The notes under the pieces are model-generated. The model searched no databases and was not told where the DNA came from. It was given only the letters and a program-made list of their open reading frames with translations. From assembly GCF_004349235.1 (NCBI RefSeq), contig NZ_SMKY01000013.1, positions 1 to 64,000 on the forward strand: a DNA stretch of 64,000 nucleotides, in the 5' to 3' direction. Below, one piece after another: positions 1-64,000 of the stretch; within the stretch, counting starts at the first letter, position 1, and every line of letters begins with the position of its first letter. This stretch comes from Actinomadura darangshiensis. GTDB taxonomy: Bacteria; Actinomycetota; Actinomycetes; Streptosporangiales; Streptosporangiaceae. The translations under genes and the position numbers were made by a program.

Positions 1-1
1 G

Positions 2-340
2 CTGAACGTACAGGGAAGCTCGATCCACCCCCCCCTCCTCCCACGCGACTGGCTGCTCATCCACTAGGGCGCCAACCCCCACCAAGGCGCCCTTGTCGTA
101 GCCCACCACCCACAGCACCGCGACCTCCTGATCATCAAGCGAGCCACCCACCAGACCCCGGAAGGCTGGTGGCTGGAAAGCGACAACCAGCAGGCCCCCG
201 GCCGCCAAGACAGCTGGACCTTCGGCCCCGTCCAGGACTCCCAAGTAGTAGGCCGAGTCCTAACTCGCTACCGCCCCCTCCGAGCCCCCCACCTCCCGCA
301 CCGCATCGACCAGAGTCCGCCCGTCACGGGCAACCGCTAG
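2..340 (+). pseudogene. Broken S26-type signal-peptidase-like gene (5' end outside window)
   Basis: Read in the frame that ends at TAG 338-340, this stretch encodes a short S24/S26-peptidase-like sequence. It has a GSS-x-H-P start resembling the catalytic Ser box, then PRDWLLIH, an LLIIKRA segment that fits the catalytic-Lys strand, and GWWLESDN followed by SWTFGPV and VVGRVLTRYRPL. This is the order seen in small actinobacterial S26 proteins such as nickel superoxide dismutase maturation proteases. A TAG at 65-67 interrupts the frame between the Ser and Lys boxes, and the Ser box itself looks eroded (S-I-H-P-P rather than S-M-x-P-T). I read it as a decayed gene. The start lies before the window, so an upstream functional form cannot be excluded. 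Confidence 0.6.
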
Positions 341-830
341 GCCGCGCCGCCCCTCAGTCAGAGTCGGCCCTGCCGGACACCGACCGGTTCAACGGCAGTT
401 GCCCCCAACGACAGACGCACCCACCGGAAGCCCGGCGGGCGTGATGTCCCGGCCGCATCCGGCCGAATGCTGACAGACCGCGACGCACAGCGAGGAAGTC
501 GTGGCCATTCGTATCCGGCGGCGTACCAAACCCGCCGAATGTCAGATCGGACGCTTCTGAAGCACCGGATTCTCCCCAGCGACGGAGGGCTTCAAACGCG
601 GTCCAGCGCAAGTCTGATCAGGCAAATGACCGCGCTGCGAAAGGGTCCGGTAACTGATAGTCGCCTGTGTTGGCTGGGAATTAAGAGAAGACGCGTACGT
701 CGCCCTAACGGCCTACCGAAACACACTGTGATCTACACCACAACGAATGATCCACCGGGGATCTTCCCCTCTTCGGGCCGTCGGGTTACGTTAAGGCGGC
801 TTTAACAACCCTTTACTCCTAGGGGTTCAT
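341..830. other. Gene-free stretch before the RHS locus
   Basis: I see no convincing gene here. Open frames exist on both strands but their translations look like random high-GC peptides with no family resemblance. The last 60 bases are less GC-rich and include an imperfect inverted repeat around 790-806 (GTTAAG-GCGG-CTTTAAC), just before the ATG at 831. This may be the promoter or operator of the LamG/RHS unit, but no clean -35/-10 pair was found. Confidence 0.4.
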
Positions 831-3800
831 ATGGGTCGCGGTTCGGCATGCCGTTGTGCGTCGGTTCTTCGGTTGTTGTTGTGGCGCCGCCCCGGCCCGA
901 TCGCCCGCTTGCTGGCGTTGACAATGGTCGCCGCTGTGCTGCAAGTTCCGATGGCATCGCCATTACCGGGACCCGTAGCCCACGCCGACGAGCCGAAGGC
1001 GGCGGCGACCGAGCAGCAGGCGGTCGCGGTGGCGAAGCAGACTGGGGACCCGGTCGAGGTCATCTCCCGCCGGGGGGAGAGTCGCACGGTGCGGGCGCTG
1101 CCGAACGGCCGGATCGAGGTCGAGCAGCATGTCCAGCCGATCCGTGCCCGCCAGGGCGGCGAATGGGCCGACATCGACACGGCTCTGCACCGCTCGGGCG
1201 ACGCGATCGTGCCGGCCGCGACCACGGTCGGGCTGCGGTTCTCCACCGGTGGGGACGATCCGATGGTGCAACTGACCCGGGCTGGCCGAAAACTGGCGCT
1301 GACCTGGCCGCAGCCGCTGCCTGAACCGTCCTTGGACGGTGACACCGCGGTGTACAAGGGCGTGGCCGGACCGGACGTCGACCTGCGCCTGCGGGCACTG
1401 TCGGACGGGTTCGCGCACGTCCTGGCGGTCAAGACCGCCGAAGCCGCGAAAGACCCGCGGGTGGCCAAACTGGTGCTCGGATTGTCGACCTCGGGGCTTG
1501 CTGTTCGCGAGGACCCTCAGAGCGGGATGGTGACGGCGACCGACACCGGGTCGGGCGCCGGAATGTTCGCCGCACCCGCACCGCAGATGTGGGACTCCTC
1601 TCGCGCGGAACCCGCGAGCGCGCCAGCCCGTGCCGCGCAAGACGCCGGGGAGCCGACCGAGGAACCGGCGATGGGTGCCAAGACCGCGCCGATCGAGGTG
1701 ACGGTGGCCGACGGGAAGGTCACATTGACGCCGGACCAGGCGTTGCTGACCGCGCCCGACACCACGTTCCCGGTGTACCTCGACCCGGTGTACAGGACGC
1801 TGAAGGCGTCGTCGTGGGGGATGGTGACGTCGGGCTGGCCGGATGAGAACTATCCGATGTTCAACGGCAAGTCCACCGAGGGGATGGGGCGGTGCGAGGT
1901 TGCCAAGGACCCCAACTGCGTCAAGAACCAGACCAAGCGGTTGTTCTACCGGTTGCCGCTGCCGTCGCTCAAGGGCCGCTACATCCAGAGCGCCGAGGTC
2001 ATCGCGTACGAGACCAGTGCCTACAACTGCAGTAACAAGACCTCGGTGCAGTTGTGGCGGACCAACACATTGAAGTCGTATGCGACGTGGAACAACACCA
2101 ACAGTTCGTCGGTGTGGGATGCGCATCTGGCCTCGCGAGATGTGGCGTTCTGCTCGAAGGCGCCGGTGGAGTTCGGCGGGTCAACGCTGCGGGCGCATGT
2201 GCAGGACGCGGTGAACAAGGGCTACGGCACGATCACGTTCGGGCTGAAGGCCTACAGCGAGTCGACGATGGACTGGTGGAAACGGTTCGCCGATGACGCC
2301 TACCTGAAGGTGCAGTACAACAACCCGCCCAAGCAGCCCGACACCGACACGATGTTCGCCAAGCCCGGCGGGAGCTGCGCCTCGTCGGGCAGCGCCAAGT
2401 GGGTCAACGTGGTGCCGACGGTGTTCGCGACCCTCGTCGACCCGGATACCGAAGACAAGAACAAGGTGCAAGGCCAGTTCACATTGCACTGGGCCAACAA
2501 CCCGGACGGGTCGGACTGGGGCCCGAAATGGACGTCGGGTCTGGTCGGTCCGAAGACGTCGGGTACCCAATTCCAACAGGAGTTGCCGCCGACGATCCCG
2601 AAGAACACGAGTATCGGCTGGGGCGTCCGCGTCTGGGACGGCGCGCAATGGGGCCCGTGGAGCTACGACGGCGCGCAAACGGGCTGCTACTTCCTCTTCA
2701 ACCCGGACCTGCCGGCCAAACCCACGATCACCTCGACGGACTACCCGGCAGATGGTCCTTGGACGGACGGAGTCGGCGTCCCCGGCACCTTCACCATCAG
2801 TGACGCCGCCGGTCTCGCCGACCGGTACGTAGTCTGGCTGAACGGTGTCCAATACACGACCGTGACCACCAGTGCGGGCGCTGCGCGGCAGGTCCAGATC
2901 ACACCGACGATGTCAGGCCCGAATCACCTGACCGTGGAGGCGTTCACTCCTTCTTCACAAGACGGCAGCACGTTCACCTATCAGTTCCGCGTGAATACCG
3001 GGAAACCGCCTAAGGCGCGATTCTCCCTGGACGAGCCCGCTGGCTCGACGGCTGTGCAGGCTGTTACCCGGGACGGTGACCCGGCCGTTTCGGCGGCGAC
3101 ACACGGAACCGTCACGTTCGGTACTGATGGGCAGGATGGCGATGCGATCCAGTTGGATGGCTCTACGGGATACGCGGCCACGAATGGCCCGGTGATCGAC
3201 ACTACGAAGAGTTTCGCGGTGTCGGCTTGGCTGAAGGCGGACGGTTCGGTTTCCTCACCCACCAGGAACTTCACCGCCGTCTCCGCCCGCGGCGAGAGCA
3301 AGAGTGCCTTCTACTTGAAGTATGTCGAGGCCACGGGGCGGTGGGTGTTCGCGAGGACCGCCGTCGATGGCGATGACCCGGGCTGGTTTCAAGCGGAGTC
3401 GAAAGACCCGGCTCAGACCGATGAATGGACGCACCTGGTCGGGGTCTTTGACGCGGTGGCCAAACGGCTGCATATCTACGTCAACGGTGAGCGGGGCGTC
3501 GACAGCCCCGAAGTGAGCTCGGTGTGGAATGCCAGCGAGGGGTTGGAGATCGGGCGGTCGCAGTGGGGCGGCACTCCCGTCGACTACTGGGCAGGACAGA
3601 TCGACGATGTGCGGGTCTACGACCGGATCGTGGGCCAGGAAGAAGTCAATGAACTCGTCAACCAGCACCCGGTGCTGAAGGCGCGTTGGAAACTCAACAA
3701 GGCTGTGGACCTTTCCAGCCCCGGTGAGCCATCACGGACCCCGCCGGTGCCTGCGCTGACCCTGAGCCAAGGCGCGACCATCGATCCGGACGCGCAGTTC

Positions 3801-4400
3801 ATGTGGGCTTTGGGGGCGGGAGGGCTGAACCTCAACGCCACCGAGCACGCTTACGCGCAGTCGCAGGACTGGGTGATCCACACCGACGAGAGTTTCACGG
3901 TCGCGGGATGGGTCCGCAACGTTGGCAGGCCGCAGCTACCCGCCACGGTGTTCTCCCAAGCCGGAGCCAACGCCAACGTATTCACGCTCCGGTACGTCCC
4001 GGGCGAGGACCCGGAACTGCAGGGAGGCTGGCAGGCCGAGATGCGCAACTCCGACAGCTCCGCTGGCGACCCGATGGTGGCATCGCACTCGGCCTTCCCT
4101 GAAGGGAACTGGGCTCATATCGCGGTCGTGTACGACGCATTGCGGGATCGCCTCAGCCTCTACGTCAACGGGGAACTGGACGAGACCTCCGCGGGGGTGT
4201 CACAGGAGGACCATGTGGTGGGGTTCCCCACTGAGAACGCCCTCCTGCAAGTGGGGCGGAACAAGCTCGGTACCGGCGACGCCACGGAGTCCTGGCCGGA
4301 CGCCATCGACGACATATGGGTCTACCAGGGTGCGCTGACCAAGGACCAGATTCACATTCTGGCCGGGCCAACCGAGATCACCACTGAGGACGGACCCTAG
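831..4400 (+). CDS. Secreted DNRLRE/LamG-domain protein, RHS companion
   Basis: This 1189-aa exported protein begins with a basic N-region and a hydrophobic core ending in A-H-A at residues 50-52, a good signal-peptidase I site. An N-terminal spore-/RHS-associated stretch (about 60-320) precedes a DNRLRE-like beta domain (about 325-500) containing several Cys. A fibronectin/Ig-like linker (about 505-640) follows, then two LamG/concanavalin-like jellyroll domains (about 729-943 and 947-1180) whose ends read DIWVYQGALT and DDVRVYDRIV. Such LamG proteins often sit directly upstream of actinomycete RHS genes. The next gene starts about 70 nt downstream on the same strand. Inferred role: a surface or adhesion partner for RHS toxin delivery. 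Its biochemical function is not known from sequence. Confidence 0.85.
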   Translation: MGRGSACRCASVLRLLLWRRPGPIARLLALTMVAAVLQVPMASPLPGPVAHADEPKAAATEQQAVAVAKQTGDPVEVISRRGESRTVRALPNGRIEVEQHVQPIRARQGGEWADIDTALHRSGDAIVPAATTVGLRFSTGGDDPMVQLTRAGRKLALTWPQPLPEPSLDGDTAVYKGVAGPDVDLRLRALSDGFAHVLAVKTAEAAKDPRVAKLVLGLSTSGLAVREDPQSGMVTATDTGSGAGMFAAPAPQMWDSSRAEPASAPARAAQDAGEPTEEPAMGAKTAPIEVTVADGKVTLTPDQALLTAPDTTFPVYLDPVYRTLKASSWGMVTSGWPDENYPMFNGKSTEGMGRCEVAKDPNCVKNQTKRLFYRLPLPSLKGRYIQSAEVIAYETSAYNCSNKTSVQLWRTNTLKSYATWNNTNSSSVWDAHLASRDVAFCSKAPVEFGGSTLRAHVQDAVNKGYGTITFGLKAYSESTMDWWKRFADDAYLKVQYNNPPKQPDTDTMFAKPGGSCASSGSAKWVNVVPTVFATLVDPDTEDKNKVQGQFTLHWANNPDGSDWGPKWTSGLVGPKTSGTQFQQELPPTIPKNTSIGWGVRVWDGAQWGPWSYDGAQTGCYFLFNPDLPAKPTITSTDYPADGPWTDGVGVPGTFTISDAAGLADRYVVWLNGVQYTTVTTSAGAARQVQITPTMSGPNHLTVEAFTPSSQDGSTFTYQFRVNTGKPPKARFSLDEPAGSTAVQAVTRDGDPAVSAATHGTVTFGTDGQDGDAIQLDGSTGYAATNGPVIDTTKSFAVSAWLKADGSVSSPTRNFTAVSARGESKSAFYLKYVEATGRWVFARTAVDGDDPGWFQAESKDPAQTDEWTHLVGVFDAVAKRLHIYVNGERGVDSPEVSSVWNASEGLEIGRSQWGGTPVDYWAGQIDDVRVYDRIVGQEEVNELVNQHPVLKARWKLNKAVDLSSPGEPSRTPPVPALTLSQGATIDPDAQFMWALGAGGLNLNATEHAYAQSQDWVIHTDESFTVAGWVRNVGRPQLPATVFSQAGANANVFTLRYVPGEDPELQGGWQAEMRNSDSSAGDPMVASHSAFPEGNWAHIAVVYDALRDRLSLYVNGELDETSAGVSQEDHVVGFPTENALLQVGRNKLGTGDATESWPDAIDDIWVYQGALTKDQIHILAGPTEITTEDGP

Positions 4401-4470
4401 CGGCACACCGGCGGCCGAGCGCCGCACGACCGGCTCCGCTCCCTGCGGTGACGGTGAAGACCCCTGTGAT

Positions 4471-7400
4471 GTGCGCCGCCTGGGCGAGGCGGCCGCGATG
4501 GAGGATGCCGTGAACGCAGGCCGGAAGGTGTCTGGTCGCACCCGCCGCAGGACGCTGGTGCTGGGATCACGCCGAGCCATTCTGCTGGCCGCGGGGGCCA
4601 TGGCGGTGGTGATGCCCGCCGGTCTGCTGTCGGTGCCATCGGCGCTGGCTGAGCCGCCGGCCTCGGGCCCGCCGAAGGTGGCGACTCACGAGCGGCCGGT
4701 GCCGGGGCATGACCTGAAGGTCCGGCCCCGCAGAACCGAACCGCCAAAGCCCGGCCCAGCCGCGAAGGTGACCTGGCCGTCCCCTGGCAGCGCAGAGGTG
4801 AGCGTCCCGTCGGGTCCCACCGGCAAGGCCAAGTCGTCGAGAGGCGCGGGCGCCGCCGCGTCTCGCGCAGGCAAGCTCCCCGTGGAGGTTCTCCCACCGG
4901 GTAGGACGCTTGACGCTGCCACCCCAGCCGCTGGGAAGGTGCGCATCCGGGTTCTTGGTCAGCAGACCACCCGCAGTCTCGGCGTTGACGGTCTGGCGTT
5001 CACCGTGGCCCGCACGGACGCCGCGGCACCGGGCAGGGTAGGGGTGCGGCTGGACTACTCGAAGTTCGCGCAGGCGTTCGGCGGTGCGTACGGCGCCCGG
5101 TTGCGGCTTGTGCAGTTGCCATCGTGTGCCCTCACCACGCCGACGATGCGGGAGTGTCGGACGGGTAAGCCAGTCACAGCGAGCAATAACGGAGCTGCCA
5201 AGACACTCACAGCGGATATCGAAGCGGTTCCGGCGGCCGGTTCCGGTTCGCGGGCGGCGGCGGGAGAGAACGGGACACTGCTGGTCGCAACGGCCGGCTC
5301 CGAGGGTTCGCAGGGCGACTACAAGGCCACGTCGCTGGAGGCGTCGGCGACGTGGAGCGCCGGTGGTAATACCGGTGACTTCACCTGGTCGTATCCGATG
5401 CGGGTGCCACCCGTGCCCGGCGGTATGAACCCGAAGGTCGAGATCTCTTATTCGTCCGGAAGCGTGGATGGCAAGACCGCCAACACCAACGGTCAGCCGT
5501 CCTGGGTTGGTGAAGGTTTCGACCTCTGGCCCGGCTACATCGAACGACGCTTCAAATCTTGCGAGGATGATGGCGCGCCCAAGGACGAGTGGGGCAATTC
5601 ACCGGGGGACCAGTGCTGGGGGTACGACAATGCCACAGTCACCTGGAACGGCAAGGGCGGGGAGCTGATCAAGGCGTCCGACGGAACCTGGCGGATGAAG
5701 GGCGACGACGGCACCAAGTTCGAGAAGCTCACCAGCTCCTCCGTCGGCAACGGCGACGAGGACGGGGAGTACTGGAAAGTCACGACGACCGACGGCACCC
5801 AGTACTTCTTCGGGCTGAACCGGCTGCCGGAATGGACGAAGGGCAAGCCGGAGACGCAATCGACGTGGACCGTGCCCGTTTTCGGTGACGATGCGGACGA
5901 GCCCTGTCACAAATCTACCTTCAAAGAGTCTTGGTGCCAGCAGGCCTACCGGTGGAATCTGGACTACGTCGTCGACTCATCCGGCAACGCCATCAACTAC
6001 ACCTACGGCCAAGAGATCAACCATTACGGCCGCAACCTCAAGGCGGAAGACGAAACGTCCTACGTACGTGGCGGTTACCTGAAGACGATCTCCTACGGGC
6101 TCCGCAAGGACGCCTTGTTCGCCAAGGCGCCCGCGCAGGTAACCTTCACCACCTCGGAGCGGTGCGTCCCGGACACCGGCTTCGACTGCGACCCGTCCAA
6201 GATCGGCGACAAGCCCGACTACTGGTGGGACGTCCCGTGGGATCTGCACTGCGACTCCGGCCAGGAATGCAAGGACACGCACGGCAGCCTCGCGCCGACG
6301 TTCTGGTCCCGCAAGCGGCTTACCGAGGTCACCACTCAGATCCTCAAAAGCGATGGGTCGGGGTACCGACCGGTGGACTCCTGGTCGTTGACCCACAAAT
6401 GGGGTTTGGCCGATGTCGAGCGTGACCTGCTGCTGACTGATATTCAGCACACCGGGCACGCCGCCGATGGTGGCACGACCATATTGCCGAAGGTCACCTT
6501 CCATCCGATCCAGATGGACAACCGGCTGGATGAAGTCGGCGACGACATCTTGGGTTACGTTCGCTACCGGGTCGGCGCGATCGACGATGAATCCGGCGGG
6601 CGAATCGACATCAACTACTCCGACTCCGACTGCTCCTTGAGTGATCGGCCAACGCCGGAGACCAATACCACCAGGTGCATGCCGGTGATCTGGACCCCGC
6701 CGGGCCGAGAAAAGCCGATCACCGACTGGTTCCACAAGTATGTGGTCACTTCGGTATTCCAGACCGACCGGACCGGCCTGTCACCGGACATGGTCACCAA
6801 GTACCAGTACGTGGGCGATGCGGCCTGGCATTTCGACGACGACAACGGACTGACCAAGGATAAGAACAAGACCTGGTCGCAGTGGCGCGGTTACGGGCAT
6901 GTCCGCACGTTCACCGGCGATCAGGCCGATCCTGCCACGCAGAGTGATGCCTATTACCTGCGAGGAATGGACGGGGACCGTAAGACCAAGGACGGCGGTA
7001 CCAAGTCGGTCACCGTCTCCGACGGCGAGGGCGGCACCTACACGGATCACGACGCGTTGGCTGGTTTCACGCTCAAGACCGTTCAGTACACCGAGCCCGG
7101 CGGCAACGTACACGCCAAGACCGTCAACACCCCGTGGCGGGTGCAGACCGCCTCCCAGACCCGTTCGGGAAGCACGATCACCGCGAACGTGGTGAGCGCC
7201 GCCTCGTCTCACACGTGGACGGCCAAGGACGGGGGCGGCTGGACCGAGACCAAGACCGAAACCGGCTTCACCGCCTCCGGCCCCGGGATCGGCCGAGTCA
7301 CCTCTGTCAGCGACCTTGGGGACGTCACCACTCCGGCTGACGACAAATGCACCCTGACCACCTATGTCGACAACGTCGGCTCCTGGATGTTGAGTTATCC

Positions 7401-10400
7401 GTCCCGGGTAGAGAGCCTTTCGGTCGCCTGCGCCACAACGCCCACCCGTCCGGACAATGTCGTTACCGATGCCCGTACCTACTACGACAACGGTGGCCTG
7501 GGCGACGCCCCGTCCAAGGGGGACATCACCAAGGTCGAGAACCTCGCCGACTATGACGATGGCGCGCCTCGGTATGTAACGCAGGCCACGACGACGTATG
7601 ACACCTTTAGCCGTGTCACGCAGGTGAAGGACGCGCTCGGGCAGCCGACCACCACGGCCTATATCGATCCCCAGGGCCTGACCACCAAGGTCACGACCAC
7701 CACTCCGCCGGCCAAACCCGAGGTCGCCTCGTCGGCACTGACCACCGTCAAGGAACTGGATCCGGCGTGGGGACAGCCCACCAGAATCATCGATGCCAAC
7801 AACCTCAAGAGCGACCTGGCCTATGACGGTCTAGGCCGGCTGCACAAGGTTTGGCTGCCCGACCGCTCCAAGGCCACCGGCCAGAACCCGAACTACCAGT
7901 TCGACTACCAGGTGGCCGAGGGGCAGATCGTCGCCGTCACCACCCAAGGCCTCACCGCGGCCGGCGCGCAACGGCTTGCGAAGATCGAGCTACTGGACGG
8001 GTGGCTTCGCCCGAGGCAGACACAGGTCCCCGGCCCCGATGGCCGACTGATCAGCGACACCTTCTACGACAACCGCGGCCAGGCCGTCACGACATACGCG
8101 CCCTACACGGCAGAAGAACCTCCCAAGGCAGAACTGTTCGGCATCGACGCCCCGGGCAAGATCGAAACACAGAACCGCACCGAGTACGACGGGCTCGGCC
8201 GCAAGACCGCCGAGCGTGTCACCTCGCACAACGGCAACCAGCCCGAGCAGGAACTGTGGCGCACCACCTACTCCTATGGCGGCGGCAACCGAGTCTCGGT
8301 CACCCCGCCCGAGGGCGGCACCCCGTCCGCGCAGATCACCAATGCCCGCGGGCAGGTGATCGAACGCCGCCAGTACAAGGCCGCCACCCCGGCCGGTGAG
8401 TTCGACGCCACGACCTACGCCTACACCCCAGCCGGCGAGATCGCCTCGGTCACCGACCCGTCCGGCAACACCTACACCACCACCTACGACCTACGCGGCC
8501 GCAAGACCAAGACCACCGACCCCGACAAGGGCGCCGCCACCTACGCCTACAACGACCTGAACCAGCTGACCTCCACTACCGATGCCCGCGGTAAGAAGGT
8601 CTTCGCCGAATACGACGGTCTCGGACGCAAGACCGCCACCCGGAAGGACGCGACGGACGGCCCGCTGCTGACTTCGTTCACCTACGACACCGCAGTACGC
8701 GGCAAGGGCAAACCGGCCACCGCGACCCGCCATCATGACGGCGCCGCCTACACCAGCCAAGCCCGTGTCTACGACTATCTCGGTCGCCCCCAGGTCACCG
8801 GCATCACCATCCCGGAGGAACAGGGTGCGCTCGCCGGAAGCTACGGCTTCAACACCATCTACAACCTCGACGGAACCCTCAAATACAACGGCCTGCCCGC
8901 CGCCGGCGGCCTGCCCGCCGAGAACACCGAGACCGGGTATGACACCTGGCTGAGGCCGACCAGCCTGCATAGCGCGAGCGGCACCTACGTTGGCAGCAAA
9001 ACCACCTACACCCCCACAGGCAAACTCCAGCGACTGGAGCTCGGTGGCACCATCGGCAAACGCGTCTACGAGACCTTCTCCTATGAGTACGGCACCCAGC
9101 GACTGGCTACTGCCCAGACCCTCCGTGAAGGCCGGACGGAATTCGACCGCAATGCCGCCTACCACTACACGGATTCCGGCGCCATCACCTCGATCACCGA
9201 CAGCACCACCGCCGGTATCGACAACCAATGCTTCACCTACGACCACCTTCAGCGCCTCACACAAGCCTGGACTCAGGGCACCACTGATGCCTGCGCCACC
9301 GAACCCGCCGATTCCCTGATCGGCGGCCCGGCCCCGTACTGGCAGACCCTCACCTACGACACGGCCGGCAACCGCAAAGCCGAAACCCAGCACGGCATCG
9401 CCGGTGTTGCCGACACCATCCGCACCTACACCTACAATCCCGCCGGACAAGGCAATCGCCTAAACCAGGTCACCTCGGCCGGACCCACAGGCCAGCGCAC
9501 CGACACCTACGCTTACGACGCCACCGGCAACACCACGCAACGCGTCATCGACGCTGGCCCCTCCAACACCGGCCAGACTCTGGAATGGGACACCGAGGGC
9601 GAACTGGCCAAGGTCACCGAGAACGGCAATGACGCCACCTTCATCTACGACACCGGTGGCAACCGCCTGATACGCAAAGACCCCGCCGGCTCGACCCTGT
9701 ACCTGCCCGGTGGCACCGAACTCCGCGTCCTCAGCGGTTCCACCACCGTAACCGGCACCCGCTACTACGGCTTCGCCGGTCAGACCGTTGTGATGCGCAC
9801 CTCCGACGGCACCGTCACCTATCTGACCGCTGACCACGCAGGCAGCGCACAGATCGCCATCAACGCCGCCACCCAGGCCAGCACCATCCGCCGCTTCACC
9901 CCCTTCGGGGGAATTCGCGGCATGGACGACGACGCCACCTGGCCAAACGACAAGGGCTTCGTCGGCGGTACCCAGGACCCCACGGGCCTCACCCACCTGG
10001 GCGCCCGCGAATACGACCCCGGCACCGGCCGCTTCATCTCCGTCGACCCCCTCATGGACCAGGCCGACCCGCAGCAGATGAACGGCTACACCTACGCCAA
10101 CAACTCACCCGTCACCAACGCCGACCCTGACGGCGACATGTGCCGCAGGACTCGGGACGGCATGGAGTGCTTCAACGGCGATGGCGTGGATCGCCGCCCG
10201 AACAACAAGGGCGGTTATGACGTCTACGACGGCCACGGCACCAGAGTGGCCTCATCCGGCGGAGGGATAAACTCCCGAACGGCACGCAGAGTCGGTGCCT
10301 GGAACACCATCCCAGTTCCCCAGAGCATCGATATCGTGCGCTTCCGGGAAAAGTTCTGGAACTACTTCTACCAGTTCGCCAACCCGGGCGGATATCGTTA

Positions 10401-11484
10401 TGCCCCGGCTGTCCAAGCGACCGACATCGAAGCCGCCCTGCACGCTTGCCGCGATATGGGCGAATGCGTCCATTCAATGTTCTACCTGAACCTGAACAAG
10501 GCATGGGTCGACCTCAACGGTGGGATCGGGATCCTCTTCAGCGGTGGTCGCGGACGCCGTGGACGTCCCGGCGTCAGAGCAGTGGCCGGGCGGCGGATGT
10601 TGGCCAAGGCGGTCCGAGGCCTAGGCGGCTGCAGCAGCTTCGTTCCTGAGACCGACGTCCTCATGGCCGACGGCACCCACAAGTCCATCCAAGACGTCAA
10701 GGTCGGCGATAAAGTCCTCGCCACCGATCCCGAAACAGGCGAAACACGCGCGCAACCAGTCCTGGGCACCATCACCAGCAAGGGCGACAAGAAACTCGTC
10801 CAGATCACCGTGGACTCCGATGCGCCGGCCTTGGTCCCGACGTCTGGCCGGGCTGCCGAGCAGGGGTCGGCCAAGACCTTCGGCAAGTCCGCCAAGAGGG
10901 GCCTCGTCGTCGCCACTGACACCCACCCCTTCTGGGTCACCGGTGACATCAACACCTGGGTCAAGGCCGCCGATCTCAAACCCGGCATGTGGCTGCGCAC
11001 CAGCGCCGGCACCTACGTCCAGATCACCGCCACCAAACACTGGACCACATATCACCAGCGCGTCCACAACCTCACCGTTGCCAACAGCCACACGTATTAT
11101 GCCGAGGCGGGTGACCGGCCTGTCCTTGTCCACAACTGCGGCGGATATTTTAAAGGGCATGCTTCGACATGTTCGTGCGAAGGTAGGTCGGGCTACGATA
11201 TAACCCTTGAAAGTAGTGCCCACGCAGGGGAGGCGACTGGCAGTGCTGGCAACCTCACTCGTCATTCTCTGCAGCGTTTGGCGCAGCGTGGGGTTTCAGA
11301 AGAGCAGGCTCAGGCGACTCTTGCAAGAGAACCATTCTCCTACCATCACGACGATCAATGGAAAACTGGATATTATGATCCCGAATCCAAGATATTCGTC
11401 GCAAAAACTATCGATGGTAACATCAATACTGTCATGACCGGAGTGGATCAGAATTACATCAATAGACTCAGGGGGGTTCGGTGA
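4471..11484 (+). CDS. RHS-repeat polymorphic toxin with pre-toxin Hint domain and DUF4258-like tip
   Basis: This 2337-aa secreted protein has a signal peptide ending ALA at residue 60. The start is uncertain: GTG 4471, ATG 4498, or GTG 4510, which has GGAGG just upstream. An SpvB/RHS N-terminal region (about 290-700) is followed by YD-repeats with YDGLGR-type motifs (about 1100-1850) and the RHS core motif (DPTGLTHLGAREYDPGTGRF, about 1836-1855). A Hint autoprotease domain begins at Cys2054 and ends VHN-Cys2223. The final 114 residues are the toxin. They carry H-S-x-x-R-x-x-QRGVS near the start and GYYDPESKIFVA near the end, resembling DUF4258-type RNase-fold toxins (BECR superfamily). Base composition drops sharply after Cys2223. 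The partner gene overlaps the stop by 4 nt. Toxic activity is inferred, not shown. Confidence 0.88.
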   Translation: MRRLGEAAAMEDAVNAGRKVSGRTRRRTLVLGSRRAILLAAGAMAVVMPAGLLSVPSALAEPPASGPPKVATHERPVPGHDLKVRPRRTEPPKPGPAAKVTWPSPGSAEVSVPSGPTGKAKSSRGAGAAASRAGKLPVEVLPPGRTLDAATPAAGKVRIRVLGQQTTRSLGVDGLAFTVARTDAAAPGRVGVRLDYSKFAQAFGGAYGARLRLVQLPSCALTTPTMRECRTGKPVTASNNGAAKTLTADIEAVPAAGSGSRAAAGENGTLLVATAGSEGSQGDYKATSLEASATWSAGGNTGDFTWSYPMRVPPVPGGMNPKVEISYSSGSVDGKTANTNGQPSWVGEGFDLWPGYIERRFKSCEDDGAPKDEWGNSPGDQCWGYDNATVTWNGKGGELIKASDGTWRMKGDDGTKFEKLTSSSVGNGDEDGEYWKVTTTDGTQYFFGLNRLPEWTKGKPETQSTWTVPVFGDDADEPCHKSTFKESWCQQAYRWNLDYVVDSSGNAINYTYGQEINHYGRNLKAEDETSYVRGGYLKTISYGLRKDALFAKAPAQVTFTTSERCVPDTGFDCDPSKIGDKPDYWWDVPWDLHCDSGQECKDTHGSLAPTFWSRKRLTEVTTQILKSDGSGYRPVDSWSLTHKWGLADVERDLLLTDIQHTGHAADGGTTILPKVTFHPIQMDNRLDEVGDDILGYVRYRVGAIDDESGGRIDINYSDSDCSLSDRPTPETNTTRCMPVIWTPPGREKPITDWFHKYVVTSVFQTDRTGLSPDMVTKYQYVGDAAWHFDDDNGLTKDKNKTWSQWRGYGHVRTFTGDQADPATQSDAYYLRGMDGDRKTKDGGTKSVTVSDGEGGTYTDHDALAGFTLKTVQYTEPGGNVHAKTVNTPWRVQTASQTRSGSTITANVVSAASSHTWTAKDGGGWTETKTETGFTASGPGIGRVTSVSDLGDVTTPADDKCTLTTYVDNVGSWMLSYPSRVESLSVACATTPTRPDNVVTDARTYYDNGGLGDAPSKGDITKVENLADYDDGAPRYVTQATTTYDTFSRVTQVKDALGQPTTTAYIDPQGLTTKVTTTTPPAKPEVASSALTTVKELDPAWGQPTRIIDANNLKSDLAYDGLGRLHKVWLPDRSKATGQNPNYQFDYQVAEGQIVAVTTQGLTAAGAQRLAKIELLDGWLRPRQTQVPGPDGRLISDTFYDNRGQAVTTYAPYTAEEPPKAELFGIDAPGKIETQNRTEYDGLGRKTAERVTSHNGNQPEQELWRTTYSYGGGNRVSVTPPEGGTPSAQITNARGQVIERRQYKAATPAGEFDATTYAYTPAGEIASVTDPSGNTYTTTYDLRGRKTKTTDPDKGAATYAYNDLNQLTSTTDARGKKVFAEYDGLGRKTATRKDATDGPLLTSFTYDTAVRGKGKPATATRHHDGAAYTSQARVYDYLGRPQVTGITIPEEQGALAGSYGFNTIYNLDGTLKYNGLPAAGGLPAENTETGYDTWLRPTSLHSASGTYVGSKTTYTPTGKLQRLELGGTIGKRVYETFSYEYGTQRLATAQTLREGRTEFDRNAAYHYTDSGAITSITDSTTAGIDNQCFTYDHLQRLTQAWTQGTTDACATEPADSLIGGPAPYWQTLTYDTAGNRKAETQHGIAGVADTIRTYTYNPAGQGNRLNQVTSAGPTGQRTDTYAYDATGNTTQRVIDAGPSNTGQTLEWDTEGELAKVTENGNDATFIYDTGGNRLIRKDPAGSTLYLPGGTELRVLSGSTTVTGTRYYGFAGQTVVMRTSDGTVTYLTADHAGSAQIAINAATQASTIRRFTPFGGIRGMDDDATWPNDKGFVGGTQDPTGLTHLGAREYDPGTGRFISVDPLMDQADPQQMNGYTYANNSPVTNADPDGDMCRRTRDGMECFNGDGVDRRPNNKGGYDVYDGHGTRVASSGGGINSRTARRVGAWNTIPVPQSIDIVRFREKFWNYFYQFANPGGYRYAPAVQATDIEAALHACRDMGECVHSMFYLNLNKAWVDLNGGIGILFSGGRGRRGRPGVRAVAGRRMLAKAVRGLGGCSSFVPETDVLMADGTHKSIQDVKVGDKVLATDPETGETRAQPVLGTITSKGDKKLVQITVDSDAPALVPTSGRAAEQGSAKTFGKSAKRGLVVATDTHPFWVTGDINTWVKAADLKPGMWLRTSAGTYVQITATKHWTTYHQRVHNLTVANSHTYYAEAGDRPVLVHNCGGYFKGHASTCSCEGRSGYDITLESSAHAGEATGSAGNLTRHSLQRLAQRGVSEEQAQATLAREPFSYHHDDQWKTGYYDPESKIFVAKTIDGNINTVMTGVDQNYINRLRGVR

Positions 11485-11726
11485 CCATGGTCGATGTAAA
11501 AGTTACATATGACAAAAGCGCGAACGCGGCGTACCTGTATTTCAGCAATCATCCGGACCGTGCGGAAGTGGCGCATATGTATCCATGTGATCCAGTTGAG
11601 GTGGGGGGAATGATCAATCTCGACTTTGATAAGAATGGGCGCATTATAGGAATCGAGGTCCTGGCCGCCAGTTCGAAGCTGCCAAAGTGGATCCTTGAGG
11701 CAGCCGAGCGACTGGATGTTGACTGA
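11481..11726 (+). CDS. DUF2283-family protein, probable immunity partner
   Basis: This 81-aa protein starts at GTG 11481, overlapping the toxin stop as GTGA. ATG 11487 is an alternative, and a G-rich ribosome site lies at about 11471-11477. The sequence matches DUF2283: VTYDKSANAAYLYFS at the start, GGMINLDFDKNGRIIGIEVL in the middle and an LP-containing end. DUF2283 proteins frequently sit beside DUF4258 proteins in predicted toxin-antitoxin pairs. Here the toxin-like partner is the C-terminal module of the RHS protein, so I infer this is its cognate immunity protein. Its low GC matches the toxin tip rather than the RHS body, which suggests the two moved together. Confidence 0.78.
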   Translation: MTMVDVKVTYDKSANAAYLYFSNHPDRAEVAHMYPCDPVEVGGMINLDFDKNGRIIGIEVLAASSKLPKWILEAAERLDVD

Positions 11727-11751
11727 ATTTCTCACTCTTCACGTGCAAGTT

Positions 11752-12037
11752 TCTGGGCGAGGTCTACTATCGGAAGAAGCGTGGCGAGAACCGGGTGATG
11801 TCCGGGACCGCCGATGATGTCGACGCAGTGATCAACGATCTCTTGGCTTCTCCGGCCGATCAAGACATGGCTGAACTGCACTCCCTGGAGCGAACTTTGC
11901 TGCCGTCAGGATTTCCTGACAACGAACTTCTGGTCGGGGTCGACAGCACTCTCCAAGTCGGCGCCCTGGAGTTTATGGACGCCGATGGCAACGTAGTTTC
12001 ACGTGGCTTGCTGGGAGGTAGCAGGGCTCCGGCGTAG
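11752..12037 (+). pseudogene. Truncated Imm1-family immunity gene (copy 1)
   Basis: From about 11752 to 12027 this matches the intact Imm1 gene near 13749-14024 at a constant offset of 1997 nt with no gaps. By eye there are about 30 mismatches in 275 nt. The readable frame from GTG 11795 gives 80 aa, including SLERTLLPSGFPDNELLVGV and GALEFMDADGNVVS. After the GG-rich turn, homology stops and the frame ends in SRAPA-TAG. The C-terminal Imm1 part (the EVP...RRAV.EFL..G.RPT segment of the other copy) is missing. An upstream EVYYRKKRGENR stretch suggests the original N-terminus lay before GTG 11795. It is probably non-functional. Confidence 0.72.
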
Positions 12038-12145
12038 TGGAAGTCACGGCCTGATTGTCCGGTTCGGGTCGGCCGGGTGGAGGGTGCGGAGATGCGTGCA
12101 GGCACGGCCTCCGTGATCATGAATTTGTCTACGCCCTATAATTTA

Positions 12146-13246
12146 AGAGGATCTGCGGTTTCCCCACTTTGGTGATCGTTTGAGTGGAATGATCGTCTTG
12201 TGGCGAAGAAGGGGCGTAGAGGAGCGGCTGGCCGGGGTGCGGATGCTTGAGCAGGGGCTTCCGGTGGACAAGGTCGCGGCCGCGGTTGAGGTTGATCGGT
12301 CGACGTTGTTGACGGGTGGAAGAACTACCGGCTGATCGGTCCGGAGTCGTTGCGGACGAAGAAGGCGCGCGGCTCGGACGGCAAGCTGAGTGAGGCGCAG
12401 CTGCGGGAGTTGTATGCGTTGTTGGTGGGAGCCGATCCCCGGCAGTTGAGCTTCGGGTTCGCGTTGTGGACCCGCGCGATGGTTGGAGAGCTGATCTTCC
12501 GGCGGTTCAGGATCCGGGTGTCGGTCGCCACGGTGGGCAGGACGCTGTGGAGGTTGGGGATGTCGCCGCAGAAGCCGCTGTACCGCGCTTACCAGCAGAA
12601 TCCAGAGAAGGTCGAGAAGTGGAAGGCTGAGACCTATCCGGAGATCCGCCGGCGGGCCGCCGAGGAGGGCGCGGAGATCTTCTTCGTAGATGAGGCGGCC
12701 ATCCGGACCGACCTCCACTCCGGGACCAGGTGGGCGCCGATCGGCCAGACCCCGGTCGTGGAAATGACCGGGGCACGTACATCGGTAATGATGATTTCAG
12801 CGGTGTCGCCGAAGGGGAAACTGCGCTTCATGGTCCACGACGAGGGCCTGAAGTCCGAGGAGTTCATCAGCCTCTGCCGCTGGCTGCTGGACGATACCGA
12901 CGGCAAGGTGTTCCTGGTCGTGGACGGCGGCCGCATCCACACCTCCAAGATGACCCGCCGGTTCGTGGAGCGCACCGAACGCCTGGAGCTGTTCTTCCTA
13001 CCGCCCTACTCGCCCGAACTCAACCCCCGATGAGAGAGAGTGGGTGTGGAAGAACGTGAAGCGTGACCGCGTCGGCCGTCAGGCCGTCCAGAGCAACAAG
13101 GAGCTCCGCCTCTTCGCCACTGCCGCCCTGCACCGGCTCCAGAAGCTTCCCCGGCTCGTCCTGTCGTTCTTCGCCGACCTCCACCTCGCCTACATCGCGG
13201 CCTGACCAGAAACTCACAATTCAAGTCTAGAAACCACAGATCCCCT
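12146..13246 (+). mobile_element. Degenerate IS630-family insertion sequence
   Basis: The element is bounded by imperfect terminal inverted repeats: AGAGGATCTGCGGTTTC at the left and, reverse-complemented, AGGGGATCTGTGGTTTC at the right, agreeing at 15 of 17 positions. Each end abuts a TA dinucleotide (12144-12145 and 13247-13248), as expected for IS630/Tc1-type insertion into TA. The single transposase gene inside carries frameshifts, so the element looks immobile. It sits about 115 nt downstream of the break in Imm1 copy 1, so it did not directly cut that gene. Confidence 0.82.
12200..13205 (+). pseudogene. Frameshifted IS630-family transposase
   Basis: Pieces of one DDE transposase lie in different frames. 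The N-terminal HTH part (ERLAGVRMLEQGLPVDKVAA) breaks near 12310. The main part, about 12330-13033, holds the HTH_29/DDE_3 region with the first Asp in FFVDEA and the second in LVVDGG-RIH. A further frameshift near 13027-13040 separates PPYSPELNP from the third-acidic segment (DE...WVWKNVKRDR) and the end LHLAYIAA. The short extra run at the second break looks like accumulated mutation rather than the single slippery site used by frameshifting IS elements. It is probably inactive. Confidence 0.82.
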
Positions 13247-13281
13247 TAGATCACAGCAGGTCAGAACCGAAACTACAGCTG

Positions 13282-13335
13282 CCGTACATGACCTATGGGT
13301 CGCCGATCTGATGACGCAGAACCAGTCGCTGGCGC
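13282..13335 (-). pseudogene. Small relic of an XRE/DUF5753 gene
   Basis: On the minus strand this stretch reads R-L-V-L-R-H-Q-I-G-D-P-stop-V-M, matching the segment VLRRQIGDPHVM of the intact DUF5753 regulator at 14489-15340 but with a stop in place of His. At the DNA level, CATGACCTATGGGTCGCCGA closely resembles bases near 14778-14797. Nothing else of the gene is recognisable, so this is a fragment left by rearrangement. The match is short, which limits confidence. Confidence 0.45.
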
Positions 13336-13450
13336 TTGGATAGAATGACATGACTGGTGTGGGAGGTTCCTAATGCTGCCCAAACCGCCCGTGGCCCTGT
13401 TATGTTGTGCCAACAAATGATCGCCAATATCAAATTAGGATCGTGGCACC

Positions 13451-13708
13451 GTGACCGACTTCGAACGTATTTTGGCGAGAGTTTTCGTGGAAATAGTGAT
13501 ATCCATTGACCTGAGCGATGATGACGATATCGACCCTGATGTGGCGACGGGTCTTCTGGAGCCTGTCGCGGCTCTTCTGCAAGAAATGCCGAGAGCGGAT
13601 CGGCGGCGTTTGACCGAATTCATGCTCGAGTACGCGAACGACGAGGCCAACGCGGAGAGAAGTGCTACGGCCCTTGATCTGCCGACCGCTTTGGGGCTGG
13701 TCGAATAG
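13451..13708 (+). CDS. Small acidic orphan protein, candidate immunity protein
   Basis: This 85-aa product starts at GTG 13451. I do not assign a named family. It begins MTDFERILARVFVEIV, then has an acidic patch (SIDLSDDDDIDPDVA) and a helical remainder with LLQEMPRADRRRLTEFML and an acidic C-terminus ending LGLVE. It is compact, soluble and strongly acidic. It is wedged between a dead IS element and an Imm1 gene downstream of an RHS toxin, a position typical of orphan immunity genes. The GTG is preceded by AT-rich DNA. The immunity role is inferred from context only. Confidence 0.55.
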   Translation: MTDFERILARVFVEIVISIDLSDDDDIDPDVATGLLEPVAALLQEMPRADRRRLTEFMLEYANDEANAERSATALDLPTALGLVE

Positions 13709-13791
13709 CACTGCACCGGCCCGGTCGGGCAAGGCCGGGCACTGAGCCTCTGGGCGAGGCCTACTATCGGAAGGAGCATCGCGAGAACCGG

Positions 13792-14175
13792 GTGATGCTG
13801 GGGACCTCCGAGGATGTCGACGCAGTGATCAATGACCTCTTGGCTGGTTCGGCTGATCAAAACATGGCTGAACCCCACTCCCTGGAGCGAAGTCTGCTGC
13901 CGTCAGGATTTCCTGACCACGAACTTCTGGTCGGGGTCGACAGCACTCACCAAGTCGGCGCCTTGGAGTTTATGGACGCCGATGGCAATGTTGTTTCACA
14001 TGGCTTGCCGGGAGGCAGAGACGTAGCTTCCTATTTCATCGTTGGGAATGAGGTCGAGTTCCCGGATCACTCGGAGGTTCCTGTCGACCTTGTTCGTCGG
14101 GCCGTTAAGGAGTTTTTGCTGTCTGGAGGGCAGCGGCCAACATGTGTTCAATGGCGGCGTCCTGAGTTCTGGTGA
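13792..14175 (+). CDS. Imm1-family immunity protein (copy 2, apparently complete C-terminus)
   Basis: The frame from GTG 13792 (or ATG 13795) encodes 127 aa with the Imm1 pattern: HSLERSLLPSGFPDHELLVGV, GALEFMDADGNVVSHGLPGG, then YFIVGNEVEFPDHSEVPVDL, RRAVKEFLLSGGQRPTCVQW and a terminal PEFW. Imm1 proteins neutralise RHS/CDI-type toxin tips. The in-frame DNA before the GTG encodes GEAYYRKEHRENR, which looks like the native N-terminus of the family, but no ATG/GTG/TTG precedes it before the upstream gene. The 5' end may therefore be damaged or initiate at an unusual codon. No cognate toxin is adjacent, so it is an orphan. Confidence 0.75.
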   Translation: MMLGTSEDVDAVINDLLAGSADQNMAEPHSLERSLLPSGFPDHELLVGVDSTHQVGALEFMDADGNVVSHGLPGGRDVASYFIVGNEVEFPDHSEVPVDLVRRAVKEFLLSGGQRPTCVQWRRPEFW

Positions 14176-14240
14176 TCCCACCAATAGGGTCAGGTGCCAT
14201 GCCTGTCGTCGTCCACAAGGCCAGAGAAATGCACATGACA

Positions 14241-14495
14241 CTAGACGGAAAAGTTGAATTCTCCGTTGCGGACGCCGGCGAGGAAGGCTTCCCATTCGGC
14301 GCGGGTGTAGATGATTACTTCGGCGTCGGGGTGGTGGCTGTGGCGGACGGCGACGCGGTCCGTCCCGTCCGCGAGGGGGCCTGCTTCGACGCAGTTGCCG
14401 CCGTGGTCTGGGCTGAAGCTGCTGATGTGCCAGGCGACGTCGGCTCGCGCCTGGGGGGTGAGTGCTTCGGGGGTCTCTGACTCGCTCACTACCAT
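14241..14495 (-). CDS. DUF397 protein, partner of the XRE regulator
   Basis: This 84-aa DUF397 protein contains ARADVAWHISSFSPDHGGNC, VEAGPLADGTDRVAVRHSHH and the closing RAEWEAFLAGVRNGEFNF, the usual W-x-S-S/G-x-x-C-V-E and F-x-x-F-x-x-x-V-K-x-G-x-F order. Its ATG lies inside the end of the upstream XRE gene (7-nt overlap), so the two are co-translated. DUF397-XRE pairs are an actinomycete hallmark (BldB/WhiJ-like systems) in which the small protein is thought to modulate or be controlled by the regulator. No catalytic residues are evident. Confidence 0.9.
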   Translation of the reverse strand: MVVSESETPEALTPQARADVAWHISSFSPDHGGNCVEAGPLADGTDRVAVRHSHHPDAEVIIYTRAEWEAFLAGVRNGEFNFSV

Positions 14496-15340
14496 TCCTC
14501 TGCTGCCGCCGAGATCAGGTCGACTGATTCATCTGGCGTCAGGGCCAGACTCTGGTGACCAGCGTAAGCCTCGGCGAAGCGTTCGGTTTCGGGTGATTCG
14601 ACGTAGATGGCGCCTGCCATCGTCTCCGTGTAGGCAACGTCCGGGAACGGAGCAGGCAACTCGAAGATCGTGAAGGCTCCGTGGGTGCTGGCAGGCGTGC
14701 CTGCGCGGAAGGGGAGGACGTGGAGATCCACTGTGGGCATGGTCGCGCAGTGCGTGAGATGGAGGAGCTGGTTCGCCATGACATGCGGGTCGCCGATCTG
14801 GCGGCGGAGGACCGCCTCGTCCAGAACCACAGTCAGATGGGCTGGGGCGTCGCCGTCCAGTATCTGCTGGCGGTTCATCCGCAGTTCGTGCCAGCGCTCC
14901 ATCTGCTCGATCGTGGCGTTGGTGTCGTTGATGCGGATCACGGTTTCTGCGTATTCGGGCGTCTGGAGCAGACCGGGCACCCCAATGGCTGCGAACGAGC
15001 GGATGTGCGCGGCCCTCGACTCCAACCAGACGTAGTCGATCAACGACCCTGCCACGTCGGCGGCGTAGCCGTCCCACCAGCCCTTCTGCCAGACGTCCTG
15101 GCTGAGGGTCATGAGCGCTTCGCGGCGCCGCCGGTCCGAGATGCCGTACAGGTCGAGCAGGGCCATCAGGTCGGGGCGGCGGATCGGGTAGAAGCCGGAC
15201 TCGAACCGGCTGACCGTCCCCGGGTCCCGCTGGAGGTACTCGGCGACCTCCTTGATCATCAGGCCGCTGCCGTCACGCAGTTCGCGTAGCTGCTGCCCAA
15301 GCCACTGCGAGCGCAGTGTTGCCCGCTGCCGTTCGGCCAC
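14489..15340 (-). CDS. XRE-family regulator with DUF5753 domain
   Basis: This 283-aa DNA-binding protein starts at GTG 15340 with GGAG about 8 nt upstream. The N-terminal Cro/C1 helix-turn-helix (about 15-70) reads LGQQLRELRDGSGLMIKEVA followed by QRDPGTVSRFESG. The rest is DUF5753 (about 100-275), with ESRAAHIRSFAAIGVPGLLQ, TPEYAETVIR, VVLDEAVLRRQIGDPHVMAN and VDLHVLPFRAGT. This WhiJ-like class acts on development or secondary-metabolism genes in Streptomyces. The gene is transcribed with the overlapping DUF397 gene. A near-perfect palindrome lies 47 nt upstream and may be its own operator. Confidence 0.9.
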   Translation of the reverse strand: MAERQRATLRSQWLGQQLRELRDGSGLMIKEVAEYLQRDPGTVSRFESGFYPIRRPDLMALLDLYGISDRRRREALMTLSQDVWQKGWWDGYAADVAGSLIDYVWLESRAAHIRSFAAIGVPGLLQTPEYAETVIRINDTNATIEQMERWHELRMNRQQILDGDAPAHLTVVLDEAVLRRQIGDPHVMANQLLHLTHCATMPTVDLHVLPFRAGTPASTHGAFTIFELPAPFPDVAYTETMAGAIYVESPETERFAEAYAGHQSLALTPDESVDLISAAAEEW

Positions 15341-15386
15341 GGTGGACTCCGTTCCTCACCCTGGGACACGACTTCACAAGAATCAT

Positions 15387-15405
15387 GATGAACAACTTGT
15401 TCATC
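15387..15405. promoter_or_regulatory. 19-bp palindrome upstream of XRE gene
   Basis: GATGAACAACTTGTTCATC has 9-bp perfect arms around a single central base. It lies 47 nt before the XRE start and 136 nt before the divergent gene at 15541, a suitable place for an operator controlling one or both. Binding by the neighbouring XRE protein is inferred. Confidence 0.5.
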
Positions 15406-15540
15406 CGTACATCCGGTGCGAATATGCAAACTGTAGACCATGGGTCACGCTCTGCTGTCGCTCATGAAGAAGGGGCCGGGACGGATCATCGTGTGGAGGC
15501 GGAGCCGTCCCGGCCCGGTCGCTCGGAAGGGAGTATCCGG

Positions 15541-15837
15541 ATGGATGACGTCCACGAGTCCGAACTGTTGCCTGTCTACCACGCCGAGGTGGCGGAGTGG
15601 GCGGTGGCGCTCGCGGGTGGGGTCGCGCCCCGGCTGTTCATGCTGGTGCGGGAGGACTTCGGTGAGGACGACGACGCTGTGGTGACGGAGGAGGTCCTTG
15701 CTTTCGGGATCGTGATGCCGGATGGGTCCGCTGCCACCGTTCCGCTGAGCGGGCGCGGGTTCGGGCGGTGGCTTACGCCGGAGAGCGCGTCGCGGCGGAC
15801 GTCCTCAGATCTGGTCTGGCTGTCACCGGCACAGTGA
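15541..15837 (+). CDS. Small protein of unknown function
   Basis: I choose ATG 15541 because GGAAGGGAG sits at 15525-15533 with 7-nt spacing. The open frame extends further upstream but without similar support. The 98-aa product has an acidic middle (REDFGEDDDAVVTEEV) and ends SSDLVWLSPAQ. No domain is recognised. A copy of its extreme 3' end and downstream hairpin DNA recurs near 17640-17720, fused to a broken peroxiredoxin gene. It is followed directly by a strong terminator hairpin. Confidence 0.6.
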   Translation: MDDVHESELLPVYHAEVAEWAVALAGGVAPRLFMLVREDFGEDDDAVVTEEVLAFGIVMPDGSAATVPLSGRGFGRWLTPESASRRTSSDLVWLSPAQ

Positions 15838-15852
15838 GCCACGACGCCAGAA

Positions 15853-15882
15853 GGCCCCCTGACCGCTGGCGGTCCGGGGGCC
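15853..15882. terminator. Bidirectional hairpin terminator
   Basis: A 14-bp stem with one mismatch (GGCCCCCTGACCGC / GCGGTCCGGGGGCC) and a 2-nt loop lies between the ends of convergent genes at 15837 (+) and 15889 (-). It has no U-tract, as is common for actinomycete terminators. Confidence 0.75.
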
Positions 15883-15888
15883 GCGCGT

Positions 15889-16659
15889 TCATATGGCGGT
15901 GGTCATGGTGACTTCCTGGCCGGTCTGGGTGACGGTGATGCGGAACTGGCGAAGCGCGTTGGGTGCGCGTTTGGCCTGAAGGACCGATTGTGGCTGCTTC
16001 TGATCTCGCAGTGGCATGAAGAACGCGTCACCTACCGCGCGTCCAATGGCTGCGCCTTCTGTGACGTCGAGTACGAGGAGCGCTCCGGCGCATTCGGGAC
16101 CTGAGTAAGGGACCACGATACGGCCACCGTCAACAGTCTGCTCGACCCACGAGTACGGGATCGTACGGGCCGCTGCCGTAACGATGACCCGGTCAAAGGA
16201 TGCTTGCTCGGGCGCGCCGTTCTCGCCATCGCCGGTGATCACGGTGACCCGATCGGCGAAGCCTGTCCGCTCCAGTGCGGCCGACGCGGCGGCGGCCAGC
16301 TCGGAGTCGATCTCCACCGTGGTGACACGGACGCCGGCATCGGCCATGATCGCTGCGTTATAGCCGGTGCCGGTGCCGATCTCCAGCACGCTCAGGCCCG
16401 GCTTCAGCTCCGCCGCGTCGATCATCTGCCGCATGACGTAGATGGCTGACGACGAACAGGTCGGCCAGACCATTCCATTCGCGTCCATGCTGACCCGAGT
16501 GACCACCGAGTCTTCGCTGGCGACGTGTTCCGCCCACAACTCGGGGTCGTCCGCGCGGTTGAGCGGCCGGAGTTGCTCATCTTCGGGTCGTATCCAGATT
16601 TGCTCTGGGATGAAGTCGGCCCGGTTTACGCCTGCCCCGAGCCGTTGCAGAGCGGACAC
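15889..16659 (-). CDS. PCMT-like SAM-dependent methyltransferase
   Basis: The frame is open beyond 16659, but I favour GTG 16659 because AAGGAAG lies just upstream and because the upstream part overlaps a better-supported small gene in another frame. The 256-aa product resembles protein-L-isoaspartate O-methyltransferases. It has a FIPEQIW entry motif, SAM motif I (VLEIGTGTGYNAA, about 91-103), motif II acidic VTTVEIDSE and the post-motif TGDGENGAPEQASFDRVIVT-like segment. Actinomycetes carry many such paralogues, some tied to peptide natural products, and its true substrate is unknown. The last bases of the 41-aa zinc-finger gene overlap its start by 34 nt, suggesting coupled translation. 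Confidence 0.78.
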   Translation of the reverse strand: MSALQRLGAGVNRADFIPEQIWIRPEDEQLRPLNRADDPELWAEHVASEDSVVTRVSMDANGMVWPTCSSSAIYVMRQMIDAAELKPGLSVLEIGTGTGYNAAIMADAGVRVTTVEIDSELAAAASAALERTGFADRVTVITGDGENGAPEQASFDRVIVTAAARTIPYSWVEQTVDGGRIVVPYSGPECAGALLVLDVTEGAAIGRAVGDAFFMPLRDQKQPQSVLQAKRAPNALRQFRITVTQTGQEVTMTTAI

Positions 16660-16751
16660 GTCACTTCCTTCTTCTTCCCGTCGTCCCACTGGTCCTGCTT
16701 TCCCGATCCGTTGCAGCCCGTGCATGTGGCCGGCTTGCCGTGTTTGCCCAT
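16626..16751 (-). CDS. 41-aa protein with two CxxCNGSG zinc-finger motifs
   Basis: This gene starts at ATG 16751 and stops at TAA (16628-16626). A strong ribosome site, GGAGAGG, sits 6 nt upstream. The product contains TCTGCNGSG (from residue 9) and TCPLCNGSG (from residue 31), separated by a charged QDQWDDGKKKEV linker. This is the C-x-x-C-N-G-S-G repeat of DnaJ-type zinc fingers, so it should bind one zinc ion through four Cys. The 3' end overlaps the PCMT-like methyltransferase start by 34 nt, so the two are probably co-expressed. The function is unknown. A chaperone-like, adaptor or peptide-substrate role for the methyltransferase is speculation. Confidence 0.75.
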   Translation of the reverse strand: MGKHGKPATCTGCNGSGKQDQWDDGKKKEVTCPLCNGSGQA

Positions 16752-16860
16752 AAATCACCTCTCCGATTCCACTGTCGAGACAACGGTAAGCACTCCACAT
16801 CCAACGAGGCGCGAAAGTTACGGAGAGTTATTGTCCGGTGACGTAACCGGATGGGTTCGA

Positions 16861-16951
16861 GGTCTGGGAGAACGCGATGCCGGACGCGCCCGCGCGAAGT
16901 TTGGAGAAGGGCTTGCCGACGCAGTGGGCCGCGTTGGTGAGGGCGGCGATC
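16861..16951 (-). pseudogene. Relic fragment of malic enzyme gene
   Basis: On the minus strand the stretch translates to AALTNAAHCVGKPFSKLRAG then ASGIAFSQ, matching AALTNAARHVGKPLSELRA-VVAGAG-ASGIAVSQ of the malic enzyme encoded at 19593-20783. About 15 nt (the VVAGA-type residues of the NAD-binding loop) are missing in frame, and there are no stops. The corresponding DNA is about 20152-20264. Nothing else of the gene is present, so it cannot be functional. Confidence 0.72.
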
Positions 16952-17069
16952 ATGCCGGCTGGTCGGCGGCATGAACGAGAACGGCCGGACTGGTTGGTAA
17001 GAGGTCCCTCCGGCCATGGCGCTGATGGGGACCGGGTGATTGCCCGGGTGCTTCGTGATGAGGACTGAG

Positions 17070-17640
17070 ATGTCCGAGAAGACGATCGCCGATCAGGTGG
17101 ACGAGATGGGGCGTGCCATGGCGGAACAGCCCGCTAATCCGGCGACGGAGGTGTTCGCCGCCGAGCAGCAGGCGCTGCGGGAGCGCGGTGTACCGGCCGG
17201 GGTCGCCGAGAAGGAGGCGCCGCTGCCGGATGCCGAGTTGCTGGACGCGACCGGGACGTCGGTGACGCTGAGCGATGCGCTCGGGAGCGTCCCGGCAGTG
17301 GTGGTGTTCTCTCGCGGGGTCTGGTGTCCGTACTGCAATCTGGCGCTGGCGACGTATCAGTGCGGGCTCCAGCCGGCGCTGGCCGAGCGCGGCGCGGTGC
17401 TGGTCGCGATCAGCCCGCAGCGGCTTGACGGCTCGCTGAGCGTCCAGGCGAAGCACGACCTCTCCTTCCGGGTGCTCTCGGATCCCGGCAACACCGTCGC
17501 GGGAGCGCTGGGGATCACTGTCACACCGGGGGACGATGTGCTCGCCGCGCCGCGCGCTTGGCCTCGACTTGGCCGAGGTCAACGCCGATCGGTCGCCAGG
17601 AAGCGGTCCAGTGCTTCGCTCATCGTGCACCGCCCTCTTC
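17070..17640 (+). pseudogene. Frameshifted, truncated peroxiredoxin (AhpC/TSA type)
   Basis: From ATG 17070 the product resembles actinobacterial thioredoxin-fold peroxiredoxins: an N-terminal helical leader with MSEKTIADQVDEMGRAM, then SVPAVVVFSRGVWCPYCNLA with the peroxidatic Cys in WCPYC, LVAISPQRLDGSLSVQAKHD and RVLSDPGNTVAGALGI. Near 17541 the frame shifts. The expected continuation RALGLDLAEVNAD is in another frame and is lost soon after. The remaining third of the family (the PTVAILD...DYTTR end) is absent, and the reading frame runs into a copied 3' end of the small gene at 15541-15837. It is therefore a pseudogene. Confidence 0.78.
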
Positions 17641-17720
17641 GTCCAGATATCCGTCAGCCGTCCTCAGAACCGGTCTGGCTGTCACCGGCTCGGTGAGGCC
17701 GGACGCCGGAAGCCCTCTGA
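17640..17720 (+). repeat. Copy of the 3' end of the 15541-15837 gene
   Basis: Bases here (TCCTCAGAACCGGTCTGGCT and onward) match 15806-15860, covering the terminal VWLSPA codons, the stop and the start of the downstream hairpin. It marks a rearrangement junction at the broken peroxiredoxin gene. The following 200 nt to 17900 holds no gene I can support. Confidence 0.55.
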
Positions 17721-17901
17721 TTCCCTCAGCGGTTTTCGGGGCGTCCGGCAAGCGGTCGGTCGGCTGGCTGGGGGATCTGGCCGGTCCAGGTCGGGCTGCA
17801 GTCGTTCATGCGGGCCGCGGCGCCAAATCCGGCGGTCTGGGGCTCGTCAGCGCGCTGTTGTGCTTCTAGGGGAGGTCTTGGCTGGGCCTTCAGTGGTTGG
17901 C

Positions 17902-17916
17902 GTACGTTGTGCGTAC
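17902..17916. promoter_or_regulatory. Operator palindrome of RHH-GNAT operon
   Basis: GTACG-TTGTG-CGTAC is a perfect 5-bp inverted repeat ending 9 nt before the antitoxin ATG. A -10-like TACACT at 17914-17919 overlaps it, so transcription may be leaderless and autorepressed by the ribbon-helix-helix antitoxin (inferred). Confidence 0.6.
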
Positions 17917-17925
17917 ACTGGGGTC

Positions 17926-18222
17926 ATGGGTAGTGCGAAGGATGAGCGGATGCACGTTCGGGTGGAGCCGGGGCAGAAGGCTCTGCTGGAGGCGGCGAGT
18001 TCGGCGTCGGGGAGTACGGTGTCGGCGTTCGTGTTGAAGGCCGCGACGGAGGCCGCCGCGGACGTTCTGGCGGACCGGCGTGTGTTCGTGTTGGACGAGC
18101 AGGGCTGGCAGGCGTTCGACCAGGCGTTGGAGCGGTCGCCGGGTGAGGTTCCCGGCCTCCGGGAACTCTTGGAGACGCCGACGGTGCTGGATGGGCCCGA
18201 TCCCGACGGGGCCGGGGAGTGA
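17926..18222 (+). CDS. DUF1778-type ribbon-helix-helix antitoxin
   Basis: This 98-aa protein starts at ATG 17926, within 10 nt of a palindromic operator. The N-terminus reads ERMHVRVEPGQKALLEAASS then GSTVSAFVLKAATEAAADVL, the DUF1778/TacA ribbon-helix-helix fold. A C-terminal tail (FDQALERSPGEVPGLRELLE) is the usual toxin-wrapping segment of TacA/AtaR antitoxins. Its stop overlaps the acetyltransferase start (GTGA), giving a classic type II toxin-antitoxin operon. It should bind the operator and neutralise the GNAT toxin. Confidence 0.88.
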   Translation: MGSAKDERMHVRVEPGQKALLEAASSASGSTVSAFVLKAATEAAADVLADRRVFVLDEQGWQAFDQALERSPGEVPGLRELLETPTVLDGPDPDGAGE

Positions 18223-18746
18223 GCGTCCGGTTCGGTCCGGTCGAACCGCTGGCGAAGACGCACGTCCTGGCTGGGTTCGACTGCGGTTCGGTGGCGCAGT
18301 CCACATGGCTGACCAAGCATGCGCTTCAAGCACACCAGTCGGGATCGTCTCGGGTGTACGTCGTCACCGACAGGGACGACGAGCAGCGGCGGGTGGTCGG
18401 GTACTACGCGCTGGCCGCGGGGTCGGTGGCATCCGCCCAGGCGCCGCAGCGGATGGCCCAGGGCGCGGGCCGGTACCACCAGCCAGTCGTGATCCTCACC
18501 CGCCTGGGCGTGGATCTGGCCACCCAGGGCGATGGGCTGGGCCGTGCCCTGGTCGTCGACGCGCTGCGCCGGGTCGCCGCCGCCGGTGAGGTGATCGGGG
18601 TGCGCGCGTTGCTGATCCACTGCGAGAACGACGATGCCCGGGACTTCTACCAGCGCCTGGCCAAGTTCGATGCCGGCCCCACCGATCCGATGCACCTGTT
18701 CTTGCTGATGAAGGACCTCCGCAAGGCGCTCGGCAACGGATCCTGA
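18219..18746 (+). CDS. GNAT-family acetyltransferase toxin (TacT/AtaT-like)
   Basis: This 175-aa protein starts at GTG 18219, overlapping the antitoxin by 4 nt. It shows the compact GNAT fold: GFDCGSVAQSTWLTKHA near the start, VVGYYALAAGSV in the central strand, RLGVDLATQGDGLGRALVVD with the acetyl-CoA pyrophosphate loop QGDGLG at 103-108, and NDDARDFYQRLAKF with Tyr144 in the usual catalytic position. TacT/AtaT toxins acetylate the amino group of aminoacyl-tRNAs and block translation. The length and DUF1778 partner fit that family. The actual tRNA target is unknown. Confidence 0.88.
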   Translation: MSVRFGPVEPLAKTHVLAGFDCGSVAQSTWLTKHALQAHQSGSSRVYVVTDRDDEQRRVVGYYALAAGSVASAQAPQRMAQGAGRYHQPVVILTRLGVDLATQGDGLGRALVVDALRRVAAAGEVIGVRALLIHCENDDARDFYQRLAKFDAGPTDPMHLFLLMKDLRKALGNGS

Positions 18747-18838
18747 GGGACTGGCAAACGTATGCCGAGCGCCATCGGGACACCGCCTGAGAGAGCGCAT
18801 GCAACCCGTCCTGTCTCCAGCGGGTGGGCCCTCGTGGT

Positions 18839-18858
18839 GGTAGGAATGTGTTCCTACC
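18839..18858. promoter_or_regulatory. Perfect 20-bp palindrome, VapBC-like operator
   Basis: GGTAGGAATGTGTTCCTACC has 8-bp perfect arms around TGTG. It lies 18 nt before the antitoxin ATG and just upstream of the -10-like TAGCAT at 18865-18870. The -10 to ATG distance suggests a leaderless transcript. Likely bound by the antitoxin-toxin complex. Confidence 0.68.
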
Positions 18859-18876
18859 GGGCGCTAGCATGGGGGG

Positions 18877-19164
18877 ATGACCGTACGGAAGCTGTCGATC
18901 TCGGTGCCGCCCGAGGTCGAGGAGACGATCAAGGCCGCGGCGGCGGACGAGGGCAAGCCGGTGTCCACCTGGCTGGCCGAGGCGGCCGTGGAGAAGGCTC
19001 GTCTCGCGGCTCTGCACGATGAGGGGCGCAAGGCCGCCCAGGAGTTGGTGGCGGAGTACGAGCGCGAGCACGGCGAGGTTCCCGAGGAGTCAAGGCGGCG
19101 GGCCCGTGAGTTCATGATGGAGGCGGGGCTCCTTGACGACGAGCCGTGGCGGGCGGCGGGTTAG
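18877..19164 (+). CDS. VapB-like ribbon-helix-helix antitoxin
   Basis: This 95-aa protein has an N-terminal RHH motif (RKLSISVPPEVEETIKAAAA then GKPVSTWLAEAAVEKA) for operator binding. A charged C-terminal tail (EYEREHGEVPEESRRRAREF and GLLDDEPW) would occupy the toxin active site. The TAG stop shares a base with the toxin GTG start (TAGTG), so translation is coupled. A perfect palindrome lies just upstream. The family assignment beyond RHH is by context with the PIN gene. Confidence 0.85.
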   Translation: MTVRKLSISVPPEVEETIKAAAADEGKPVSTWLAEAAVEKARLAALHDEGRKAAQELVAEYEREHGEVPEESRRRAREFMMEAGLLDDEPWRAAG

Positions 19165-19547
19165 TGCGGACCGTCGTCGTCTACGACGCCGGCGCCCTGC
19201 TCGCCGCTGAACGGCAGAACGCGGACTTTCTTGCGCTGCACGACAGTTTGACCGCCGCCCGTATCCGTCCGATCGTGCCGGTGGTCGTCCTCGCCCAGGC
19301 GTGGCGCGGGGAGCCTCAGCATCGGATCTCTCGTGTGCTCAAGGGCTGCGACATCCGGCCCGACGACGAACGCGCCGGGCGGGCCGCCGGGGTCGCATGC
19401 GGTTCGGCCGGGACCGCGGACGTCGTGGACGCGATCGTCATTGCCACCGCCGTGCAACACCTGGCTCCGGTGGTCACCGGTGATCCGGACGATCTGGGTC
19501 GGCTTGCGGAGGCCATCGGGGTCAAGGTCCGGCTCTTCGCCGTCTGA
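19164..19547 (+). CDS. PIN-domain ribonuclease toxin (VapC-like)
   Basis: I place the start at GTG 19164, which yields VRTVVVYDAGALLAAER with the first catalytic Asp at residue 8. An earlier in-frame GTG at 19146 would overlap the antitoxin more. Other expected acidic positions are in the PDDE segment and TADVVDAIVIA. The usual glutamate after the third strand appears as VVLAQAWRG, with Gln where many VapCs have Glu, as I recall from an actinobacterial PIN subgroup. At 127 aa it is normal PIN size. It should cleave RNA when free of the antitoxin. Confidence 0.85.
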   Translation: MRTVVVYDAGALLAAERQNADFLALHDSLTAARIRPIVPVVVLAQAWRGEPQHRISRVLKGCDIRPDDERAGRAAGVACGSAGTADVVDAIVIATAVQHLAPVVTGDPDDLGRLAEAIGVKVRLFAV

Positions 19548-19555
19548 CGGGCTGT

Positions 19556-19584
19556 GGCCCGTGTTCCGGAAGGGAACACGGGCC
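19556..19584. terminator. Bidirectional terminator between vapC-like and malic enzyme genes
   Basis: GGCCCGTGTTCC pairs perfectly with GGAACACGGGCC over 12 bp with a short GGAAG loop. It lies exactly between two convergent genes. Confidence 0.85.
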
Positions 19585-19592
19585 GGGAATCG

Positions 19593-20783
19593 TCAGATGC
19601 GGGCGACGCCTTCGGTGCGGGCCTGGGCGGCGACGGCGGCGGTGACCGCGGGGGCCACTCGGTCGTCGAAGGGGCCCGGGATGACGTAGTCGGCGGTCAG
19701 GTCGTCGCCGACGATGTCCGCCAGGGCCGTCGCGGCGGCCAGTTTCATGCCCTCGGTGATCGAGTGGGCCCGGACGTCCAGGGCGCCCCGGAAGATGCCG
19801 GGGAAGGCCAGGACGTTGTTGATCTGGTTCGGGAAGTCGCTGCGGCCCGTGGCGACGACCTTGGCGTGGCGGCGGGCGATCTCCGGGTGGACCTCGGGGG
19901 TCGGGTTGGAGAGGGCGAAGACGATCGCGCTGTCCGACATCGTGGCGACGCACGACTCGTGGACGGTGCCGCCGGACAGGCCGATGAACACGTCGGCGCC
20001 GCGAAGCGCTTCTTCGGTGGAGCCCTTCAGGTGCGAGCGGTTGGTGAGCGCGGCGATGCGCTCCTTCACGGGGTTCAGGCCGTCGCGGCCCTCGTGGATG
20101 AGGCCCTTGCTGTCGGACAGGGCGATGTCGCCGATGCCGGCCTCGATCAGGATCTGGGAGACCGCGATGCCGGACGCACCGGCGCCGGCCACGACCGCGC
20201 GGAGTTCGGAGAGGGGCTTGCCGACGTGGCGGGCCGCGTTGGTGAGGGCGGCGAGCGCGACGATCGCGGTGCCGTGCTGGTCGTCGTGGAAGACGGGGAT
20301 GTCGAGCGCGGCGCGGAGCCGGTCCTCGATCTCGAAGCAGCGGGGGGCGCTGATGTCCTCCAGGTTGATGCCGCCGAAGCTCGGCGCCATCCTGATCACC
20401 GTGTCGACGATCTCGTCGACGCCCGTGCAGTTCAGCGCGATCGGCACGGAGTCGACGTCGGCGAACTCCTTGAACAGCAGGGACTTGCCCTCCATGACCG
20501 GCATGGACGCGGCCGGGCCGATGTCGCCGAGGCCGAGCACGGCGGTGCCGTCGGTGACGACGGCGACGACCCTGGACGTCCAGGTGTAGTCGTAGGCCAG
20601 CTCGGGGTTGTCGGCGATCGCCGTGCACACGCGGGCGACGCCCGGCGTGTAGGCCAGCGAGAGGTCGTCCTTGTTGCGGACGGGAATGGTCGACCGCATC
20701 TCCAGCTTGCCGCCGCGGTGCAGCGGGAAGGCCGGATCGTCGTCCAGTGAGGGCGGTTCGGTGGGAATGGGCTCAGCAGCCAC
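19593..20783 (-). CDS. Malic enzyme (oxaloacetate-decarboxylating malate dehydrogenase)
   Basis: The open frame is longer upstream, but homology begins at GTG 20783 (AVAAEPIP..., with AGGGG upstream), giving 396 aa, the usual size of the short bacterial MaeB-type enzyme. It converts malate to pyruvate and CO2 with NAD(P)+. The malic N-terminal domain shows YTPGVARVCTAI (catalytic Tyr), VVAVVTDGTAVLGLGDIGP, and metal-site residues in EIEDRL and HDDQHGTAIV. The NAD-binding domain begins VVAGAGASGIA and contains DSKGLI and ALSNPTPE. It is transcribed alone. A fragment of the same gene recurs at 16861-16951. Confidence 0.93.
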   Translation of the reverse strand: MAAEPIPTEPPSLDDDPAFPLHRGGKLEMRSTIPVRNKDDLSLAYTPGVARVCTAIADNPELAYDYTWTSRVVAVVTDGTAVLGLGDIGPAASMPVMEGKSLLFKEFADVDSVPIALNCTGVDEIVDTVIRMAPSFGGINLEDISAPRCFEIEDRLRAALDIPVFHDDQHGTAIVALAALTNAARHVGKPLSELRAVVAGAGASGIAVSQILIEAGIGDIALSDSKGLIHEGRDGLNPVKERIAALTNRSHLKGSTEEALRGADVFIGLSGGTVHESCVATMSDSAIVFALSNPTPEVHPEIARRHAKVVATGRSDFPNQINNVLAFPGIFRGALDVRAHSITEGMKLAAATALADIVGDDLTADYVIPGPFDDRVAPAVTAAVAAQARTEGVARI

Positions 20784-21143
20784 AGCGACCCCTGTCAGTG
20801 AAAGTTGGCTTTCTTGCGATGCCGCCGCGGTGGTGTGCTGGTCTGGTGGCCATGTCACCTGGTGGTCATCTCGCGACGCACGGGGGTCACCCGTTGTCCG
20901 ATTGTGCCACACAGGGCCCCGCCCGCCCGGAGCCCGGGGTGGGTGGTAACCCTCACGTGACCGTGCCCACACCGTGGTGGGTCGATCGCATGGAGGAGGG
21001 GAATACCGAGGTCGCCGGTCCGGAGCTTCCTCGTTGCGTGATTGTTTCGGACCCTTTATCCAGATCAGGGACGTTGTGCGCCAAAATGTGCACCTGACCT
21101 TCGGATCTACGCGGATCCGACGCAACCATCTGAAGGGGGACCA
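20784..21143. other. 360-nt divergent intergenic region
   Basis: No gene is supported between the malic enzyme and the amino-acid transporter. The right half is less GC-rich (TTGCGTGATTGTTTCGGACC and CCTTTATCC around 21032-21060, then CCAAAATGTG near 21080) and probably carries the transporter promoter, but no consensus pair is clear. No riboswitch-like fold was recognised by eye. Confidence 0.4.
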
Positions 21144-22046
21144 GTGAACATCGGTTCTCTGCGCCGTCGCACCGTTGCGGCGAGCGCGCTCGTGCTGGCG
21201 GGCGCCCTCACGCTGTCCGCATGCGGCGACAGTGACGACTCTGGCGACTCCCCGGCCTCCAAGACGAGCGCCGACAGCAAGCTCGCGGCCATGGTCCCGG
21301 ACGCGATCAAGAAGGACGGCAAGATCTCGGTCGGGTCGGACGCGTCCTACCCGCCCAACGAGTCGGTCGACCCCGCCTCGCAGAAGATCGTCGGCTGGGA
21401 CATCGAGCTGTTCGACGCGGTCGCGGCGAAGCTCGGGCTGAAGACCGAGTACCACAACGCGGGCTTCGACACGATCATCCCGGGCGTCCAGTCCGGGAAG
21501 TACGAGGCCGGCGTCTCCTCCTTCACCGACACCAAGGAGCGCGAGCAGGCCGTCGACTTCGTCACCTACTACTCGGCGGGGACGGCCTGGGCGGCGCTCA
21601 AGGGCAACCCCAAGGGCGTCAACCCCGACGACGCCTGCGGCAAGAGCATCGGCGTCCAGCAGGGCACGGTGCAGGTCGACGACCTCACGGCGCGCAGCAA
21701 GAAGTGCACCGACGCGGGCAAGCCGGCGATCAAGTCGGTCGTCCGCAAGCAGCAGACCGAGGTCAACAACGACCTGGTGGCGGGCAAGGTGGACGCGATG
21801 GCCGCCGACTCCCCGATCGTCGGCGACGCGGTCAAGAAGACCGGCAAGCTCGACATCATCGGCCAGGTCTACGACACCGCGCCCTACGGCTACACGATCG
21901 GCAAGAACTCGGCGCAGTTCAAGGAGGCCGTCCAGGGGGCGCTGAAGGCGCTCATCGCCGACGGCACCTACAAGAAGATCCTCACCGGCGCCGGTGTGGA
22001 GAGCGGCGCGATCACCGAGCCGGCGGTCAACGCCGCGCAGAGCTGA
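21144..22046 (+). CDS. Amino-acid ABC transporter substrate-binding lipoprotein
   Basis: The start is GTG 21144, preceded by AAGGGGGA. The N-terminus RRRTVAASALVLAGALTLSAC is a lipoprotein signal with lipobox LSAC, anchoring the 300-aa protein to the membrane. The mature part is an SBP family 3 domain: ISVGSDASYPPNE, VGWDIELFDAVAAKLGL, GFDTIIPGVQSGKYEAG, TKEREQAVDFVTYY and a final FKEAVQGALKALIADGTYKK. It captures a polar amino acid or small relative for the permease and ATPase encoded next. The exact substrate is not deducible. The three genes form an SBP-permease-ATPase operon. Confidence 0.92.
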   Translation: MNIGSLRRRTVAASALVLAGALTLSACGDSDDSGDSPASKTSADSKLAAMVPDAIKKDGKISVGSDASYPPNESVDPASQKIVGWDIELFDAVAAKLGLKTEYHNAGFDTIIPGVQSGKYEAGVSSFTDTKEREQAVDFVTYYSAGTAWAALKGNPKGVNPDDACGKSIGVQQGTVQVDDLTARSKKCTDAGKPAIKSVVRKQQTEVNNDLVAGKVDAMAADSPIVGDAVKKTGKLDIIGQVYDTAPYGYTIGKNSAQFKEAVQGALKALIADGTYKKILTGAGVESGAITEPAVNAAQS

Positions 22047-22050
22047 TCGC

Positions 22051-22965
22051 ATGACGGCAGACACCGACGTCGAGAAGGGACGGCCCGAGGCGATCCGGGC
22101 CGTCCCGGTCCGCCACCCGGGCCGCTGGGTCGCCGCCGCGGTCGTGCTGGTGCTGGTCGCGATGTTCGTCCACTTCCTCGTGACCAGCGACGCGCTGGAG
22201 TGGGAGGAGCAGCGCAAGTACATCACCTCGGACGCCGTGCTCAAGGGCGTCCGCAACACGATCCTGCTCACCATCGCCGCGATGGTCGGCGGCGTGCTGC
22301 TCGGCACCGTCCTCGCGCTGATGCGGCTGTCGGCCAACCCCCTGCTCAGCAGCGCGTCGTGGTTCTACCTGTGGTTCTTCCGCGGGACGCCGCTGTACAC
22401 GCAGCTGCTCATCTGGGGCGCGATCGGCTCGCTGTTCCCGACCGTGGGGATCGGCGTCCCGTTCGGGCCGGAGTTCCACACCTGGAAGACGCAGGAGCTC
22501 GTCACCGCCATGATCGCGGCGGGGCTCGGGCTCATCCTCAACGAGGCCGCCTACATGGCGGAGATCATCCGCGCCGGCATCCTGTCGGTGGACGAGGGGC
22601 AGCAGGAGGCGGCGAGCGCGCTCGGCATGTCCCGGATGCAGACCATGGGCCGGATCGTGCTGCCGCAGGCGATGCGGGTCATCATCCCGCCGACCGGCAA
22701 CGAGGCGCTCTCGATGATGAAGAACACCTCGCTGGTCGCGGCGATCCCGTTCTCGGAGCTGACGTTCACCGCGCAGACCATCTACGCCACCACCTACAAG
22801 ATCATTCCCATGCTGGTGATGGCGTGCCTGTGGTACCTGCTGCTGTCCTCTCTCATGATGGTCGGCCAGCACTACCTTGAGCGCCACTTCAGCCGCGGCG
22901 TCGGCAGGGCGGCGTCGGCACGCGGCACCCGGGTCCGCTTCCGCGGCGGGGGCGGTGGCCAGTGA
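22051..22965 (+). CDS. Amino-acid ABC transporter permease
   Basis: This 304-aa HisM/GlnP-type permease starts at ATG 22051, 5 nt after the SBP gene. After a cytoplasmic leader it has a first TM ([20 protein letters not shown]), then the family start [32 protein letters not shown] and the ATPase-coupling EAA loop ([20 protein letters not shown]). The C-terminus is basic and glycine-rich ([11 protein letters not shown]). Its stop overlaps the ATPase GTG (GTGA). Confidence 0.93.
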
Positions 22966-23795
22966 GCGGAGGTGAGGACATCGTGAGCAGCTCCCTCTCC
23001 AAGGAGCCGGCCGGGGCGCCCGCGCCCGAGAGCGGCGGCCTGATGGTCAAGGCCGAGAAGGTGCACAAGTCGTTCGGCCGCCTGGAGGTGCTGAAGGGCA
23101 TCGACCTGGAGGTGCGGCAGGGCGAGGTGATGTGCGTCGTCGGCCCGTCCGGCTCCGGCAAGTCGACGTTCCTGCGCTGCATCAACCACCTGGAGAAGAT
23201 CAACGCGGGCCGGCTGTGGGTGAACGGCCACCTGGTCGGCTACCGGCAGCAGGGCGAGAAGCTCTACGAGCTGCGCGACCGCGAGGTCTCCGCGCAGCGC
23301 CGCGAGATCGGCATGGTGTTCCAGCGGTTCAACCTGTTCCCCCACAAGACGGTGCTGGAGAACGTCATGGGGGCGCCGGTCTGGGTCAAGAAGCAGCCGA
23401 AGAACGAGGTCAGGGAGCGGGCTCTCGCGCTGCTCGAACGCGTGGGGCTGAGCGACAAGGCGCCGAGCTACCCCTCGCAGCTGTCCGGCGGGCAGCAGCA
23501 GCGGGTGGCGATCGCGCGGGCGCTCGCCATGGAGCCGGCGCTGATGCTGTTCGACGAGCCGACGTCGGCGCTGGACCCCGAGCTGGTCGGCGAGGTGCTG
23601 GACGTCATGAAGCAGCTCGCCCTGGACGGCATGACCATGATCGTGGTCACCCACGAGATGGGGTTCGCCCGCGAGGTCGGCGACTCGCTGGTCTTCATGG
23701 ACGAAGGCGTCGTGGTCGAGGAGGGCACCCCGCGGGACGTCCTGGCCAACCCGCAGCATCCGCGTACGCAGGACTTCCTGTCCAAGGTCCTGTGA
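22962..23795 (+). CDS. Amino-acid ABC transporter ATP-binding protein
   Basis: This 277-aa ATPase starts at GTG 22962, overlapping the permease, though GTG 22983 would also fit. Walker A is GPSGSGKST, the Q-loop lies in [20 protein letters not shown], the signature is [15 protein letters not shown], Walker B is [14 protein letters not shown] and the H-loop is [11 protein letters not shown]. It resembles GlnQ/GluA-type subunits that energise polar amino-acid import. A solid terminator follows. Confidence 0.94.
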
Positions 23796-23807
23796 CGCTC
23801 TGACAGG

Positions 23808-23837
23808 CGGCCCGTCCCCCTTTGCGGGGGCGGGCCG
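23808..23837 (+). terminator. Terminator after amino-acid ABC operon
   Basis: CGGCCCGTCCCC pairs with GGGGGCGGGCCG (one G-U pair), with a short T-containing loop and a trailing TTTGGTGT. It lies 12 nt after the ATPase stop. Confidence 0.82.
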
Positions 23838-23871
23838 TTTGGTGTATCGGACGGGCGGTTAGTGTGCGTTC

Positions 23872-24840
23872 ATGTTCGCTGTCACGGCCACACAGATCGA
23901 CGCAGACAATCCGCTGAACGGGCTCACGCTGGGGGAGCGGCCCGATCCCGAGGTACCGGACGGCTGGACGACCGTCACGGTGAAGGCCGCCGCGCTCAAC
24001 CACCACGACCTGTGGTCGCTGAAGGGCGTCGGCCTGCCCGCAGACAGGCTCCCCATGATCCTCGGCTGCGACGCCGCCGGGGTGGACGAGGACGGCAACG
24101 AGGTGATCGTCCACTCGGTGATCGGCGACCCGGCCCGGGGCGGCGGCGACGAGACCCTCGACCCGAAGCGCTCGCTGCTGTCGGAGGTCCATCCGGGAAC
24201 GCTCGCGGAGAAGGTCGCGGTGCCGCGCCGCAACCTCGTCCCGAAACCCACCGAACTGTCGTTCGCGGCGGCGGCGTGCCTGCCGACCGCGTGGCTCACC
24301 GCGTACCGGATGCTGTTCGACAAGGCCGAGCTGAGGCCCGGCTCGTCCGTCCTCGTGCAGGGGGCGGGCGGCGGCGTCGCGACCGCCGCGATCGCGCTGG
24401 CGTCGGCCGCCGGCCTGCGCGTCTACGCGACCAGCCGCAGCGAGGCCAAGCGCAAGCGCGCCCAGGAACTCGGCGCGGACGCCGCGTTCGAGACGGGCGC
24501 GCGGCTGCCCGAGCGGGTGGACGCCGTCATCGAGACCGTCGGGGAGGCGACCTGGGCGCACTCGCTGAAGTCGCTGCGGCCCGGCGGCCGGATCGTCGTG
24601 TCCGGCGCCACCAGCGGACAGGTGCCGCCGGCGGAGCTGAACCGGGTGTTCTTCCTGCAGCTGCAGGTGATCGGCTCGACCATGGGGACGCGGGACCAGC
24701 TGGAGCGGCTCGCGCGGTTCCTGGTCAAGACGGGCACCAAGCCGCTGATCGACCGGACGCTGCCGCTGAGCCAGGCCCGGGAGGGCTTCGCCGCGATGGC
24801 CGAAGGTGACCTCTTCGGCAAGATCGTCTTCACGCCGTGA
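23872..24840 (+). CDS. Medium-chain dehydrogenase/quinone-reductase-like oxidoreductase
   Basis: This 322-aa MDR protein begins MFAVTATQIDADNPLNGL. A GroES-like domain carries AAALNHHDLWSLKGVG and ILGCDAAGV but lacks the Cys cluster of the structural zinc lobe. The Rossmann part has SVLVQGAGGGVATAAIALA (NAD(P)-binding) and ends LFGKIVFTP. It likely reduces or oxidises a small carbonyl, enone or alcohol with NADPH. The substrate is unknown. It is monocistronic and convergent with the PadR gene, with a short hairpin between. Confidence 0.86.
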   Translation: MFAVTATQIDADNPLNGLTLGERPDPEVPDGWTTVTVKAAALNHHDLWSLKGVGLPADRLPMILGCDAAGVDEDGNEVIVHSVIGDPARGGGDETLDPKRSLLSEVHPGTLAEKVAVPRRNLVPKPTELSFAAAACLPTAWLTAYRMLFDKAELRPGSSVLVQGAGGGVATAAIALASAAGLRVYATSRSEAKRKRAQELGADAAFETGARLPERVDAVIETVGEATWAHSLKSLRPGGRIVVSGATSGQVPPAELNRVFFLQLQVIGSTMGTRDQLERLARFLVKTGTKPLIDRTLPLSQAREGFAAMAEGDLFGKIVFTP

Positions 24841-24849
24841 GGTGACGGG

Positions 24850-24876
24850 CCGTGGCCGGAGCCTTCCCGGTCACGG
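24850..24876. terminator. Hairpin between convergent oxidoreductase and padR genes
   Basis: CCGTGGCCGG pairs with CCGGTCACGG around a 7-nt loop with one mismatch. It overlaps the last codons of the minus-strand PadR gene. Confidence 0.5.
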
Positions 24877-25593
24877 CTTCTTGCGGAAGACCTCGTTCCT
24901 CAGCCGCTCGCGGGCCTCGTCGAGAAGGGCCTGCGCGGCGGCGAGGTCGTCGTCGTCCAGGGCGGCCTTCTTGGCGCCCTTGCGGACGTCCTCGACGAAC
25001 TGGCGGAGCAGGCGCTCCAGCTTGAGGCGGGCGACGTCCTCGCGGGTGCCGGTCGCCGTCTTCCAGGCGTCGTCCCAGTTCTGCCGCCACTCCTCCTTCC
25101 ACGCCTGCTTCTGCTCGCGCCAGTAATCCTTCTGCCGGCGCCACTCGTCCTTCTGGCGCTCGGTGGTCTCCTTCCACGCCTCCTTGGACGTGGCCTTGCC
25201 CTGGTCGCGCATCGTCCGGGCGGCCTCGGTCAGCTCCTCGCGCAGCGACCGGACGGTCTGCCGGACGTCCTCCTGCACGCCGCGCGCGAACTCCTGCGCC
25301 GACGCGGAGATCTCGTCCTCCAGGTCGGCCAGCTCGTCCATCCGGCGCTCCAGCTCCTCGCGGCCCTTGTCGGTCAGCGAGTACACCTTCTTGCCCTTGA
25401 CCACCTCGTGGGTGACCAGGCCCTCGGACTCCAGCCGGGCCAGCCGCGGGTAGATCGTGCCGGGGGAGGGGGAGTAGACGCCGAGGAACCGGTCCTGGAG
25501 CAGCCGGATCACCTCGTAGCCGTGCCGCGGGCTCTCCTCCAGCAGCTTCAGCAGGTACAGCCGCAGCCGGCCGTGGCCGAAGACGGGGCTCAC
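24871..25593 (-). CDS. PadR-family regulator with Trp-rich coiled-coil tail
   Basis: This is a 240-aa PadR regulator. The winged helix (about 1-75) reads MSPVFGHGRLRLYLLKLLEE then SPRHGYEVIRLLQD, GVYSPSPGTIYPRLARLESE and VYSLTDKGREEL. The C-terminal part is unusually long and charged, with a run of Trp-spaced helices (KDEWRRQKDYWREQKQAWKE then EWRQNWDDAWK, about 150-180), predicted to be coiled coil. It probably represses the DUF4097-PadR operon, whose promoter lies between two similar 13-bp motifs. The upstream DUF4097 gene ends only 4 nt before it. Confidence 0.9.
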   Translation of the reverse strand: MSPVFGHGRLRLYLLKLLEESPRHGYEVIRLLQDRFLGVYSPSPGTIYPRLARLESEGLVTHEVVKGKKVYSLTDKGREELERRMDELADLEDEISASAQEFARGVQEDVRQTVRSLREELTEAARTMRDQGKATSKEAWKETTERQKDEWRRQKDYWREQKQAWKEEWRQNWDDAWKTATGTREDVARLKLERLLRQFVEDVRKGAKKAALDDDDLAAAQALLDEARERLRNEVFRKKP

Positions 25594-25597
25594 GTGC

Positions 25598-26422
25598 TCA
25601 CTTCTCCATTCGGGGGCCGGTGATCTCGGAGGCGTCGCCGTCGCGGCCGAGGAGGGTGATGGTGCCGGACACCGTGTTGACCGCGAGCCGCCCGGAGCCG
25701 TCCCCGATCTTGCCGGTGGTGCTGCGCGCGACGGTCCGCTCCTGCGGCGCCAGCTCCGGGAAGGACGTCTCGATCCGCCCGGCCGCCGAGTTCAGCGTGA
25801 CCTGCGCGTTCGTGGACTCGGCGACGCGCAGCGCCACCTCGCCCGAGACCGTGTTGACATCGACGCCGCCGGCGCCGGACAGGTCGATGTCGGCGGCGAT
25901 CCGGCCGCTGACCGCGCGGGCCGCGAGCCGCTCGACGGACGCGCCGGCGAGGGACAGGTCGCCGGACACCGACGTGAACGACATCGTCCCGTCCAGGCCC
26001 TGCGCCTCGATCGCGCCGGAGACCGTGTTGGCGTCGATCGCGCCCGCGACGCCGTCGAGTATCACGTCGCCCGACGCGCTCTTGATGGACGTGCGGGACG
26101 TCATGCCGGTCACCACCGCGTCCGCCGACACGAGGTTGAGGACCACCGGGCAGTCGCGCGGGACGGTCACCGTGATCGCCGCGTGGGCGCGGTGGGTGCG
26201 CAGCCAGTTCAGCATGCCCTCCCACAGCCTCTCGTGGGTGACGGTCAGCATGCCGGCCTCGTGCGTGATGATCAGCGGCGGGCCCTCGATGTCGCCGATC
26301 ATGATGGACGGGCGCTCGTCGGAGGCCAGCACCGAGATGCTGCCCGCGATCAGCGTGACCCGCAGCGCGACCACGCCGTCGAAGTCGAGGGTGGTCGGTT
26401 CGTCGATCGTCCAGCGCGACAT
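25598..26422 (-). CDS. DUF4097 family beta-strand repeat protein
   Basis: I choose ATG 26422 (MSRWTIDEPTTLDFDG); an upstream in-frame ATG at 26455 would add 11 residues. The 274-aa protein is built from repeated short strands (NTVSGAIEAQGLDGTMSFTS, AVSGRIAADIDLSGAGGVDV and similar) with the VSG-turn spacing of DUF4097, which forms a right-handed beta-helix. No signal peptide or membrane segment is evident. DUF4097 genes are commonly paired with PadR regulators in actinobacteria and respond to envelope stress in some systems, but the molecular role is unclear. It is the first gene of the two-gene operon. Confidence 0.86.
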   Translation of the reverse strand: MSRWTIDEPTTLDFDGVVALRVTLIAGSISVLASDERPSIMIGDIEGPPLIITHEAGMLTVTHERLWEGMLNWLRTHRAHAAITVTVPRDCPVVLNLVSADAVVTGMTSRTSIKSASGDVILDGVAGAIDANTVSGAIEAQGLDGTMSFTSVSGDLSLAGASVERLAARAVSGRIAADIDLSGAGGVDVNTVSGEVALRVAESTNAQVTLNSAAGRIETSFPELAPQERTVARSTTGKIGDGSGRLAVNTVSGTITLLGRDGDASEITGPRMEK

Positions 26423-26464
26423 CGCCAGGTGCCCTTCGTCCGAGCGGCTCAGCATCCAGTAAAC

Positions 26465-26505
26465 ACGATATGTCGCGTCACCGGAAAGTCAAGATGTATC
26501 GCGTC
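26465..26505 (-). promoter_or_regulatory. Promoter with paired PadR-type motifs
   Basis: On the minus strand TTGACT (26492-26487) and TATCGT (26470-26465) form a -35/-10 pair 16 nt apart, about 45 nt before the DUF4097 start. Two 13-bp motifs, GATGTATCGCGTC (26493-26505) and GATATGTCGCGTC (26467-26479), flank or overlap this promoter 26 bp apart, fitting repression by the operon's own PadR protein (inferred). Confidence 0.6.
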
Positions 26506-26515
26506 TTGGCGGCGG

Positions 26516-26692
26516 CTACCCGTCCTCGTCGTCCAACCGGGCGAGCCAGGTCGCAAGGCGTTCGACGGGGGTCTCGAACTCGGGGTTCAGGTCGACGAAC
26601 TCGCGCAGCCGGTCCGCCAGCCAGGTCAGGCTGACCTCCTCCGCGCCGCGCCGCTCCGTCAGCTCCTCGATGCCCCGATCGGTGAAGTACAT
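26516..26692 (-). CDS. DUF6104 small protein downstream of kgd
   Basis: This 58-aa gene starts at ATG 26692. The product reads MYFTDRGIEELTERRGAEEV then SLTWLADRLREFVDLNPEFE, TPVERLATWLARLDDEDG, a small conserved actinobacterial protein I recognise as DUF6104. It lies 72 nt downstream of kgd on the same strand, an arrangement I recall in relatives, so it may be co-transcribed and could be an accessory or regulator of the 2-oxoglutarate node. That role is inference. An imperfect hairpin in the gap (about 26715-26753) might attenuate read-through. Confidence 0.8.
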   Translation of the reverse strand: MYFTDRGIEELTERRGAEEVSLTWLADRLREFVDLNPEFETPVERLATWLARLDDEDG

Positions 26693-26764
26693 GGCGTGCT
26701 CTCTCCATAGGGACGCCGAGAGCCCCGGCGCGCGGTGCGCACCGGAGCCCTCGGTCCGGAATCT

Positions 26765-29700
26765 CTACTTCGGCTCGCCGAACAACCGCGCGAGGAGCGC
26801 CTCCTGCTCGGCCTGGTGCAGCTTCGCCGAACCCACCGCCGGGGACGAGGACGCCGGGCGCGACACCCGCGACATCTTCAGCCCCTCGATGTGGTGCGGC
26901 AGCTTCAGGGCCATGAACGGCCAGGCGCCCATGTTGGCGGGCTCGTCCTGCACGAACACGACCTCGGCGCCGGCCGGGTACTTGGCCAGCTCCGCCTTGA
27001 TCTCGTCGACCGGCGGCGGGTACAGCCGCTCGACCCGGACGACCGCGGTGTCGGTGGCGCCGGCCGCCTGCCGGGCCTTCACCACGTCGTAGTAGATCTT
27101 GCCGGTGGTGAGCAGCACCCGCCGCACGCCCGCCGGGTCGACCGCCGGGTCGCTCTCCGGGATGACCGGCTGGAACGCGCCGCCGGTGACCTGCTCGACC
27201 GGCGACGTCGCCGCCTTCAGCCGCAGCAGCGACTTCGGCGTGAACACGACCAGCGGCTTGTTGCGGCCCGACAGCACCTGCCAGCGCAGCAGGTGGAAGT
27301 AGTTCGCCGGGGTCGTCGGGTAGACGGCGGTCATGTTGTCCTGCGCGCACAGCTGCAGGTACCGCTCGATCCGCGCGGACGAGTGGTCGGGCCCCTGGCC
27401 CTCGTAGCCGTGCGGCAGCAGCAGCACGACGCCGGAGTGCTGGCCCCACTTCTGCTCGCCGGACGAGATGTACTCGTCCACGATCGACTGGGCGCCGTTG
27501 GCGAAGTCGCCGAACTGGGCCTCCCACACGACCAGCGCGTCCGGCCGGGTCATCGAGTAGCCGTACTCGAAGCCCATCGCCGCGTACTCGCTGAGCAGCG
27601 AGTCGTGCGCGTAGAACTTCGACACGCCCTGCCCGAACTGCTTCAGCGGCGTGTACTCCTCGCCGGTCCTGCGGTCGACGAGCACCGCGTGCCGCTGGCC
27701 GAACGTGCCGCGCCGGGTGTCCTGCCCGACGAGCCGGACCGGGTGCCCGTCGATCAGCAGCGAGCCCATCGCCAGCAGCTCGCCGGTGGCCCAGTCGATC
27801 GCGTCGTCCTCGATCATCTGGGCGCGGCGCTGCAGGATCGGCTGGAGCCGCGGGTGCGGGGTGAAGCCCTCCGGCAGGCTGACCTGCGAGTCGATCAGCC
27901 GCTTGACGGTCTCCTGCGAGATCGCCGACCCGGCCTTGCCGTGGTCGATCGGGATGCGCTCCTCGACGTCCGGCTTCACGACCGAGCCCGGCTCCAGGGG
28001 CTTCTTCACGGCCTCGCGGGTCTCGGTGAAGGCCCGCTCCAGCTGCTCCTGGTAGTCGCGGAGCGCCTGCTCGGCCTCCTCCACCGTGATGTCGCCGCGG
28101 CCGATCAGCGCCTCGGTGTACAGCTTGCGGACGGACCGCTTGGCGTCGATCAGGTCGTACATGAGCGGCTGCGTGAACGAGGGGTTCTCGCCCTCGTTGT
28201 GGCCGCGCCGCCGGTAGCAGACCATGTCGACGACGACGTCCTTCTTGAACGTCTGCCGGTACTCGAACGCGAGCTGCGCCACCCGGAAGCAGGCCTCCGG
28301 GTCGTCGCCGTTCACGTGGAAGATCGGCGCCTGGATCATCCGGGCCACGTCCGTCGAGTACACGCTGGACCGCGAGTACTCGGGGGCGGTGGTGAAGCCC
28401 ACCTGGTTGTTGATGATCACGTGCACGGTGCCGCCGGTGCGGTAGCCGCGCAGCTGCGACAGGTTCAGCGTCTCGGCCACCACGCCCTGCCCGGCGAACG
28501 CCGCGTCGCCGTGGATGAGCACGGGCAGCACGCTGAACCCTGCCTCGCCGACGTCCAGCAGGTCCTGCTTGGCGCGGACGACGCCCTCCAGCACCGGGTC
28601 GACCGTCTCCAGGTGGGACGGGTTCGCGACCAGCTCGGTGTGGATCTTGGAGCCGTCGCCCGCCACGAAGTCGCCGGACGCGCCGAGGTGGTACTTCACG
28701 TCGCCGGAGCCCTGCGCGCTGCGCGGGTCGAGGTTGCCCTCGAACTCGCCGAAGATCTGCCCGTAGGACTTGCCGATGATGTTGGCGAGGACGTTCAGCC
28801 GGCCGCGGTGCGCCATGCCGACCACGACCTCGTCCAGGCTCTCCTTCGCCGCCGCCGAGATCACCGCGTCCAGCAGCGGGATGACGGACTCGCCGCCCTC
28901 CAGCGAGAACCGCTTCTGCCCGACGAACTTCGTCTGCAGGAACGTCTCGAACGCCTCCGCGCTGTTGAGGCGGCGCAGCACGTGCAGCTGCTCCTCGCGC
29001 GACGGCTTCTCGTGCGGGACCTCGACGCGCTCCTGGATCCAGGCGCGCTCCTCCGGGTCCTGCATGTGCATGTACTCGATGCCGACCGTGCGGCAGTACG
29101 CCATCCGCAGCACGCCGAGGATGTCGCGCAGCTTCATCGTCGGCTTGCCGCCGAACCCGCCGGTCGCGAACTCGCGCTCCAGGTCCCACAGGGTGAGGCC
29201 GTGCTTGAGGATGTCGAGGTCGGGGTGGCGGCGCTGCTTGTACTCCAGCGGGTCGGTGTCGGCCATCAGGTGGCCGCGGACCCGGTAGGCGTGGATCAGC
29301 TCGTGCACGCGGGCGACCTTGGCGACGTCGTCCTCGTGGGTGGCGGAGATGTCCTTGACCCAGCGCACCGGCTCGTACGGGATGCGCAGCGCCTCGAAGA
29401 TCTCGTCGTAGAAGCCGTCCTCGCCGAGCAGCAGCTGGTGGATGCGGCGCAGGAAGTCGCCGGACTGCGCGCCCTGGATGATCCGGTGGTCGTAGGTGGA
29501 GGTCAGCGTCATCACCTTGCTGATCCCCATGCGCGACAGCGTCTCGCCGGACGCGCCCGCGAACTCGGCCGGGTACTCCATCGCGCCCACGCCGATGATC
29601 GCGCCCTGGCCGGGCATCAGCCGCGGCACCGAGTGGACGGTGCCGATCGTGCCCGGGTTCGTCAGGCTGATCGTGGTGCCCTGGAAGTCGTCGATGGTGA

Positions 29701-30478
29701 GCTTGCCGCCGCGCGCCTTCCGGACGATCTCCTCGTAGGCGGCCCAGAACTGGCGGAAGTCCAGCGTCTCGGCGGCCTTGATGCTCGGCACCACCAGCTG
29801 CCGGGTGCCGTCGCTCTTCGGCAGGTCGATGGCCAGCCCGAAGTTGACGTGCTCCGGCCGGACCAGCACCGGCTTGCCGTCGACCTCGGTGAAGGCGGCG
29901 TTCATCTCCGGCATCGCCGCGAGCGCCTTGACGATCGCGTACCCGATGAGGTGCGTGAACGAGACCTTGCCGCCGCGCCCGCGCTTCAGGTGGTTGTTGA
30001 TGACGATGCGGTTGTCGATCAGCAGCTTCGCCGGGACGGCCCGCACGCTCGTCGCCGTCGGCACGGCGAGGCTGGCCTCCATGTTGGTGGCCGTCCGGGC
30101 GGCGACGCCGCGCAGCCGGACCTCCTCCGCGCCCGCCGGCACCGGCGGCGGGGCGGGCTTGCTCTCCGTCTTCGGCGCCGCCTTGGGCGCCGCGGCCTTG
30201 CCGGGCGCCTTCGGCGGCTGCACCGGTGTCGGCGGAGCGGCCGCGCTGCCGTTCGGGGCCTTGCCGCCCGCGCTCTCGGCGGGCGCCTGGGGGGACGCGG
30301 GGGTCGCGGACACCGGCCGGCTGTCCGGCTGGTAGTCCGCGAAGAAGTTCCACCAGGCTTCGTCAACGCTGTTCGGGTCTTCGAGGTACTTCTGGTACAG
30401 CTCGTCGACCAGCCACTCGTTGGCGCCGAAGTCTGTGATCTTTGGGTCGGCACTAGATTGCGACGACTCTGTCGACAC
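26765..30478 (-). CDS. kgd: Multifunctional 2-oxoglutarate metabolism enzyme (Kgd/OdhA/SucA)
   Basis: This 1237-aa protein is the actinobacterial fusion of an E2 acyltransferase domain with the E1o 2-oxoglutarate decarboxylase. The N-terminal E1 helix ([20 protein letters not shown]) is followed by a Pro/Ala linker (about 45-115). The E2-like catalytic domain (about 115-360) holds the [16 protein letters not shown] motif with catalytic His. The thiamine-diphosphate E1 domain (about 370 to the end) includes [30 protein letters not shown] and [18 protein letters not shown]. There is no lipoyl domain, as usual. It runs the TCA step and related decarboxylations, and is typically held in check by the FHA protein GarA, not seen here. 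DUF6104 follows. Confidence 0.96.
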
Positions 30479-30736
30479 GGCGGAGATCGCCCTCTTCCGC
30501 AGCTCGCAGTTGGTTCTGAGACGAGGTCAAGGCTACTCGCACTTGCCTCCCCGGCACGCCAGGGCTGTATTGAATCGCATTGCCCTTAGGCGCGTCGGGC
30601 CTGGAGGCCCTCCGCTGGCGGGCAACGCTGCGGTCGCTAGCATCGCTCCGACTCGCCTGGCGGCTCGCTGCGCGATCAGGTTCTCGCAGGCTCGAACCTG
30701 GCTTCGCACGCGACCGCCGGCGAGCGGCGCGGCAGG

Positions 30737-31408
30737 TCAGTGGGTGTGCGGGGCGACCGTCGGGCCCTCGCTGGCCTGGATGAGGACGAAGCCCTGGCCC
30801 TGGTAGGCCAGCTGCATCGCCTCGCCGCTGCCGCGTCCGATGAGGGCGCCGGCCTTCATGGTGCGGTTGACGCCGACCTGGAGGCTGGTGCTCCACGCGA
30901 CGGCGGACTGGCCGTCGGCGAACGTCGGAGCGCGGCCGCAGTCGAGCATGACGGGGGTGCCGTGTGTGGTGAGCGCCACCCAGCCGGTGCCGGTGAGGGT
31001 GGTGTTGAACAGGCCGCCCGCGGCGATCCCGGCGCCCTGGACGCGCTGGATGTCGGACTGCAGGTGCGAGTCGTAGGCGAGGATGTTCTTGCCGTTGACG
31101 GTCAGCCCCTCGTTCTCCAGGTAGAACAGGTGGATGTCGTCGGCGTCGTTGGCGGCGAACAGCAGGCCCTGCCCCTTGACGCGCATGAGGGGGACGCCCT
31201 CGCCGGTCAGGGCCTTCTTCATGAACTTCCCGATGCCGCCGGCGCCCTCGTAGTCGAACTCCATCTGGCCCTGGAAGGCGACCATGGAGCCCTGCCGGGC
31301 GAGGACGTCCCCGTTCAGGTGGACCCGGAGCATCTTGGAGTTCTGGAGGGCGAAGTGGCCGGGGAGCTGCTGCCCCTGCTCGAGGTTGTTGAAGAACTGG
31401 CTGCGCAT
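30737..31408 (-). CDS. AIM24 family protein
   Basis: ATG 31408 (MRSQFFNNLEQGQQLPGHFA) is preferred over the longer frame because homology begins there and GAGAGG lies upstream. The 223-aa product is an AIM24 (TRAP-like beta) protein, shown by KMLRVHLNGDVLARQGSMVA, FQGQMEFDYEGAGG, GKGLLFAAN-type strands and ALIGRGSGEAMQLAYQGQGF VLIQASE. AIM24 proteins bind lipids or assemble on membranes in some organisms, but bacterial function is unknown. About 250 nt of gene-free DNA separates it from kgd; I see nothing distinctive there. Confidence 0.85.
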   Translation of the reverse strand: MRSQFFNNLEQGQQLPGHFALQNSKMLRVHLNGDVLARQGSMVAFQGQMEFDYEGAGGIGKFMKKALTGEGVPLMRVKGQGLLFAANDADDIHLFYLENEGLTVNGKNILAYDSHLQSDIQRVQGAGIAAGGLFNTTLTGTGWVALTTHGTPVMLDCGRAPTFADGQSAVAWSTSLQVGVNRTMKAGALIGRGSGEAMQLAYQGQGFVLIQASEGPTVAPHTH

Positions 31409-31470
31409 GGTCGGGTCGTGCCTCTCGTGCGGGTTACTGGAGATCCGCCAGCATAACGAGGGAAAAGACG

Positions 31471-32379
31471 TCATCGTCCCCGGTCATGTGCGGCGGTCCA
31501 GTCCATGAGCGGACCCTTGGGGACGACACCGGACGGGTTGATGTTGCGCTGGGTCACGTAGTAGTGCCGCTTGATGTGGTCGAAGTTCGTCGTCTCGCCG
31601 AAAGCGGGGACAGAGTACAGATCGCGGGCGTAGCCCCACAGGTTGCCGTAGTCGGCCAGGCGGCGCAGGTTGCACTTGAAGTGCGAGTGGTAGACGGCGT
31701 CGAAGCGGGCGAGCGTCGGGTAGAGCCGGACGTCGGCCTCGGTGATCTCGTCGCCGAACAGGTAGCGCCGGGTCGAGAGGCGCTCCTCAAGCCGGTCGAA
31801 GGTGCCGAAGAGGGCGTCGAACGCCTCCTCGTAGGCGCCCTGGGAGGTGGCGAACCCGGCCTTGTAGACGCCGTTGTTGACCGTCCGGTAGACGAGCTCG
31901 TTCAGCTCGTCGATCTCGGGGCGCAGCGCCTCCGGGTACAGGTCGGGCGCGTCCGGGCGGTGGTGGGCGGTGAACTCCGTCTCCAGCATCGTGGTGATGT
32001 CCGGGAAGTCGTTGGTGACCAGGCGCTTCGTCTCGGTGTCCCAGATGCACGGGACGGTGTAGCGGCCCTCGAACGACGGGTCGGTGCCCAGGTACAGCTC
32101 GGAGAGGAAGACGGCGCCGGTGACGGGGTCGCGGTCGGGGAACCGCCAGCCCCGCTCGTCCCGGATGGGGTCGACGACCGCGACGCCGACCACGTCCTCC
32201 AGGCCGAGGAGCCGCCGCACGATCAGCGTGCGGTGCGCCCACGGGCACGCGTAGGAGACGAAGAGCCGGTACCGGCCTGGCTCGGCGGGCAGGCCGCCCG
32301 ACCCGTCGGCGGTGATCCGCTCGGTGAACCGGTTCGGCTGCCGGACGAACCGGCCTCCCTCGACCTCCTGCACGCTCAT
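31471..32379 (-). CDS. Xi-class glutathione-transferase-like hydroquinone reductase
   Basis: This 302-aa protein begins MSVQEVEGGRFVRQPNRFTE and carries the xi-class active-site motif FVSYACPWAHRTLIVRRLLG (catalytic Cys in CPWAH), then VPCIWDTETKRLVTNDFPDI and the C-terminal helical domain with NLWGYARDLYSVP and HIKRHYYVTQRNINPSGVVP. In proteobacteria these enzymes reduce glutathionyl-hydroquinones. Actinomycetes use mycothiol, so the physiological thiol here is probably mycothiol (inferred). Role: detoxifying or recycling thiol-aromatic conjugates. It is monocistronic. Confidence 0.9.
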   Translation of the reverse strand: MSVQEVEGGRFVRQPNRFTERITADGSGGLPAEPGRYRLFVSYACPWAHRTLIVRRLLGLEDVVGVAVVDPIRDERGWRFPDRDPVTGAVFLSELYLGTDPSFEGRYTVPCIWDTETKRLVTNDFPDITTMLETEFTAHHRPDAPDLYPEALRPEIDELNELVYRTVNNGVYKAGFATSQGAYEEAFDALFGTFDRLEERLSTRRYLFGDEITEADVRLYPTLARFDAVYHSHFKCNLRRLADYGNLWGYARDLYSVPAFGETTNFDHIKRHYYVTQRNINPSGVVPKGPLMDWTAAHDRGR

Positions 32380-32505
32380 GGTGGACTCCTCCAGAAGTCG
32401 CGGGGTATCGGCCCGGATCTGGCTCCTGAGACCGATCCGGGTGCGGGAACCTCGCGGCTACCATAACCGTCGGTAGCTAGAGGCGAACAGCCTCGGCGGT
32501 TTGCG

Positions 32506-33204
32506 ATGACGGACGCGAGATGGCGGGGGTCCATGCTCGAGCAATTCAACGCCCTGGTGGACGGCCTGCCGCCCGCGCTGGTCTATCTGATCATCGCGGC
32601 GCTGGTGTTCGCCGAGGCCGCGCTGTTCGTCGGGTTCGTCTTCCCCGGCGAGACCGCGATCGTCGTCGGCGGCGTCCTCGCCAGCCAGGACGTCCTGTCG
32701 CTGCCCCTGCTGCTGGTCATCGCGGTGGTGGCGGCCGTGGCCGGCGACTCGGTCGGCTACGAGATCGGCCGCAAGTACGGGCCGCGGCTGCTGGACGTGC
32801 CGATGATGCGAAAACACCGGTCCAAGGTCACGAGCGCGCAGGAGCTGATCCGCCGCCGCGGCGCGTTCGCGGTGTTCATCGGCCGGTTCACCGCGCTGCT
32901 GCGGGCACTCATGCCGGCCCTCGCGGGAAGCTCGCGGCTGCCGTATCCGAAGTTCCTGGTCTTCAACGTCATCGGCGGCGTCACCTGGGTGGTGACGTTC
33001 ACGCTCGGCGGCTACTTCGCGGGCACGGCGTTCGAGCACGCGGCCAAGCTGGCGGGCCGCGGCCTGGCGATCGGGCTCGCGGTCGCGGCCGTCGTCGCGC
33101 TGGTGGTGTGGAGCGTCCGCAAGCACCGCCGGGAGTCCCGCGAGGAGGCCGGGGCCCAGGCGGACGGCGAGCCCGAGGGCGAACCGGCCCGGACGCTGCC
33201 CTAG
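32506..33204 (+). CDS. DedA family membrane protein
   Basis: This 232-aa integral membrane protein starts at ATG 32506, although ATG 32533 (MLEQFNALVDG) with GGGGGT upstream may be the true start. It has the DedA/SNARE-associated core: ALVFAEAALFVGFVFPGETA, GDSVGYEIGRKYGPR, FIGRFTALLRALMPALAGSS and FNVIGGVTWVVTFTLGGYFA, with four or five TM helices and a charged C-terminal tail. DedA proteins act as phospholipid flippases or support envelope homeostasis and drug resistance. No partner gene is obvious. Confidence 0.9.
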   Translation: MTDARWRGSMLEQFNALVDGLPPALVYLIIAALVFAEAALFVGFVFPGETAIVVGGVLASQDVLSLPLLLVIAVVAAVAGDSVGYEIGRKYGPRLLDVPMMRKHRSKVTSAQELIRRRGAFAVFIGRFTALLRALMPALAGSSRLPYPKFLVFNVIGGVTWVVTFTLGGYFAGTAFEHAAKLAGRGLAIGLAVAAVVALVVWSVRKHRRESREEAGAQADGEPEGEPARTLP

Positions 33205-33211
33205 CGCGGGC

Positions 33212-34279
33212 TCAGAGCCGCATCCGGCCGCTGACCATCGGCAGGTCCAGGTACGTCCGGATGCCGGGCTCGGCGGCGCACACGACCGGGACGGAGTTCA
33301 GCGCGTGCGCGGATGCCGCGGAGATCTCGTCGGAGACCCACTCCTCGTCGGCCGTCAGGGTGAGCGACGGGCGGCCGTCCACGCGCAGCGAGTAGCCGGG
33401 CCGCCCCCACTCGTCGGGCATCCGCGCGGCGTTCGCCTTGTGCACGATCTCCAGGGTGATCACCGGGCGGCCGGCGGCGATGCCGCTGAACGTCCAGCGG
33501 GCCGCGGCGACGGTGCCGCGCGGGATCGGCCCGGCGGCGGTGGCGAGGTCGGCGCCGGCCAGCCGGTAGTCGATGTCCACGTCGATCTCGTCGAGGTCGA
33601 CGTGGAGGCCGGCGGCGACCAGTTGCAGGCTCTCGGAGTACATCGACCGCATCCCGGCGCGGCTCGGCCGCAGCGCGCGCAGGTACGCCTCCTCGTTCTT
33701 GCCGAACCCGAGCATGTGGTGGACCATCCGCCAGGACGGATGCCGGGCGAAGTCCGAGCACTCCCGGGCGTAGACGTGGGTGATCCGCCGGGACAGGCGC
33801 GACAGCATCAGCGGCATGACGTCCGCCATGAAGCCGTGGCTGACCCCGCTGCCGTGCACCGAGACGCCGCCCCGCTTGCAGGCCTGCTCCAGCTCGTTGA
33901 CGAAGACCGGGCCGTGCGCCTGCGGGTAGACGAGCCCGCTCACCGAGATCACGTTCTTGCCGGACGCCAGCAGGGCGCAGAGCGTGTCCAGTTCGGAGAA
34001 CCGGTCCTGCACCGGGCTCGGGGCGTGGATGACGCAGTCGGCGTCCAGGTCGAGGATCTCGTCGAGGTCGCCGGTCGCGATGACGCCGATGGGGTCGCGG
34101 CCCGCGAGCGTCCCGGCGTCGGCGCCCGCCTTGGCCGGGGTGTGCACCCACGCGCCGGCGAGTTCCATGTCGTCGCGGTCGAGGACACCGCGGATCACGC
34201 TGCGGCCGATCGCGCCGGTCGCCCACTGCACCACGCGGTAGCGGCGGGGACTCGGCGTGTACGCGGCGGCTGGGCTCAT
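33212..34279 (-). CDS. NAD(P)-binding amine dehydrogenase/dihydrodipicolinate reductase-like protein
   Basis: I use ATG 34279 (MSPAAAYTPSPRRYRVVQW), which has GGAGG 9 nt upstream; the frame extends beyond it. The 355-aa protein has a Rossmann N-terminus VVQWATGAIGRSVIRGVLDR, VHTPAKAGADAGTLAGRDPI, a Cys-less substrate region with GSGVSHGFMADVMPLMLS, and a C-terminal alpha/beta domain. It matches actinobacterial proteins annotated as 2,4-diaminopentanoate dehydrogenase- or DapB-N-like oxidoreductases, common in steroid or lipid catabolic loci. The substrate is unknown. It is divergent from the SDR-crotonase operon, sharing a 211-nt promoter region. Confidence 0.8.
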   Translation of the reverse strand: MSPAAAYTPSPRRYRVVQWATGAIGRSVIRGVLDRDDMELAGAWVHTPAKAGADAGTLAGRDPIGVIATGDLDEILDLDADCVIHAPSPVQDRFSELDTLCALLASGKNVISVSGLVYPQAHGPVFVNELEQACKRGGVSVHGSGVSHGFMADVMPLMLSRLSRRITHVYARECSDFARHPSWRMVHHMLGFGKNEEAYLRALRPSRAGMRSMYSESLQLVAAGLHVDLDEIDVDIDYRLAGADLATAAGPIPRGTVAAARWTFSGIAAGRPVITLEIVHKANAARMPDEWGRPGYSLRVDGRPSLTLTADEEWVSDEISAASAHALNSVPVVCAAEPGIRTYLDLPMVSGRMRL

Positions 34280-34490
34280 CGGGACAGGACCTCCGTTGCT
34301 CCTGCGGAGCGTACGCGGCAGCCCCCGGCAATTGGGGCATTCGACGCAACTTCCCCCCACGTCCCATCGTACGCAGAAACGGAACCCCGGGGGCCACTGG
34401 CCGAGCGGGATTCGGTTTAGTGGTACCACTGGGTAACCCTCGGGTGATTACCTGGGGGCGTAGTCGGTGCGATGTGTGAGGAGACACGAG

Positions 34491-35393
34491 ATGTCGGAAC
34501 TGCGCTACGACGGCCGCGTGGCGGTCGTGACCGGGGCGGGCCACGGCCTCGGCCGCCAGCACGCGCTGGAGCTCGCCAAGCGCGGCGCCAAGGTCGTCGT
34601 CAACGACCTCGGCGGCGACCGGTCCGGTGTCGGCGCCTCCGCCGGCCCCGCGCAGGAGGTCGTGGACGAGATTAAGAAGGACGGCGGCGAGGCCGTCGCC
34701 AACCCCGACAACGTCGCGACGCCCGAGGGCGCGCAGGCGATCATCAAGTCCGCGCTGGACGCCTTCGGCAAGGTCGACATCGTCGTCAACAACGCGGGCA
34801 TCCTGCGCGACAAGTCGTTCAAGAACATGAGCCCGGAGGAGTTCGACGCGGTCATCGCCGTCCACCTGCGCGGCTCGTTCCTGGTGGCCGGCGCCGCCTG
34901 GGCGCACCTGCGCGAGCAGGGCTACGGCCGGATCGTGAACACCTCGTCCCCGGCGGGCCTGTTCGGCAACTTCGGCCAGGCCAACTACTCCACCGCCAAG
35001 ATGGGCCTGGTCGGGTTCACCAAGACCCTCGCCCAGGAGGGCGCCAAGTACAACATCAAGGCCAACGCGATCGCGCCGGTCGCCTGGACCCGGATGACCG
35101 AGGACCTGCTGCCCGCCGACTTCGCCGGCAAGCTCGGCGTCGACCAGGTCACCCCGCTCGTCGCCTACCTCGTGCACGAGTCCAACGAGGACACCGGCGA
35201 GGTCTACACCGTCGGCGGCGGCCGCATCGCGCGGATCTTCGTCGCGGAGGGCCCCGGCTACGGGCAGAAGGAGACGCTGTCGGTGGAGGACGTCCGGGAC
35301 AACTGGGCGGCCATCAGCGCGGCGGACCCGATGACCGTGTTCAAGAACGTGGGCGAGCAGATGGGCCCCCTGATCCAGCAGCTCACCTCCTGA
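34491..35393 (+). CDS. SDR 3-hydroxyacyl-CoA dehydrogenase-like protein
   Basis: ATG 34491 is favoured because GAGGAG lies 6-11 nt upstream. The 300-aa short-chain dehydrogenase resembles the dehydrogenase part of peroxisomal MFE-2: GRVAVVTGAGHGLGRQHALE (NAD-binding TGxxxGxG), NNAGILRDKSFKNMSPEEFD, the catalytic NTSSPAGLFGNFGQANYSTA K with Ser, Tyr and Lys, and KANAIAPVAWTRMTEDLLP. It should oxidise a 3-hydroxyacyl-CoA to the 3-keto form. The next gene encodes an enoyl-CoA hydratase, so the pair probably performs two steps of beta-oxidation of a fatty or steroid-derived acyl-CoA. Confidence 0.9.
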   Translation: MSELRYDGRVAVVTGAGHGLGRQHALELAKRGAKVVVNDLGGDRSGVGASAGPAQEVVDEIKKDGGEAVANPDNVATPEGAQAIIKSALDAFGKVDIVVNNAGILRDKSFKNMSPEEFDAVIAVHLRGSFLVAGAAWAHLREQGYGRIVNTSSPAGLFGNFGQANYSTAKMGLVGFTKTLAQEGAKYNIKANAIAPVAWTRMTEDLLPADFAGKLGVDQVTPLVAYLVHESNEDTGEVYTVGGGRIARIFVAEGPGYGQKETLSVEDVRDNWAAISAADPMTVFKNVGEQMGPLIQQLTS

Positions 35394-35397
35394 GCCG

Positions 35398-36195
35398 TTG
35401 GCCGGGATCGAGCTCGACCGGCGGGACGGGGTGCTCACCATCACCCTGTCCCGTCCGGAGCGCCTCAACGCCGTCGACGGCGCCCTGACCGAGGAGATGC
35501 TGGACGTCCTCAACGAGCTGATGCGCGACCCCTCCACCCGGGTGGTCGTGCTCACCGGTGCGGGCCGCGGCTTCTGCTCGGGCATGGACATCCAGGGCGG
35601 CGACCCGGGCGGCGAGAACGCCGAGGGCCGCGTGCAGCGGCTCTACCGGGGCATCGCCCGCGGCGGCGAGGTCACCGCGCGGCTGCGGGAGATCCCGCAG
35701 CCGGTGGTCGCCGCGCTGCACGGCCCCGTCGCGGGCATGGGCGTGTCCTGGGCCCTGGCCTGCGACCTGCGGGTCGCCGACCCCACCACCCGCTTCGTGG
35801 TGCCGTTCACCGACCTCGGCCTGTCGGCGGGGGACTGCGGCCTGTCCTGGCTGCTGCCCCGGCTGGTCGGCCCTGCCCGGGCCGCGGAGATCGCCTACCG
35901 CGCCCAGCGGCTGGACGTGGCCCGCGCGGACGCCCTCGGCCTCATCACCGAGACCACCGCCGAGGGCGCGGACCTGGCGGCCGCCCAGGCGCTCGCCGAC
36001 GAACTGCTCACCAAGTCCCCGTACGGGCTGCGGCGCACGAAGGAGCTGCTCAACGCGTCCCTGGACGTCCCCGGCCTGCGCGGGCAGCTCATGGCGGAAA
36101 CGGCCGTCCAGACCCTAGCCTTCTTCACCGAGGACCTAGCCGAAGGCATGACCGCCACGCTGCACAAACGCCGACCCAACTTCAACAACCGCTAA
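35398..36195 (+). CDS. Enoyl-CoA hydratase/isomerase family protein
   Basis: The start is TTG 35398, only 4 nt after the SDR stop. Homology (IELDRRDGVLTITLSRPERL NAVDGALTEEM) begins at once, so the TTG is likely real. The 265-aa crotonase has the oxyanion-hole strands VVVLTGAGRGFCSGMDIQGG and VVAALHGPVAGMGVSWALAC DLRVAD, and the active-site acidic region near FTDLGLSAGDCGLSWLLPRL. Asp rather than Glu at some catalytic positions leaves hydratase versus isomerase open. It acts with the upstream SDR. A large hairpin follows. Confidence 0.9.
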   Translation: MAGIELDRRDGVLTITLSRPERLNAVDGALTEEMLDVLNELMRDPSTRVVVLTGAGRGFCSGMDIQGGDPGGENAEGRVQRLYRGIARGGEVTARLREIPQPVVAALHGPVAGMGVSWALACDLRVADPTTRFVVPFTDLGLSAGDCGLSWLLPRLVGPARAAEIAYRAQRLDVARADALGLITETTAEGADLAAAQALADELLTKSPYGLRRTKELLNASLDVPGLRGQLMAETAVQTLAFFTEDLAEGMTATLHKRRPNFNNR

Positions 36196-36295
36196 GCCGT
36201 GTCTTCCCAGGGGGGCGACCCCCTGGAACCCCCGTTACGGGCGGAAGACCATTTCCCGATCCGCTCCGCGTCTCGTGAAACGGCCTCCCGCCCGG

Positions 36296-36345
36296 CGGGT
36301 CGGGCGACCTCCGGGCGCTAGAGCGCCCTCCGGCCGCCCGACCCG
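36296..36345. terminator. Nested hairpin between convergent genes
   Basis: Outer arms CGGGTCGGGCG (36296-36306) and CGCCCGACCCG (36335-36345) enclose an inner perfect hairpin GGGCGCT-AG-AGCGCCC (36313-36328). It sits between the crotonase (+) and the chelatase-like gene (-), fitting a bidirectional terminator. Confidence 0.75.
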
Positions 36346-36376
36346 TGAGCTCCGGCCGGGGTGAGAACCGGGCGGG

Positions 36377-37228
36377 CTAATCAGCGAGTGCGGTTGAGAG
36401 GGCTTCCACGTAGCGGAGGGACGCCAGGCGGGCCAGGGCCGGGTGGGGGCCCAGGGGAGCCGAGTAGGCCGCGCCCACGGTGGCGGCGGCGTTCGGGACC
36501 AGGGCGCCCTCCGGCTCGGGGCCGATCAGGTGCGGGGCGACGGCGATGGACGTGGCGCCGGCCGCGCGGAGCTGCTCGGCGGCCGCCTTCACCGACGCCT
36601 CGTCGTTCAGCGAGGCGGTGAAGACCGGGGCGGCGAGGCGGGAGGCGAGGAGCACGCCGGTGACCTCGGCCTGCCGGACGGCGGTCGCGTCGCCGGGGGT
36701 GGCGACGATGACGCCGGACGCGGCCGTGACCATCGTCATCAGCCGGATCCGGTCGGCGCGGGCGAGGCCCGCGTCGGCGAGCCGGTCGTGCAGCGCCTCG
36801 GCGATGAGCGGGTGCGGGCCGAGCGGCTCGGCGGCGACGGTGCGCACGGGGGAGCCCGCCACGGCGGCGCGCACGGCGGCGTCCAGCGCGGGGTCGGGCC
36901 CGGTGGACAGCGGCACCACCACGGCCGCGAGCTCGTCGTCCTGCTGCCGGAGCCCGCCGAGCACGGCGCGCAGGCTCGCGTCGTCGCCCTCCAGGTGGCC
37001 GACGTAGGCGGGCTGGCCGGTGTGCTCCAGTTCGACGAGCCGGGCGAGCTCTGCGGCGAGTTCGGTACCGGCCCGGTGGGCGGGCCCGGGGACGGCGAGG
37101 ATGAGCGTGGGGGATCCGGGCGGCAGCAGGAAGGACTCGTCCCCGCGGTGCCTCCCGCCGCGGGGGGTGCGGCGCCGTCGGGACGGCAGTGCCTCGGATG
37201 CCTGGCTTTCGGGACTCACGGCGGGCAT
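36377..37228 (-). CDS. Sirohydrochlorin chelatase/CbiX-like protein
   Basis: I choose ATG 37228 (MPAVSPESQASEALPSRRRR), preceded by AGAGGGCG. The 283-aa product has an Arg-rich N-terminal tail followed by two CbiX-type halves: TLILAVPGPAHRAGTELAAE LARLVE, AVVVPLSTGPDPALDAAVRA AVAG and GPHPLIAEALHDRL, then PVFTASLNDEASVKAAAEQL and ATSIAVAPHLIGPEPEG. The GHG-type metal-binding His of true chelatases appears as VPGPAHR, so catalysis is uncertain. Homologues insert Fe or Co into sirohydrochlorin. No other cofactor genes are nearby. Confidence 0.75.
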   Translation of the reverse strand: MPAVSPESQASEALPSRRRRTPRGGRHRGDESFLLPPGSPTLILAVPGPAHRAGTELAAELARLVELEHTGQPAYVGHLEGDDASLRAVLGGLRQQDDELAAVVVPLSTGPDPALDAAVRAAVAGSPVRTVAAEPLGPHPLIAEALHDRLADAGLARADRIRLMTMVTAASGVIVATPGDATAVRQAEVTGVLLASRLAAPVFTASLNDEASVKAAAEQLRAAGATSIAVAPHLIGPEPEGALVPNAAATVGAAYSAPLGPHPALARLASLRYVEALSTALAD

Positions 37229-37569
37229 CGTAACGCCCTCTGGCCCGGGAACCATCCTCCCGGCCCGGCCGTCGTCGTTGCCTGTATGAATCTCGGCTCT
37301 CCTTCCCGTGCCGGTCGCGACGCGAGCGGTGGGTGAAGAAGAAGAGTATGGTGCAATGTCCCCGAGCAACAGGGGGAAATGAAGTAAGTTGTCCGGATTT
37401 GCCGCTATCTCCTTGCGGCCGGTTCGGTGACATCATGATCTTCGGGGGCATCGCCGCAGGTGATCCGGAATGGCGGCAATGCGGCCTAATGCCGCCAAAG
37501 GGGTTGCGGGTTCGTCGCGGACGGCCTTTATGATCCAGGGACCCTCCGTGCCAGAACGTTCGAGGTCAC
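37229..37569. promoter_or_regulatory. Intergenic region upstream of conservon 1
   Basis: There is no gene in this 341-nt gap. A 7-bp inverted repeat, GGCGGCA (37472-37478) with TGCCGCC (37490-37496), lies upstream of a plausible promoter: TTGCGG at 37504-37509 and TATGAT at 37529-37534 (19-nt spacer). Transcription would begin about 30 nt before the sensor gene ATG at 37570. The inverted repeat may be a regulator site. A GGGGAAAT run near 37373 was also noted. Confidence 0.5.
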
Positions 37570-40119
37570 ATGAAATCCCCCCGTACGCGGTCGATCCGCT
37601 CGAAGGTCACCGCGCTGCTGCTGGTGCCGCTGCTGTCGCTGGTCGCGCTCTGGGGATACGCCGCGGCCGTCACCGGCCGGGACGCGCTGGCACAGCGCCG
37701 CTACCACACGCTCGACCGCAAGTTCGCGCCGAGCGGACAGAGCGTCCTCCTGGAACTGGGCAAGGAGCGCCAGGCGTCGGCGGTGTTCCTCAGCACCCCG
37801 CGCTCCACCGCGGGCGGCACGCCGGTCACCCTCTTCTCGCAGCGCTCCCGCGTCGACGAGGCCGTCGAGCACTTCCGCCGCGAGGCCACCTCCGCCGCCG
37901 CGCGCGACGCCACCAGCGAGGAGATGGACGGCCGCGTCAGCGACGTGCTGCGGGCGCTCGGCGGGCTCGGCGGGCTGCGGGCCGCGGTCGACGCCCGGTC
38001 CGTCGACCGGCTCACCGCCGTCAACGGCTACGGCACGATGGTCGACGACATCCACCGCCTCTACGACGCGCTCGTCGTCATCGACGACTCCGCCCTCTAC
38101 AACTGGACGCTGTCCACCCGGCACGCCGGCCGCGCCATGGAGCTGCTGCAGCGCGAGAACGCGCTGGTCGCCGGCGCGTTCATCAGCAAGGGCGAGATGA
38201 CCCGGGCCGAGCACCGGCTGTTCGTGGAGATGGTCGGCGAGCAGCGCTGGCAGTGGATCAAGCAGCGCTCGCTGCTCGACCCGGTCGTGTACCGGACCGG
38301 CACCGCGCAGGTCTTCGCGTCCCCGCAGTACCAGAGCTTCAAGGCGATGGAGGACCGCATCGCCGACGCCGACCCGCGCAAGCCGCTCCCGGTCGACGCC
38401 GAGGACTGGCAGCGGACGGTGCAGCCGCTCGTCCAGTCGGTCAACCGGATGGTGCTCGGCAACTCCCAGCGCGCCGGCGAGCACGCCGACGACCTCGGCC
38501 GGCAGGCCTACCTCAGGCTCGGCGTCGTCGGCGGCCTCGGCCTGCTCGCCATCATCGGGTCGGTGCTGCTGACGCTGCGGTTCGCGCGCGGCTTCGTCCG
38601 CGAGCTGGTCGGGCTGCGCGGCTCCGCCGAGGAGCTGGCCGGCGAGCGGCTGCCCGGCATCGTCGGGCGGCTGAGCCGCAACGAGAGCGTGGACGTCGCC
38701 GCGGAGGCGCCGCCGCTGCACGCCGGCCGCACCACCGAGGTCGCCCGGCTCGCCGACGCGTTCGCCGCGGTGCAGCGGACCGCCGTCGACGCCGCCGTCG
38801 GGCAGGCGGAGCTGCGCGCCGGCGTCAGCCGCATCTTCCTCAACATCGCCCGCCGCAACCAGTCGCTGCTGCACCGCCAGCTGACGATGCTGGACGGGCT
38901 GGAGAGCCGCGCCGAGGCCGACGACCTGGAAGACCTGTTCCGCATCGACCACCTCACCACCCGCATGCGGCGGCACGCCGAGAGCCTCATCATCCTGTCC
39001 GGCGCCACGCCCGGGCGCGGCTGGCGGCAGCCGGTGCGGATCGCCGACGTGCTGCGCGCAGCCGTCTCGGAGATCGAGGACTACACCCGCGCCGGCGTGC
39101 TGACCGAGTCCGCGGACGGCCTCATCGGCGCGGCCGTCACCGATGTCGTCCACCTGCTCGCCGAGCTGATCGAGAACGCGGCGACGTTCTCCCCGCCCAA
39201 CACCGAGGTGCGGGTCATGGCCGAGCGGGTCGGCACCGGGTTCGCCATCGAGATCGAGGACCGCGGCCTCGGCGTCAAGCCGGAGCTGCTCGCCGAGGCC
39301 AACCGCAGGCTCGCCGAGCCGCCGCGGTACGACATCGTCGACACCGACCAGCTCGGGCTGTTCGTCGTCGCGCGGCTGGCCGCCCGGCACGACATCACGG
39401 TGACGCTGCACCGGTCCCCGTACGGCGGCGTGACGGCGATCGTCCTGCTGCCGCACGAGCTGGTGGTGCCGGAGGAGCGGCTGACCGCCGGGACCCTGCC
39501 GGCCGCGCCGGGCGGTCCCGGCGAGGCCACCGCGTCCCCGCTCGACACCGTCATCGACGGCATTGCCGAGGAGGACGAGGCGGCGCTCGTGGCCGCGCCG
39601 GCCCCCGACGCGGTGGTCCCGCTGCGCGACCGCCTGGAGGGCGCCGGCGGACGGGTGGAGGCGCCGCCCGTGCTGCCGGAGCTGACCGCGCCCGTGGGGC
39701 CGTGGGGCGCCCCGGACCGTCCGGCGCCCGAGGTGCCGCCGCGTCCCGCCCCGAACCCCTGGTCGGACGACGCCGTACCCCCGCGGGAGGACGAGCGGCG
39801 ACCCGACCGGGCGGTGACGATGGACGAGCACGACGAGAACGCCGAGCACGACGAGAACCGCGGAGACGAGCATCACGAGCAGGACGAGAACGACGACTGG
39901 GAGCCGGCCGGGACGCACGCCGGCCTGCCGCGCCGGGTCCGGCAGAAGAACCTGGCCCCGCAACTGCGCAAGAGACCCCCGCCGCCGCCCCGGGCCGGCG
40001 GACCGACGGCCGGGGGCATCGCACGCTCGCCCGAGGAGGCACGCTCGCTGATGGCTTCGATACAGCAGGGATGGCGGCGCGGACGCGCGTCCGACATGGG
40101 GGATGAGGGAACCCGATGA
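37570..40119 (+). CDS. Conservon 1 sensor histidine-kinase-like protein (CvnA type)
   Basis: This 849-aa membrane sensor has TM1 at about 12-35, an extracellular nitrate/sulfite-sensing (NIT)-type domain to about 310, TM2 at about 316-338 and a HAMP-like linker. A DHp-like helix carries RRNQSLLHRQLTMLDGLE, and the HATPase domain holds N-box HLLAELIENAATFSPP, G1 EDRGLGV and LGLFVVARLAARHDITVTLH. The Pro/acidic tail ends with a conserved SPEEARSLMASIQQGWRRGR motif. In Streptomyces, CvnA proteins pair with roadblock, DUF742 and GTPase partners encoded immediately downstream, as here. It likely relays a membrane signal to the GTPase. An odd His/Asp/Glu-rich run lies near residues 755-780. The next gene overlaps by 4 nt. 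Confidence 0.92.
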   Translation: MKSPRTRSIRSKVTALLLVPLLSLVALWGYAAAVTGRDALAQRRYHTLDRKFAPSGQSVLLELGKERQASAVFLSTPRSTAGGTPVTLFSQRSRVDEAVEHFRREATSAAARDATSEEMDGRVSDVLRALGGLGGLRAAVDARSVDRLTAVNGYGTMVDDIHRLYDALVVIDDSALYNWTLSTRHAGRAMELLQRENALVAGAFISKGEMTRAEHRLFVEMVGEQRWQWIKQRSLLDPVVYRTGTAQVFASPQYQSFKAMEDRIADADPRKPLPVDAEDWQRTVQPLVQSVNRMVLGNSQRAGEHADDLGRQAYLRLGVVGGLGLLAIIGSVLLTLRFARGFVRELVGLRGSAEELAGERLPGIVGRLSRNESVDVAAEAPPLHAGRTTEVARLADAFAAVQRTAVDAAVGQAELRAGVSRIFLNIARRNQSLLHRQLTMLDGLESRAEADDLEDLFRIDHLTTRMRRHAESLIILSGATPGRGWRQPVRIADVLRAAVSEIEDYTRAGVLTESADGLIGAAVTDVVHLLAELIENAATFSPPNTEVRVMAERVGTGFAIEIEDRGLGVKPELLAEANRRLAEPPRYDIVDTDQLGLFVVARLAARHDITVTLHRSPYGGVTAIVLLPHELVVPEERLTAGTLPAAPGGPGEATASPLDTVIDGIAEEDEAALVAAPAPDAVVPLRDRLEGAGGRVEAPPVLPELTAPVGPWGAPDRPAPEVPPRPAPNPWSDDAVPPREDERRPDRAVTMDEHDENAEHDENRGDEHHEQDENDDWEPAGTHAGLPRRVRQKNLAPQLRKRPPPPPRAGGPTAGGIARSPEEARSLMASIQQGWRRGRASDMGDEGTR

Positions 40120-40565
40120 TGCACAACACCGCGACCGGTGAGCTGAACTGGCTGCTCAACGACTTCGCCGAGCGGGTCACGACGGTGCGGCAGGCGGTGA
40201 TCCTGTCGCGCGACGGGCTGGCCGTGGCCGCGTCCAACGAGCTGGCGCGCGAGGACGCCGAGCACCTGTCCGCGCTGGCGTCCGGGGTGCAGAGCCTCGC
40301 GCGCGGCGCCGGCCGGCACTTCGCCGGCGGGAACGTCCGGCAGACCATCATCGAGATGGACGCGCTGCTGCTGTTCGTGACGGCGGCCGGCGACGGCACC
40401 TGCCTCGCCGTGCTCGCCGAGGCCGAGGCCGACGCCGGGCTCGTCGCCTACGAGATGGCGGTGCTGGTCAAGCGCGTCGGCCAGCACCTGCAGGCGAGCC
40501 CGCGGTTCGGCGTCGAGCCGGGCGGCGGGGAGGGGTTCGGAGGGCCCGGGTCGCGGGGCTTTTGA
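40116..40565 (+). CDS. Conservon 1 roadblock/LC7 protein (CvnB type)
   Basis: This 149-aa protein starts at ATG 40116, overlapping the sensor stop (ATGA). It has the roadblock/LC7 fold: LNWLLNDFAERVTTVRQAVI LSRDGLAVAASN, DAEHLSALASGVQSLARGAG and VRQTIIEMDALLLFVTAAGD G. Roadblock proteins act as platforms or activators for small GTPases, so it probably regulates the CvnD-type GTPase. A Gly-rich tail (GVEPGGGEGFGGPGSRGF) ends the protein. Confidence 0.93.
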   Translation: MMHNTATGELNWLLNDFAERVTTVRQAVILSRDGLAVAASNELAREDAEHLSALASGVQSLARGAGRHFAGGNVRQTIIEMDALLLFVTAAGDGTCLAVLAEAEADAGLVAYEMAVLVKRVGQHLQASPRFGVEPGGGEGFGGPGSRGF

Positions 40566-40568
40566 CCG

Positions 40569-40949
40569 ATGACCCCGTCGGCAGAGCGGTGGCTGGACCG
40601 GGAGGCCGGTCCGGTCGTGCGCCCGTACGCGATGACGCGGGGGCGGACCCGCCCCGAGGGCGCGGGCTTCGAGCTGATCGCGGTGGTGGCGGCCACCGGC
40701 GTCCCGGCGGGCGACCGGCTGCGCTACAGCCCCGACCACGCGCGGGTGCTGCGCGGCTGCGCGTCGCCCGTGCCGGTCGCCGACCTGGCGTCCGACCTCG
40801 GCCTGCCGATCGGGGTCGTCCGGGTGCTGCTCGGCGACCTGCGGGACGAGGGCCTGGTCGCGGTGGTCGCCGAGGCGGACGCGGCCGCCGGGCGGCGCCC
40901 GCCGACCGGCGTGCTGAGGGAGGTGCTCAATGGGCTCCGTGCACTTTGA
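40569..40949 (+). CDS. Conservon 1 DUF742 protein (CvnC type)
   Basis: This 126-aa DUF742 protein begins 4 nt after the roadblock gene. The family opening EAGPVVRPYAMTRGRTRPEG is followed by a winged-helix-like core: VLRGCASPVPVADLASDLGL PIGVVRVLLGDLRDEGLV. It overlaps the start of the GTPase gene by 20 nt. DUF742 proteins are the third conserved conservon member, and some influence development in Streptomyces. DNA binding is suggested by the fold but not established. Confidence 0.93.
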   Translation: MTPSAERWLDREAGPVVRPYAMTRGRTRPEGAGFELIAVVAATGVPAGDRLRYSPDHARVLRGCASPVPVADLASDLGLPIGVVRVLLGDLRDEGLVAVVAEADAAAGRRPPTGVLREVLNGLRAL

Positions 40950-41577
40950 CCGGCCGCCCGCCGCACCGCCCGCGGGCGCCCGCCCGCTCGTCACGACGAA
41001 GATCCTCATCGCGGGCGGCTTCGGCGTCGGCAAGACCACCATGGTCGGCTCGGTCAGCGAGATCAGGCCGCTGCACACCGAGGAGCCGATGACCGACCGC
41101 GGCGCCGGGGTCGACGACGTGACCGGCGTCCGCGCGAAGGCGACCACGACCGTCGCCATGGACTTCGGCCGCATCACGCTGTCGGACCAGCTGCTGCTCT
41201 ACCTGTTCGGCACGCCCGGCCAGGAGCGGTTCTGGTTCATGTGGGACGAGCTGGCCGCCGGCGCGATCGGCGCCGTCGTGCTCGCCGACACCCGCCGGCT
41301 GAAGGACTCGTTCCCGGCGATCGACTACTTCGAGCGCCGCGGCGTCCCGTTCGTGGTGGCGGTCAACTGCTTCGACGGCGAGCGGACGCACCGGGCCGGC
41401 GACATCGCGATCGCGCTCGACCTGGACCCCGGGGTCCCGGTCGTGCTGTGCGACGTCCGCCGCCGCGAGTCGTCCAAGGAGGTGCTCGTGGCGCTGATGG
41501 AACACGTCCTGACCTGGCCGGACGATAAGCCGGACGAGAGTCCGGGCGAAGAGGAGGCACGCACGGTGACCGAATGA
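40930..41577 (+). CDS. Conservon 1 GTP-binding protein (CvnD type)
   Basis: This 215-aa small GTPase-like protein starts at ATG 40930. The P-loop is AGGFGVGKTTMVGSVSE, the switch region contains DFGRITLSDQLLLYLFGTPG QERFWFMWDEL, and the base-recognition loop reads VAVNCFDGE in place of NKxD. It lies within a 20-nt overlap with DUF742, so all four proteins are translationally coupled. It should cycle GTP under control of the roadblock protein and bind the cytoplasmic face of the sensor. The C-terminus is acidic. Confidence 0.93.
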   Translation: MGSVHFDRPPAAPPAGARPLVTTKILIAGGFGVGKTTMVGSVSEIRPLHTEEPMTDRGAGVDDVTGVRAKATTTVAMDFGRITLSDQLLLYLFGTPGQERFWFMWDELAAGAIGAVVLADTRRLKDSFPAIDYFERRGVPFVVAVNCFDGERTHRAGDIAIALDLDPGVPVVLCDVRRRESSKEVLVALMEHVLTWPDDKPDESPGEEEARTVTE

Positions 41578-41705
41578 CCGATCATCGTGAACCCGCGACG
41601 TAGTAGGCTCCCGCACACCCCCGTACTCCACGCATCGGGAGGTTTCCCCCGCATGTTCCGCCCCCCAATGCCGACCGCGACGCCCGTGAGCAGGGTCTTC
41701 CAGCC

Positions 41706-44288
41706 GTGATGGGCTCCCGTTTCTCCTCCGTCCGGGCGAGGATCAGCCTGCTGGTCGTCGTGCCGCTGCTGGCGCTCATCTCGCTGTGGGTGTTCCTCAC
41801 CGGCATCACCTACGGCGATGCGCACCTGCTCCTGCAGAGCAAGAAGTACCAAGATCTGACGCTGCTGCCCACACAGCGGCTCATGAGCGCGGTGCAGACG
41901 GAGCGGCGGCTGTCCACCGCGGAGCTCGGCGGCGACCGGAGCACCAATCTCGGCGCGATGCGGACGCAGCGGCAGGCCACCGACAAGGCCGTCGAGGAGG
42001 TCCGCGAGGGCAGCCGGGACCAGGGGCTGCGCGACTCGATCCTGCCCCAGACGGTCCGCCGGATCGACGACCTCGTGCAGAAGATCGGCACCCTGGAGGG
42101 CATCCGCCGCGGCGTGGACGAGCGGGTCGTCGACCGCCAGCACGTGCTGCGCGAGTACAACACGATCATCGACGCGGGTTTCGCCGTCTACAGCTCCACC
42201 ACGCCCGGGAACGGGAGCATCACCGCCGACGGCCGCACGCTCACCGCCGTCGCCCGCGGCCGGGAGTTCATGGCCCGCGAGGACGCCCTGCTGACCGGCG
42301 CGCTGGCGGCCGGGCACGTCAGCGCCGCCGAGCGCGGACAGTTCGCGCAGCTGGTCGGGGCCCAGCGGATGCTGTACGCCGACAACACGCCGAACCTGCC
42401 GGCCCCGGCGCCCGCCCGCTACCAGCGCCTCGCCGCCTCGCCGCAGCTGATCCAGCTCCGCGAGCTGGAGGACCAGGTCATCCGCGGCGCCGACCCGCCG
42501 GCCAAGGTCGCCGCGGTGCACAAGAGCCGCGGGTCCGGCACCGGGACGGCACGGGCCGCCAAGCGCGGCGTCCAGACCATCGACCCGACCGTGTGGCGGA
42601 CCGTCGCCGACACCGCCAACGGCCGCCTGTTCGGCTATGAGAACGAGGCCCTCGACGGGGTGACCAGCCACGCCCAGAGCATCGCGGTCCGCACGTTCGT
42701 GCGGCTCGGCCTCGCCGGCGGCCTCGGCCTGCTCGCGATCGTGCTGTCCGCGGTGATCGCGGCCCGGGTCTCCCGGCGGCTGCTGCGCGAGTGCCGCACG
42801 CTCGCCGGCGGCGTCGTGGACTTCACCACCGAGCGGCTGCCGAAGCTCGCCGGGCAGATCCGCGCCGGGCACCCGGCCGAGCCGGAGCCGGAACCGGGCG
42901 TCGACTACCGGATCAGCGAGATCCGGCAGATCGCCGACTCCTTCGACCGGGCCCGCGAGGCCGTGCTGCTGGCCGCCGAGGGCGAGGTCGCCGCGCGGCG
43001 CGGCATCAGCGAGGTGTTCGTCAACCTCGCGCGCCGCAACCAGGCGCTGCTGCACCGCCAGCTCAGCCTGCTCGACACGATGGAGCGGCGCACCGAGGAC
43101 CCGTCCGAGCTGTCGGACCTGTTCCGCCTCGACCACCTCGCGACGCGCATGCGCCGGCACGCCGAGGGCCTGGTCATCCTCGCCGGGAAGACCGCCGGGC
43201 GCGGCTGGCGCCGTCCCGTCCCGCTGGTGGACGTGGTGCGCGGCGCGGTCGCCGAGGTCGAGGACTACCCGCGCGTCCGGGTGCAGCCGCTGCCGCGCAT
43301 CGCGCTGCTCGGCTCCGCCGTCGCCGACGTCATCCACCTGCTCGCCGAGGTGGTGGAGAACGCCACCACGTTCTCGCCGCCGCAGTCGCCGGTGCGGGTC
43401 AGCGGGCAGCCGGTCGCCAGCGGGTTCGCCATCGAGGTGGAGGACCGCGGCCTCGGCATGACCGAGGAGGCGCTGCGCGCCGCCAACGAGCGGCTCGCGA
43501 ACCCGCCCGAGTTCGACCCGTCCGACAGCGCCCAGCTCGGCCTGTTCGTCGTCGCGCGGCTGGCCGAGCGGCACGACATCACCGTCACGCTCCGCCCGTC
43601 CCCGTACGGCGGGACGACCGCGATCGCGCTGATCCCCGGCTCGCTCGTCGTGGAGACCGCCGAGCAGGAGCCGGCCGTGCGCCGCGCCACCGGGCCGATG
43701 CAGACGCTGGCGAACCCGGCCGCGGCGCTGCCCGCGTCCGTGCTGCCGGCGGTCGAGCCGGGCGGCGTCGTCCGGCTGGTCGCCGAGGCCGAGCCGGCCG
43801 CGCCGGAGCCGCCCCGGCCGAGCGGGCGTCCGAGCGAGCGTCCGCCCGAGGCCGCCCCCGCGCCGCCGCCGCCGGAGCCGCCGGAGCCCGCGCCCGCCGA
43901 GGCGCCGCCGGAGCCCGCGTCGCCGCTCAGGACGGGGGAGCTGCCCAAGCGCAGGCGGCAGACGCACCTGGCACCCCAGCTCAAGAAGCGGGTGGACGCG
44001 CATCTGGCCGAGCAGGGCCAGGCCCCGCCCGAACCGCCGGCCGCCCCGCCACCGGCGCCCGCACCGGCCGGGATGCCGCTGTCCGCGCCCGTCCCCATGG
44101 ACGCGCGCGACTCCGGCGGGACCGTTCCGACACACGATGGACCGGACGACGACGATGCTCCCCGCTCGCCCGAGGCGATGCGATCGATGATGTCCGCCAT
44201 GCAACGCGGCTGGGAGCGCGGCCGGCATGACGCGGCCGACCCGGAGGCCGCGGGCAACCCAGGTGACCAGGAGGACGACACCCCATGA
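41706..44288 (+). CDS. Conservon 2 sensor histidine-kinase-like protein (CvnA type)
   Basis: The start is GTG 41706 or ATG 41709. This 860-aa paralogue has the same layout as conservon 1: TM1 (about 13-35, ISLLVVVPLLALISLWVFLT), a NIT-type sensor, TM2 about 332-355, RRNQALLHRQLSLLDTMERR, N-box HLLAEVVENATTFSPP, EDRGLGM and LGLFVVARLAERHDITVTLR. A Pro/Ala/Glu-rich tail carries the conserved SPEAMRSMMSAMQRGWERGR end. It starts 129 nt after the first GTPase stop, so it may have its own promoter. The four-gene order repeats, indicating local duplication and divergence of a signalling module. The ligand is unknown. Confidence 0.92.
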   Translation: MMGSRFSSVRARISLLVVVPLLALISLWVFLTGITYGDAHLLLQSKKYQDLTLLPTQRLMSAVQTERRLSTAELGGDRSTNLGAMRTQRQATDKAVEEVREGSRDQGLRDSILPQTVRRIDDLVQKIGTLEGIRRGVDERVVDRQHVLREYNTIIDAGFAVYSSTTPGNGSITADGRTLTAVARGREFMAREDALLTGALAAGHVSAAERGQFAQLVGAQRMLYADNTPNLPAPAPARYQRLAASPQLIQLRELEDQVIRGADPPAKVAAVHKSRGSGTGTARAAKRGVQTIDPTVWRTVADTANGRLFGYENEALDGVTSHAQSIAVRTFVRLGLAGGLGLLAIVLSAVIAARVSRRLLRECRTLAGGVVDFTTERLPKLAGQIRAGHPAEPEPEPGVDYRISEIRQIADSFDRAREAVLLAAEGEVAARRGISEVFVNLARRNQALLHRQLSLLDTMERRTEDPSELSDLFRLDHLATRMRRHAEGLVILAGKTAGRGWRRPVPLVDVVRGAVAEVEDYPRVRVQPLPRIALLGSAVADVIHLLAEVVENATTFSPPQSPVRVSGQPVASGFAIEVEDRGLGMTEEALRAANERLANPPEFDPSDSAQLGLFVVARLAERHDITVTLRPSPYGGTTAIALIPGSLVVETAEQEPAVRRATGPMQTLANPAAALPASVLPAVEPGGVVRLVAEAEPAAPEPPRPSGRPSERPPEAAPAPPPPEPPEPAPAEAPPEPASPLRTGELPKRRRQTHLAPQLKKRVDAHLAEQGQAPPEPPAAPPPAPAPAGMPLSAPVPMDARDSGGTVPTHDGPDDDDAPRSPEAMRSMMSAMQRGWERGRHDAADPEAAGNPGDQEDDTP

Positions 44289-44728
44289 CACAGCCCCAGC
44301 ACTCCGGCGCGGAGGTCCCGGGCGGAGCCGGCGGCGACCTGAACTGGCTGCTCGACAGCCTCGTCCAGCGGGTCGCCCCGGTGCAGAACGCGGTGGTGCT
44401 GTCCAGCGACGGGCTGCGGATGGCCGCGTCCAGCGGGCTGTCGCCCGCGGAGTCCGACCACCTCGCCGCGGTGGCCGCCAGCTTCCAGAGCCTCGCCCGC
44501 GGGGCGGGGGAGTCGTTCGGCGGCGGCCCCGTCCGGCAGACGATCGTGGAGATGGAGTCGTCGTTCCTGTTCGTCACCGCCGCCGGCCGGGGCGCCTGCC
44601 TCGCCGTCCTCGCCGCCGCCGACGCCGACCTCGGGATCATCGCCTACGAGATGGCGATGCTGGTCACCCGGGTCGGGCAGCACCTGTCGGCGAACCCGCG
44701 GATCGCGGCCGAGACCGGCGGCGCGTGA
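44285..44728 (+). CDS. Conservon 2 roadblock/LC7 protein (CvnB type)
   Basis: This 147-aa protein starts at ATG 44285, overlapping the sensor end (ATGA). The roadblock motifs are LNWLLDSLVQRVAPVQNAVV LSSDGLRMAASSG, ESDHLAAVAASFQSLARGAG and VRQTIVEMESSFLFVTAAGR G. It is clearly homologous to the conservon 1 copy, differing mostly at the termini. Role as in that copy, with its own cognate GTPase. Confidence 0.93.
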   Translation: MTQPQHSGAEVPGGAGGDLNWLLDSLVQRVAPVQNAVVLSSDGLRMAASSGLSPAESDHLAAVAASFQSLARGAGESFGGGPVRQTIVEMESSFLFVTAAGRGACLAVLAAADADLGIIAYEMAMLVTRVGQHLSANPRIAAETGGA

Positions 44729-44729
44729 G

Positions 44730-45113
44730 ATGGGCACGGCCTGGTACGACGACGCGGCGGGCCCCGTCGTCCGCCCGTACGCCCTCACCGGAGGCCGCAC
44801 GCACTACGACGGCGTCGAGTTCGACCTCGTCGCGCTGATCGCCGCCGCCTCGCCGGAGCCCGGCGACGACACCCTGCCCGTCACCCCGTGGGCACCGGAG
44901 CCCGAACATGACATGATCCTGGAGCTTTGCCGCACCCCGTTGTCGGTCGCCGAGATAGCGTCGGATCTGGAACTCCCCCTCGGGGTCGTCCGTGTCCTGC
45001 TCGGTGACCTGCTCGACCACTCGCTGATCCAGGTCCGGCGTCCCGCGCCGGTGGCGCAGTTCCCCGGCGAGCGCGTACTCAAGGAAGTGATCGATGGAAT
45101 CCGTGCGCTCTGA
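44730..45113 (+). CDS. Conservon 2 DUF742 protein (CvnC type)
   Basis: This 127-aa DUF742 protein starts at ATG 44730, one base after the roadblock stop. It opens YDDAAGPVVRPYALTGGRTH and has the helix-turn-helix-like ELCRTPLSVAEIASDLELPL GVVRVLLGDLLDHSLI. It overlaps the GTPase start by 20 nt, the same overlap as in conservon 1, supporting duplication of the whole block. Confidence 0.93.
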   Translation: MGTAWYDDAAGPVVRPYALTGGRTHYDGVEFDLVALIAAASPEPGDDTLPVTPWAPEPEHDMILELCRTPLSVAEIASDLELPLGVVRVLLGDLLDHSLIQVRRPAPVAQFPGERVLKEVIDGIRAL

Positions 45114-45702
45114 CGCGGCCGCCCAGCAGGGCGACTCGGCGCTGACGGTGAAGATCCTCGTGGCCGGTGGTTTCGGCGTCGGCAAGACGACTCTGGTGAG
45201 CGCGGTCAGCGAGATCCGCCCGCTGCGCACCGAGGAGGCGCTGACCGAGCGAAGCATCGGGGTCGACGACACCAGCGCCGTCGCGAACAAGACCACGACG
45301 ACGGTGGCGATGGACTTCGGGCGGATCACCCTGCCCAACGGACTCGTGCTGTTCGTCTTCGGCACCCCCGGCCAGGACCGGTTCTGGTTCATGTGGGACG
45401 AACTGGCGAAGGGCGCCCTCGGCGCCGTCGTCCTCGTCGACACCCGCCGCCTGGCCGACTGCTTCGCCTCGGTCGACTACTTCGAACGCCGCGGCGTCCC
45501 GTTCATCATCGGGGTCAACCGCTTCGACGGTGCCGGCATGCACTCGGCCGACCAGGTCCGCGACGCCCTGGACCTGTCCCCGAGCATCCCGGTCATCTCC
45601 TGCGACGTCCGCGACCGGGAGGACGCCAAGCGCGTCCTCATCACCCTGGTCGAACACATCATGCGAACGATGAGCACAGGCCGGCAGCCGGTCAGCTACT
45701 GA
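45094..45702 (+). CDS. Conservon 2 GTP-binding protein (CvnD type)
   Basis: This 202-aa GTPase-like protein has P-loop AGGFGVGKTTLVSAVSE, then DFGRITLPNGLVLFVFGTPG QDRFWFMWDEL and a base loop IGVNRFDG. It is similar to the conservon 1 copy but with a different C-terminus (MRTMSTGRQPVSY). It closes the second conservon and is followed by a long GC-rich terminator hairpin. Confidence 0.93.
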   Translation: MESVRSDAAAQQGDSALTVKILVAGGFGVGKTTLVSAVSEIRPLRTEEALTERSIGVDDTSAVANKTTTTVAMDFGRITLPNGLVLFVFGTPGQDRFWFMWDELAKGALGAVVLVDTRRLADCFASVDYFERRGVPFIIGVNRFDGAGMHSADQVRDALDLSPSIPVISCDVRDREDAKRVLITLVEHIMRTMSTGRQPVSY

Positions 45703-45716
45703 CCGCTCGAACGGCC

Positions 45717-45761
45717 AACGGCCCGGGGCCGCCGCGCGCTGCGCGGTGGTCGCGGGCCGTT
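45717..45761 (+). terminator. Terminator after conservon 2
   Basis: AACGGCCCG (45717-45725) pairs with CGGGCCGTT (45753-45761), with further GC pairing inside (GCCGCCGCGC/GCGCGGTGG). A T-rich run follows at 45780-45786. Confidence 0.8.
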
Positions 45762-45788
45762 GCTCATTCGTGACTTTGTCTTTTTTGT

Positions 45789-45817
45789 GGGGAAAGTTGT
45801 GATGATCTAGGGGAAAG
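45789..45817. promoter_or_regulatory. Direct repeats GGGGAAAG upstream of ROK gene
   Basis: GGGGAAAG occurs at 45789-45796 and again at 45810-45817, 21 bp apart (two helical turns), in an AT-richer patch about 90 nt before the ROK start. This spacing suits two monomers of one regulator on the same face. Which protein binds is unknown. Confidence 0.4.
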
Positions 45818-45902
45818 GTCTTCTCAAGGCGGCGAAAGCCGGTTACGGTCTCGGCATGAGACCGGGGTCACACGGCGCCGGCGCGGAGCCCGAGAGGACG
45901 GC

Positions 45903-47093
45903 GTGATGCGCATGTCGGCTCGTCCGCAGAACGTGCATCAGGCACGGCTGCTGCGGCTGCTGCGCGACGAGGGGCCGCGCTCGCGCGCCGAGCTGGGCGA
46001 CGTCGTCCGGCTGTCGCGGTCGAAGCTGGCCGTCGAGCTGGACCGGCTCGTCGAGCTCGGGCTCGTGGAGGGCGCGGGGCTCGCGGCGTCGCGCGGCGGG
46101 CGGCGGTCCGGGATCGTGCGGCTGTCGCCGAGCCTGCGGTTCGTGGCGTTCGACATCGGGGCGACCTCGATCGACGTCGCGGTGACCGACGGCGCGATGG
46201 AGGTGCTCGGCCACGTGAGCGAGCAGTGCGACGTCCGGCAGGGCGCGACCGTGGTGCTGGAGCGGGCGCTGGACCTGCTCGGCAAGCTCCGCGACGAGGG
46301 CCTCATCCCGCAGGTGCACGGCACCGGGATCGGGGTGCCGGGCCCGGTCAGCTTCCGGGACGGCATGCCGGTCGTCCCGCCGATCATGCCCGGCTGGGAC
46401 CGGTTCCCGGTGCGGGACGCGATCGGGCAGGAGCTGGGCTGCCCGGTGCTCGTCGACAACGACGTGAACCTGATGGCGCTCGGCGAGCTGCACGCCGGGC
46501 TCGCCCGGTCGGTCGACGACTTCCTGCTGGTGAAGATCGGCACCGGCATCGGCTGCGGCATCGTGGTGCACGGCGCCATCTACCGGGGCATGTCGGGCAG
46601 CGCCGGCGACATCGGCCACATCCGCGTCGACGACGACGGGCCGATCTGCGCGTGCGGCAACGCGGGCTGCCTGGAGGCCTACTTCGGCGGCGCGGCACTG
46701 GCGCGCGACGCCGAGGCCGCGGCGCGGTCGGGGGCGTCCACCCAGCTCGCGGCGCTGCTGGAGACCCACGGGGAGCTGTCGGCCGAGCACGTCGGCGAGG
46801 CCGCCGCGGCGGGCGACCCGGTCGCCGTGCAGATCATCCGGGAGGGCGGCCGGCACGTCGGGCAGGTCCTCGCCGGGCTGGTCAGCTTCTTCAACCCCGG
46901 CCTCGTCATCATCGCGGGCGGCGTCGCGGGCCTCGGCCACACGCTGCTCGCCGAGATCCGCAGCGTCGTCTACCGCCGGTCCGCGCCGCTCGCGACCGGC
47001 AACCTCCCGATCGTGCTGTCCGAACTCGCCGGCGCCGCCGGCGTGGTCGGCGGCGCCCGGCTCATCAGCGACCACGTCTTCGCCGCGTCCTGA
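45903..47093 (+). CDS. ROK-family transcriptional regulator
   Basis: This 396-aa protein starts at GTG 45903 (or ATG 45906), with GAGAGG upstream. The N-terminal winged helix reads NVHQARLLRLLRDEGPRSRA ELGDVVRLSRSKLAVELDRL. The ROK domain has the phosphate-binding FDIGATSIDVAVTDG and GTGIGVPGPVSFRDG, sugar-site DNDVNLMALGELHAG and zinc motif CACGNAGCLEAYFGG. ROK repressors respond to a sugar or sugar phosphate. It is the first gene of the sugar uptake/catabolism unit, with 16 nt to the ATPase gene, and likely controls it. Confidence 0.93.
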   Translation: MMRMSARPQNVHQARLLRLLRDEGPRSRAELGDVVRLSRSKLAVELDRLVELGLVEGAGLAASRGGRRSGIVRLSPSLRFVAFDIGATSIDVAVTDGAMEVLGHVSEQCDVRQGATVVLERALDLLGKLRDEGLIPQVHGTGIGVPGPVSFRDGMPVVPPIMPGWDRFPVRDAIGQELGCPVLVDNDVNLMALGELHAGLARSVDDFLLVKIGTGIGCGIVVHGAIYRGMSGSAGDIGHIRVDDDGPICACGNAGCLEAYFGGAALARDAEAAARSGASTQLAALLETHGELSAEHVGEAAAAGDPVAVQIIREGGRHVGQVLAGLVSFFNPGLVIIAGGVAGLGHTLLAEIRSVVYRRSAPLATGNLPIVLSELAGAAGVVGGARLISDHVFAAS

Positions 47094-47109
47094 CCCCCGA
47101 GGAGGCCCG

Positions 47110-48627
47110 ATGGGCTCGCCCGAACCGCTGCTGCTGATGCGCGGCATCGTCAAGGAGTTCCCCGGCGTGCGCGCCCTGGACGGCGTCGACCTCGACGTCC
47201 GCCCGGGCGAGGTGCACTGCCTGCTCGGCCAGAACGGCGCCGGGAAGTCGACGCTGATCAAGGTGCTGGCCGGTGCGCACCAGCCGGACCAGGGCGAGAT
47301 CGTCTTCGCCGGGGCGCCGGTGCGGCTCGCCGGGCCGACCGCCGCGATGCGCGCCGGGATCGCCACCATCTACCAGGAACTGGACCTGGTGGACGGCCTG
47401 TCGGTCGCCGAGAACGTCTTCCTCGGGCACGAGAGGGCGCGGCTCGGGTTCACCCGGCGGGCCGAGGCCGAGCGGGCGGCGCGGGACCTGCTCGCGCGGC
47501 TCGGGCACGGTGAGATCCCGCCGCGGCGCGAGGTCGGCCGGCTGCCGGCGGCGGGCAAGCAGGTCGTCAGCATGGCCCGCGCCCTGTCGCACGACGCCCG
47601 CCTCATCGTGATGGACGAGCCGTCCGCCGCCCTCGCCCACGACGAGGTCGCCAACCTGTTCCGCATCATCCGGGAACTGACCTCCGCCGGCGTCGCGGTC
47701 GTCTACATCTCGCACCGGCTGGAGGAGATCCGCGAGATCGGCGACCGGGTCACCGTCCTCAAGGACGGCCGGTCGGTCGCGGGCGGCCTGCCCGCGCAGA
47801 CGACGTCCACCGACGAGATCGTGTCGCTGATGACGGGACGCGACGTGGAGTACGTGTTCCCGGAGCGGCCCGAGCCGGAGGACGACCGTCCCGAGGTGCT
47901 GCGCGTGGAGGACCTCACGCTGCCCGGCGCGTTCGAGGACGTCTCGCTCACCGTCCGCGCGGGCGAGATCGTCGGGCTGGCCGGGCTCGTCGGATCGGGG
48001 CGCTCGGAGATTCTGGAGACCGTCTACGGCGCCCGGCGGCCGGCGCGGGGACGGGTGCTCATCGACGGGCGCCCGGTACGTCCCGGCGACACGGGCGCGG
48101 CGGTGCGGCGCGGCATGGGGATGGCGCCGGAGGAGCGCAAGAGCCAGGCGCTGCTGATGAACGAGTCGGTCGCCGGGAACGTCAGCGTCGCCGGGCTGTC
48201 CAGGTACGCGTCGTTCGGCTGGCTCAGCCGCCGCCGCGAGCTCGCCGACGTGCGCCGCCAGATCGAGGCGCTCGACATCCGGCCGCCCGACCCGAGACGT
48301 CCCGTGGTGACGCTGTCGGGAGGCAACCAGCAGAAGGTCGTGCTGGCCCGGTGGCTGCTCGACCCGGACGGGCTGCGGCTGCTGATCCTGGACGAGCCGA
48401 CCCGCGGCGTGGACGTCGGCGCCCGCGCCGAGCTGTACGCGGTGATCCGGCAGCTGGCCGGCCGCGGCATCGGGGTGCTGCTGGTGTCCAGCGAGGTCCC
48501 CGAGGTGCTCGGGCTCGCCGACCGGGTCCTCGTCGTCCGGGAGGGGCGCGTCGTGCACACCGGCGACGCCCGCGACCTCGACGAGGGCTCCGTGCTCAAC
48601 ATGATCATGGAAGGGAGCGCCCTGTGA
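47110..48627 (+). CDS. Sugar ABC transporter ATP-binding protein (RbsA-like)
   Basis: This is a 505-aa double ATPase. The first half has a full Walker A GQNGAGKST and VIVMDEPSAALAHDE; its signature reads AAGKQVVSMARAL. The second half has a degenerate Walker A (GLVGSGRSE) but a strong LSGGNQQKVVLARWLLD and LLILDEPTRGVDVGAR, the asymmetry normal for RbsA/MglA/XylG proteins. It energises the permease encoded next. Its stop overlaps the permease start (GTGA). Confidence 0.95.
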   Translation: MGSPEPLLLMRGIVKEFPGVRALDGVDLDVRPGEVHCLLGQNGAGKSTLIKVLAGAHQPDQGEIVFAGAPVRLAGPTAAMRAGIATIYQELDLVDGLSVAENVFLGHERARLGFTRRAEAERAARDLLARLGHGEIPPRREVGRLPAAGKQVVSMARALSHDARLIVMDEPSAALAHDEVANLFRIIRELTSAGVAVVYISHRLEEIREIGDRVTVLKDGRSVAGGLPAQTTSTDEIVSLMTGRDVEYVFPERPEPEDDRPEVLRVEDLTLPGAFEDVSLTVRAGEIVGLAGLVGSGRSEILETVYGARRPARGRVLIDGRPVRPGDTGAAVRRGMGMAPEERKSQALLMNESVAGNVSVAGLSRYASFGWLSRRRELADVRRQIEALDIRPPDPRRPVVTLSGGNQQKVVLARWLLDPDGLRLLILDEPTRGVDVGARAELYAVIRQLAGRGIGVLLVSSEVPEVLGLADRVLVVREGRVVHTGDARDLDEGSVLNMIMEGSAL

Positions 48628-49715
48628 CCGAGACGTCTCATTCCGAGGGGTCGACCCCCCAGACCCCCGGGAACGGCACGGGTGTGGGCGAGCGCGGCGA
48701 ACCGCTCGGCCCCGTGCTCAAGAAACCCGGCGCGGGCGGGTCGTGGCGGCGGCCGTTCGCGCGCAACGGCGGCGCCGGAAGCCGCGAGATCCACCACCTC
48801 GGACTGGTCGCCGCACTGGTGCTGCTCGCGCTCGTCGGCGTGTTCACCGAGCCGGACAACTTCGCCACGTCCGGGAACGTGGTCGGCATCCTCGCGCTCG
48901 CCGCCACCATCGGCGTGATCACCGTCGGCCAGACCTTCGTGATCATCGGCGGCGGCATCGACCTGTCGGTCGGGTCGGTGATGGCCCTGGCGTCGGTGTG
49001 GGCGACCACGGTGGCGACGCAGTCCTACGGCCCGGCCGTGATGGCGCTGTGCGCGATCCTCGTCGGGACGGGCGCGGGCGTCGTCACCGGGATCCTCATC
49101 TCCTACGGGCGGCTCGTCCCGTTCATCGCCACCCTCGCGATGCTCGTCGCGGCGCGCGGCCTCGCGCAGCGGATGTCGGACCGCAAGACCCAGCTCGTCC
49201 GGCCGGAGAACGACGCGATCGAGGCGCTGTCCACCACCAAGGTCCTCGGGCTGCCGCTGGTCGTGTACATCTTCGCGGCCGTCGCCGTCGTCGGCTGGCT
49301 GCTGCTCAACCGCACCACGTTCGGCCGCCGGACGTTCGCCGTCGGCGGCAACCCGGAGGCGGCGCGGCTCGCCGGCATCGACGTCCGCCGGCACACGCTG
49401 CTGCTGTACGCGCTGTCCGGGTTCTGCTGCGGCATCGCCGCGATCATCATCATGGCGCGGACCACCACCGGCTCCAGCACCCACGGCGACCTCTACGAAC
49501 TGGACGCGATCGCCGCCGTCATCATCGGCGGGACACTGCTCACCGGCGGGCGCGGCACCGTCGTCGGGTCGATCCTCGGCGTGCTGGTGTTCACCCTCAT
49601 CACCAACCTGTTCATCCTGAACGGCCTGCAGACCAGCGACCAGCTCGTCGCCAAGGGCGTGATCATCGTGATCGCCGTGCTGCTGCAGCGCCGCGGGCTC
49701 AGATCGCCCACCTGA
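48624..49715 (+). CDS. Sugar ABC transporter permease (RbsC-like)
   Basis: This 363-aa permease starts at GTG 48624. A hydrophilic N-terminal extension of about 55 residues precedes the membrane part. Family motifs include TVGQTFVIIGGGIDLSVGSV, FIATLAMLVAARGLA, FAVGGNPEAARLAGIDVRRH and the ATPase-coupling region GGTLLTGGRGTVVGSILGVL. About eight to ten TM segments are expected. It forms a homodimeric channel with the RbsA-like ATPase and the lipoprotein encoded next. Confidence 0.94.
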   Translation: MTETSHSEGSTPQTPGNGTGVGERGEPLGPVLKKPGAGGSWRRPFARNGGAGSREIHHLGLVAALVLLALVGVFTEPDNFATSGNVVGILALAATIGVITVGQTFVIIGGGIDLSVGSVMALASVWATTVATQSYGPAVMALCAILVGTGAGVVTGILISYGRLVPFIATLAMLVAARGLAQRMSDRKTQLVRPENDAIEALSTTKVLGLPLVVYIFAAVAVVGWLLLNRTTFGRRTFAVGGNPEAARLAGIDVRRHTLLLYALSGFCCGIAAIIIMARTTTGSSTHGDLYELDAIAAVIIGGTLLTGGRGTVVGSILGVLVFTLITNLFILNGLQTSDQLVAKGVIIVIAVLLQRRGLRSPT

Positions 49716-49803
49716 CCTCGTCCGAACCCCACCCCATGTCCGGCGCCGCGCGTCCCGGGGACCGCGCGGCGGGGGACGCACCATCCCTTCACAGGAGCAC
49801 GTC

Positions 49804-50865
49804 ATGCGTGATCAGAGCCCTCGACCCACCCGCAGGGGCGTCCTGTTCGGCGGCGCCGCCGTCGCGGCCGGCACCCTCGCCGCGGCCTGCACCAGCAACA
49901 GCGAGAAGGACCCGGCCCCGGCGGCGCAGGCCGGGTCGCTCGCCGGCGACAACGACAAGCCCGGCAAGCAGGTCACCATCGGGTTCTCGGCGCCCGCCGC
50001 GGACCACGGCTGGATCGCGGCGATCGCCAAGAACGCCGAGGCGCAGGCCAAGAAGTACAAGGACGTCACGTTCAAGCCGGTCGAGCCGACCAACGACATC
50101 AACCAGCAGATCTCCGCCGTGGAGACGCTGATCCGCGCCAAGGTCAACGTGCTGGTGATCCTGCCGAACGACGGCGAGCAGCTGAACCAGGTCGCCCGCA
50201 AGGCGATGGACGCCGGCATCCCCGTCGTCAACCTCGACCGCGTCTTCCCCGACAAGCTGTCGTACCGGACGTGGATCGGCGGCGACAACTACGGCATGGG
50301 CGTCTCGGCCGGCAACTACATCGGCAAGAAGCTGAAGGACAAGGGCGTCTCGAACCCGGTGATCGTGGAGATCCAGGGCATCGCGACGCTGCCGCTGACG
50401 CAGGAGCGCACCAAGGGCTTCGAGGACGCGCTGAAGACCTACGGCTTCTCCGTCACCGCCAAGCAGGACGCGAAGTTCACCGTCGAGTCCGGCAACCAGG
50501 TCGCGAGCAACCTGCTGCAGGCGCACAAGAAGATCGACGCGCTGTGGAACCAGGACGACGACCAGGGCGTCGGCGTGCTAGCCGCGATCAAGCAGTCCGG
50601 CCGCAAGGAGTTCTTCATGGTCGGCGGCGCCGGATCCGCCAACGCGATGCGGGAGATCAAGTCGGGCGGCGGGGTACTGGAGGCGACCGTCACCTACCCG
50701 CCGACGATGGCCGCGTCCGCGATCAAGCTGGCCCGGCTGATCGCGCAGGGCAAGGGCATGGCCGACCTGGTCGAGCTGCAGGCGCCGCAGTCGCTCACGC
50801 TGGCGTCGGAGACGGTGACCAAGGACAACGTCGACACGTACATGCCGCTCGGCTTCGAGTCCTGA
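49804..50865 (+). CDS. Sugar-binding Tat-type lipoprotein
   Basis: This 353-aa periplasmic-type binding protein of the RbsB/peripla_BP_4 class has a twin-arginine signal TRRGVLFGGAAVAAGTLAAA C with a lipobox-like AAAC, so it is probably exported folded and lipid-anchored. The mature part shows VTIGFSAPAADHGWIAAIAK, EPTNDINQQISAVETLIRAK VNVLVILPNDGEQL, MDAGIPVVNLDRVFPDK and a C-terminal QGKGMADLVELQAPQS segment. It selects the sugar. It lies 88 nt after the permease and a strong hairpin follows, so its transcript level may differ from downstream genes. Confidence 0.93.
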   Translation: MRDQSPRPTRRGVLFGGAAVAAGTLAAACTSNSEKDPAPAAQAGSLAGDNDKPGKQVTIGFSAPAADHGWIAAIAKNAEAQAKKYKDVTFKPVEPTNDINQQISAVETLIRAKVNVLVILPNDGEQLNQVARKAMDAGIPVVNLDRVFPDKLSYRTWIGGDNYGMGVSAGNYIGKKLKDKGVSNPVIVEIQGIATLPLTQERTKGFEDALKTYGFSVTAKQDAKFTVESGNQVASNLLQAHKKIDALWNQDDDQGVGVLAAIKQSGRKEFFMVGGAGSANAMREIKSGGGVLEATVTYPPTMAASAIKLARLIAQGKGMADLVELQAPQSLTLASETVTKDNVDTYMPLGFES

Positions 50866-50876
50866 GCGACGGGGGC

Positions 50877-50920
50877 GCCGGCGCGCCCGCCCATCTTCCC
50901 CTCCGGGCGGGCGCGCCGGC
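50877..50920 (+). terminator. Perfect 16-bp hairpin after binding-protein gene
   Basis: GCCGGCGCGCCCGCCC (50877-50892) pairs perfectly with GGGCGGGCGCGCCGGC (50905-50920) around a 12-nt pyrimidine-rich loop. A second small GC hairpin (TCCCGGGG/CCCCGGGA) follows near 50941-50959. This may terminate or attenuate between transport and catabolic genes, or stabilise the binding-protein mRNA. Confidence 0.8.
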
Positions 50921-50984
50921 CAGGCTCCCGCGTCCGGGGGTCCCGGGGGCGCCCCGGGAGACGACACAGAGAGGTGAGCAGGAT

Positions 50985-52124
50985 ATGACGACCGTCGGAG
51001 TCGGGATGGTCGGGCACGCGTTCATGGGACGCGCCCACTCCCAGGCGTGGCGCAGCGTCGGGCCGTTCTTCGAGCCGCCGCTGACGCCCGTCATGGCCGC
51101 CCTGGCCGGACGTTCCGCCGACCGCGCGCGAGCCGCCGCCGAGGCGCTCGGCTGGGCGTCGGTGGAAACCGACTGGAAGGAGCTGCTCCGCCGGGACGAC
51201 GTCCAGCTCGTCGACATCTGCACGCCGGGCGACAGCCACGCCGAGATCGCGGTCGCCGCGCTCGACGCCGGCAAGCACGTGCTGTGCGAGAAGCCCCTCG
51301 CCAACTCCGTCGCGGAGGCGGAGGCGATGGCCGCCGCCGCCGAGCGCGCCCGCGAGCGCGGTGTCCGGTCGATGGTCGGGTTCAACTACCGGCGCGTCCC
51401 GGCGGTCACCCTCGCCCGGCGGCTGGTGGACGAGGGGCGCATCGGGACCGTCCGGCACATCCGGGCCCAGTACCTGCAGGACTGGCTGGCCGACCCGGAG
51501 GCCCCGTTCACCTGGCGGATGGACCGCGACAGGGCCGGGTCGGGGGCGCTCGGCGACATCGGCGCCCACATCATCGACACCGCCCAGTTCATCACCGGGC
51601 ACTCGCTCACCGGGGTGTCGGCGGTGCTGGACACGTTCGTCCCGGAACGTCCGGTGCCGGGCGGCGGCACGGCCCAGGTCACCGTGGACGACGCCGCCCT
51701 GTTCATCGGGCGCACCGGCGCCGGCGCCCTCGCCACGTTCGAGGCCACCCGGTTCGCCACCGGACGCAAGAACTCGCTGCGGATCGAGGTCAGCGGCTCG
51801 TCCGGGTCCCTGGCGTTCGACCTGGAGTCGCTGAACGAGCTCTGGTTCTACGACGGGACCGAGGACGCCGAGACCGCCGGCTTCCGCCGGATCGTCGTCA
51901 CCGAGCCCGTCCACCCGTACGCCGGGCACTGGTGGCCGCCCGGTCACATCCTGGGGTACGAGCACACGTTCACCCACCAGATCGCCGACCTGCTCACCGC
52001 CATCGCCGATGACGCCGACCCGCGCCCGTCGTTCGCCGACGGCCTGCAGGTGCAGCGCGTCCTCGCCGCGGTCGCGGCCAGCGCGGCGGCCCGATGCTGG
52101 GTCGATGTCGAAGGGAGCGAGTGA
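50985..52124 (+). CDS. Gfo/Idh/MocA-family sugar dehydrogenase
   Basis: This 379-aa oxidoreductase starts at ATG 50985. The Rossmann part has [20 protein letters not shown] and the family signature [16 protein letters not shown] with the catalytic-type Lys in EKP. The C-terminal domain includes [45 protein letters not shown] and [19 protein letters not shown]. It likely oxidises a sugar or polyol with NAD(P)+, often at C3. It lies downstream of a matched ABC transporter and upstream of a TIM-barrel isomerase, with 1 nt between stop and next ATG. The substrate is unproven. Confidence 0.92.
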
Positions 52125-52125
52125 G

Positions 52126-53130
52126 ATGGCACGACCGGTCACCCTGTTCACCGGCCAGTGGGCGGACCTGCCGTTCGAGGAGGTCTGCCGGCTGGCGTCC
52201 GGCTGGGGCTACGAGGGCCTGGAGATCGCCTGCTGGGGCGACCACTTCGAGGTCGACAAGGCCGTCGCCGACGACGCCTACATCCCGCGGAAGCTGGAGA
52301 CGCTCGCCAAGCACGACCTGAAGGTGTGGGCGATCTCCAACCACCTCGTCGGGCAGGCCGTCTGCGACATCCCGGACGAGCGCCACCAGGCGATCCTGCC
52401 CGAGCGGATCTGGGGCGACGGCGAGGCCGAGGGCGTCCGGCGGCGCGCCGCCGAAGAGATCAAGGACACCGCCCGCGCCGCGGCCAGGCTCGGCGTCGAC
52501 ACCGTCGTCGGCTTCACCGGCTCCTCGATCTGGCACACGGTCGCGATGTTCCCGCCGACCCCCGACGCGATGGTCGAGCGCGGCTACGCCGACTTCGCCG
52601 AGCGCTGGAACCCGATCCTGGACGTGTTCGACGAGGTCGGCGTCCGGTTCGCGCACGAGGTGCACCCGAGCGAGATCGCCTACGACTACTGGACGACCGT
52701 CCGGACGCTGGAGGCGATCGGGCACCGTCCCGCGTTCGGGCTGAACTTCGACCCGTCCCACTTCGTGTGGCAGGAGCTCGACCCGGTCGGCTTCCTGTTC
52801 GACTTCCGCGACCGGATCTACCACGTCGACTGCAAGGACACCAAGGTCCGCACGGGCGACGGCCGCCGCGGGCGCCTCTCGTCCCACCTGCCGTGGGCCG
52901 ACCTGCGGCGCGGCTGGGACTTCATCTCCACCGGCCGCGGCGACGTCCCGTGGGAGGACGTGTTCCGCGCGCTGAACTCGATCGGCTACGGCGGCCCGAT
53001 CTCGGTCGAGTGGGAGGACGCCGGGATGGACCGCCTCCAGGGCGCCCCCGAGGCGCTGGAGTTCGTCCGGGAGCTCAACAGGATGGAGCCGCCGACGGCC
53101 TCGTTCGACGCGGCGTTCTCGTCCGACTGA
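52126..53130 (+). CDS. Sugar phosphate isomerase/epimerase (AP endonuclease 2-like TIM barrel)
   Basis: This 334-aa TIM-barrel protein starts at ATG 52126, immediately after the dehydrogenase. It shows [67 protein letters not shown], metal-type [15 protein letters not shown] and [16 protein letters not shown], and [20 protein letters not shown]. The Glu, Asp/His and Glu set fits a divalent-metal isomerase/epimerase. It probably processes the product of the dehydrogenase. A clean terminator follows. Confidence 0.92.
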
Positions 53131-53134
53131 TCTT

Positions 53135-53180
53135 GCGGTGTGCCGCCCCCGTGAGGCCACGCACGCGGGCGGCGCACCGC
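53135..53180. terminator. Bidirectional terminator ending the sugar operon
   Basis: GCGGTGTGCCGCCC (53135-53148) pairs with GGGCGGCGCACCGC (53167-53180) with one mismatch and an 18-nt loop, between the isomerase gene (+) and the LLM gene (-). Confidence 0.82.
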
Positions 53181-53184
53181 TCCC

Positions 53185-54036
53185 TCAACCGGCCGGCCGG
53201 GCGCCCAGCCCGGCCGGCGCGTGGTCGGCCACGAACCGTTCCAGCTCGGACGCCGGGACGTCCATGGGCGGCACGACGATGAGCCTGTCGACGCCCAGCT
53301 CGGCGTAGGCCCGCACGAACTCCGCGTCCGGGAGCTTGGGCGGGCTGATCGAGATGTGCAGCGGTTCGCGGCCGGCCTCGCGGGTGAGCGCGCGCAGCCG
53401 GGGGATCGTCTCGGCGGCGGCGCGTCGTCCGAGCATCCAGCCGTACCAGCCGTCCGCGTGCCGGGCGGCCCGGCGGAGCGCCGCCGGGCTGTGCCCGCCG
53501 GTCACGACGGGGATCGGCCGCTGGACCGGGCGGGGATGGGCGTCCACTCCCTCGAAGCCGACGTGGCGGCCCTGGAAGGCGGGCTTGTCGTCGTACCAGA
53601 GCGACCGCATGGCCGCGAGGTACTCGTCGACGCGGTCCCCGCGGCTTTCCGGCGGGACGCCGAGCGTGCGGAGTTCCTTGTCCAGATACCCGGCGGCCGC
53701 GCCGAAGATGAGCCGTCCCTCGCTGAGGACGTCGATACTGGCGAGCTGCTTGGCGAGGATGAGCGGGTTCCGCTGGGGGAGGACGACGACTCCGGTGCCG
53801 AGCGCGATGCGTTCGGTGTGGGCGGCGAGGTGGGCGAGGGCCGTCAGCGGGTCGAGGAACGGCGCGTCCGGTTCGGCCGGGGACGAGTCGGCGCGGGGGC
53901 TCGGCAGGACGACATGGTCGCCGACCCACACCGAGTCGTACCCGAGGTCCTCGGCCAGCTTGGCGATCCGGGCGGCGGTGCGCGGCTCGGCGGCCGCGTA
54001 CATGTTGAGGGCGAAGAGTCCGAGAGTTGGCGGCAT
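53185..54036 (-). CDS. LLM-class F420-dependent-type oxidoreductase
   Basis: This 283-aa protein starts at ATG 54036. The luciferase-like TIM barrel shows LGLFALNMYAAAEPRTAARI AKLAEDLGYDSVWVGDHVVL P, TERIALGTGVVVLPQRNPLI LAKQLASIDVLSEGRLIFGA AAGYLDKE, FEGVDAHPRPVQRPIPVVTG GHSPAAL and a closing DRLIVVPPMD. Actinobacterial members of this size mostly use F420 rather than FMN. The substrate is unknown. It is divergent from a MarR gene, which may regulate it through the 65-nt shared promoter. Confidence 0.88.
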   Translation of the reverse strand: MPPTLGLFALNMYAAAEPRTAARIAKLAEDLGYDSVWVGDHVVLPSPRADSSPAEPDAPFLDPLTALAHLAAHTERIALGTGVVVLPQRNPLILAKQLASIDVLSEGRLIFGAAAGYLDKELRTLGVPPESRGDRVDEYLAAMRSLWYDDKPAFQGRHVGFEGVDAHPRPVQRPIPVVTGGHSPAALRRAARHADGWYGWMLGRRAAAETIPRLRALTREAGREPLHISISPPKLPDAEFVRAYAELGVDRLIVVPPMDVPASELERFVADHAPAGLGARPAG

Positions 54037-54101
54037 CCGTTAATAGTCGAACTTTTCTATGATCGAGTCAACCGATGGTCGAACTGCTATAGCATGCCGC
54101 C
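54037..54101. promoter_or_regulatory. Divergent promoter of LLM oxidoreductase and MarR
   Basis: This 65-nt AT-rich gap contains TAGTCGAAC near 54044-54052 and GGTCGAACT near 54076-54084 as direct copies, and TATAG close to the MarR ATG. The repeated TCGAAC element is a candidate MarR operator serving both genes (inferred). Confidence 0.5.
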
Positions 54102-54581
54102 ATGGGTTCCATGCGGGACGGGCTGCCGGAGGGGCTCGCGTCCGTGGCCGGCTTCCAGCTGTCCAAGTGCGGATGGTGGCTGGAGCAGCGGCTCGAAGAG
54201 GAACTGAAACCGCTCGGCATCCGGGTGCGGCACTTCCTGGTGCTGGCGATGCTCAGCACGTCCGAGACGCTGTCGCAGCAGGAGATGGCGGGCTACCTGC
54301 TGCTCGACCCGACGCTGATGGTCGGCCTCGTCGACGACCTGGAGGCGCGCGGGTTGTGCGAGCGCACCCGCGACCCGCGCGACCGGCGGCGCTACTCGGT
54401 TCGCATCACCGAGGACGGCCGGGTCATGCACCGCCGGGCCCGCGCCCTCGCCGACGATGTGGGCGCGGACGTGTTCGGGCCGCTGTCGGACGATGAACTC
54501 CGCACGCTCGTCACGGCGATGGGCCGCGTCATGGAGCCGTTCTGGGCCGAGCAGATGGTGCGGCCGCGCCGCAGACGCTAG
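54102..54581 (+). CDS. MarR-family transcriptional regulator
   Basis: This 159-aa regulator starts at ATG 54102. The winged helix has LGIRVRHFLVLAMLSTSETL SQQEMAGYLLLDPTLMVGLV DDLEARGLCERTRDPRDRRR YSVRITEDGR, with the DxRxxR wing typical of MarR. Flanking helices would form the dimer and ligand pocket. It is divergent from the LLM oxidoreductase and overlaps the convergent DUF952/DUF985 gene by 4 nt at its stop. It is likely a repressor released by a small aromatic or lipophilic ligand, not identified. Confidence 0.92.
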   Translation: MGSMRDGLPEGLASVAGFQLSKCGWWLEQRLEEELKPLGIRVRHFLVLAMLSTSETLSQQEMAGYLLLDPTLMVGLVDDLEARGLCERTRDPRDRRRYSVRITEDGRVMHRRARALADDVGADVFGPLSDDELRTLVTAMGRVMEPFWAEQMVRPRRRR

Positions 54582-55264
54582 GGCAGGGCCCGGAAGTCGG
54601 CGAAGTCGAACCCGGGGGAGACGATGCAGCTCACCAGGACCTCCTCGTCCCCGGCCGGGCGTGCGGCCTGCCAGACATTCGCCGGGACGACCGCCTGCGG
54701 CACCTGCCCATCCGCCACCCCACCGCCCAGCGTGATCGGCTCCGGCGTATCGGACGGCCGCTCCCCGTCCCCGCCGAGGAACAGCGTTAGCGGCCCGCCC
54801 CGATGCCACAACCACACCTCCGCCGACCGGACGACATGCCACATCGACTCCTCGCCCGGCGGCAGCAGGAAGTAGATGCCGGTCGCACTCGCCCGCTCCC
54901 CGGGATAACCGTCCGGCGTGAACGTGATGTCCGACCGCCACGTCTCCCGGAACCAGCCGCCCTCCGGATGCGGCAGCAGATCGAGGGCCTCGGCCGTCGC
55001 GGGCCGCTCCAACACCGCGACATGGCGCCCGTCCGGCCCACGCCGCACATACCGGATGCCGGACGCCGTGGTCCGGTCGATCACCCCACGCGCCGACGCG
55101 GGATCCAGCGTCACGGCGACGACCTGCCCGTGCTTGAAGACGTCGTCGGCCACGGCCAGCAGCCCCGGCTCGTCCTCCGGAGCCCAAACGGCCCCCGCCT
55201 CGGACAGAACGAACCGCGGACCGGCCTGGGCCTCCCAGGCGTCAAGCGTCGTCAGCAGCAGCAC
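54578..55264 (-). CDS. DUF952-like plus DUF985 cupin fusion protein
   Basis: The 228-aa product starts at ATG 55264 and has two parts. Residues about 1-90 (LLLTTLDAWEAQAGPRFVLS, LLAVADDVFKHGQVVAVTLD PASARG, IRYVRRGPDGRHVAVL) resemble DUF952, a small domain seen near glutathione-S-transferase-like proteins. Residues about 95-228 are a DUF985 cupin: LLPHPEGGWFRETWRSDITF, ATGIYFLLPPGEESMWHVVR SAEVWLWHRGGPLTLF and VVPANVWQAARP with VSCIVSPGFDFADF. DUF985 proteins are usually alone, so the fusion is notable. Substrate unknown; possibly sugar-related through the cupin. Confidence 0.78.
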   Translation of the reverse strand: MLLLTTLDAWEAQAGPRFVLSEAGAVWAPEDEPGLLAVADDVFKHGQVVAVTLDPASARGVIDRTTASGIRYVRRGPDGRHVAVLERPATAEALDLLPHPEGGWFRETWRSDITFTPDGYPGERASATGIYFLLPPGEESMWHVVRSAEVWLWHRGGPLTLFLGGDGERPSDTPEPITLGGGVADGQVPQAVVPANVWQAARPAGDEEVLVSCIVSPGFDFADFRALP

Positions 55265-55273
55265 GCATCGAGC

Positions 55274-56203
55274 CTAGACGGTCAGGACGATCTTCCCCGT
55301 GACCCGCCCGGTGTCGCCCCGCTCGTGTGCCTTGGCCGCGTCGGCCAGCGGGAACACCGAGTCGATCTCCGCCCGCAGCGTCCCCGCCCCGGCGAGCGCG
55401 GCGATCTGCGTCAGCGCATGGTGATCGGGCTCGACGAGCAGAGCCTCCGTCCGTATCCCGGTGGTGTCGATCTCGCCGAGCCTGCTGAGCACCACCGACA
55501 CGAGCACACCGCCGGGCCGCAGGACGCTGACGGAACGCGGCCCGTAGTCGCCCCCGATGGTGTCGAGCACCACGTCGACGTCCTTGACGACTTCGGCGAA
55601 GTCGACGCTGCGGTAGTCGACCGGCTCGTCCACGCCGATCCCGCGCAGGAAGTCGTGCTTGCCCGCACTCGCCGTCCCGATCACGTACGCGCCGCGCGCC
55701 TTGGCGATCTGCACGGCCAGATGCCCGACCCCACCCGCCGCCGCGTGAATGAGCACCCGCTGCCCTTCGCGCACGTCCGCCGTGTCGACCAGCGCCTGCC
55801 ACGCGGTCAACGCAGCCAGCGGCAAGGCACCGGCCTGCACGTGGTCGATGCTGGACGGCTTGGCCGCGAACGTCCGCGACGGCGCCACCACGTACTCGGC
55901 ATGCGACCCGACCCCGAACGGATACCGCAGCATCCCGAAAACCTCGTCGCCCGGCTTGTGGATCGTCACGCCGATCCCGACCTTCTCCACCACACCGGAG
56001 ACGTCCCAGCCAAGGATGAACGGCGGATTCTTGAGGAACCCGCCACCCGCCCGGTGCTTCCAGTCGGTCGGATTCACCCCGGCCGCCCGCACCCGCACCA
56101 GCACCTCCGTGGGCCCCGGCTCCGGCCGCTCAACTTCCACGACCTTGAGCACCTCGGTCCCACCGAGAACGTCCTGCCGAACCGCCCGCATGAGTTCCGC
56201 CAT
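55274..56203 (-). CDS. Zinc-less MDR/quinone oxidoreductase-like NADPH reductase
   Basis: I choose ATG 56203 with GGAGAGGAAGG upstream, since the frame runs further without homology. The 309-aa MDR protein shows the GroES-like part VLVRVRAAGVNPTDWKHRAG G and ILGWDVSGVVEKVGIGVTIH KPGDEVFG, and the cofactor part RVLIHAAAGGVGHLAVQIAK ARGAYVIGTAS typical of NADPH-binding quinone reductases. It ends VTGKIVLTV. Likely reduces quinones or enones. It lies 9 nt downstream of the DUF952/DUF985 gene start region but is separately transcribed on the same strand, so an operon is possible. Confidence 0.88.
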   Translation of the reverse strand: MAELMRAVRQDVLGGTEVLKVVEVERPEPGPTEVLVRVRAAGVNPTDWKHRAGGGFLKNPPFILGWDVSGVVEKVGIGVTIHKPGDEVFGMLRYPFGVGSHAEYVVAPSRTFAAKPSSIDHVQAGALPLAALTAWQALVDTADVREGQRVLIHAAAGGVGHLAVQIAKARGAYVIGTASAGKHDFLRGIGVDEPVDYRSVDFAEVVKDVDVVLDTIGGDYGPRSVSVLRPGGVLVSVVLSRLGEIDTTGIRTEALLVEPDHHALTQIAALAGAGTLRAEIDSVFPLADAAKAHERGDTGRVTGKIVLTV

Positions 56204-56255
56204 GGCCTTCCTCTCCCCGGCTCCGCCCCGCCGCTCCCGTCCGGCGGCGAGATCG

Positions 56256-56588
56256 TCAACAGAACCAAGCCCGAGCCAGCCCATTCCATTTCCGAAGCCG
56301 CCCCCGAATCGGTCGACGTCCCCGCGTCCGACCCGGGTGGTGCGGCTCGGGCAGCACGCCGATGGCCTCCACCGCACCTGGAAGGTCATGGCACGGCCGC
56401 AGTGGATCACCGGTCGACGTGACGAACCACGGCACGCCGCCGACCCCGGCCTTGACCCGGATGCTCATCTCGCGCCGCATCGGATCGGCCGGAAGTACCC
56501 GCAGCTGTCCCGGGCCCTCCAGGTGCGCCGACCAGCCGGCGGCGGCGAGCGCGGACGCGAGGGCGGCGAGGTACCGCGCGGCGTTCAT
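56256..56588 (-). CDS. Protein of unknown function in a three-gene overlap unit (third)
   Basis: The start is ATG 56588 with GGGAGG upstream and a 4-nt overlap with the preceding gene. The 110-aa product begins MNAARYLAALASALAAAGWS AHLEGPGQLRVLPADPMRRE MSIRVKAGVGGVPWFVTSTG DPLRPCHDLPGAVEAIGV, then an Arg-rich C-terminus that could be read-through of a damaged end. I recognise no family. The pattern (short alpha/beta with a Trp-Phe strand) resembles small actinomycete proteins found next to XRE/DUF397 genes. Function unknown. Confidence 0.65.
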   Translation of the reverse strand: MNAARYLAALASALAAAGWSAHLEGPGQLRVLPADPMRREMSIRVKAGVGGVPWFVTSTGDPLRPCHDLPGAVEAIGVLPEPHHPGRTRGRRPIRGRLRKWNGLARAWFC

Positions 56589-56857
56589 GCCTCCCGCCAG
56601 ACGACCGCGCCGGTCCCCTCGTCCCGCCACGCCTCGGCGACGGTTCTGATGGGGACGTAGCGGACGCGCCCGAGCGGATCGAGCGCGACCCGCCGGACCG
56701 TTCCCCATCCGTCCGGTCCGCCGTCGCGGAGCACTTGATGGACGTGACGCATCGCGGCGTCGCGATCGTCCGTCACCCCGGCCCACCCGGCGTCCCGGCC
56801 TCGGACGTCCCAGACAAAGATCTTGCGCTGCGCCCGCGTGTACATCGGCTCGGTCAC
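56585..56857 (-). CDS. Protein of unknown function in a three-gene overlap unit (second)
   Basis: This 90-aa protein starts at ATG 56857 and overlaps both neighbours by 4 nt. The sequence MTEPMYTRAQRKIFVWDVRG RDAGWAGVTDDRDAAMRHVH QVLRDGGPDGWGTVRRVALD PLGRVRYVPIRTVAEAWRD suggests a small alpha/beta fold. No named family is recognised. Tight coupling implies the three products work together or at least are made together. Confidence 0.7.
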   Translation of the reverse strand: MTEPMYTRAQRKIFVWDVRGRDAGWAGVTDDRDAAMRHVHQVLRDGGPDGWGTVRRVALDPLGRVRYVPIRTVAEAWRDEGTGAVVWREA

Positions 56858-57258
56858 CGCGCCGCCTGCGACATGCTCACACTGATCTGCGACGCCGCCG
56901 CGTCCAGTTCATTCGCGGGACGGATCGGCACGCCGGCCCGCACGTCGTAGAACCACCATTGCCCTTCGCGATAGCGGCACCCGACCGTGGCCGCCCGCCC
57001 AGGGATTTTGTGCGGGATGACGTTGAGGACGGGGTACCCGTCTACGGAGGTGAAAGCCGTCAGCACCCCCGCCATCCCGACGAACCTTTCGTTGAGCCGG
57101 ACCAGGAAGGTGATCCGCTCCCGCTGCGGCACCAGCGCACCAGCATGCCGCGCAACCTCCGGCTCCGGGGGAGGCGGTGGAAGAACGCGCCCTCCATACC
57201 GCCGCTCATGCACACCCATCGGGTCACACCCCGCAGACCCGGGTGCGGACGAATCCAT
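56854..57258 (-). CDS. Protein of unknown function in a three-gene overlap unit (first)
   Basis: The 134-aa frame starts at ATG 57258, with ATG 57219 as an alternative. After a Pro-rich stretch (VLPPPPPEPEVARHAGALV) come QRERITFLVRLNERFVGMAG VLTAFTSVDGYPVLNVIPHK IPG and CRYREGQWWFYDVRAGVPIR PANELDAAASQISVSM. The family is unnamed to me but looks like proteins found near XRE/DUF397 pairs in Thermomonosporaceae. It is divergent from the XRE gene at 57409, so the two could share a control region. Function unknown. Confidence 0.7.
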   Translation of the reverse strand: MDSSAPGSAGCDPMGVHERRYGGRVLPPPPPEPEVARHAGALVPQRERITFLVRLNERFVGMAGVLTAFTSVDGYPVLNVIPHKIPGRAATVGCRYREGQWWFYDVRAGVPIRPANELDAAASQISVSMSQAAR

Positions 57259-57408
57259 TGGCCATTTTCATGATCGACCTCATTGTCGTGGGGAAATTGC
57301 CGTCTGGCCCCACAATCCTTGGCCCAGCCGATTACGCTCGGCTATACGTTCATCTCCACAAGCGATCCATCGGCCGCACAGAGTCCTGTGCAGATCGGGA
57401 GGATTCTC

Positions 57409-58212
57409 ATGCAGCCCCCGCCCCCCTCAGAATCGGCCCGAGCATTCTTCGCCTTTCACCTCAAGCGGCACCGCGAGGGAAAAGGCTGGTCACAGCCCAC
57501 CCTTGGGGCGAAAATTCACATCTCGGGCAGCCTGGTCAGCGGCATTGAGCTCTGCAACCGCCGCCCGACGCTCAAGCTCTGCCAGACACTGGACGAGGTA
57601 TTCGACCTGGACCAGTTCTTCGAGGCCCTCTACCCCCGCGTCATCGAGGAGACCGGCCTTCCCGCAGGCTTCCCCGAGTTCATCGAAGTCGAGGCCGGGT
57701 CGGGTGTGATCAAGCTGTACGAGAACTTCGTGATCACCGGCATTCTGCAGACCGAGGACTACGCGCGTGCTGTCCTGCGGGCAGGCCAGCACCCGGAGAA
57801 GCTGGAGCGTCTCGTGGCCGCGCGATTGGAGCGACAAGAAATCTTGCGGCGAGAGAACCCGCCTGTGCTCGTCGCACTACTCGACGAATCGGTCCTCCGT
57901 CGGTCGTTCGGTGGTCCAGGGGTCATGCGGGCTCAACTCGAAAACCTGCTGGACCTGGCGGAACTACCCCACGTTCACATTCACGTTGTTCCGGGAGACG
58001 CCGAATTGTGCCCGGAAGGGGCGTTCATGATCCTTTCCTCAACGGGAGAGCCGGATACGGCCTACGCTGAGTCGGCGGGTGGCCGCGGGCGCCTGATCGA
58101 CGATGACGGATATGTCGCCGAACTTGGCATACTGTTGGAGCTGATCAGATCCAAGGCGCTGAACGCCGAGGACTCGCAGACCGCAATCCGCAAGGCGTTG
58201 GAGGAACTGTGA
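57409..58212 (+). CDS. XRE-family regulator with DUF5753 domain (second copy type)
   Basis: ATG 57409 is chosen because GGGAGG precedes it; the longer frame has no homology. The 267-aa protein has an XRE helix-turn-helix FHLKRHREGKGWSQPTLGAK IHISGSLVSGIELCNRRPTL, then DUF5753: YENFVITGILQTEDYARAVL RAGQHPEKLERLVAARLERQ EILRRENPPVLVALLDESVL RR, GPGVMRAQLENLLDLAELPH VHIHVVPGDAELCPEGAFMI L. It overlaps the DUF397 gene by 4 nt. It belongs to a different branch from the 14489-15340 copy. Targets unknown. Confidence 0.92.
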   Translation: MQPPPPSESARAFFAFHLKRHREGKGWSQPTLGAKIHISGSLVSGIELCNRRPTLKLCQTLDEVFDLDQFFEALYPRVIEETGLPAGFPEFIEVEAGSGVIKLYENFVITGILQTEDYARAVLRAGQHPEKLERLVAARLERQEILRRENPPVLVALLDESVLRRSFGGPGVMRAQLENLLDLAELPHVHIHVVPGDAELCPEGAFMILSSTGEPDTAYAESAGGRGRLIDDDGYVAELGILLELIRSKALNAEDSQTAIRKALEEL

Positions 58213-58415
58213 AGACGACCGACCTCTTGTCTGCTCACTGGCGCAAGAGCAGCCACAGCGGGGGAGCAAGCGGCCAGTGTGTGGAGGTTGCGGAGACGGC
58301 CGCCCTCATCGGCGTTCGTGACAGCAAGGACCCCCAGGCGGGCCACCTCACCATGGACCGGGCCGCCTTCGCCGATTTGCTCGTCCAGGTCAAGGGCGGC
58401 GCTCTGGATCTCTGA
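58209..58415 (+). CDS. DUF397 protein
   Basis: This 68-aa DUF397 protein starts at GTG 58209, overlapping the XRE stop. It has the canonical order WRKSSHSGGASGQCVEVAET, IGVRDSKDPQAGHLTMDRAA FADLLVQVKGGALDL. It is the partner of the upstream XRE regulator. The convergent EamA gene overlaps its last 26 nt. Confidence 0.93.
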   Translation: MKTTDLLSAHWRKSSHSGGASGQCVEVAETAALIGVRDSKDPQAGHLTMDRAAFADLLVQVKGGALDL

Positions 58416-59325
58416 TCGGGGCAGGTCGCGCACCCTGGCTTGGGACAGACCGTGGTGCTGGTGGGGAGGGTTGGCGACGGACGAGGGTGACGCCGCCGAT
58501 GGCGAGCAGGCCGCCGATGACCGCCAGGACCGTGGGCGGGTCGCGTAGCCAGGCCCAGGACAGGAGCATGGCGACGCCGGGCACGAGGTAGAGCGCGACC
58601 GTGCTGCGGGTGATGGTGGTGCGGGCCAGGGCGTCCGACCAGGCCAGGTAGCCCAGCCCAGAAGGCACGACGCCGAGGAAGACCGCCGCCAGCGTGCTGC
58701 TGCGGGACGCGGTGGCGGCATCGGACAGCAGCGCGGGCAAGGCGGGCAGCCCGAGCAGGCAGCCCGCCCACACAGACCACGTCGTCGCGGCGAGTGCGCC
58801 GAGTTGCTCGGCCACCGGTTTGACGGCCACGTGGTAAAGCCCCTGGCAGGCGGCTGCCGCGACCACGATCAGCGCGGCCGCTCCGCCTCCCAGGCCCAGC
58901 GACGCACCTGCCACGACGGCCCCTGCGAAGGCCAGCAGGAACCCTCGCCAGTGCGGGCCGAGGCGCTCCCGCAGCAGGACCGCCGCCGCCACGACGCTGA
59001 AGATCGGCGCGGTGGCGATCAGCACGCTGGCCGTGCCGGGCGGCACGGACACCTCGCCGATCATGAGGAACAGCTGGTACAGCGTCTGGCCGACCAGTCC
59101 GCAGACGACCAGGCGCGGCCAGTGCCGACGGTGTGGCAGGCCGGGCCGGAACACCGCGGCCACCAGCCCCAGGGTGGCGGAGGCCGCCGCGAGCCGCAGC
59201 AGCCCCAGCGCCCAGGGCGTGTAGCCGTCCAGCCCGACCCGGATCGCGGGGAAGGCGGCGGCCCAGGTCAGCACGGTCGCCGCCAACCCGGCGTCACCGC
59301 GCGAATCACGCTGCGGAGAGATCAT
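58390..59325 (-). CDS. EamA/DMT-family transporter
   Basis: I use ATG 59325 (MISPQRDSRGDAGLAATVLT), since the longer frame lacks homology. The 311-aa protein has about ten hydrophobic segments in two EamA halves, with WAAAFPAIRVGLDGYTPWAL GLLRLAAA in the first and VFLGVVPSGLGYLAWSDALA RTTITRSTVALYLVPGVAML in the second, plus a basic C-terminal tail. It probably exports a metabolite or amino acid. It is divergent from a LysR gene that likely controls it. Its stop overlaps the convergent DUF397 gene. Confidence 0.9.
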   Translation of the reverse strand: MISPQRDSRGDAGLAATVLTWAAAFPAIRVGLDGYTPWALGLLRLAAASATLGLVAAVFRPGLPHRRHWPRLVVCGLVGQTLYQLFLMIGEVSVPPGTASVLIATAPIFSVVAAAVLLRERLGPHWRGFLLAFAGAVVAGASLGLGGGAAALIVVAAAACQGLYHVAVKPVAEQLGALAATTWSVWAGCLLGLPALPALLSDAATASRSSTLAAVFLGVVPSGLGYLAWSDALARTTITRSTVALYLVPGVAMLLSWAWLRDPPTVLAVIGGLLAIGGVTLVRRQPSPPAPRSVPSQGARPAPIRDPERRP

Positions 59326-59396
59326 TCTCCCAGCGTGACCGGCCGCCGGGCTGGCTCCCACTACACCTTCTCCGCTGCTGCTATTAGTGTGGCTAT

Positions 59397-60290
59397 ATGC
59401 TTGAGTTGCGGCGTTTGGAAGTCCTGGCCGCCGCCGCCCGCGAGGGTTCACTGGCCGCGGGAGCCCGCAAGCTCGGGTTGACCGCGGGCGCCGCCAGCCA
59501 GGCCGTGGCCGCGCTGGAGGCCAGCACCGGCGTCGTCCTGCTCACCCGTCTGCCCCGCGGTGTGCGGCCGACCCCGGCAGGTGAGCGACTGGTCGCGCAT
59601 GCCGAGGCGGTGCTGGCCACCCTGCACCGGGCCGAGGCCGAGCTGGCCGGTCAGAACGGCCAGAGCATCCGCATCGCCGCGCCGCCCACGGCCGTCTATG
59701 GACTGATCCCCGGCGTGCTCACCCGTCTCCGGGCGACCGCACCCGAGCTTGAGGTGACCGTCCTGGAACTCGAACCCGGCCCGGCGCGGGCCGCGCTTCG
59801 GGCCGGCGACTGCGAGGTCGCCCTGGTGAACCACTCCGCCCTGCTCGCCCCCGACCTGCACGGACCATGGCACACCGTGCACATCCGCGACGAACCCGTG
59901 TACGCCGCGCTGCCGCCCGGCCATCCGCTGGCGGCCCGAGCCGACGTCGCCGTCGGCGAACTCGCCGACGACCCGTGGCTCACCCAGCCGCCGATGTCGC
60001 CGTGCCAGGAGCTGATCCAGCATGCCTGCGCCGCCGCCGGCTTCGCCCCCGACATCACCGCCACCTGCGGCGACTACCGCTCGATCCTGGCCCTCGTCGG
60101 AGCCGGGACGGGAGTGTCCCTCATCCCCGAACTCGCCCTGACCGGGCTGGCCACACCTCCCGTCGCCCTACTGCCGACCAGGCCCCGCATCTCCCGCCGC
60201 ATCAACGCACTGGTCACCGCCCGCACCCAGACCACCGCCCCCGCCCGCGCCGTCCTTGACGCATTGCTGGAGTACGAACAGCACCGCTGA
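59397..60290 (+). CDS. LysR-family transcriptional regulator
   Basis: This 297-aa LysR protein starts at ATG 59397. The winged helix reads MLELRRLEVLAAAAREGSLA AGARKLGLTAGAASQAVAAL EASTGVVLLTRLPRGVRPTP AGERL. The effector domain follows, with RIAAPPTAVYGLIPGVLTRL and a C-terminal SLIPELALTG. It lies 71 nt from the divergent EamA gene. The short AT-rich gap (TATTAGTGTGGCTATATG) is a suitable LysR operator, so it probably regulates the exporter. Confidence 0.92.
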   Translation: MLELRRLEVLAAAAREGSLAAGARKLGLTAGAASQAVAALEASTGVVLLTRLPRGVRPTPAGERLVAHAEAVLATLHRAEAELAGQNGQSIRIAAPPTAVYGLIPGVLTRLRATAPELEVTVLELEPGPARAALRAGDCEVALVNHSALLAPDLHGPWHTVHIRDEPVYAALPPGHPLAARADVAVGELADDPWLTQPPMSPCQELIQHACAAAGFAPDITATCGDYRSILALVGAGTGVSLIPELALTGLATPPVALLPTRPRISRRINALVTARTQTTAPARAVLDALLEYEQHR

Positions 60291-60320
60291 GGTATCGCGC
60301 GACCGCGGGCGGAGGGGCCG

Positions 60321-61550
60321 TCAGATTGCAGCCGCGGCGAGGATGACCTCGACCAGGCGGGCGGCCGCTTCTGGACGGCCGTGGGCCTGAGCCCGTTTCG
60401 CCACGTCGGTACGACGGGGCACGTCGGTGAGCAGCGGAGCGATGGCGGCGCGAAGGTGGTCGGGTCCAACATCGCCGACCAGCGCGATGGCAGCGCCGAT
60501 CTCCGCCAGGTGGCGGGCGTTGTGCACCTGCTCGTTGCCCGCTGAGCCGGCCAGAGGCACCAGGATCGCGGCCTTGCCCAGCGCCGCCAACTCAGCGATC
60601 GTGCCCGCACCGCTCCGGGAGACCACGACGTCGGCCAGCGCAAGGACGTCGGGCAGCTCCGCGGCAACATATGGGATGAGAAGGCGGCGACCCGCCTGAT
60701 CGGCCGGGAGCTGCATCTGCGTCACACGTGCGCGAACGTCGTCCAGGTTGTCGGCGCCGCATTGGTGGATGACATTGGCTCGTCCGAGCAGCCACGGCAG
60801 GATGGCGGTGACCAGAGCGTTCATCTGCTGAGAGCCCTGGGCGCCGCCGGTGACGTACACGGTGGGGAGGCGTGGGTCGAAGCCGTCCAGCCCCAAGTCC
60901 GCCACAGCCCGATCAGGTTTCCCCGTCAGGATCTCGGGTCGTACCGGATTGCCCGTCACGACCGCGGCGGCACGGACCGAATCCGGAAGCAGGGGGAGCG
61001 AGGATTCCGACGACACCGCCATGCGCGTCGCGACGCGTGCGAGCGTGCGGTTCGTCAGCCCAAGACGGACGGTCTGCTCATGGACGACGAGCGGGCAGCG
61101 GCACATACGGGCGGCCACCCCGACGGGGACGGCGACATACCCGCCGGTCGCCAGCACCACATCAGGTTCGAAGTCGGCGACGATCCCGCGTGCCTGGACG
61201 ACACCCAACGGGACGCGGCCCATGTCGCTGACGTTGGCGGGGGACAGCATCCTCAGCGGGTTGCCTGCACGGCGGATCTTGCCGGTGGCTACCGCGCGGA
61301 ACTCGATCCCCTCGTCGGCGGCGACCCGTGATTCGAGACCGTCGGCCTTGCCGACCCAGAGCGCGTCCGCCGACAGCAGTCTCGCGCCCGTCAGCGCCGC
61401 GTTCAGGGTGCGGAAGGCGGTGAGCGCCGGGTAGGTGTGGCCTCCGGTGCCGCCGCCGGTGACGATCATTCGTAGAGGACGACCCAAGCCGTGGAGGTAA
61501 TCTGCCGACTTGTCGTTAATGATTGGTGAGCCGCCCATTCGAGTGCGCAC
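60321..61550 (-). CDS. MurG-like UDP-GlcNAc transferase family glycosyltransferase
   Basis: The 409-aa frame starts at GTG 61550; ATG 61538 is an alternative. It is a GT28/MurG-type fold. The N-half has MIVTGGGTGGHTYPALTAFR and DVVLATGGYVAVPVGVAARM. The C-half has VYVTGGAQGSQQMNALV and the donor-binding SRSGAGTIAELAALGKAAIL VPLAGSAGNEQVHNARHLAE IGAA, close to MurG's SRSGA and E-x-x-x-N. No dcw cluster surrounds it, so it is probably an extra copy for a natural product or envelope glycan rather than the essential MurG. Lone gene. Confidence 0.85.
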   Translation of the reverse strand: MRTRMGGSPIINDKSADYLHGLGRPLRMIVTGGGTGGHTYPALTAFRTLNAALTGARLLSADALWVGKADGLESRVAADEGIEFRAVATGKIRRAGNPLRMLSPANVSDMGRVPLGVVQARGIVADFEPDVVLATGGYVAVPVGVAARMCRCPLVVHEQTVRLGLTNRTLARVATRMAVSSESSLPLLPDSVRAAAVVTGNPVRPEILTGKPDRAVADLGLDGFDPRLPTVYVTGGAQGSQQMNALVTAILPWLLGRANVIHQCGADNLDDVRARVTQMQLPADQAGRRLLIPYVAAELPDVLALADVVVSRSGAGTIAELAALGKAAILVPLAGSAGNEQVHNARHLAEIGAAIALVGDVGPDHLRAAIAPLLTDVPRRTDVAKRAQAHGRPEAAARLVEVILAAAAI

Positions 61551-61708
61551 TGTCCTCCGGGATGCCTGAGCATGGGGACGTTAGCAGTCCGTACCGAGCC
61601 TGGCCGGTCGTTTGGTCATGGCTGTGGGCCGCATTCATAGGCGTCGCCATGGGGCTGCCCGGCCGTGTGGTCGCTGAAATCGGGCGGCGGTGTGTCTGCC
61701 TGTGTGTC

Positions 61709-62044
61709 TCAGACCATCGGGGGAATGGCGTGGTCGCGCAGGTAGTCGTCCAGCTCCAGGAAGGACAGCAGAGCCTCGCGCATCCGGTCCATGCCGAAGT
61801 CGTTGGTGGCCCGCACCGCGCACTGCGCTCGGTCCGCCACCGTCCCTGTCCCTGTGAGCTGGGCGATCGTGTGGCCCGTCGACCACGCGGTCACCACCAG
61901 CTCCGGCATCTTCGCTGCGCGGTCCCCGGAGATGATCCGCGACAGGATGGGCTGCGAGATGCCGGTCGCATCCGAAAGGGCGCGCTGGCTGAGGCCCGCG
62001 GCGCCCCGGGCGTGCTCGATCTGTGCGCCTGTCGTCGTGGTCAC
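61709..62044 (-). CDS. XRE-family helix-turn-helix protein
   Basis: This 111-aa protein starts at GTG 62044. The HTH reads GAQIEHARGAAGLSQRALSD ATGISQPILSRIISGDRAAK MPELVVTAWSTGHTIAQLTG. The remainder (MDRMREALLSFLELDDYLRD HAIPPMV) is helical and may bind a partner. Short stand-alone XRE proteins of this kind can be antitoxins or phage-type repressors; no toxin is adjacent. The 158-nt gap to the MurG-like gene holds nothing clear. Confidence 0.85.
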   Translation of the reverse strand: MTTTTGAQIEHARGAAGLSQRALSDATGISQPILSRIISGDRAAKMPELVVTAWSTGHTIAQLTGTGTVADRAQCAVRATNDFGMDRMREALLSFLELDDYLRDHAIPPMV

Positions 62045-62122
62045 CGGAATCGCCTCCCGTCGGCTTGAATCATCATCGTTCGTTCGCAGGATCTCGCATG
62101 TGGCGGTAGCGCCGCGTCCGGT

Positions 62123-62671
62123 TCAGGTCGTGTGGGGGTGGAGGGTCAGGGCTCGGGTTAGGGCGGTGAAGGCGGCTGTTGCCGTCAGGGTGCGGACTAT
62201 GTCCCAGGTGACCCAAGGGGTCACGAAGTCGTCGCGGACGGCGGCCAGGTTCTTGATGTGGGCGGGGTCGCCCATGTCCCTCAGCTCGTAGTTGAGCGGG
62301 ACGTGGACCGCGAAGGTGACGAGCAGCGTCAGCGTGTAGAGGACGAGGCCGGCGATGATCCAGCGGGCGGTCCTGGCCGAGCCTGAGCGGCGGGCCTGGA
62401 CCAAGGCGATCGCGGCGAGGATCGGGGCGCCGAGGAAGATGAGGAAGAAGACCGGGTTCTCGATCTTGACGATCATGTGCTGCATCGCGTCGACCAGCGT
62501 GCGGTCGTCGGACGCGGTCAGGCCCGGCATGACGGCGATCGTGAAGGCGGCGAGGAGACCTGCGGCCAGGCCCATGGCGACGACCGCGGTGCCCAGGACG
62601 ATGCCCGCGTTGCGGTCCCTGCGTCGCCGGTCTTCGTGGGCGGGCTTCTGGGTTGGTGTATCGGTCCACAT
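62123..62671 (-). CDS. DUF1772 (anthrone oxygenase-like) membrane protein
   Basis: This 182-aa protein starts at ATG 62671. After a hydrophilic N-terminus it has four hydrophobic segments (AGIVLGTAVVAMGLAAGLLA AFTIAVMPGL, VFFLIFLGAPILAAIALVQA, WIIAGLVLYTLTLLVTFAVH and a last helix) with the DUF1772 marker VPLNYELRDMGDPAHIKNLA AVRDDFVTPWVTWDIVRTL. The family includes anthrone oxygenase-like proteins, but most members are uncharacterised. It is divergent from the AraC gene, suggesting control by it. Confidence 0.87.
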   Translation of the reverse strand: MWTDTPTQKPAHEDRRRRDRNAGIVLGTAVVAMGLAAGLLAAFTIAVMPGLTASDDRTLVDAMQHMIVKIENPVFFLIFLGAPILAAIALVQARRSGSARTARWIIAGLVLYTLTLLVTFAVHVPLNYELRDMGDPAHIKNLAAVRDDFVTPWVTWDIVRTLTATAAFTALTRALTLHPHTT

Positions 62672-62817
62672 CTCGGTCTCCTCTCGGCTTTGGTGTCGTG
62701 CTATACGTCCAGGGTTGCCTCATGGCTCGGGACCGTCTATGACTGTGGCGGGCGGAAACATGACTCATCGTCCAGGGTGCTGGACGATCAATGGGACGGC
62801 GTTGCATGCTCGGTCTC

Positions 62818-63798
62818 ATGGAAGCGCCTGATCCGTTCCGACCGGCCGATCCCCTCGGGGAGGCACTGCATTTCCTGCGGATGAACGGTGCGTACTACTG
62901 CCGGTCCGAGCTCACCGCGCCCTGGGGGCTCACGCTGCCGCCGATGCCGGGGTACCTCTGGTTCCACGCGGTCACCTCCGGCCGGTTCTGGCTGGAGACC
63001 GAGGGCGGCGGGCAGGGATGGATCCAGCTCGGCGACCTCGCGCTCGTGCCGCATGGGGAGGGGCACGTCCTGCGCAGCGAGCCCGGTGCCCCGGCGCCGG
63101 GGATCCTCGACCTGGAGCGCGAGGCGGTCAGTGCGCGCTACGAGATACTCCGCCACGGCGGGGGCGGCGCGTCCGCCGGGCTCATCTGCGGGGCGGTGCG
63201 GTTCGGGCATCCGGCCGCGGGGAACCTCGTCGAGGTCCTGCCGGGCATGATCCACGTCGAGGCGTCCCGCTCGCACCGGCTGGAGTGGATGCAGAGCACG
63301 CTGCGGATGATGGCCTCCGAGGCCGGTGAGCTCAGACCCGGTGGCGAGGCCGTGATCACGCGTCTCGGGGACATCCTCGTGATCCAGGCGATCCGGGCCT
63401 GGCTGGAGAGCGATCCGGGCGCGCGGACGGGCTGGCTGGGGGCTCTGCGCGATCCCCAGATCGGCCGCGCCATCTCCCTCGTCCATCGCGATCCCGCGCG
63501 GCCCTGGACCGTCGCCTCACTGGCCCGGGAGCTGGCGATGTCGCGTTCGGCGTTCGCCGCCCGCTTCACCGAGCTGGTCGGTGAGCCGGTGATGAGCTAC
63601 GTCGCACGGTGGCGCATGCACGTCGCGGTCGCCGAGCTGAAGGAGGGCGCCACGGTGGGCCAGCTGGCCGACCGGCTCGGCTACCGGTCCGAGGCGGCGT
63701 TCGGCCGCGCCTTCAAACGCGTCGTCGGCGTCTCGCCCGGCTCGGTCAGGAAGAGCGCCGCCGACGAGGAGAGCGCGCTGATCGACGTGGGGCGCTAG
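62818..63798 (+). CDS. AraC-family transcriptional regulator
   Basis: The frame opens at ATG 62791; I take ATG 62818 (MEAPDPFRPADPLGEALHFL) as likelier by homology, but no ribosome site decides. The 326-aa regulator has a cupin-like effector domain (YYCRSELTAPWGLTLPPMPG YLWFHAVTSGRFWLETEGGG, GDLALVPHGEGHVLRSEPG) and a C-terminal AraC domain: HRDPARPWTVASLARELAMS RSAFAARFTELVGEPVMSYV ARWRMHVAVAEL, GYRSEAAFGRAFKRVVGVSP G. It probably controls the divergent DUF1772 gene. Its TAG stop overlaps the convergent Uma2 stop by 4 nt. Confidence 0.9.
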   Translation: MEAPDPFRPADPLGEALHFLRMNGAYYCRSELTAPWGLTLPPMPGYLWFHAVTSGRFWLETEGGGQGWIQLGDLALVPHGEGHVLRSEPGAPAPGILDLEREAVSARYEILRHGGGGASAGLICGAVRFGHPAAGNLVEVLPGMIHVEASRSHRLEWMQSTLRMMASEAGELRPGGEAVITRLGDILVIQAIRAWLESDPGARTGWLGALRDPQIGRAISLVHRDPARPWTVASLARELAMSRSAFAARFTELVGEPVMSYVARWRMHVAVAELKEGATVGQLADRLGYRSEAAFGRAFKRVVGVSPGSVRKSAADEESALIDVGR

Positions 63799-64000
63799 TC
63801 CATTTCGGAGAGGCGGGCGGGGTCGAAGGTTATGGGGTAGGGGCGGTCCAGGGTGAGGGTCTCGCCGGAGCGGGCCCTGCCGGTCACCTCGTAGGTGCCG
63901 TCGGTCAGTTCGAGCAGGGTGAGGGTGGGGCGGGGCTCCAGGTCGACCAGCCAGTAGTGGGGGATGCCGGTCGCGGCGTACTCGTCCACCTTGCGGACGC
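63795..64000 (-). CDS. Uma2-family (DUF820) endonuclease-like protein, 5' end outside window
   Basis: Only the C-terminal 68 or so residues are in the window. VRKVDEYAATGIPHYWLVDL EPRPTLTLLELTDGTYEVTG RARSGETLTLDRPYPITFDP ARLSEMD matches the end of Uma2/DUF820 proteins, including the KxxEYAxxGIPHYWLVD strand-helix that follows the catalytic acidic residues (which lie beyond the edge). These PD-(D/E)XK-fold proteins are very common in actinomycetes, and their roles are unclear. The gene continues past base 64000. Confidence 0.85.
   Translation of the reverse strand, partial: VRKVDEYAATGIPHYWLVDLEPRPTLTLLELTDGTYEVTGRARSGETLTLDRPYPITFDPARLSEMD

What the first reader, a model, noticed from the sequence alone, without database searches (positions are those of the whole stretch)
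11138..11726. RHS toxin ending in a DUF4258-like module with a DUF2283 immunity partner
The tip behind Hint Cys2223 carries H-S-x-x-R-x-x-QRGVS and GYYDPESKIFVA, DUF4258-like features, and is overlapped by a DUF2283 gene. DUF4258-DUF2283 pairs are known to me as chromosomal toxin-antitoxin-like neighbours. Here the toxin half appears as a secreted polymorphic-toxin warhead and the antitoxin half as its immunity protein, linking an intracellular TA family with contact or secreted warfare.
Basis: partly seen in the sequence, partly recalled or inferred. Interest (0 to 1): 0.75.

Follow-up and report, generated by a model that had tools for sequence, protein, structure and literature searches.

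The report
Secreted RNase-like toxin with DUF2283 immunity
A giant bacterial weapon protein carries, as its swappable tip, a likely RNA-cutting toxin whose probable antidote is a small protein of an unstudied family, and the same toxin-antidote duo also occurs as an ordinary stand-alone gene pair and on other exported proteins.

Summary
Confirmed and extended. Residues 2224-2337 of the RHS protein form a low-GC, recombined warhead behind a Hint domain. It is DUF4258-like: the window copy scores below Pfam's cut-off (16.6 of 25 bits), but 6 of 6 aligned tips pick DUF4258, profile comparison with stand-alone DUF4258 proteins gives 92% (31 columns), and the modelled core (HH-EEEE-H) matches colicin E5, colicin D and CdiA toxins first (Z 6.5 at best). 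The next gene is a clear DUF2283 (E 5.7e-15). Nine of nine complete tips have DUF2283 directly behind. In 396 genomes of the phylum, 52 of 146 DUF2283 hits directly follow a DUF4258 hit. In the order, 16 of 71 inspected DUF2283 genes follow a protein ending in a DUF4258-like domain; five of these were scanned and have a WXG100-like start: a second delivery form. Best reading: BECR-fold RNase toxin plus immunity protein, one family pair used both as stand-alone toxin-antitoxin-like module and as polymorphic toxin. Toxicity, RNase activity and binding are inferred. DUF4258 CDI warheads are in print; DUF2283 as partner was not found in the library searched.

The parts
4471..11484 (+). RHS polymorphic toxin gene, 2337 aa (start codon GTG 4471 uncertain); N-terminal export-signal-like stretch, SpvB, RHS/YD repeats, Hint, warhead
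   Evidence: the signal-like stretch is read by eye
10624..11136 (+). Hint (pretoxin HINT) domain, residues about 2052-2222, ending in H-N before Cys2223
   Evidence: PT-HINT best stretch 2145-2222, Hint 2052-2099
11137..11178 (+). Cys/His linker C-x6-H-x3-C-x-C directly behind the Hint end; H and the two later C are invariant in the 6 aligned tips
   Evidence: sequence
11140..11481 (+). warhead (tip), residues 2224-2337; DUF4258-like, BECR-type core from about 11248 on (tip residues 37-114)
11487..11726 (+). DUF2283 gene, 79 aa, proposed immunity protein (alternative GTG start at 11481 overlaps the RHS stop)

Best explanation
The locus is a polymorphic toxin-immunity pair. The RHS protein is exported, its Hint domain cuts itself and frees the last 114 residues, and this tip acts in a competing cell as a metal-independent RNase of the BECR fold (DUF4258-like; tRNA or mRNA as target is open). 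A histidine in the first helix (tip His42) and a Thr in the fourth strand (Thr97, invariant in the tips, or Thr100) with Arg46/Arg50 are the likely active-site residues. The DUF2283 protein, made from the next gene and probably translationally coupled, binds the tip and protects producer and kin. The same two-family pair exists as stand-alone toxin-antitoxin-like modules, so RHS (and, separately, WXG100-like proteins) appear to have taken up a whole pair, the toxin becoming warhead and the antitoxin immunity protein. Shown: domain families, gene order, cassette boundary, recurrence. Inferred: export, cleavage, RNase activity, neutralisation, direction of the transfer.
For: DUF2283 E 5.7e-15. 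DUF4258 is the one family that 6 of 6 scanned tips pick at E <= 1, best E 0.0023; two more tips, L094 and L095, give 15.4 and 20.5 bits. hhalign of 6 tips against 16 stand-alone proteins upstream of DUF2283: 92%, E 6.5e-7; control with the immunity alignment 0.7%. Joint alignment of 45 domains from four contexts: helix-1 His in 43 of 45, Arg50 in 41 of 45, Ser/Thr at the Thr100 column in 40 of 45. Model core HH-EEEE-H, pLDDT blocks 71 to 87 between residues 41 and 110; rows 1-12 of the VIA-align comparison are colicin E5, colicin D or CdiA toxin domains. 9 of 9 complete tips have DUF2283 directly behind. 52 of 146 DUF2283 hits in 396 genomes have DUF4258 immediately upstream on the same strand, median gap 36 bp. 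In two genomes the stand-alone partner is DUF2283 plus HTH_17, the make-up of an antitoxin with a DNA-binding domain. GC step at the Hint/tip border.
Against: The window tip is below Pfam's cut-off (16.6 of 25 bits), the hhalign match covers only 31 columns, and Foldseek gives no match at E <= 0.001 (best E 0.35); Z 6.5 is middling by the tool's own note. Within the tips the Thr100 column is Thr in only 6 of 9. No solved-structure relative by sequence for the tip and no convincing one for DUF2283. 94 of 146 DUF2283 hits in the phylum and 49 of 71 inspected in the order have no detected DUF4258-like partner. 85 of 137 DUF4258 hits are not next to DUF2283, and the 31 best-scoring DUF4258 hits (54.5 bits and up) are all unpaired; the paired ones score 53.3 bits or less: DUF2283 goes with a divergent part of the family. 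A 2025 review lists DUF4258 with the order antitoxin-toxin and fusions to MqsA, not with DUF2283 in the passages seen (PMC11980606). No experiment; complex not predicted.
Confidence: 0.65

Rival explanations
1. The pair is a toxin-immunity pair, but the BECR-like fold no longer acts as an RNase (for example a gyrase poison as in ParE, or another activity).
For: RelE/ParE superfamily members differ in target, and the 2025 review lists the mechanism of DUF4258 as unknown (PMC11980606, passage). Structure scores are only middling.
Against: Rows 1-12 are colicin E5, colicin D and CdiA toxin domains; the conserved helix-1 His and strand-4 Ser/Thr fit the active-site pattern described for BECR RNases in PMC3482391 (passages).
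Confidence: 0.2
2. DUF2283 is not the immunity protein but a regulator or a passenger that happens to travel in the cassette.
For: Many DUF2283 genes stand without a detected toxin; stand-alone DUF2283-HTH_17 fusions look regulatory.
Against: 9 of 9 tips keep it directly behind; pairing in four different toxin contexts; RHS-linked and WXG-linked DUF2283 fall on different branches, as expected if each follows its own toxin. A regulator role does not exclude antitoxin activity.
Confidence: 0.1
3. The tip is not related to DUF4258; the short helix motif is a chance resemblance and the domain is a new fold.
For: Sub-threshold Pfam score and a 31-column profile match. The tip profile's own weak rows are mostly unrelated: five of six rows at 15.6-20.9 bits I judge to be chance.
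Against: 6 of 6 tips agree on DUF4258; the sixth weak row, L099 (17.2 bits), is a stand-alone small gene right before a DUF2283 gene; the tip profile gives 28.2 bits on L165, itself DUF4258 with E 2e-8; structure rows.
Confidence: 0.06

Closest known systems
DUF4258 (PF14076), a family listed with the RelE/ParE (BECR) superfamily (PMC11980606, passages)
   Same: Core motif [ST]-x-H-A...R...R-x-[IV]-S, strand-4 Ser/Thr; stand-alone members sit directly before DUF2283
   Different: Tip is divergent (16.6 of 25 bits), has its own QWKxGYYDP...KTIDGN block and a Cys/His linker, and is the end of a 2337-aa protein; the review gives the order antitoxin-toxin, here the toxin gene is first
CdiA toxin class 8 with DUF4258 in E. 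coli, 'tRNase (?)' (PMC11630599, table passage)
   Same: DUF4258 as C-terminal warhead of a contact-dependent weapon
   Different: CDI chassis in E. coli; the passage seen names no DUF2283 partner; its immunity gene was not compared here
Colicin E5 / colicin D tRNases
   Same: Best structural rows, Z 5.4-6.5 over 70-77 residues
   Different: Sequence identity 7-14%; different immunity proteins and delivery (recalled)
Tox-RelE with Imm54 and other BECR toxins of polymorphic toxin systems (PMC3482391, passages)
   Same: BECR RNase behind RHS/HINT with an immunity gene; classical RelE seen there in a single polymorphic toxin
   Different: DUF2283 does not occur in the part of that text held; there the fold is shared with toxin-antitoxin systems, here the partner family is shared too
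Stand-alone DUF4258-DUF2283 gene pairs (e.g. Thermus thermophilus plasmid pTthSNM1-1e)
   Same: Same two families, order and strand
   Different: Small proteins without Hint or RHS parts

Membership tests
RHS polymorphic toxin | RHS repeats and RHS-associated core | tested here: met
   RHS_repeat E 8.8e-16, Rhs_assc_core E 1.2e-16
RHS polymorphic toxin | variable C-terminal tip behind a conserved core, compositionally distinct | tested here: met
   GC and GC3 step; tip homologs on differing chassis
RHS polymorphic toxin | immunity gene directly downstream | tested here: met
   as gene order: DUF2283 next in 9 of 9; function not tested
RHS polymorphic toxin | delivery into another cell and killing | not testable with these tools
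   experiment needed
DUF4258 (PF14076) | score over Pfam's gathering cut-off | tested here: not met
   window tip 16.6 of 25 bits; so it is called DUF4258-like, not a Pfam member; the WXG-linked relative L130 passes with 29.1
DUF4258 (PF14076) | shared conserved core with clear members | tested here: met
   hhalign 92% over 31 columns; 43 of 45 His, 41 of 45 Arg
BECR-fold RNase | N-terminal helices followed by a four-stranded meander | tested here: met
   as a prediction: H41-49, H54-61, four strands between 66 and 100
BECR-fold RNase | structural match to known BECR RNases | tested here: inconclusive
   they fill rows 1-12, but Z is at most 6.5 and Foldseek E is 0.35 at best
BECR-fold RNase | metal-independent RNA cleavage | not testable with these tools
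   experiment needed
DUF2283 (PF10049) | score over cut-off across the whole model | tested here: met
   55.6 bits against 23, model positions 1-49
type II toxin-antitoxin module | adjacent co-oriented toxin and antitoxin genes (for the stand-alone pairs) | tested here: met
   52 pairs of hits in 39 genomes
type II toxin-antitoxin module | antitoxin neutralises toxin by binding | not testable with these tools
   no experiment; DUF2283-HTH_17 fusions in L099 and L166 are suggestive only

The most novel reading that the evidence does not exclude
DUF2283 is a general antitoxin/immunity family for DUF4258-type RNases, and the complete pair has been moved at least twice between intracellular toxin-antitoxin modules and exported weapons (RHS/Hint on one side, WXG100-like type VII effectors on the other, perhaps also small signal-peptide proteins), leaving orphan DUF2283 genes that protect Actinomadura and relatives against neighbours' weapons.
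Probability: 0.5. Interest if true: 0.7.

Novelty: new variant of a known kind. Interest (0 to 1): 0.55.

Why it matters
It would give a function to DUF2283, a common small family (77 of 396 genomes of the phylum) that no main text in the searched library names, and a case where both members of a toxin-antitoxin-like pair, not just the toxin fold, serve as warhead and immunity protein. That makes the exchange between internal toxin-antitoxin systems and inter-bacterial weapons directly testable with small proteins.

Tried and rejected
Sequence searches of solved structures with the tip and with DUF2283 (single and profile) gave no row I trust, e.g. antibody chains for DUF2283. PADLOC gave nothing at E <= 1 and PHROGs only a weak row for DUF2283 (E 0.051). 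tblastn of the tip against plasmids: no match; DUF2283: 28 plasmid records, of which I opened eight: one shows an annotated DUF4258 partner, five show other listed neighbours, two have no gene table there. Structural comparison of the DUF2283 model gave no telling match (best Z 5.3; 4.6 for an EF-Tu/CdiA/CdiI entry); not used. The NCBIfam row 20S_bact_beta for the tip (E 0.048) and Pfam RecX_HTH1 (E 0.12) I take as chance.

Rows dropped before a count: for alignment A4 I had 21 upstream ORFs and used 16; L036, L043, L046 and L047 were left out as more divergent, L049 because I read it in the wrong frame; one of the 16 (L044) has no Pfam DUF4258 hit of its own. Of the 10 genomes matched by the tip profile in the class I dropped five weak rows after reading their ORFs by eye (L096, L097, L098, L100, L101) and kept four tips plus L099. 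In one search, 71 of 79 DUF2283 places were inspected; eight weak ones were not fetched. The HMMs were trained on some of the sequences they then found (six of the 16 WXG-linked, the six tips of A2), so that count is a classification, not an independent test. In one search a slip in my script swapped the strand labels for the 26 loci with the gene on the minus strand and lost their immunity hit; for these I rely on the upstream ORFs. The tree holds 68 domains that I picked, with 23 of the toxinless copies.
Full report
OBSERVATION. The window holds an RHS gene at 4471-11484 (+) of 2337 aa. Pfam and NCBIfam find SpvB, RHS repeats, the RHS core and a Hint domain that ends at residue 2222. What follows, residues 2224-2337, has GC 0.503 and GC3 0.474 against 0.652 and 0.824 in the RHS core; 1 of 223 windows of that size along the ORF is as low, the mark of an exchanged cassette. 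The next gene, 11487-11726 (or from GTG 11481, overlapping the RHS stop by four bases), is DUF2283 with E 5.7e-15. At E <= 0.1 the window's genome has this one DUF2283 match and one DUF4258 match, the latter being the tip itself at 16.9 bits, below cut-off. Two genomes of the same genus have contigs of the same length as Actinomadura soli and A. barringtoniae records, so the genus is probably Actinomadura.

IS THE TIP DUF4258? Taken alone the window copy gives only E 0.01, below Pfam's cut-off, so I call it DUF4258-like. Relatives make the case. A search of 149 related genomes with the DUF2283 protein gave 16 with a match: besides the window, two carry a complete homologous tip and one a remnant; in ten (L007-L016) no tip was found by tblastn. 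A scan of genome contigs with three tips gave five loci: Actinocrinis puniceicyclus, Streptomyces sp. DvalAA-43, S. tateyamensis, A. barringtoniae and A. soli. Six of six tips scanned singly pick DUF4258. Profile comparison with 16 stand-alone proteins that sit before DUF2283 gives 92%, though over only 31 columns around the first helices; the control against the immunity alignment gives 0.7%. In a joint alignment of 45 domains (9 tips, 16 WXG-linked, 19 stand-alone, 1 small exported-looking protein) the helix-1 His is kept in 43 of 45, the following Arg50 in 41 of 45 and a Ser/Thr at the Thr100 column in 40 of 45; in the tips alone that column is Thr in 6 of 9, whereas Thr97 is invariant in the six aligned tips.

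FOLD. The tip model is poor over the first 37 residues and fair after (blocks of 71 to 87 pLDDT between residues 41 and 110), with two helices, four strands and a last helix. Foldseek's first row is 1tfk, an E. coli ribonuclease with inhibitor (colicin D as I recall it), E 0.35; the second is colicin D, E 0.54; none reaches 0.001. In the realignment by VIA-align 2, rows 1-12 are colicin E5, colicin D or CdiA toxin domains, Z 6.5 to 4.9; toxin-antitoxin entries (HigBA, MqsR/MqsA) and further CdiA complexes appear lower down among unrelated rows. This fits the BECR fold, defined in PMC3482391 as N-terminal helices and a four-stranded meander with, in many members, a Ser/Thr in strand 4 and, in several of the colicin E5/D group, an N-terminal His (passages read). 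Z under 8 can be only a common arrangement, so the fold is likely, not proven.

THE PARTNER. The complete tips I found are all followed at once by DUF2283: the window, L019, L020, L021, L022, L023 and L093, L094, L095, 9 of 9, from nine different genomes as far as contig names and sizes tell. In seven the tip lies behind a Hint domain (window, L094 and L095 by Pfam; L020-L023 by eye). L095 is an ORF of 362 aa with Hint and no RHS match; L094 belongs to an open frame of 3379 aa whose first part I did not read. L019 and L093 are short frames beginning in the last residues of Hint, that is, detached cassettes. L005 (same place as L105, Actinomadura G017) keeps only the last part of the tip, again before DUF2283.

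STAND-ALONE PAIRS. In 396 genomes of the phylum there are 146 DUF2283 places in 77 genomes and 137 DUF4258 places in 85 genomes (E limits 0.001 and 0.05). In 52 cases DUF4258 lies immediately upstream on the same strand, median gap 36 bp between the matched stretches, in 39 genomes; the single opposite order belongs to a tandem of two pairs. The 31 best-scoring DUF4258 places are all unpaired; the pairs involve the lower-scoring, more divergent members, as with the tip. A Thermus thermophilus plasmid record annotates the same pair. In two genomes (L099, L166) the partner is DUF2283 plus HTH_17 in one reading frame, the build of an antitoxin with a DNA-binding domain.

A SECOND DELIVERY FORM. 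In 297 genomes of the order a profile of RHS-linked DUF2283 gave 79 places in 71 genomes; I inspected 71 places. 22 of 71 have a DUF4258-like toxin upstream on the same strand: two complete RHS tips, one remnant, 16 open frames of about 300 to 400 aa, two stand-alone genes (L165, L166) and one 125-aa protein with a signal-peptide-like start (L018). The distance is mostly under 30 nt; it is 99 nt in L123 and about 240 nt in L120. Of the 16 I scanned five against Pfam: five of five match WXG100_2 at the N-terminus (E 3.5e-5 to 1.8e-7, one over cut-off) and four of five match DUF4258 at the C-terminus (E 0.037 to 1.3e-6, one over cut-off). These look like type VII effectors with the same warhead family and the same partner family; I did not look for the secretion genes. 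49 of 71 have no such toxin; among them are orphans in Actinomadura and a separate group without any partner.

TREE. A FastTree of 68 DUF2283 domains that I picked puts the 16 WXG-linked ones in one group (support 0.973), 16 of 18 stand-alone ones in another (0.846), and the RHS-linked ones, mixed with toxinless copies of Actinomadura and related genera, on a third side. Short domains give weak inner branches, and rooting was by midpoint only, so the direction of movement is inference.

MECHANISM. Most likely the RHS protein is exported, Hint frees the tip, the tip cuts RNA in a rival cell, and DUF2283 binds and blocks it in kin. Family, order and recurrence are shown; export, cleavage, activity and binding are inferred from the named families. 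On checking I set the confidence of this full statement to 0.65, because my first figure did not add up with the odds given to the rivals.

PRINT. The library names DUF4258 in eight papers and DUF2283 in none; the Pfam and COG numbers of DUF2283 gave one mention, where the number is attached to a calcineurin-like protein. The 2025 review of the RelE/ParE superfamily lists DUF4258 with unknown mechanism, order antitoxin-toxin and MqsA fusions (PMC11980606, passages) and its text does not hold the words RHS or secretion. A CdiA class with DUF4258 marked 'tRNase (?)' is in print (PMC11630599, passage). PMC3482391 says that classical RelE was seen in a single polymorphic toxin and that the BECR fold cuts across both kinds of system (passages). 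A search joining WXG100, polymorphic toxin and DUF4258 listed three papers, none with DUF4258 (listing). Hence: the warhead family is known; DUF2283 as its immunity partner, and the WXG-linked form, I did not find in these searches. Supplements and most subscription journals were not searched.

Noticed in passing
window 11795-12037 and 13792-14175: Two Imm1 immunity genes behind the RHS pair, in a 270-nt repeat of 90% identity; the second is full (E 2.6e-20), the first is cut short (E 0.075). Looks like an immunity array without its toxins.
   Followed up: partly
window 12180-13033: Transposase pieces (DDE_3 and HTH_33 in 12350-13030) lie between the two Imm1 copies, next to the cut one.
   Followed up: partly
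window 13451-13708: Small 85-aa ORF without a family that resembles by eye the end of an ORF downstream of the A. soli RHS pair (L004 2233-2610, no Pfam match); possible further immunity gene.
   Followed up: no
window 11137-11178: C-x6-H-x3-C-x-C right behind the Hint end; kept in the six aligned tips and, by eye, in L093 and (with a shorter spacing) L094, missing in L095. Possibly a metal-binding linker.
   Followed up: partly
L115 and L116 (Actinomadura G029, G044): DUF2283 genes lacking about 24 first residues; in L115 the ORF just before ends in what reads like a Hint start, so an RHS locus seems to have lost its toxin.
   Followed up: no
L128, L133, L142, L146, L155 and others: A DUF2283 group beginning H-P-G-T-W-T-Y-D-P with no toxin gene seen beside it, so part of the family must do something else or be orphan antitoxin.
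   Followed up: no
window 831-4400: 1189-aa protein with Laminin_G_3 (two stretches) directly before the RHS gene; possible partner of the RHS shell.
   Followed up: no
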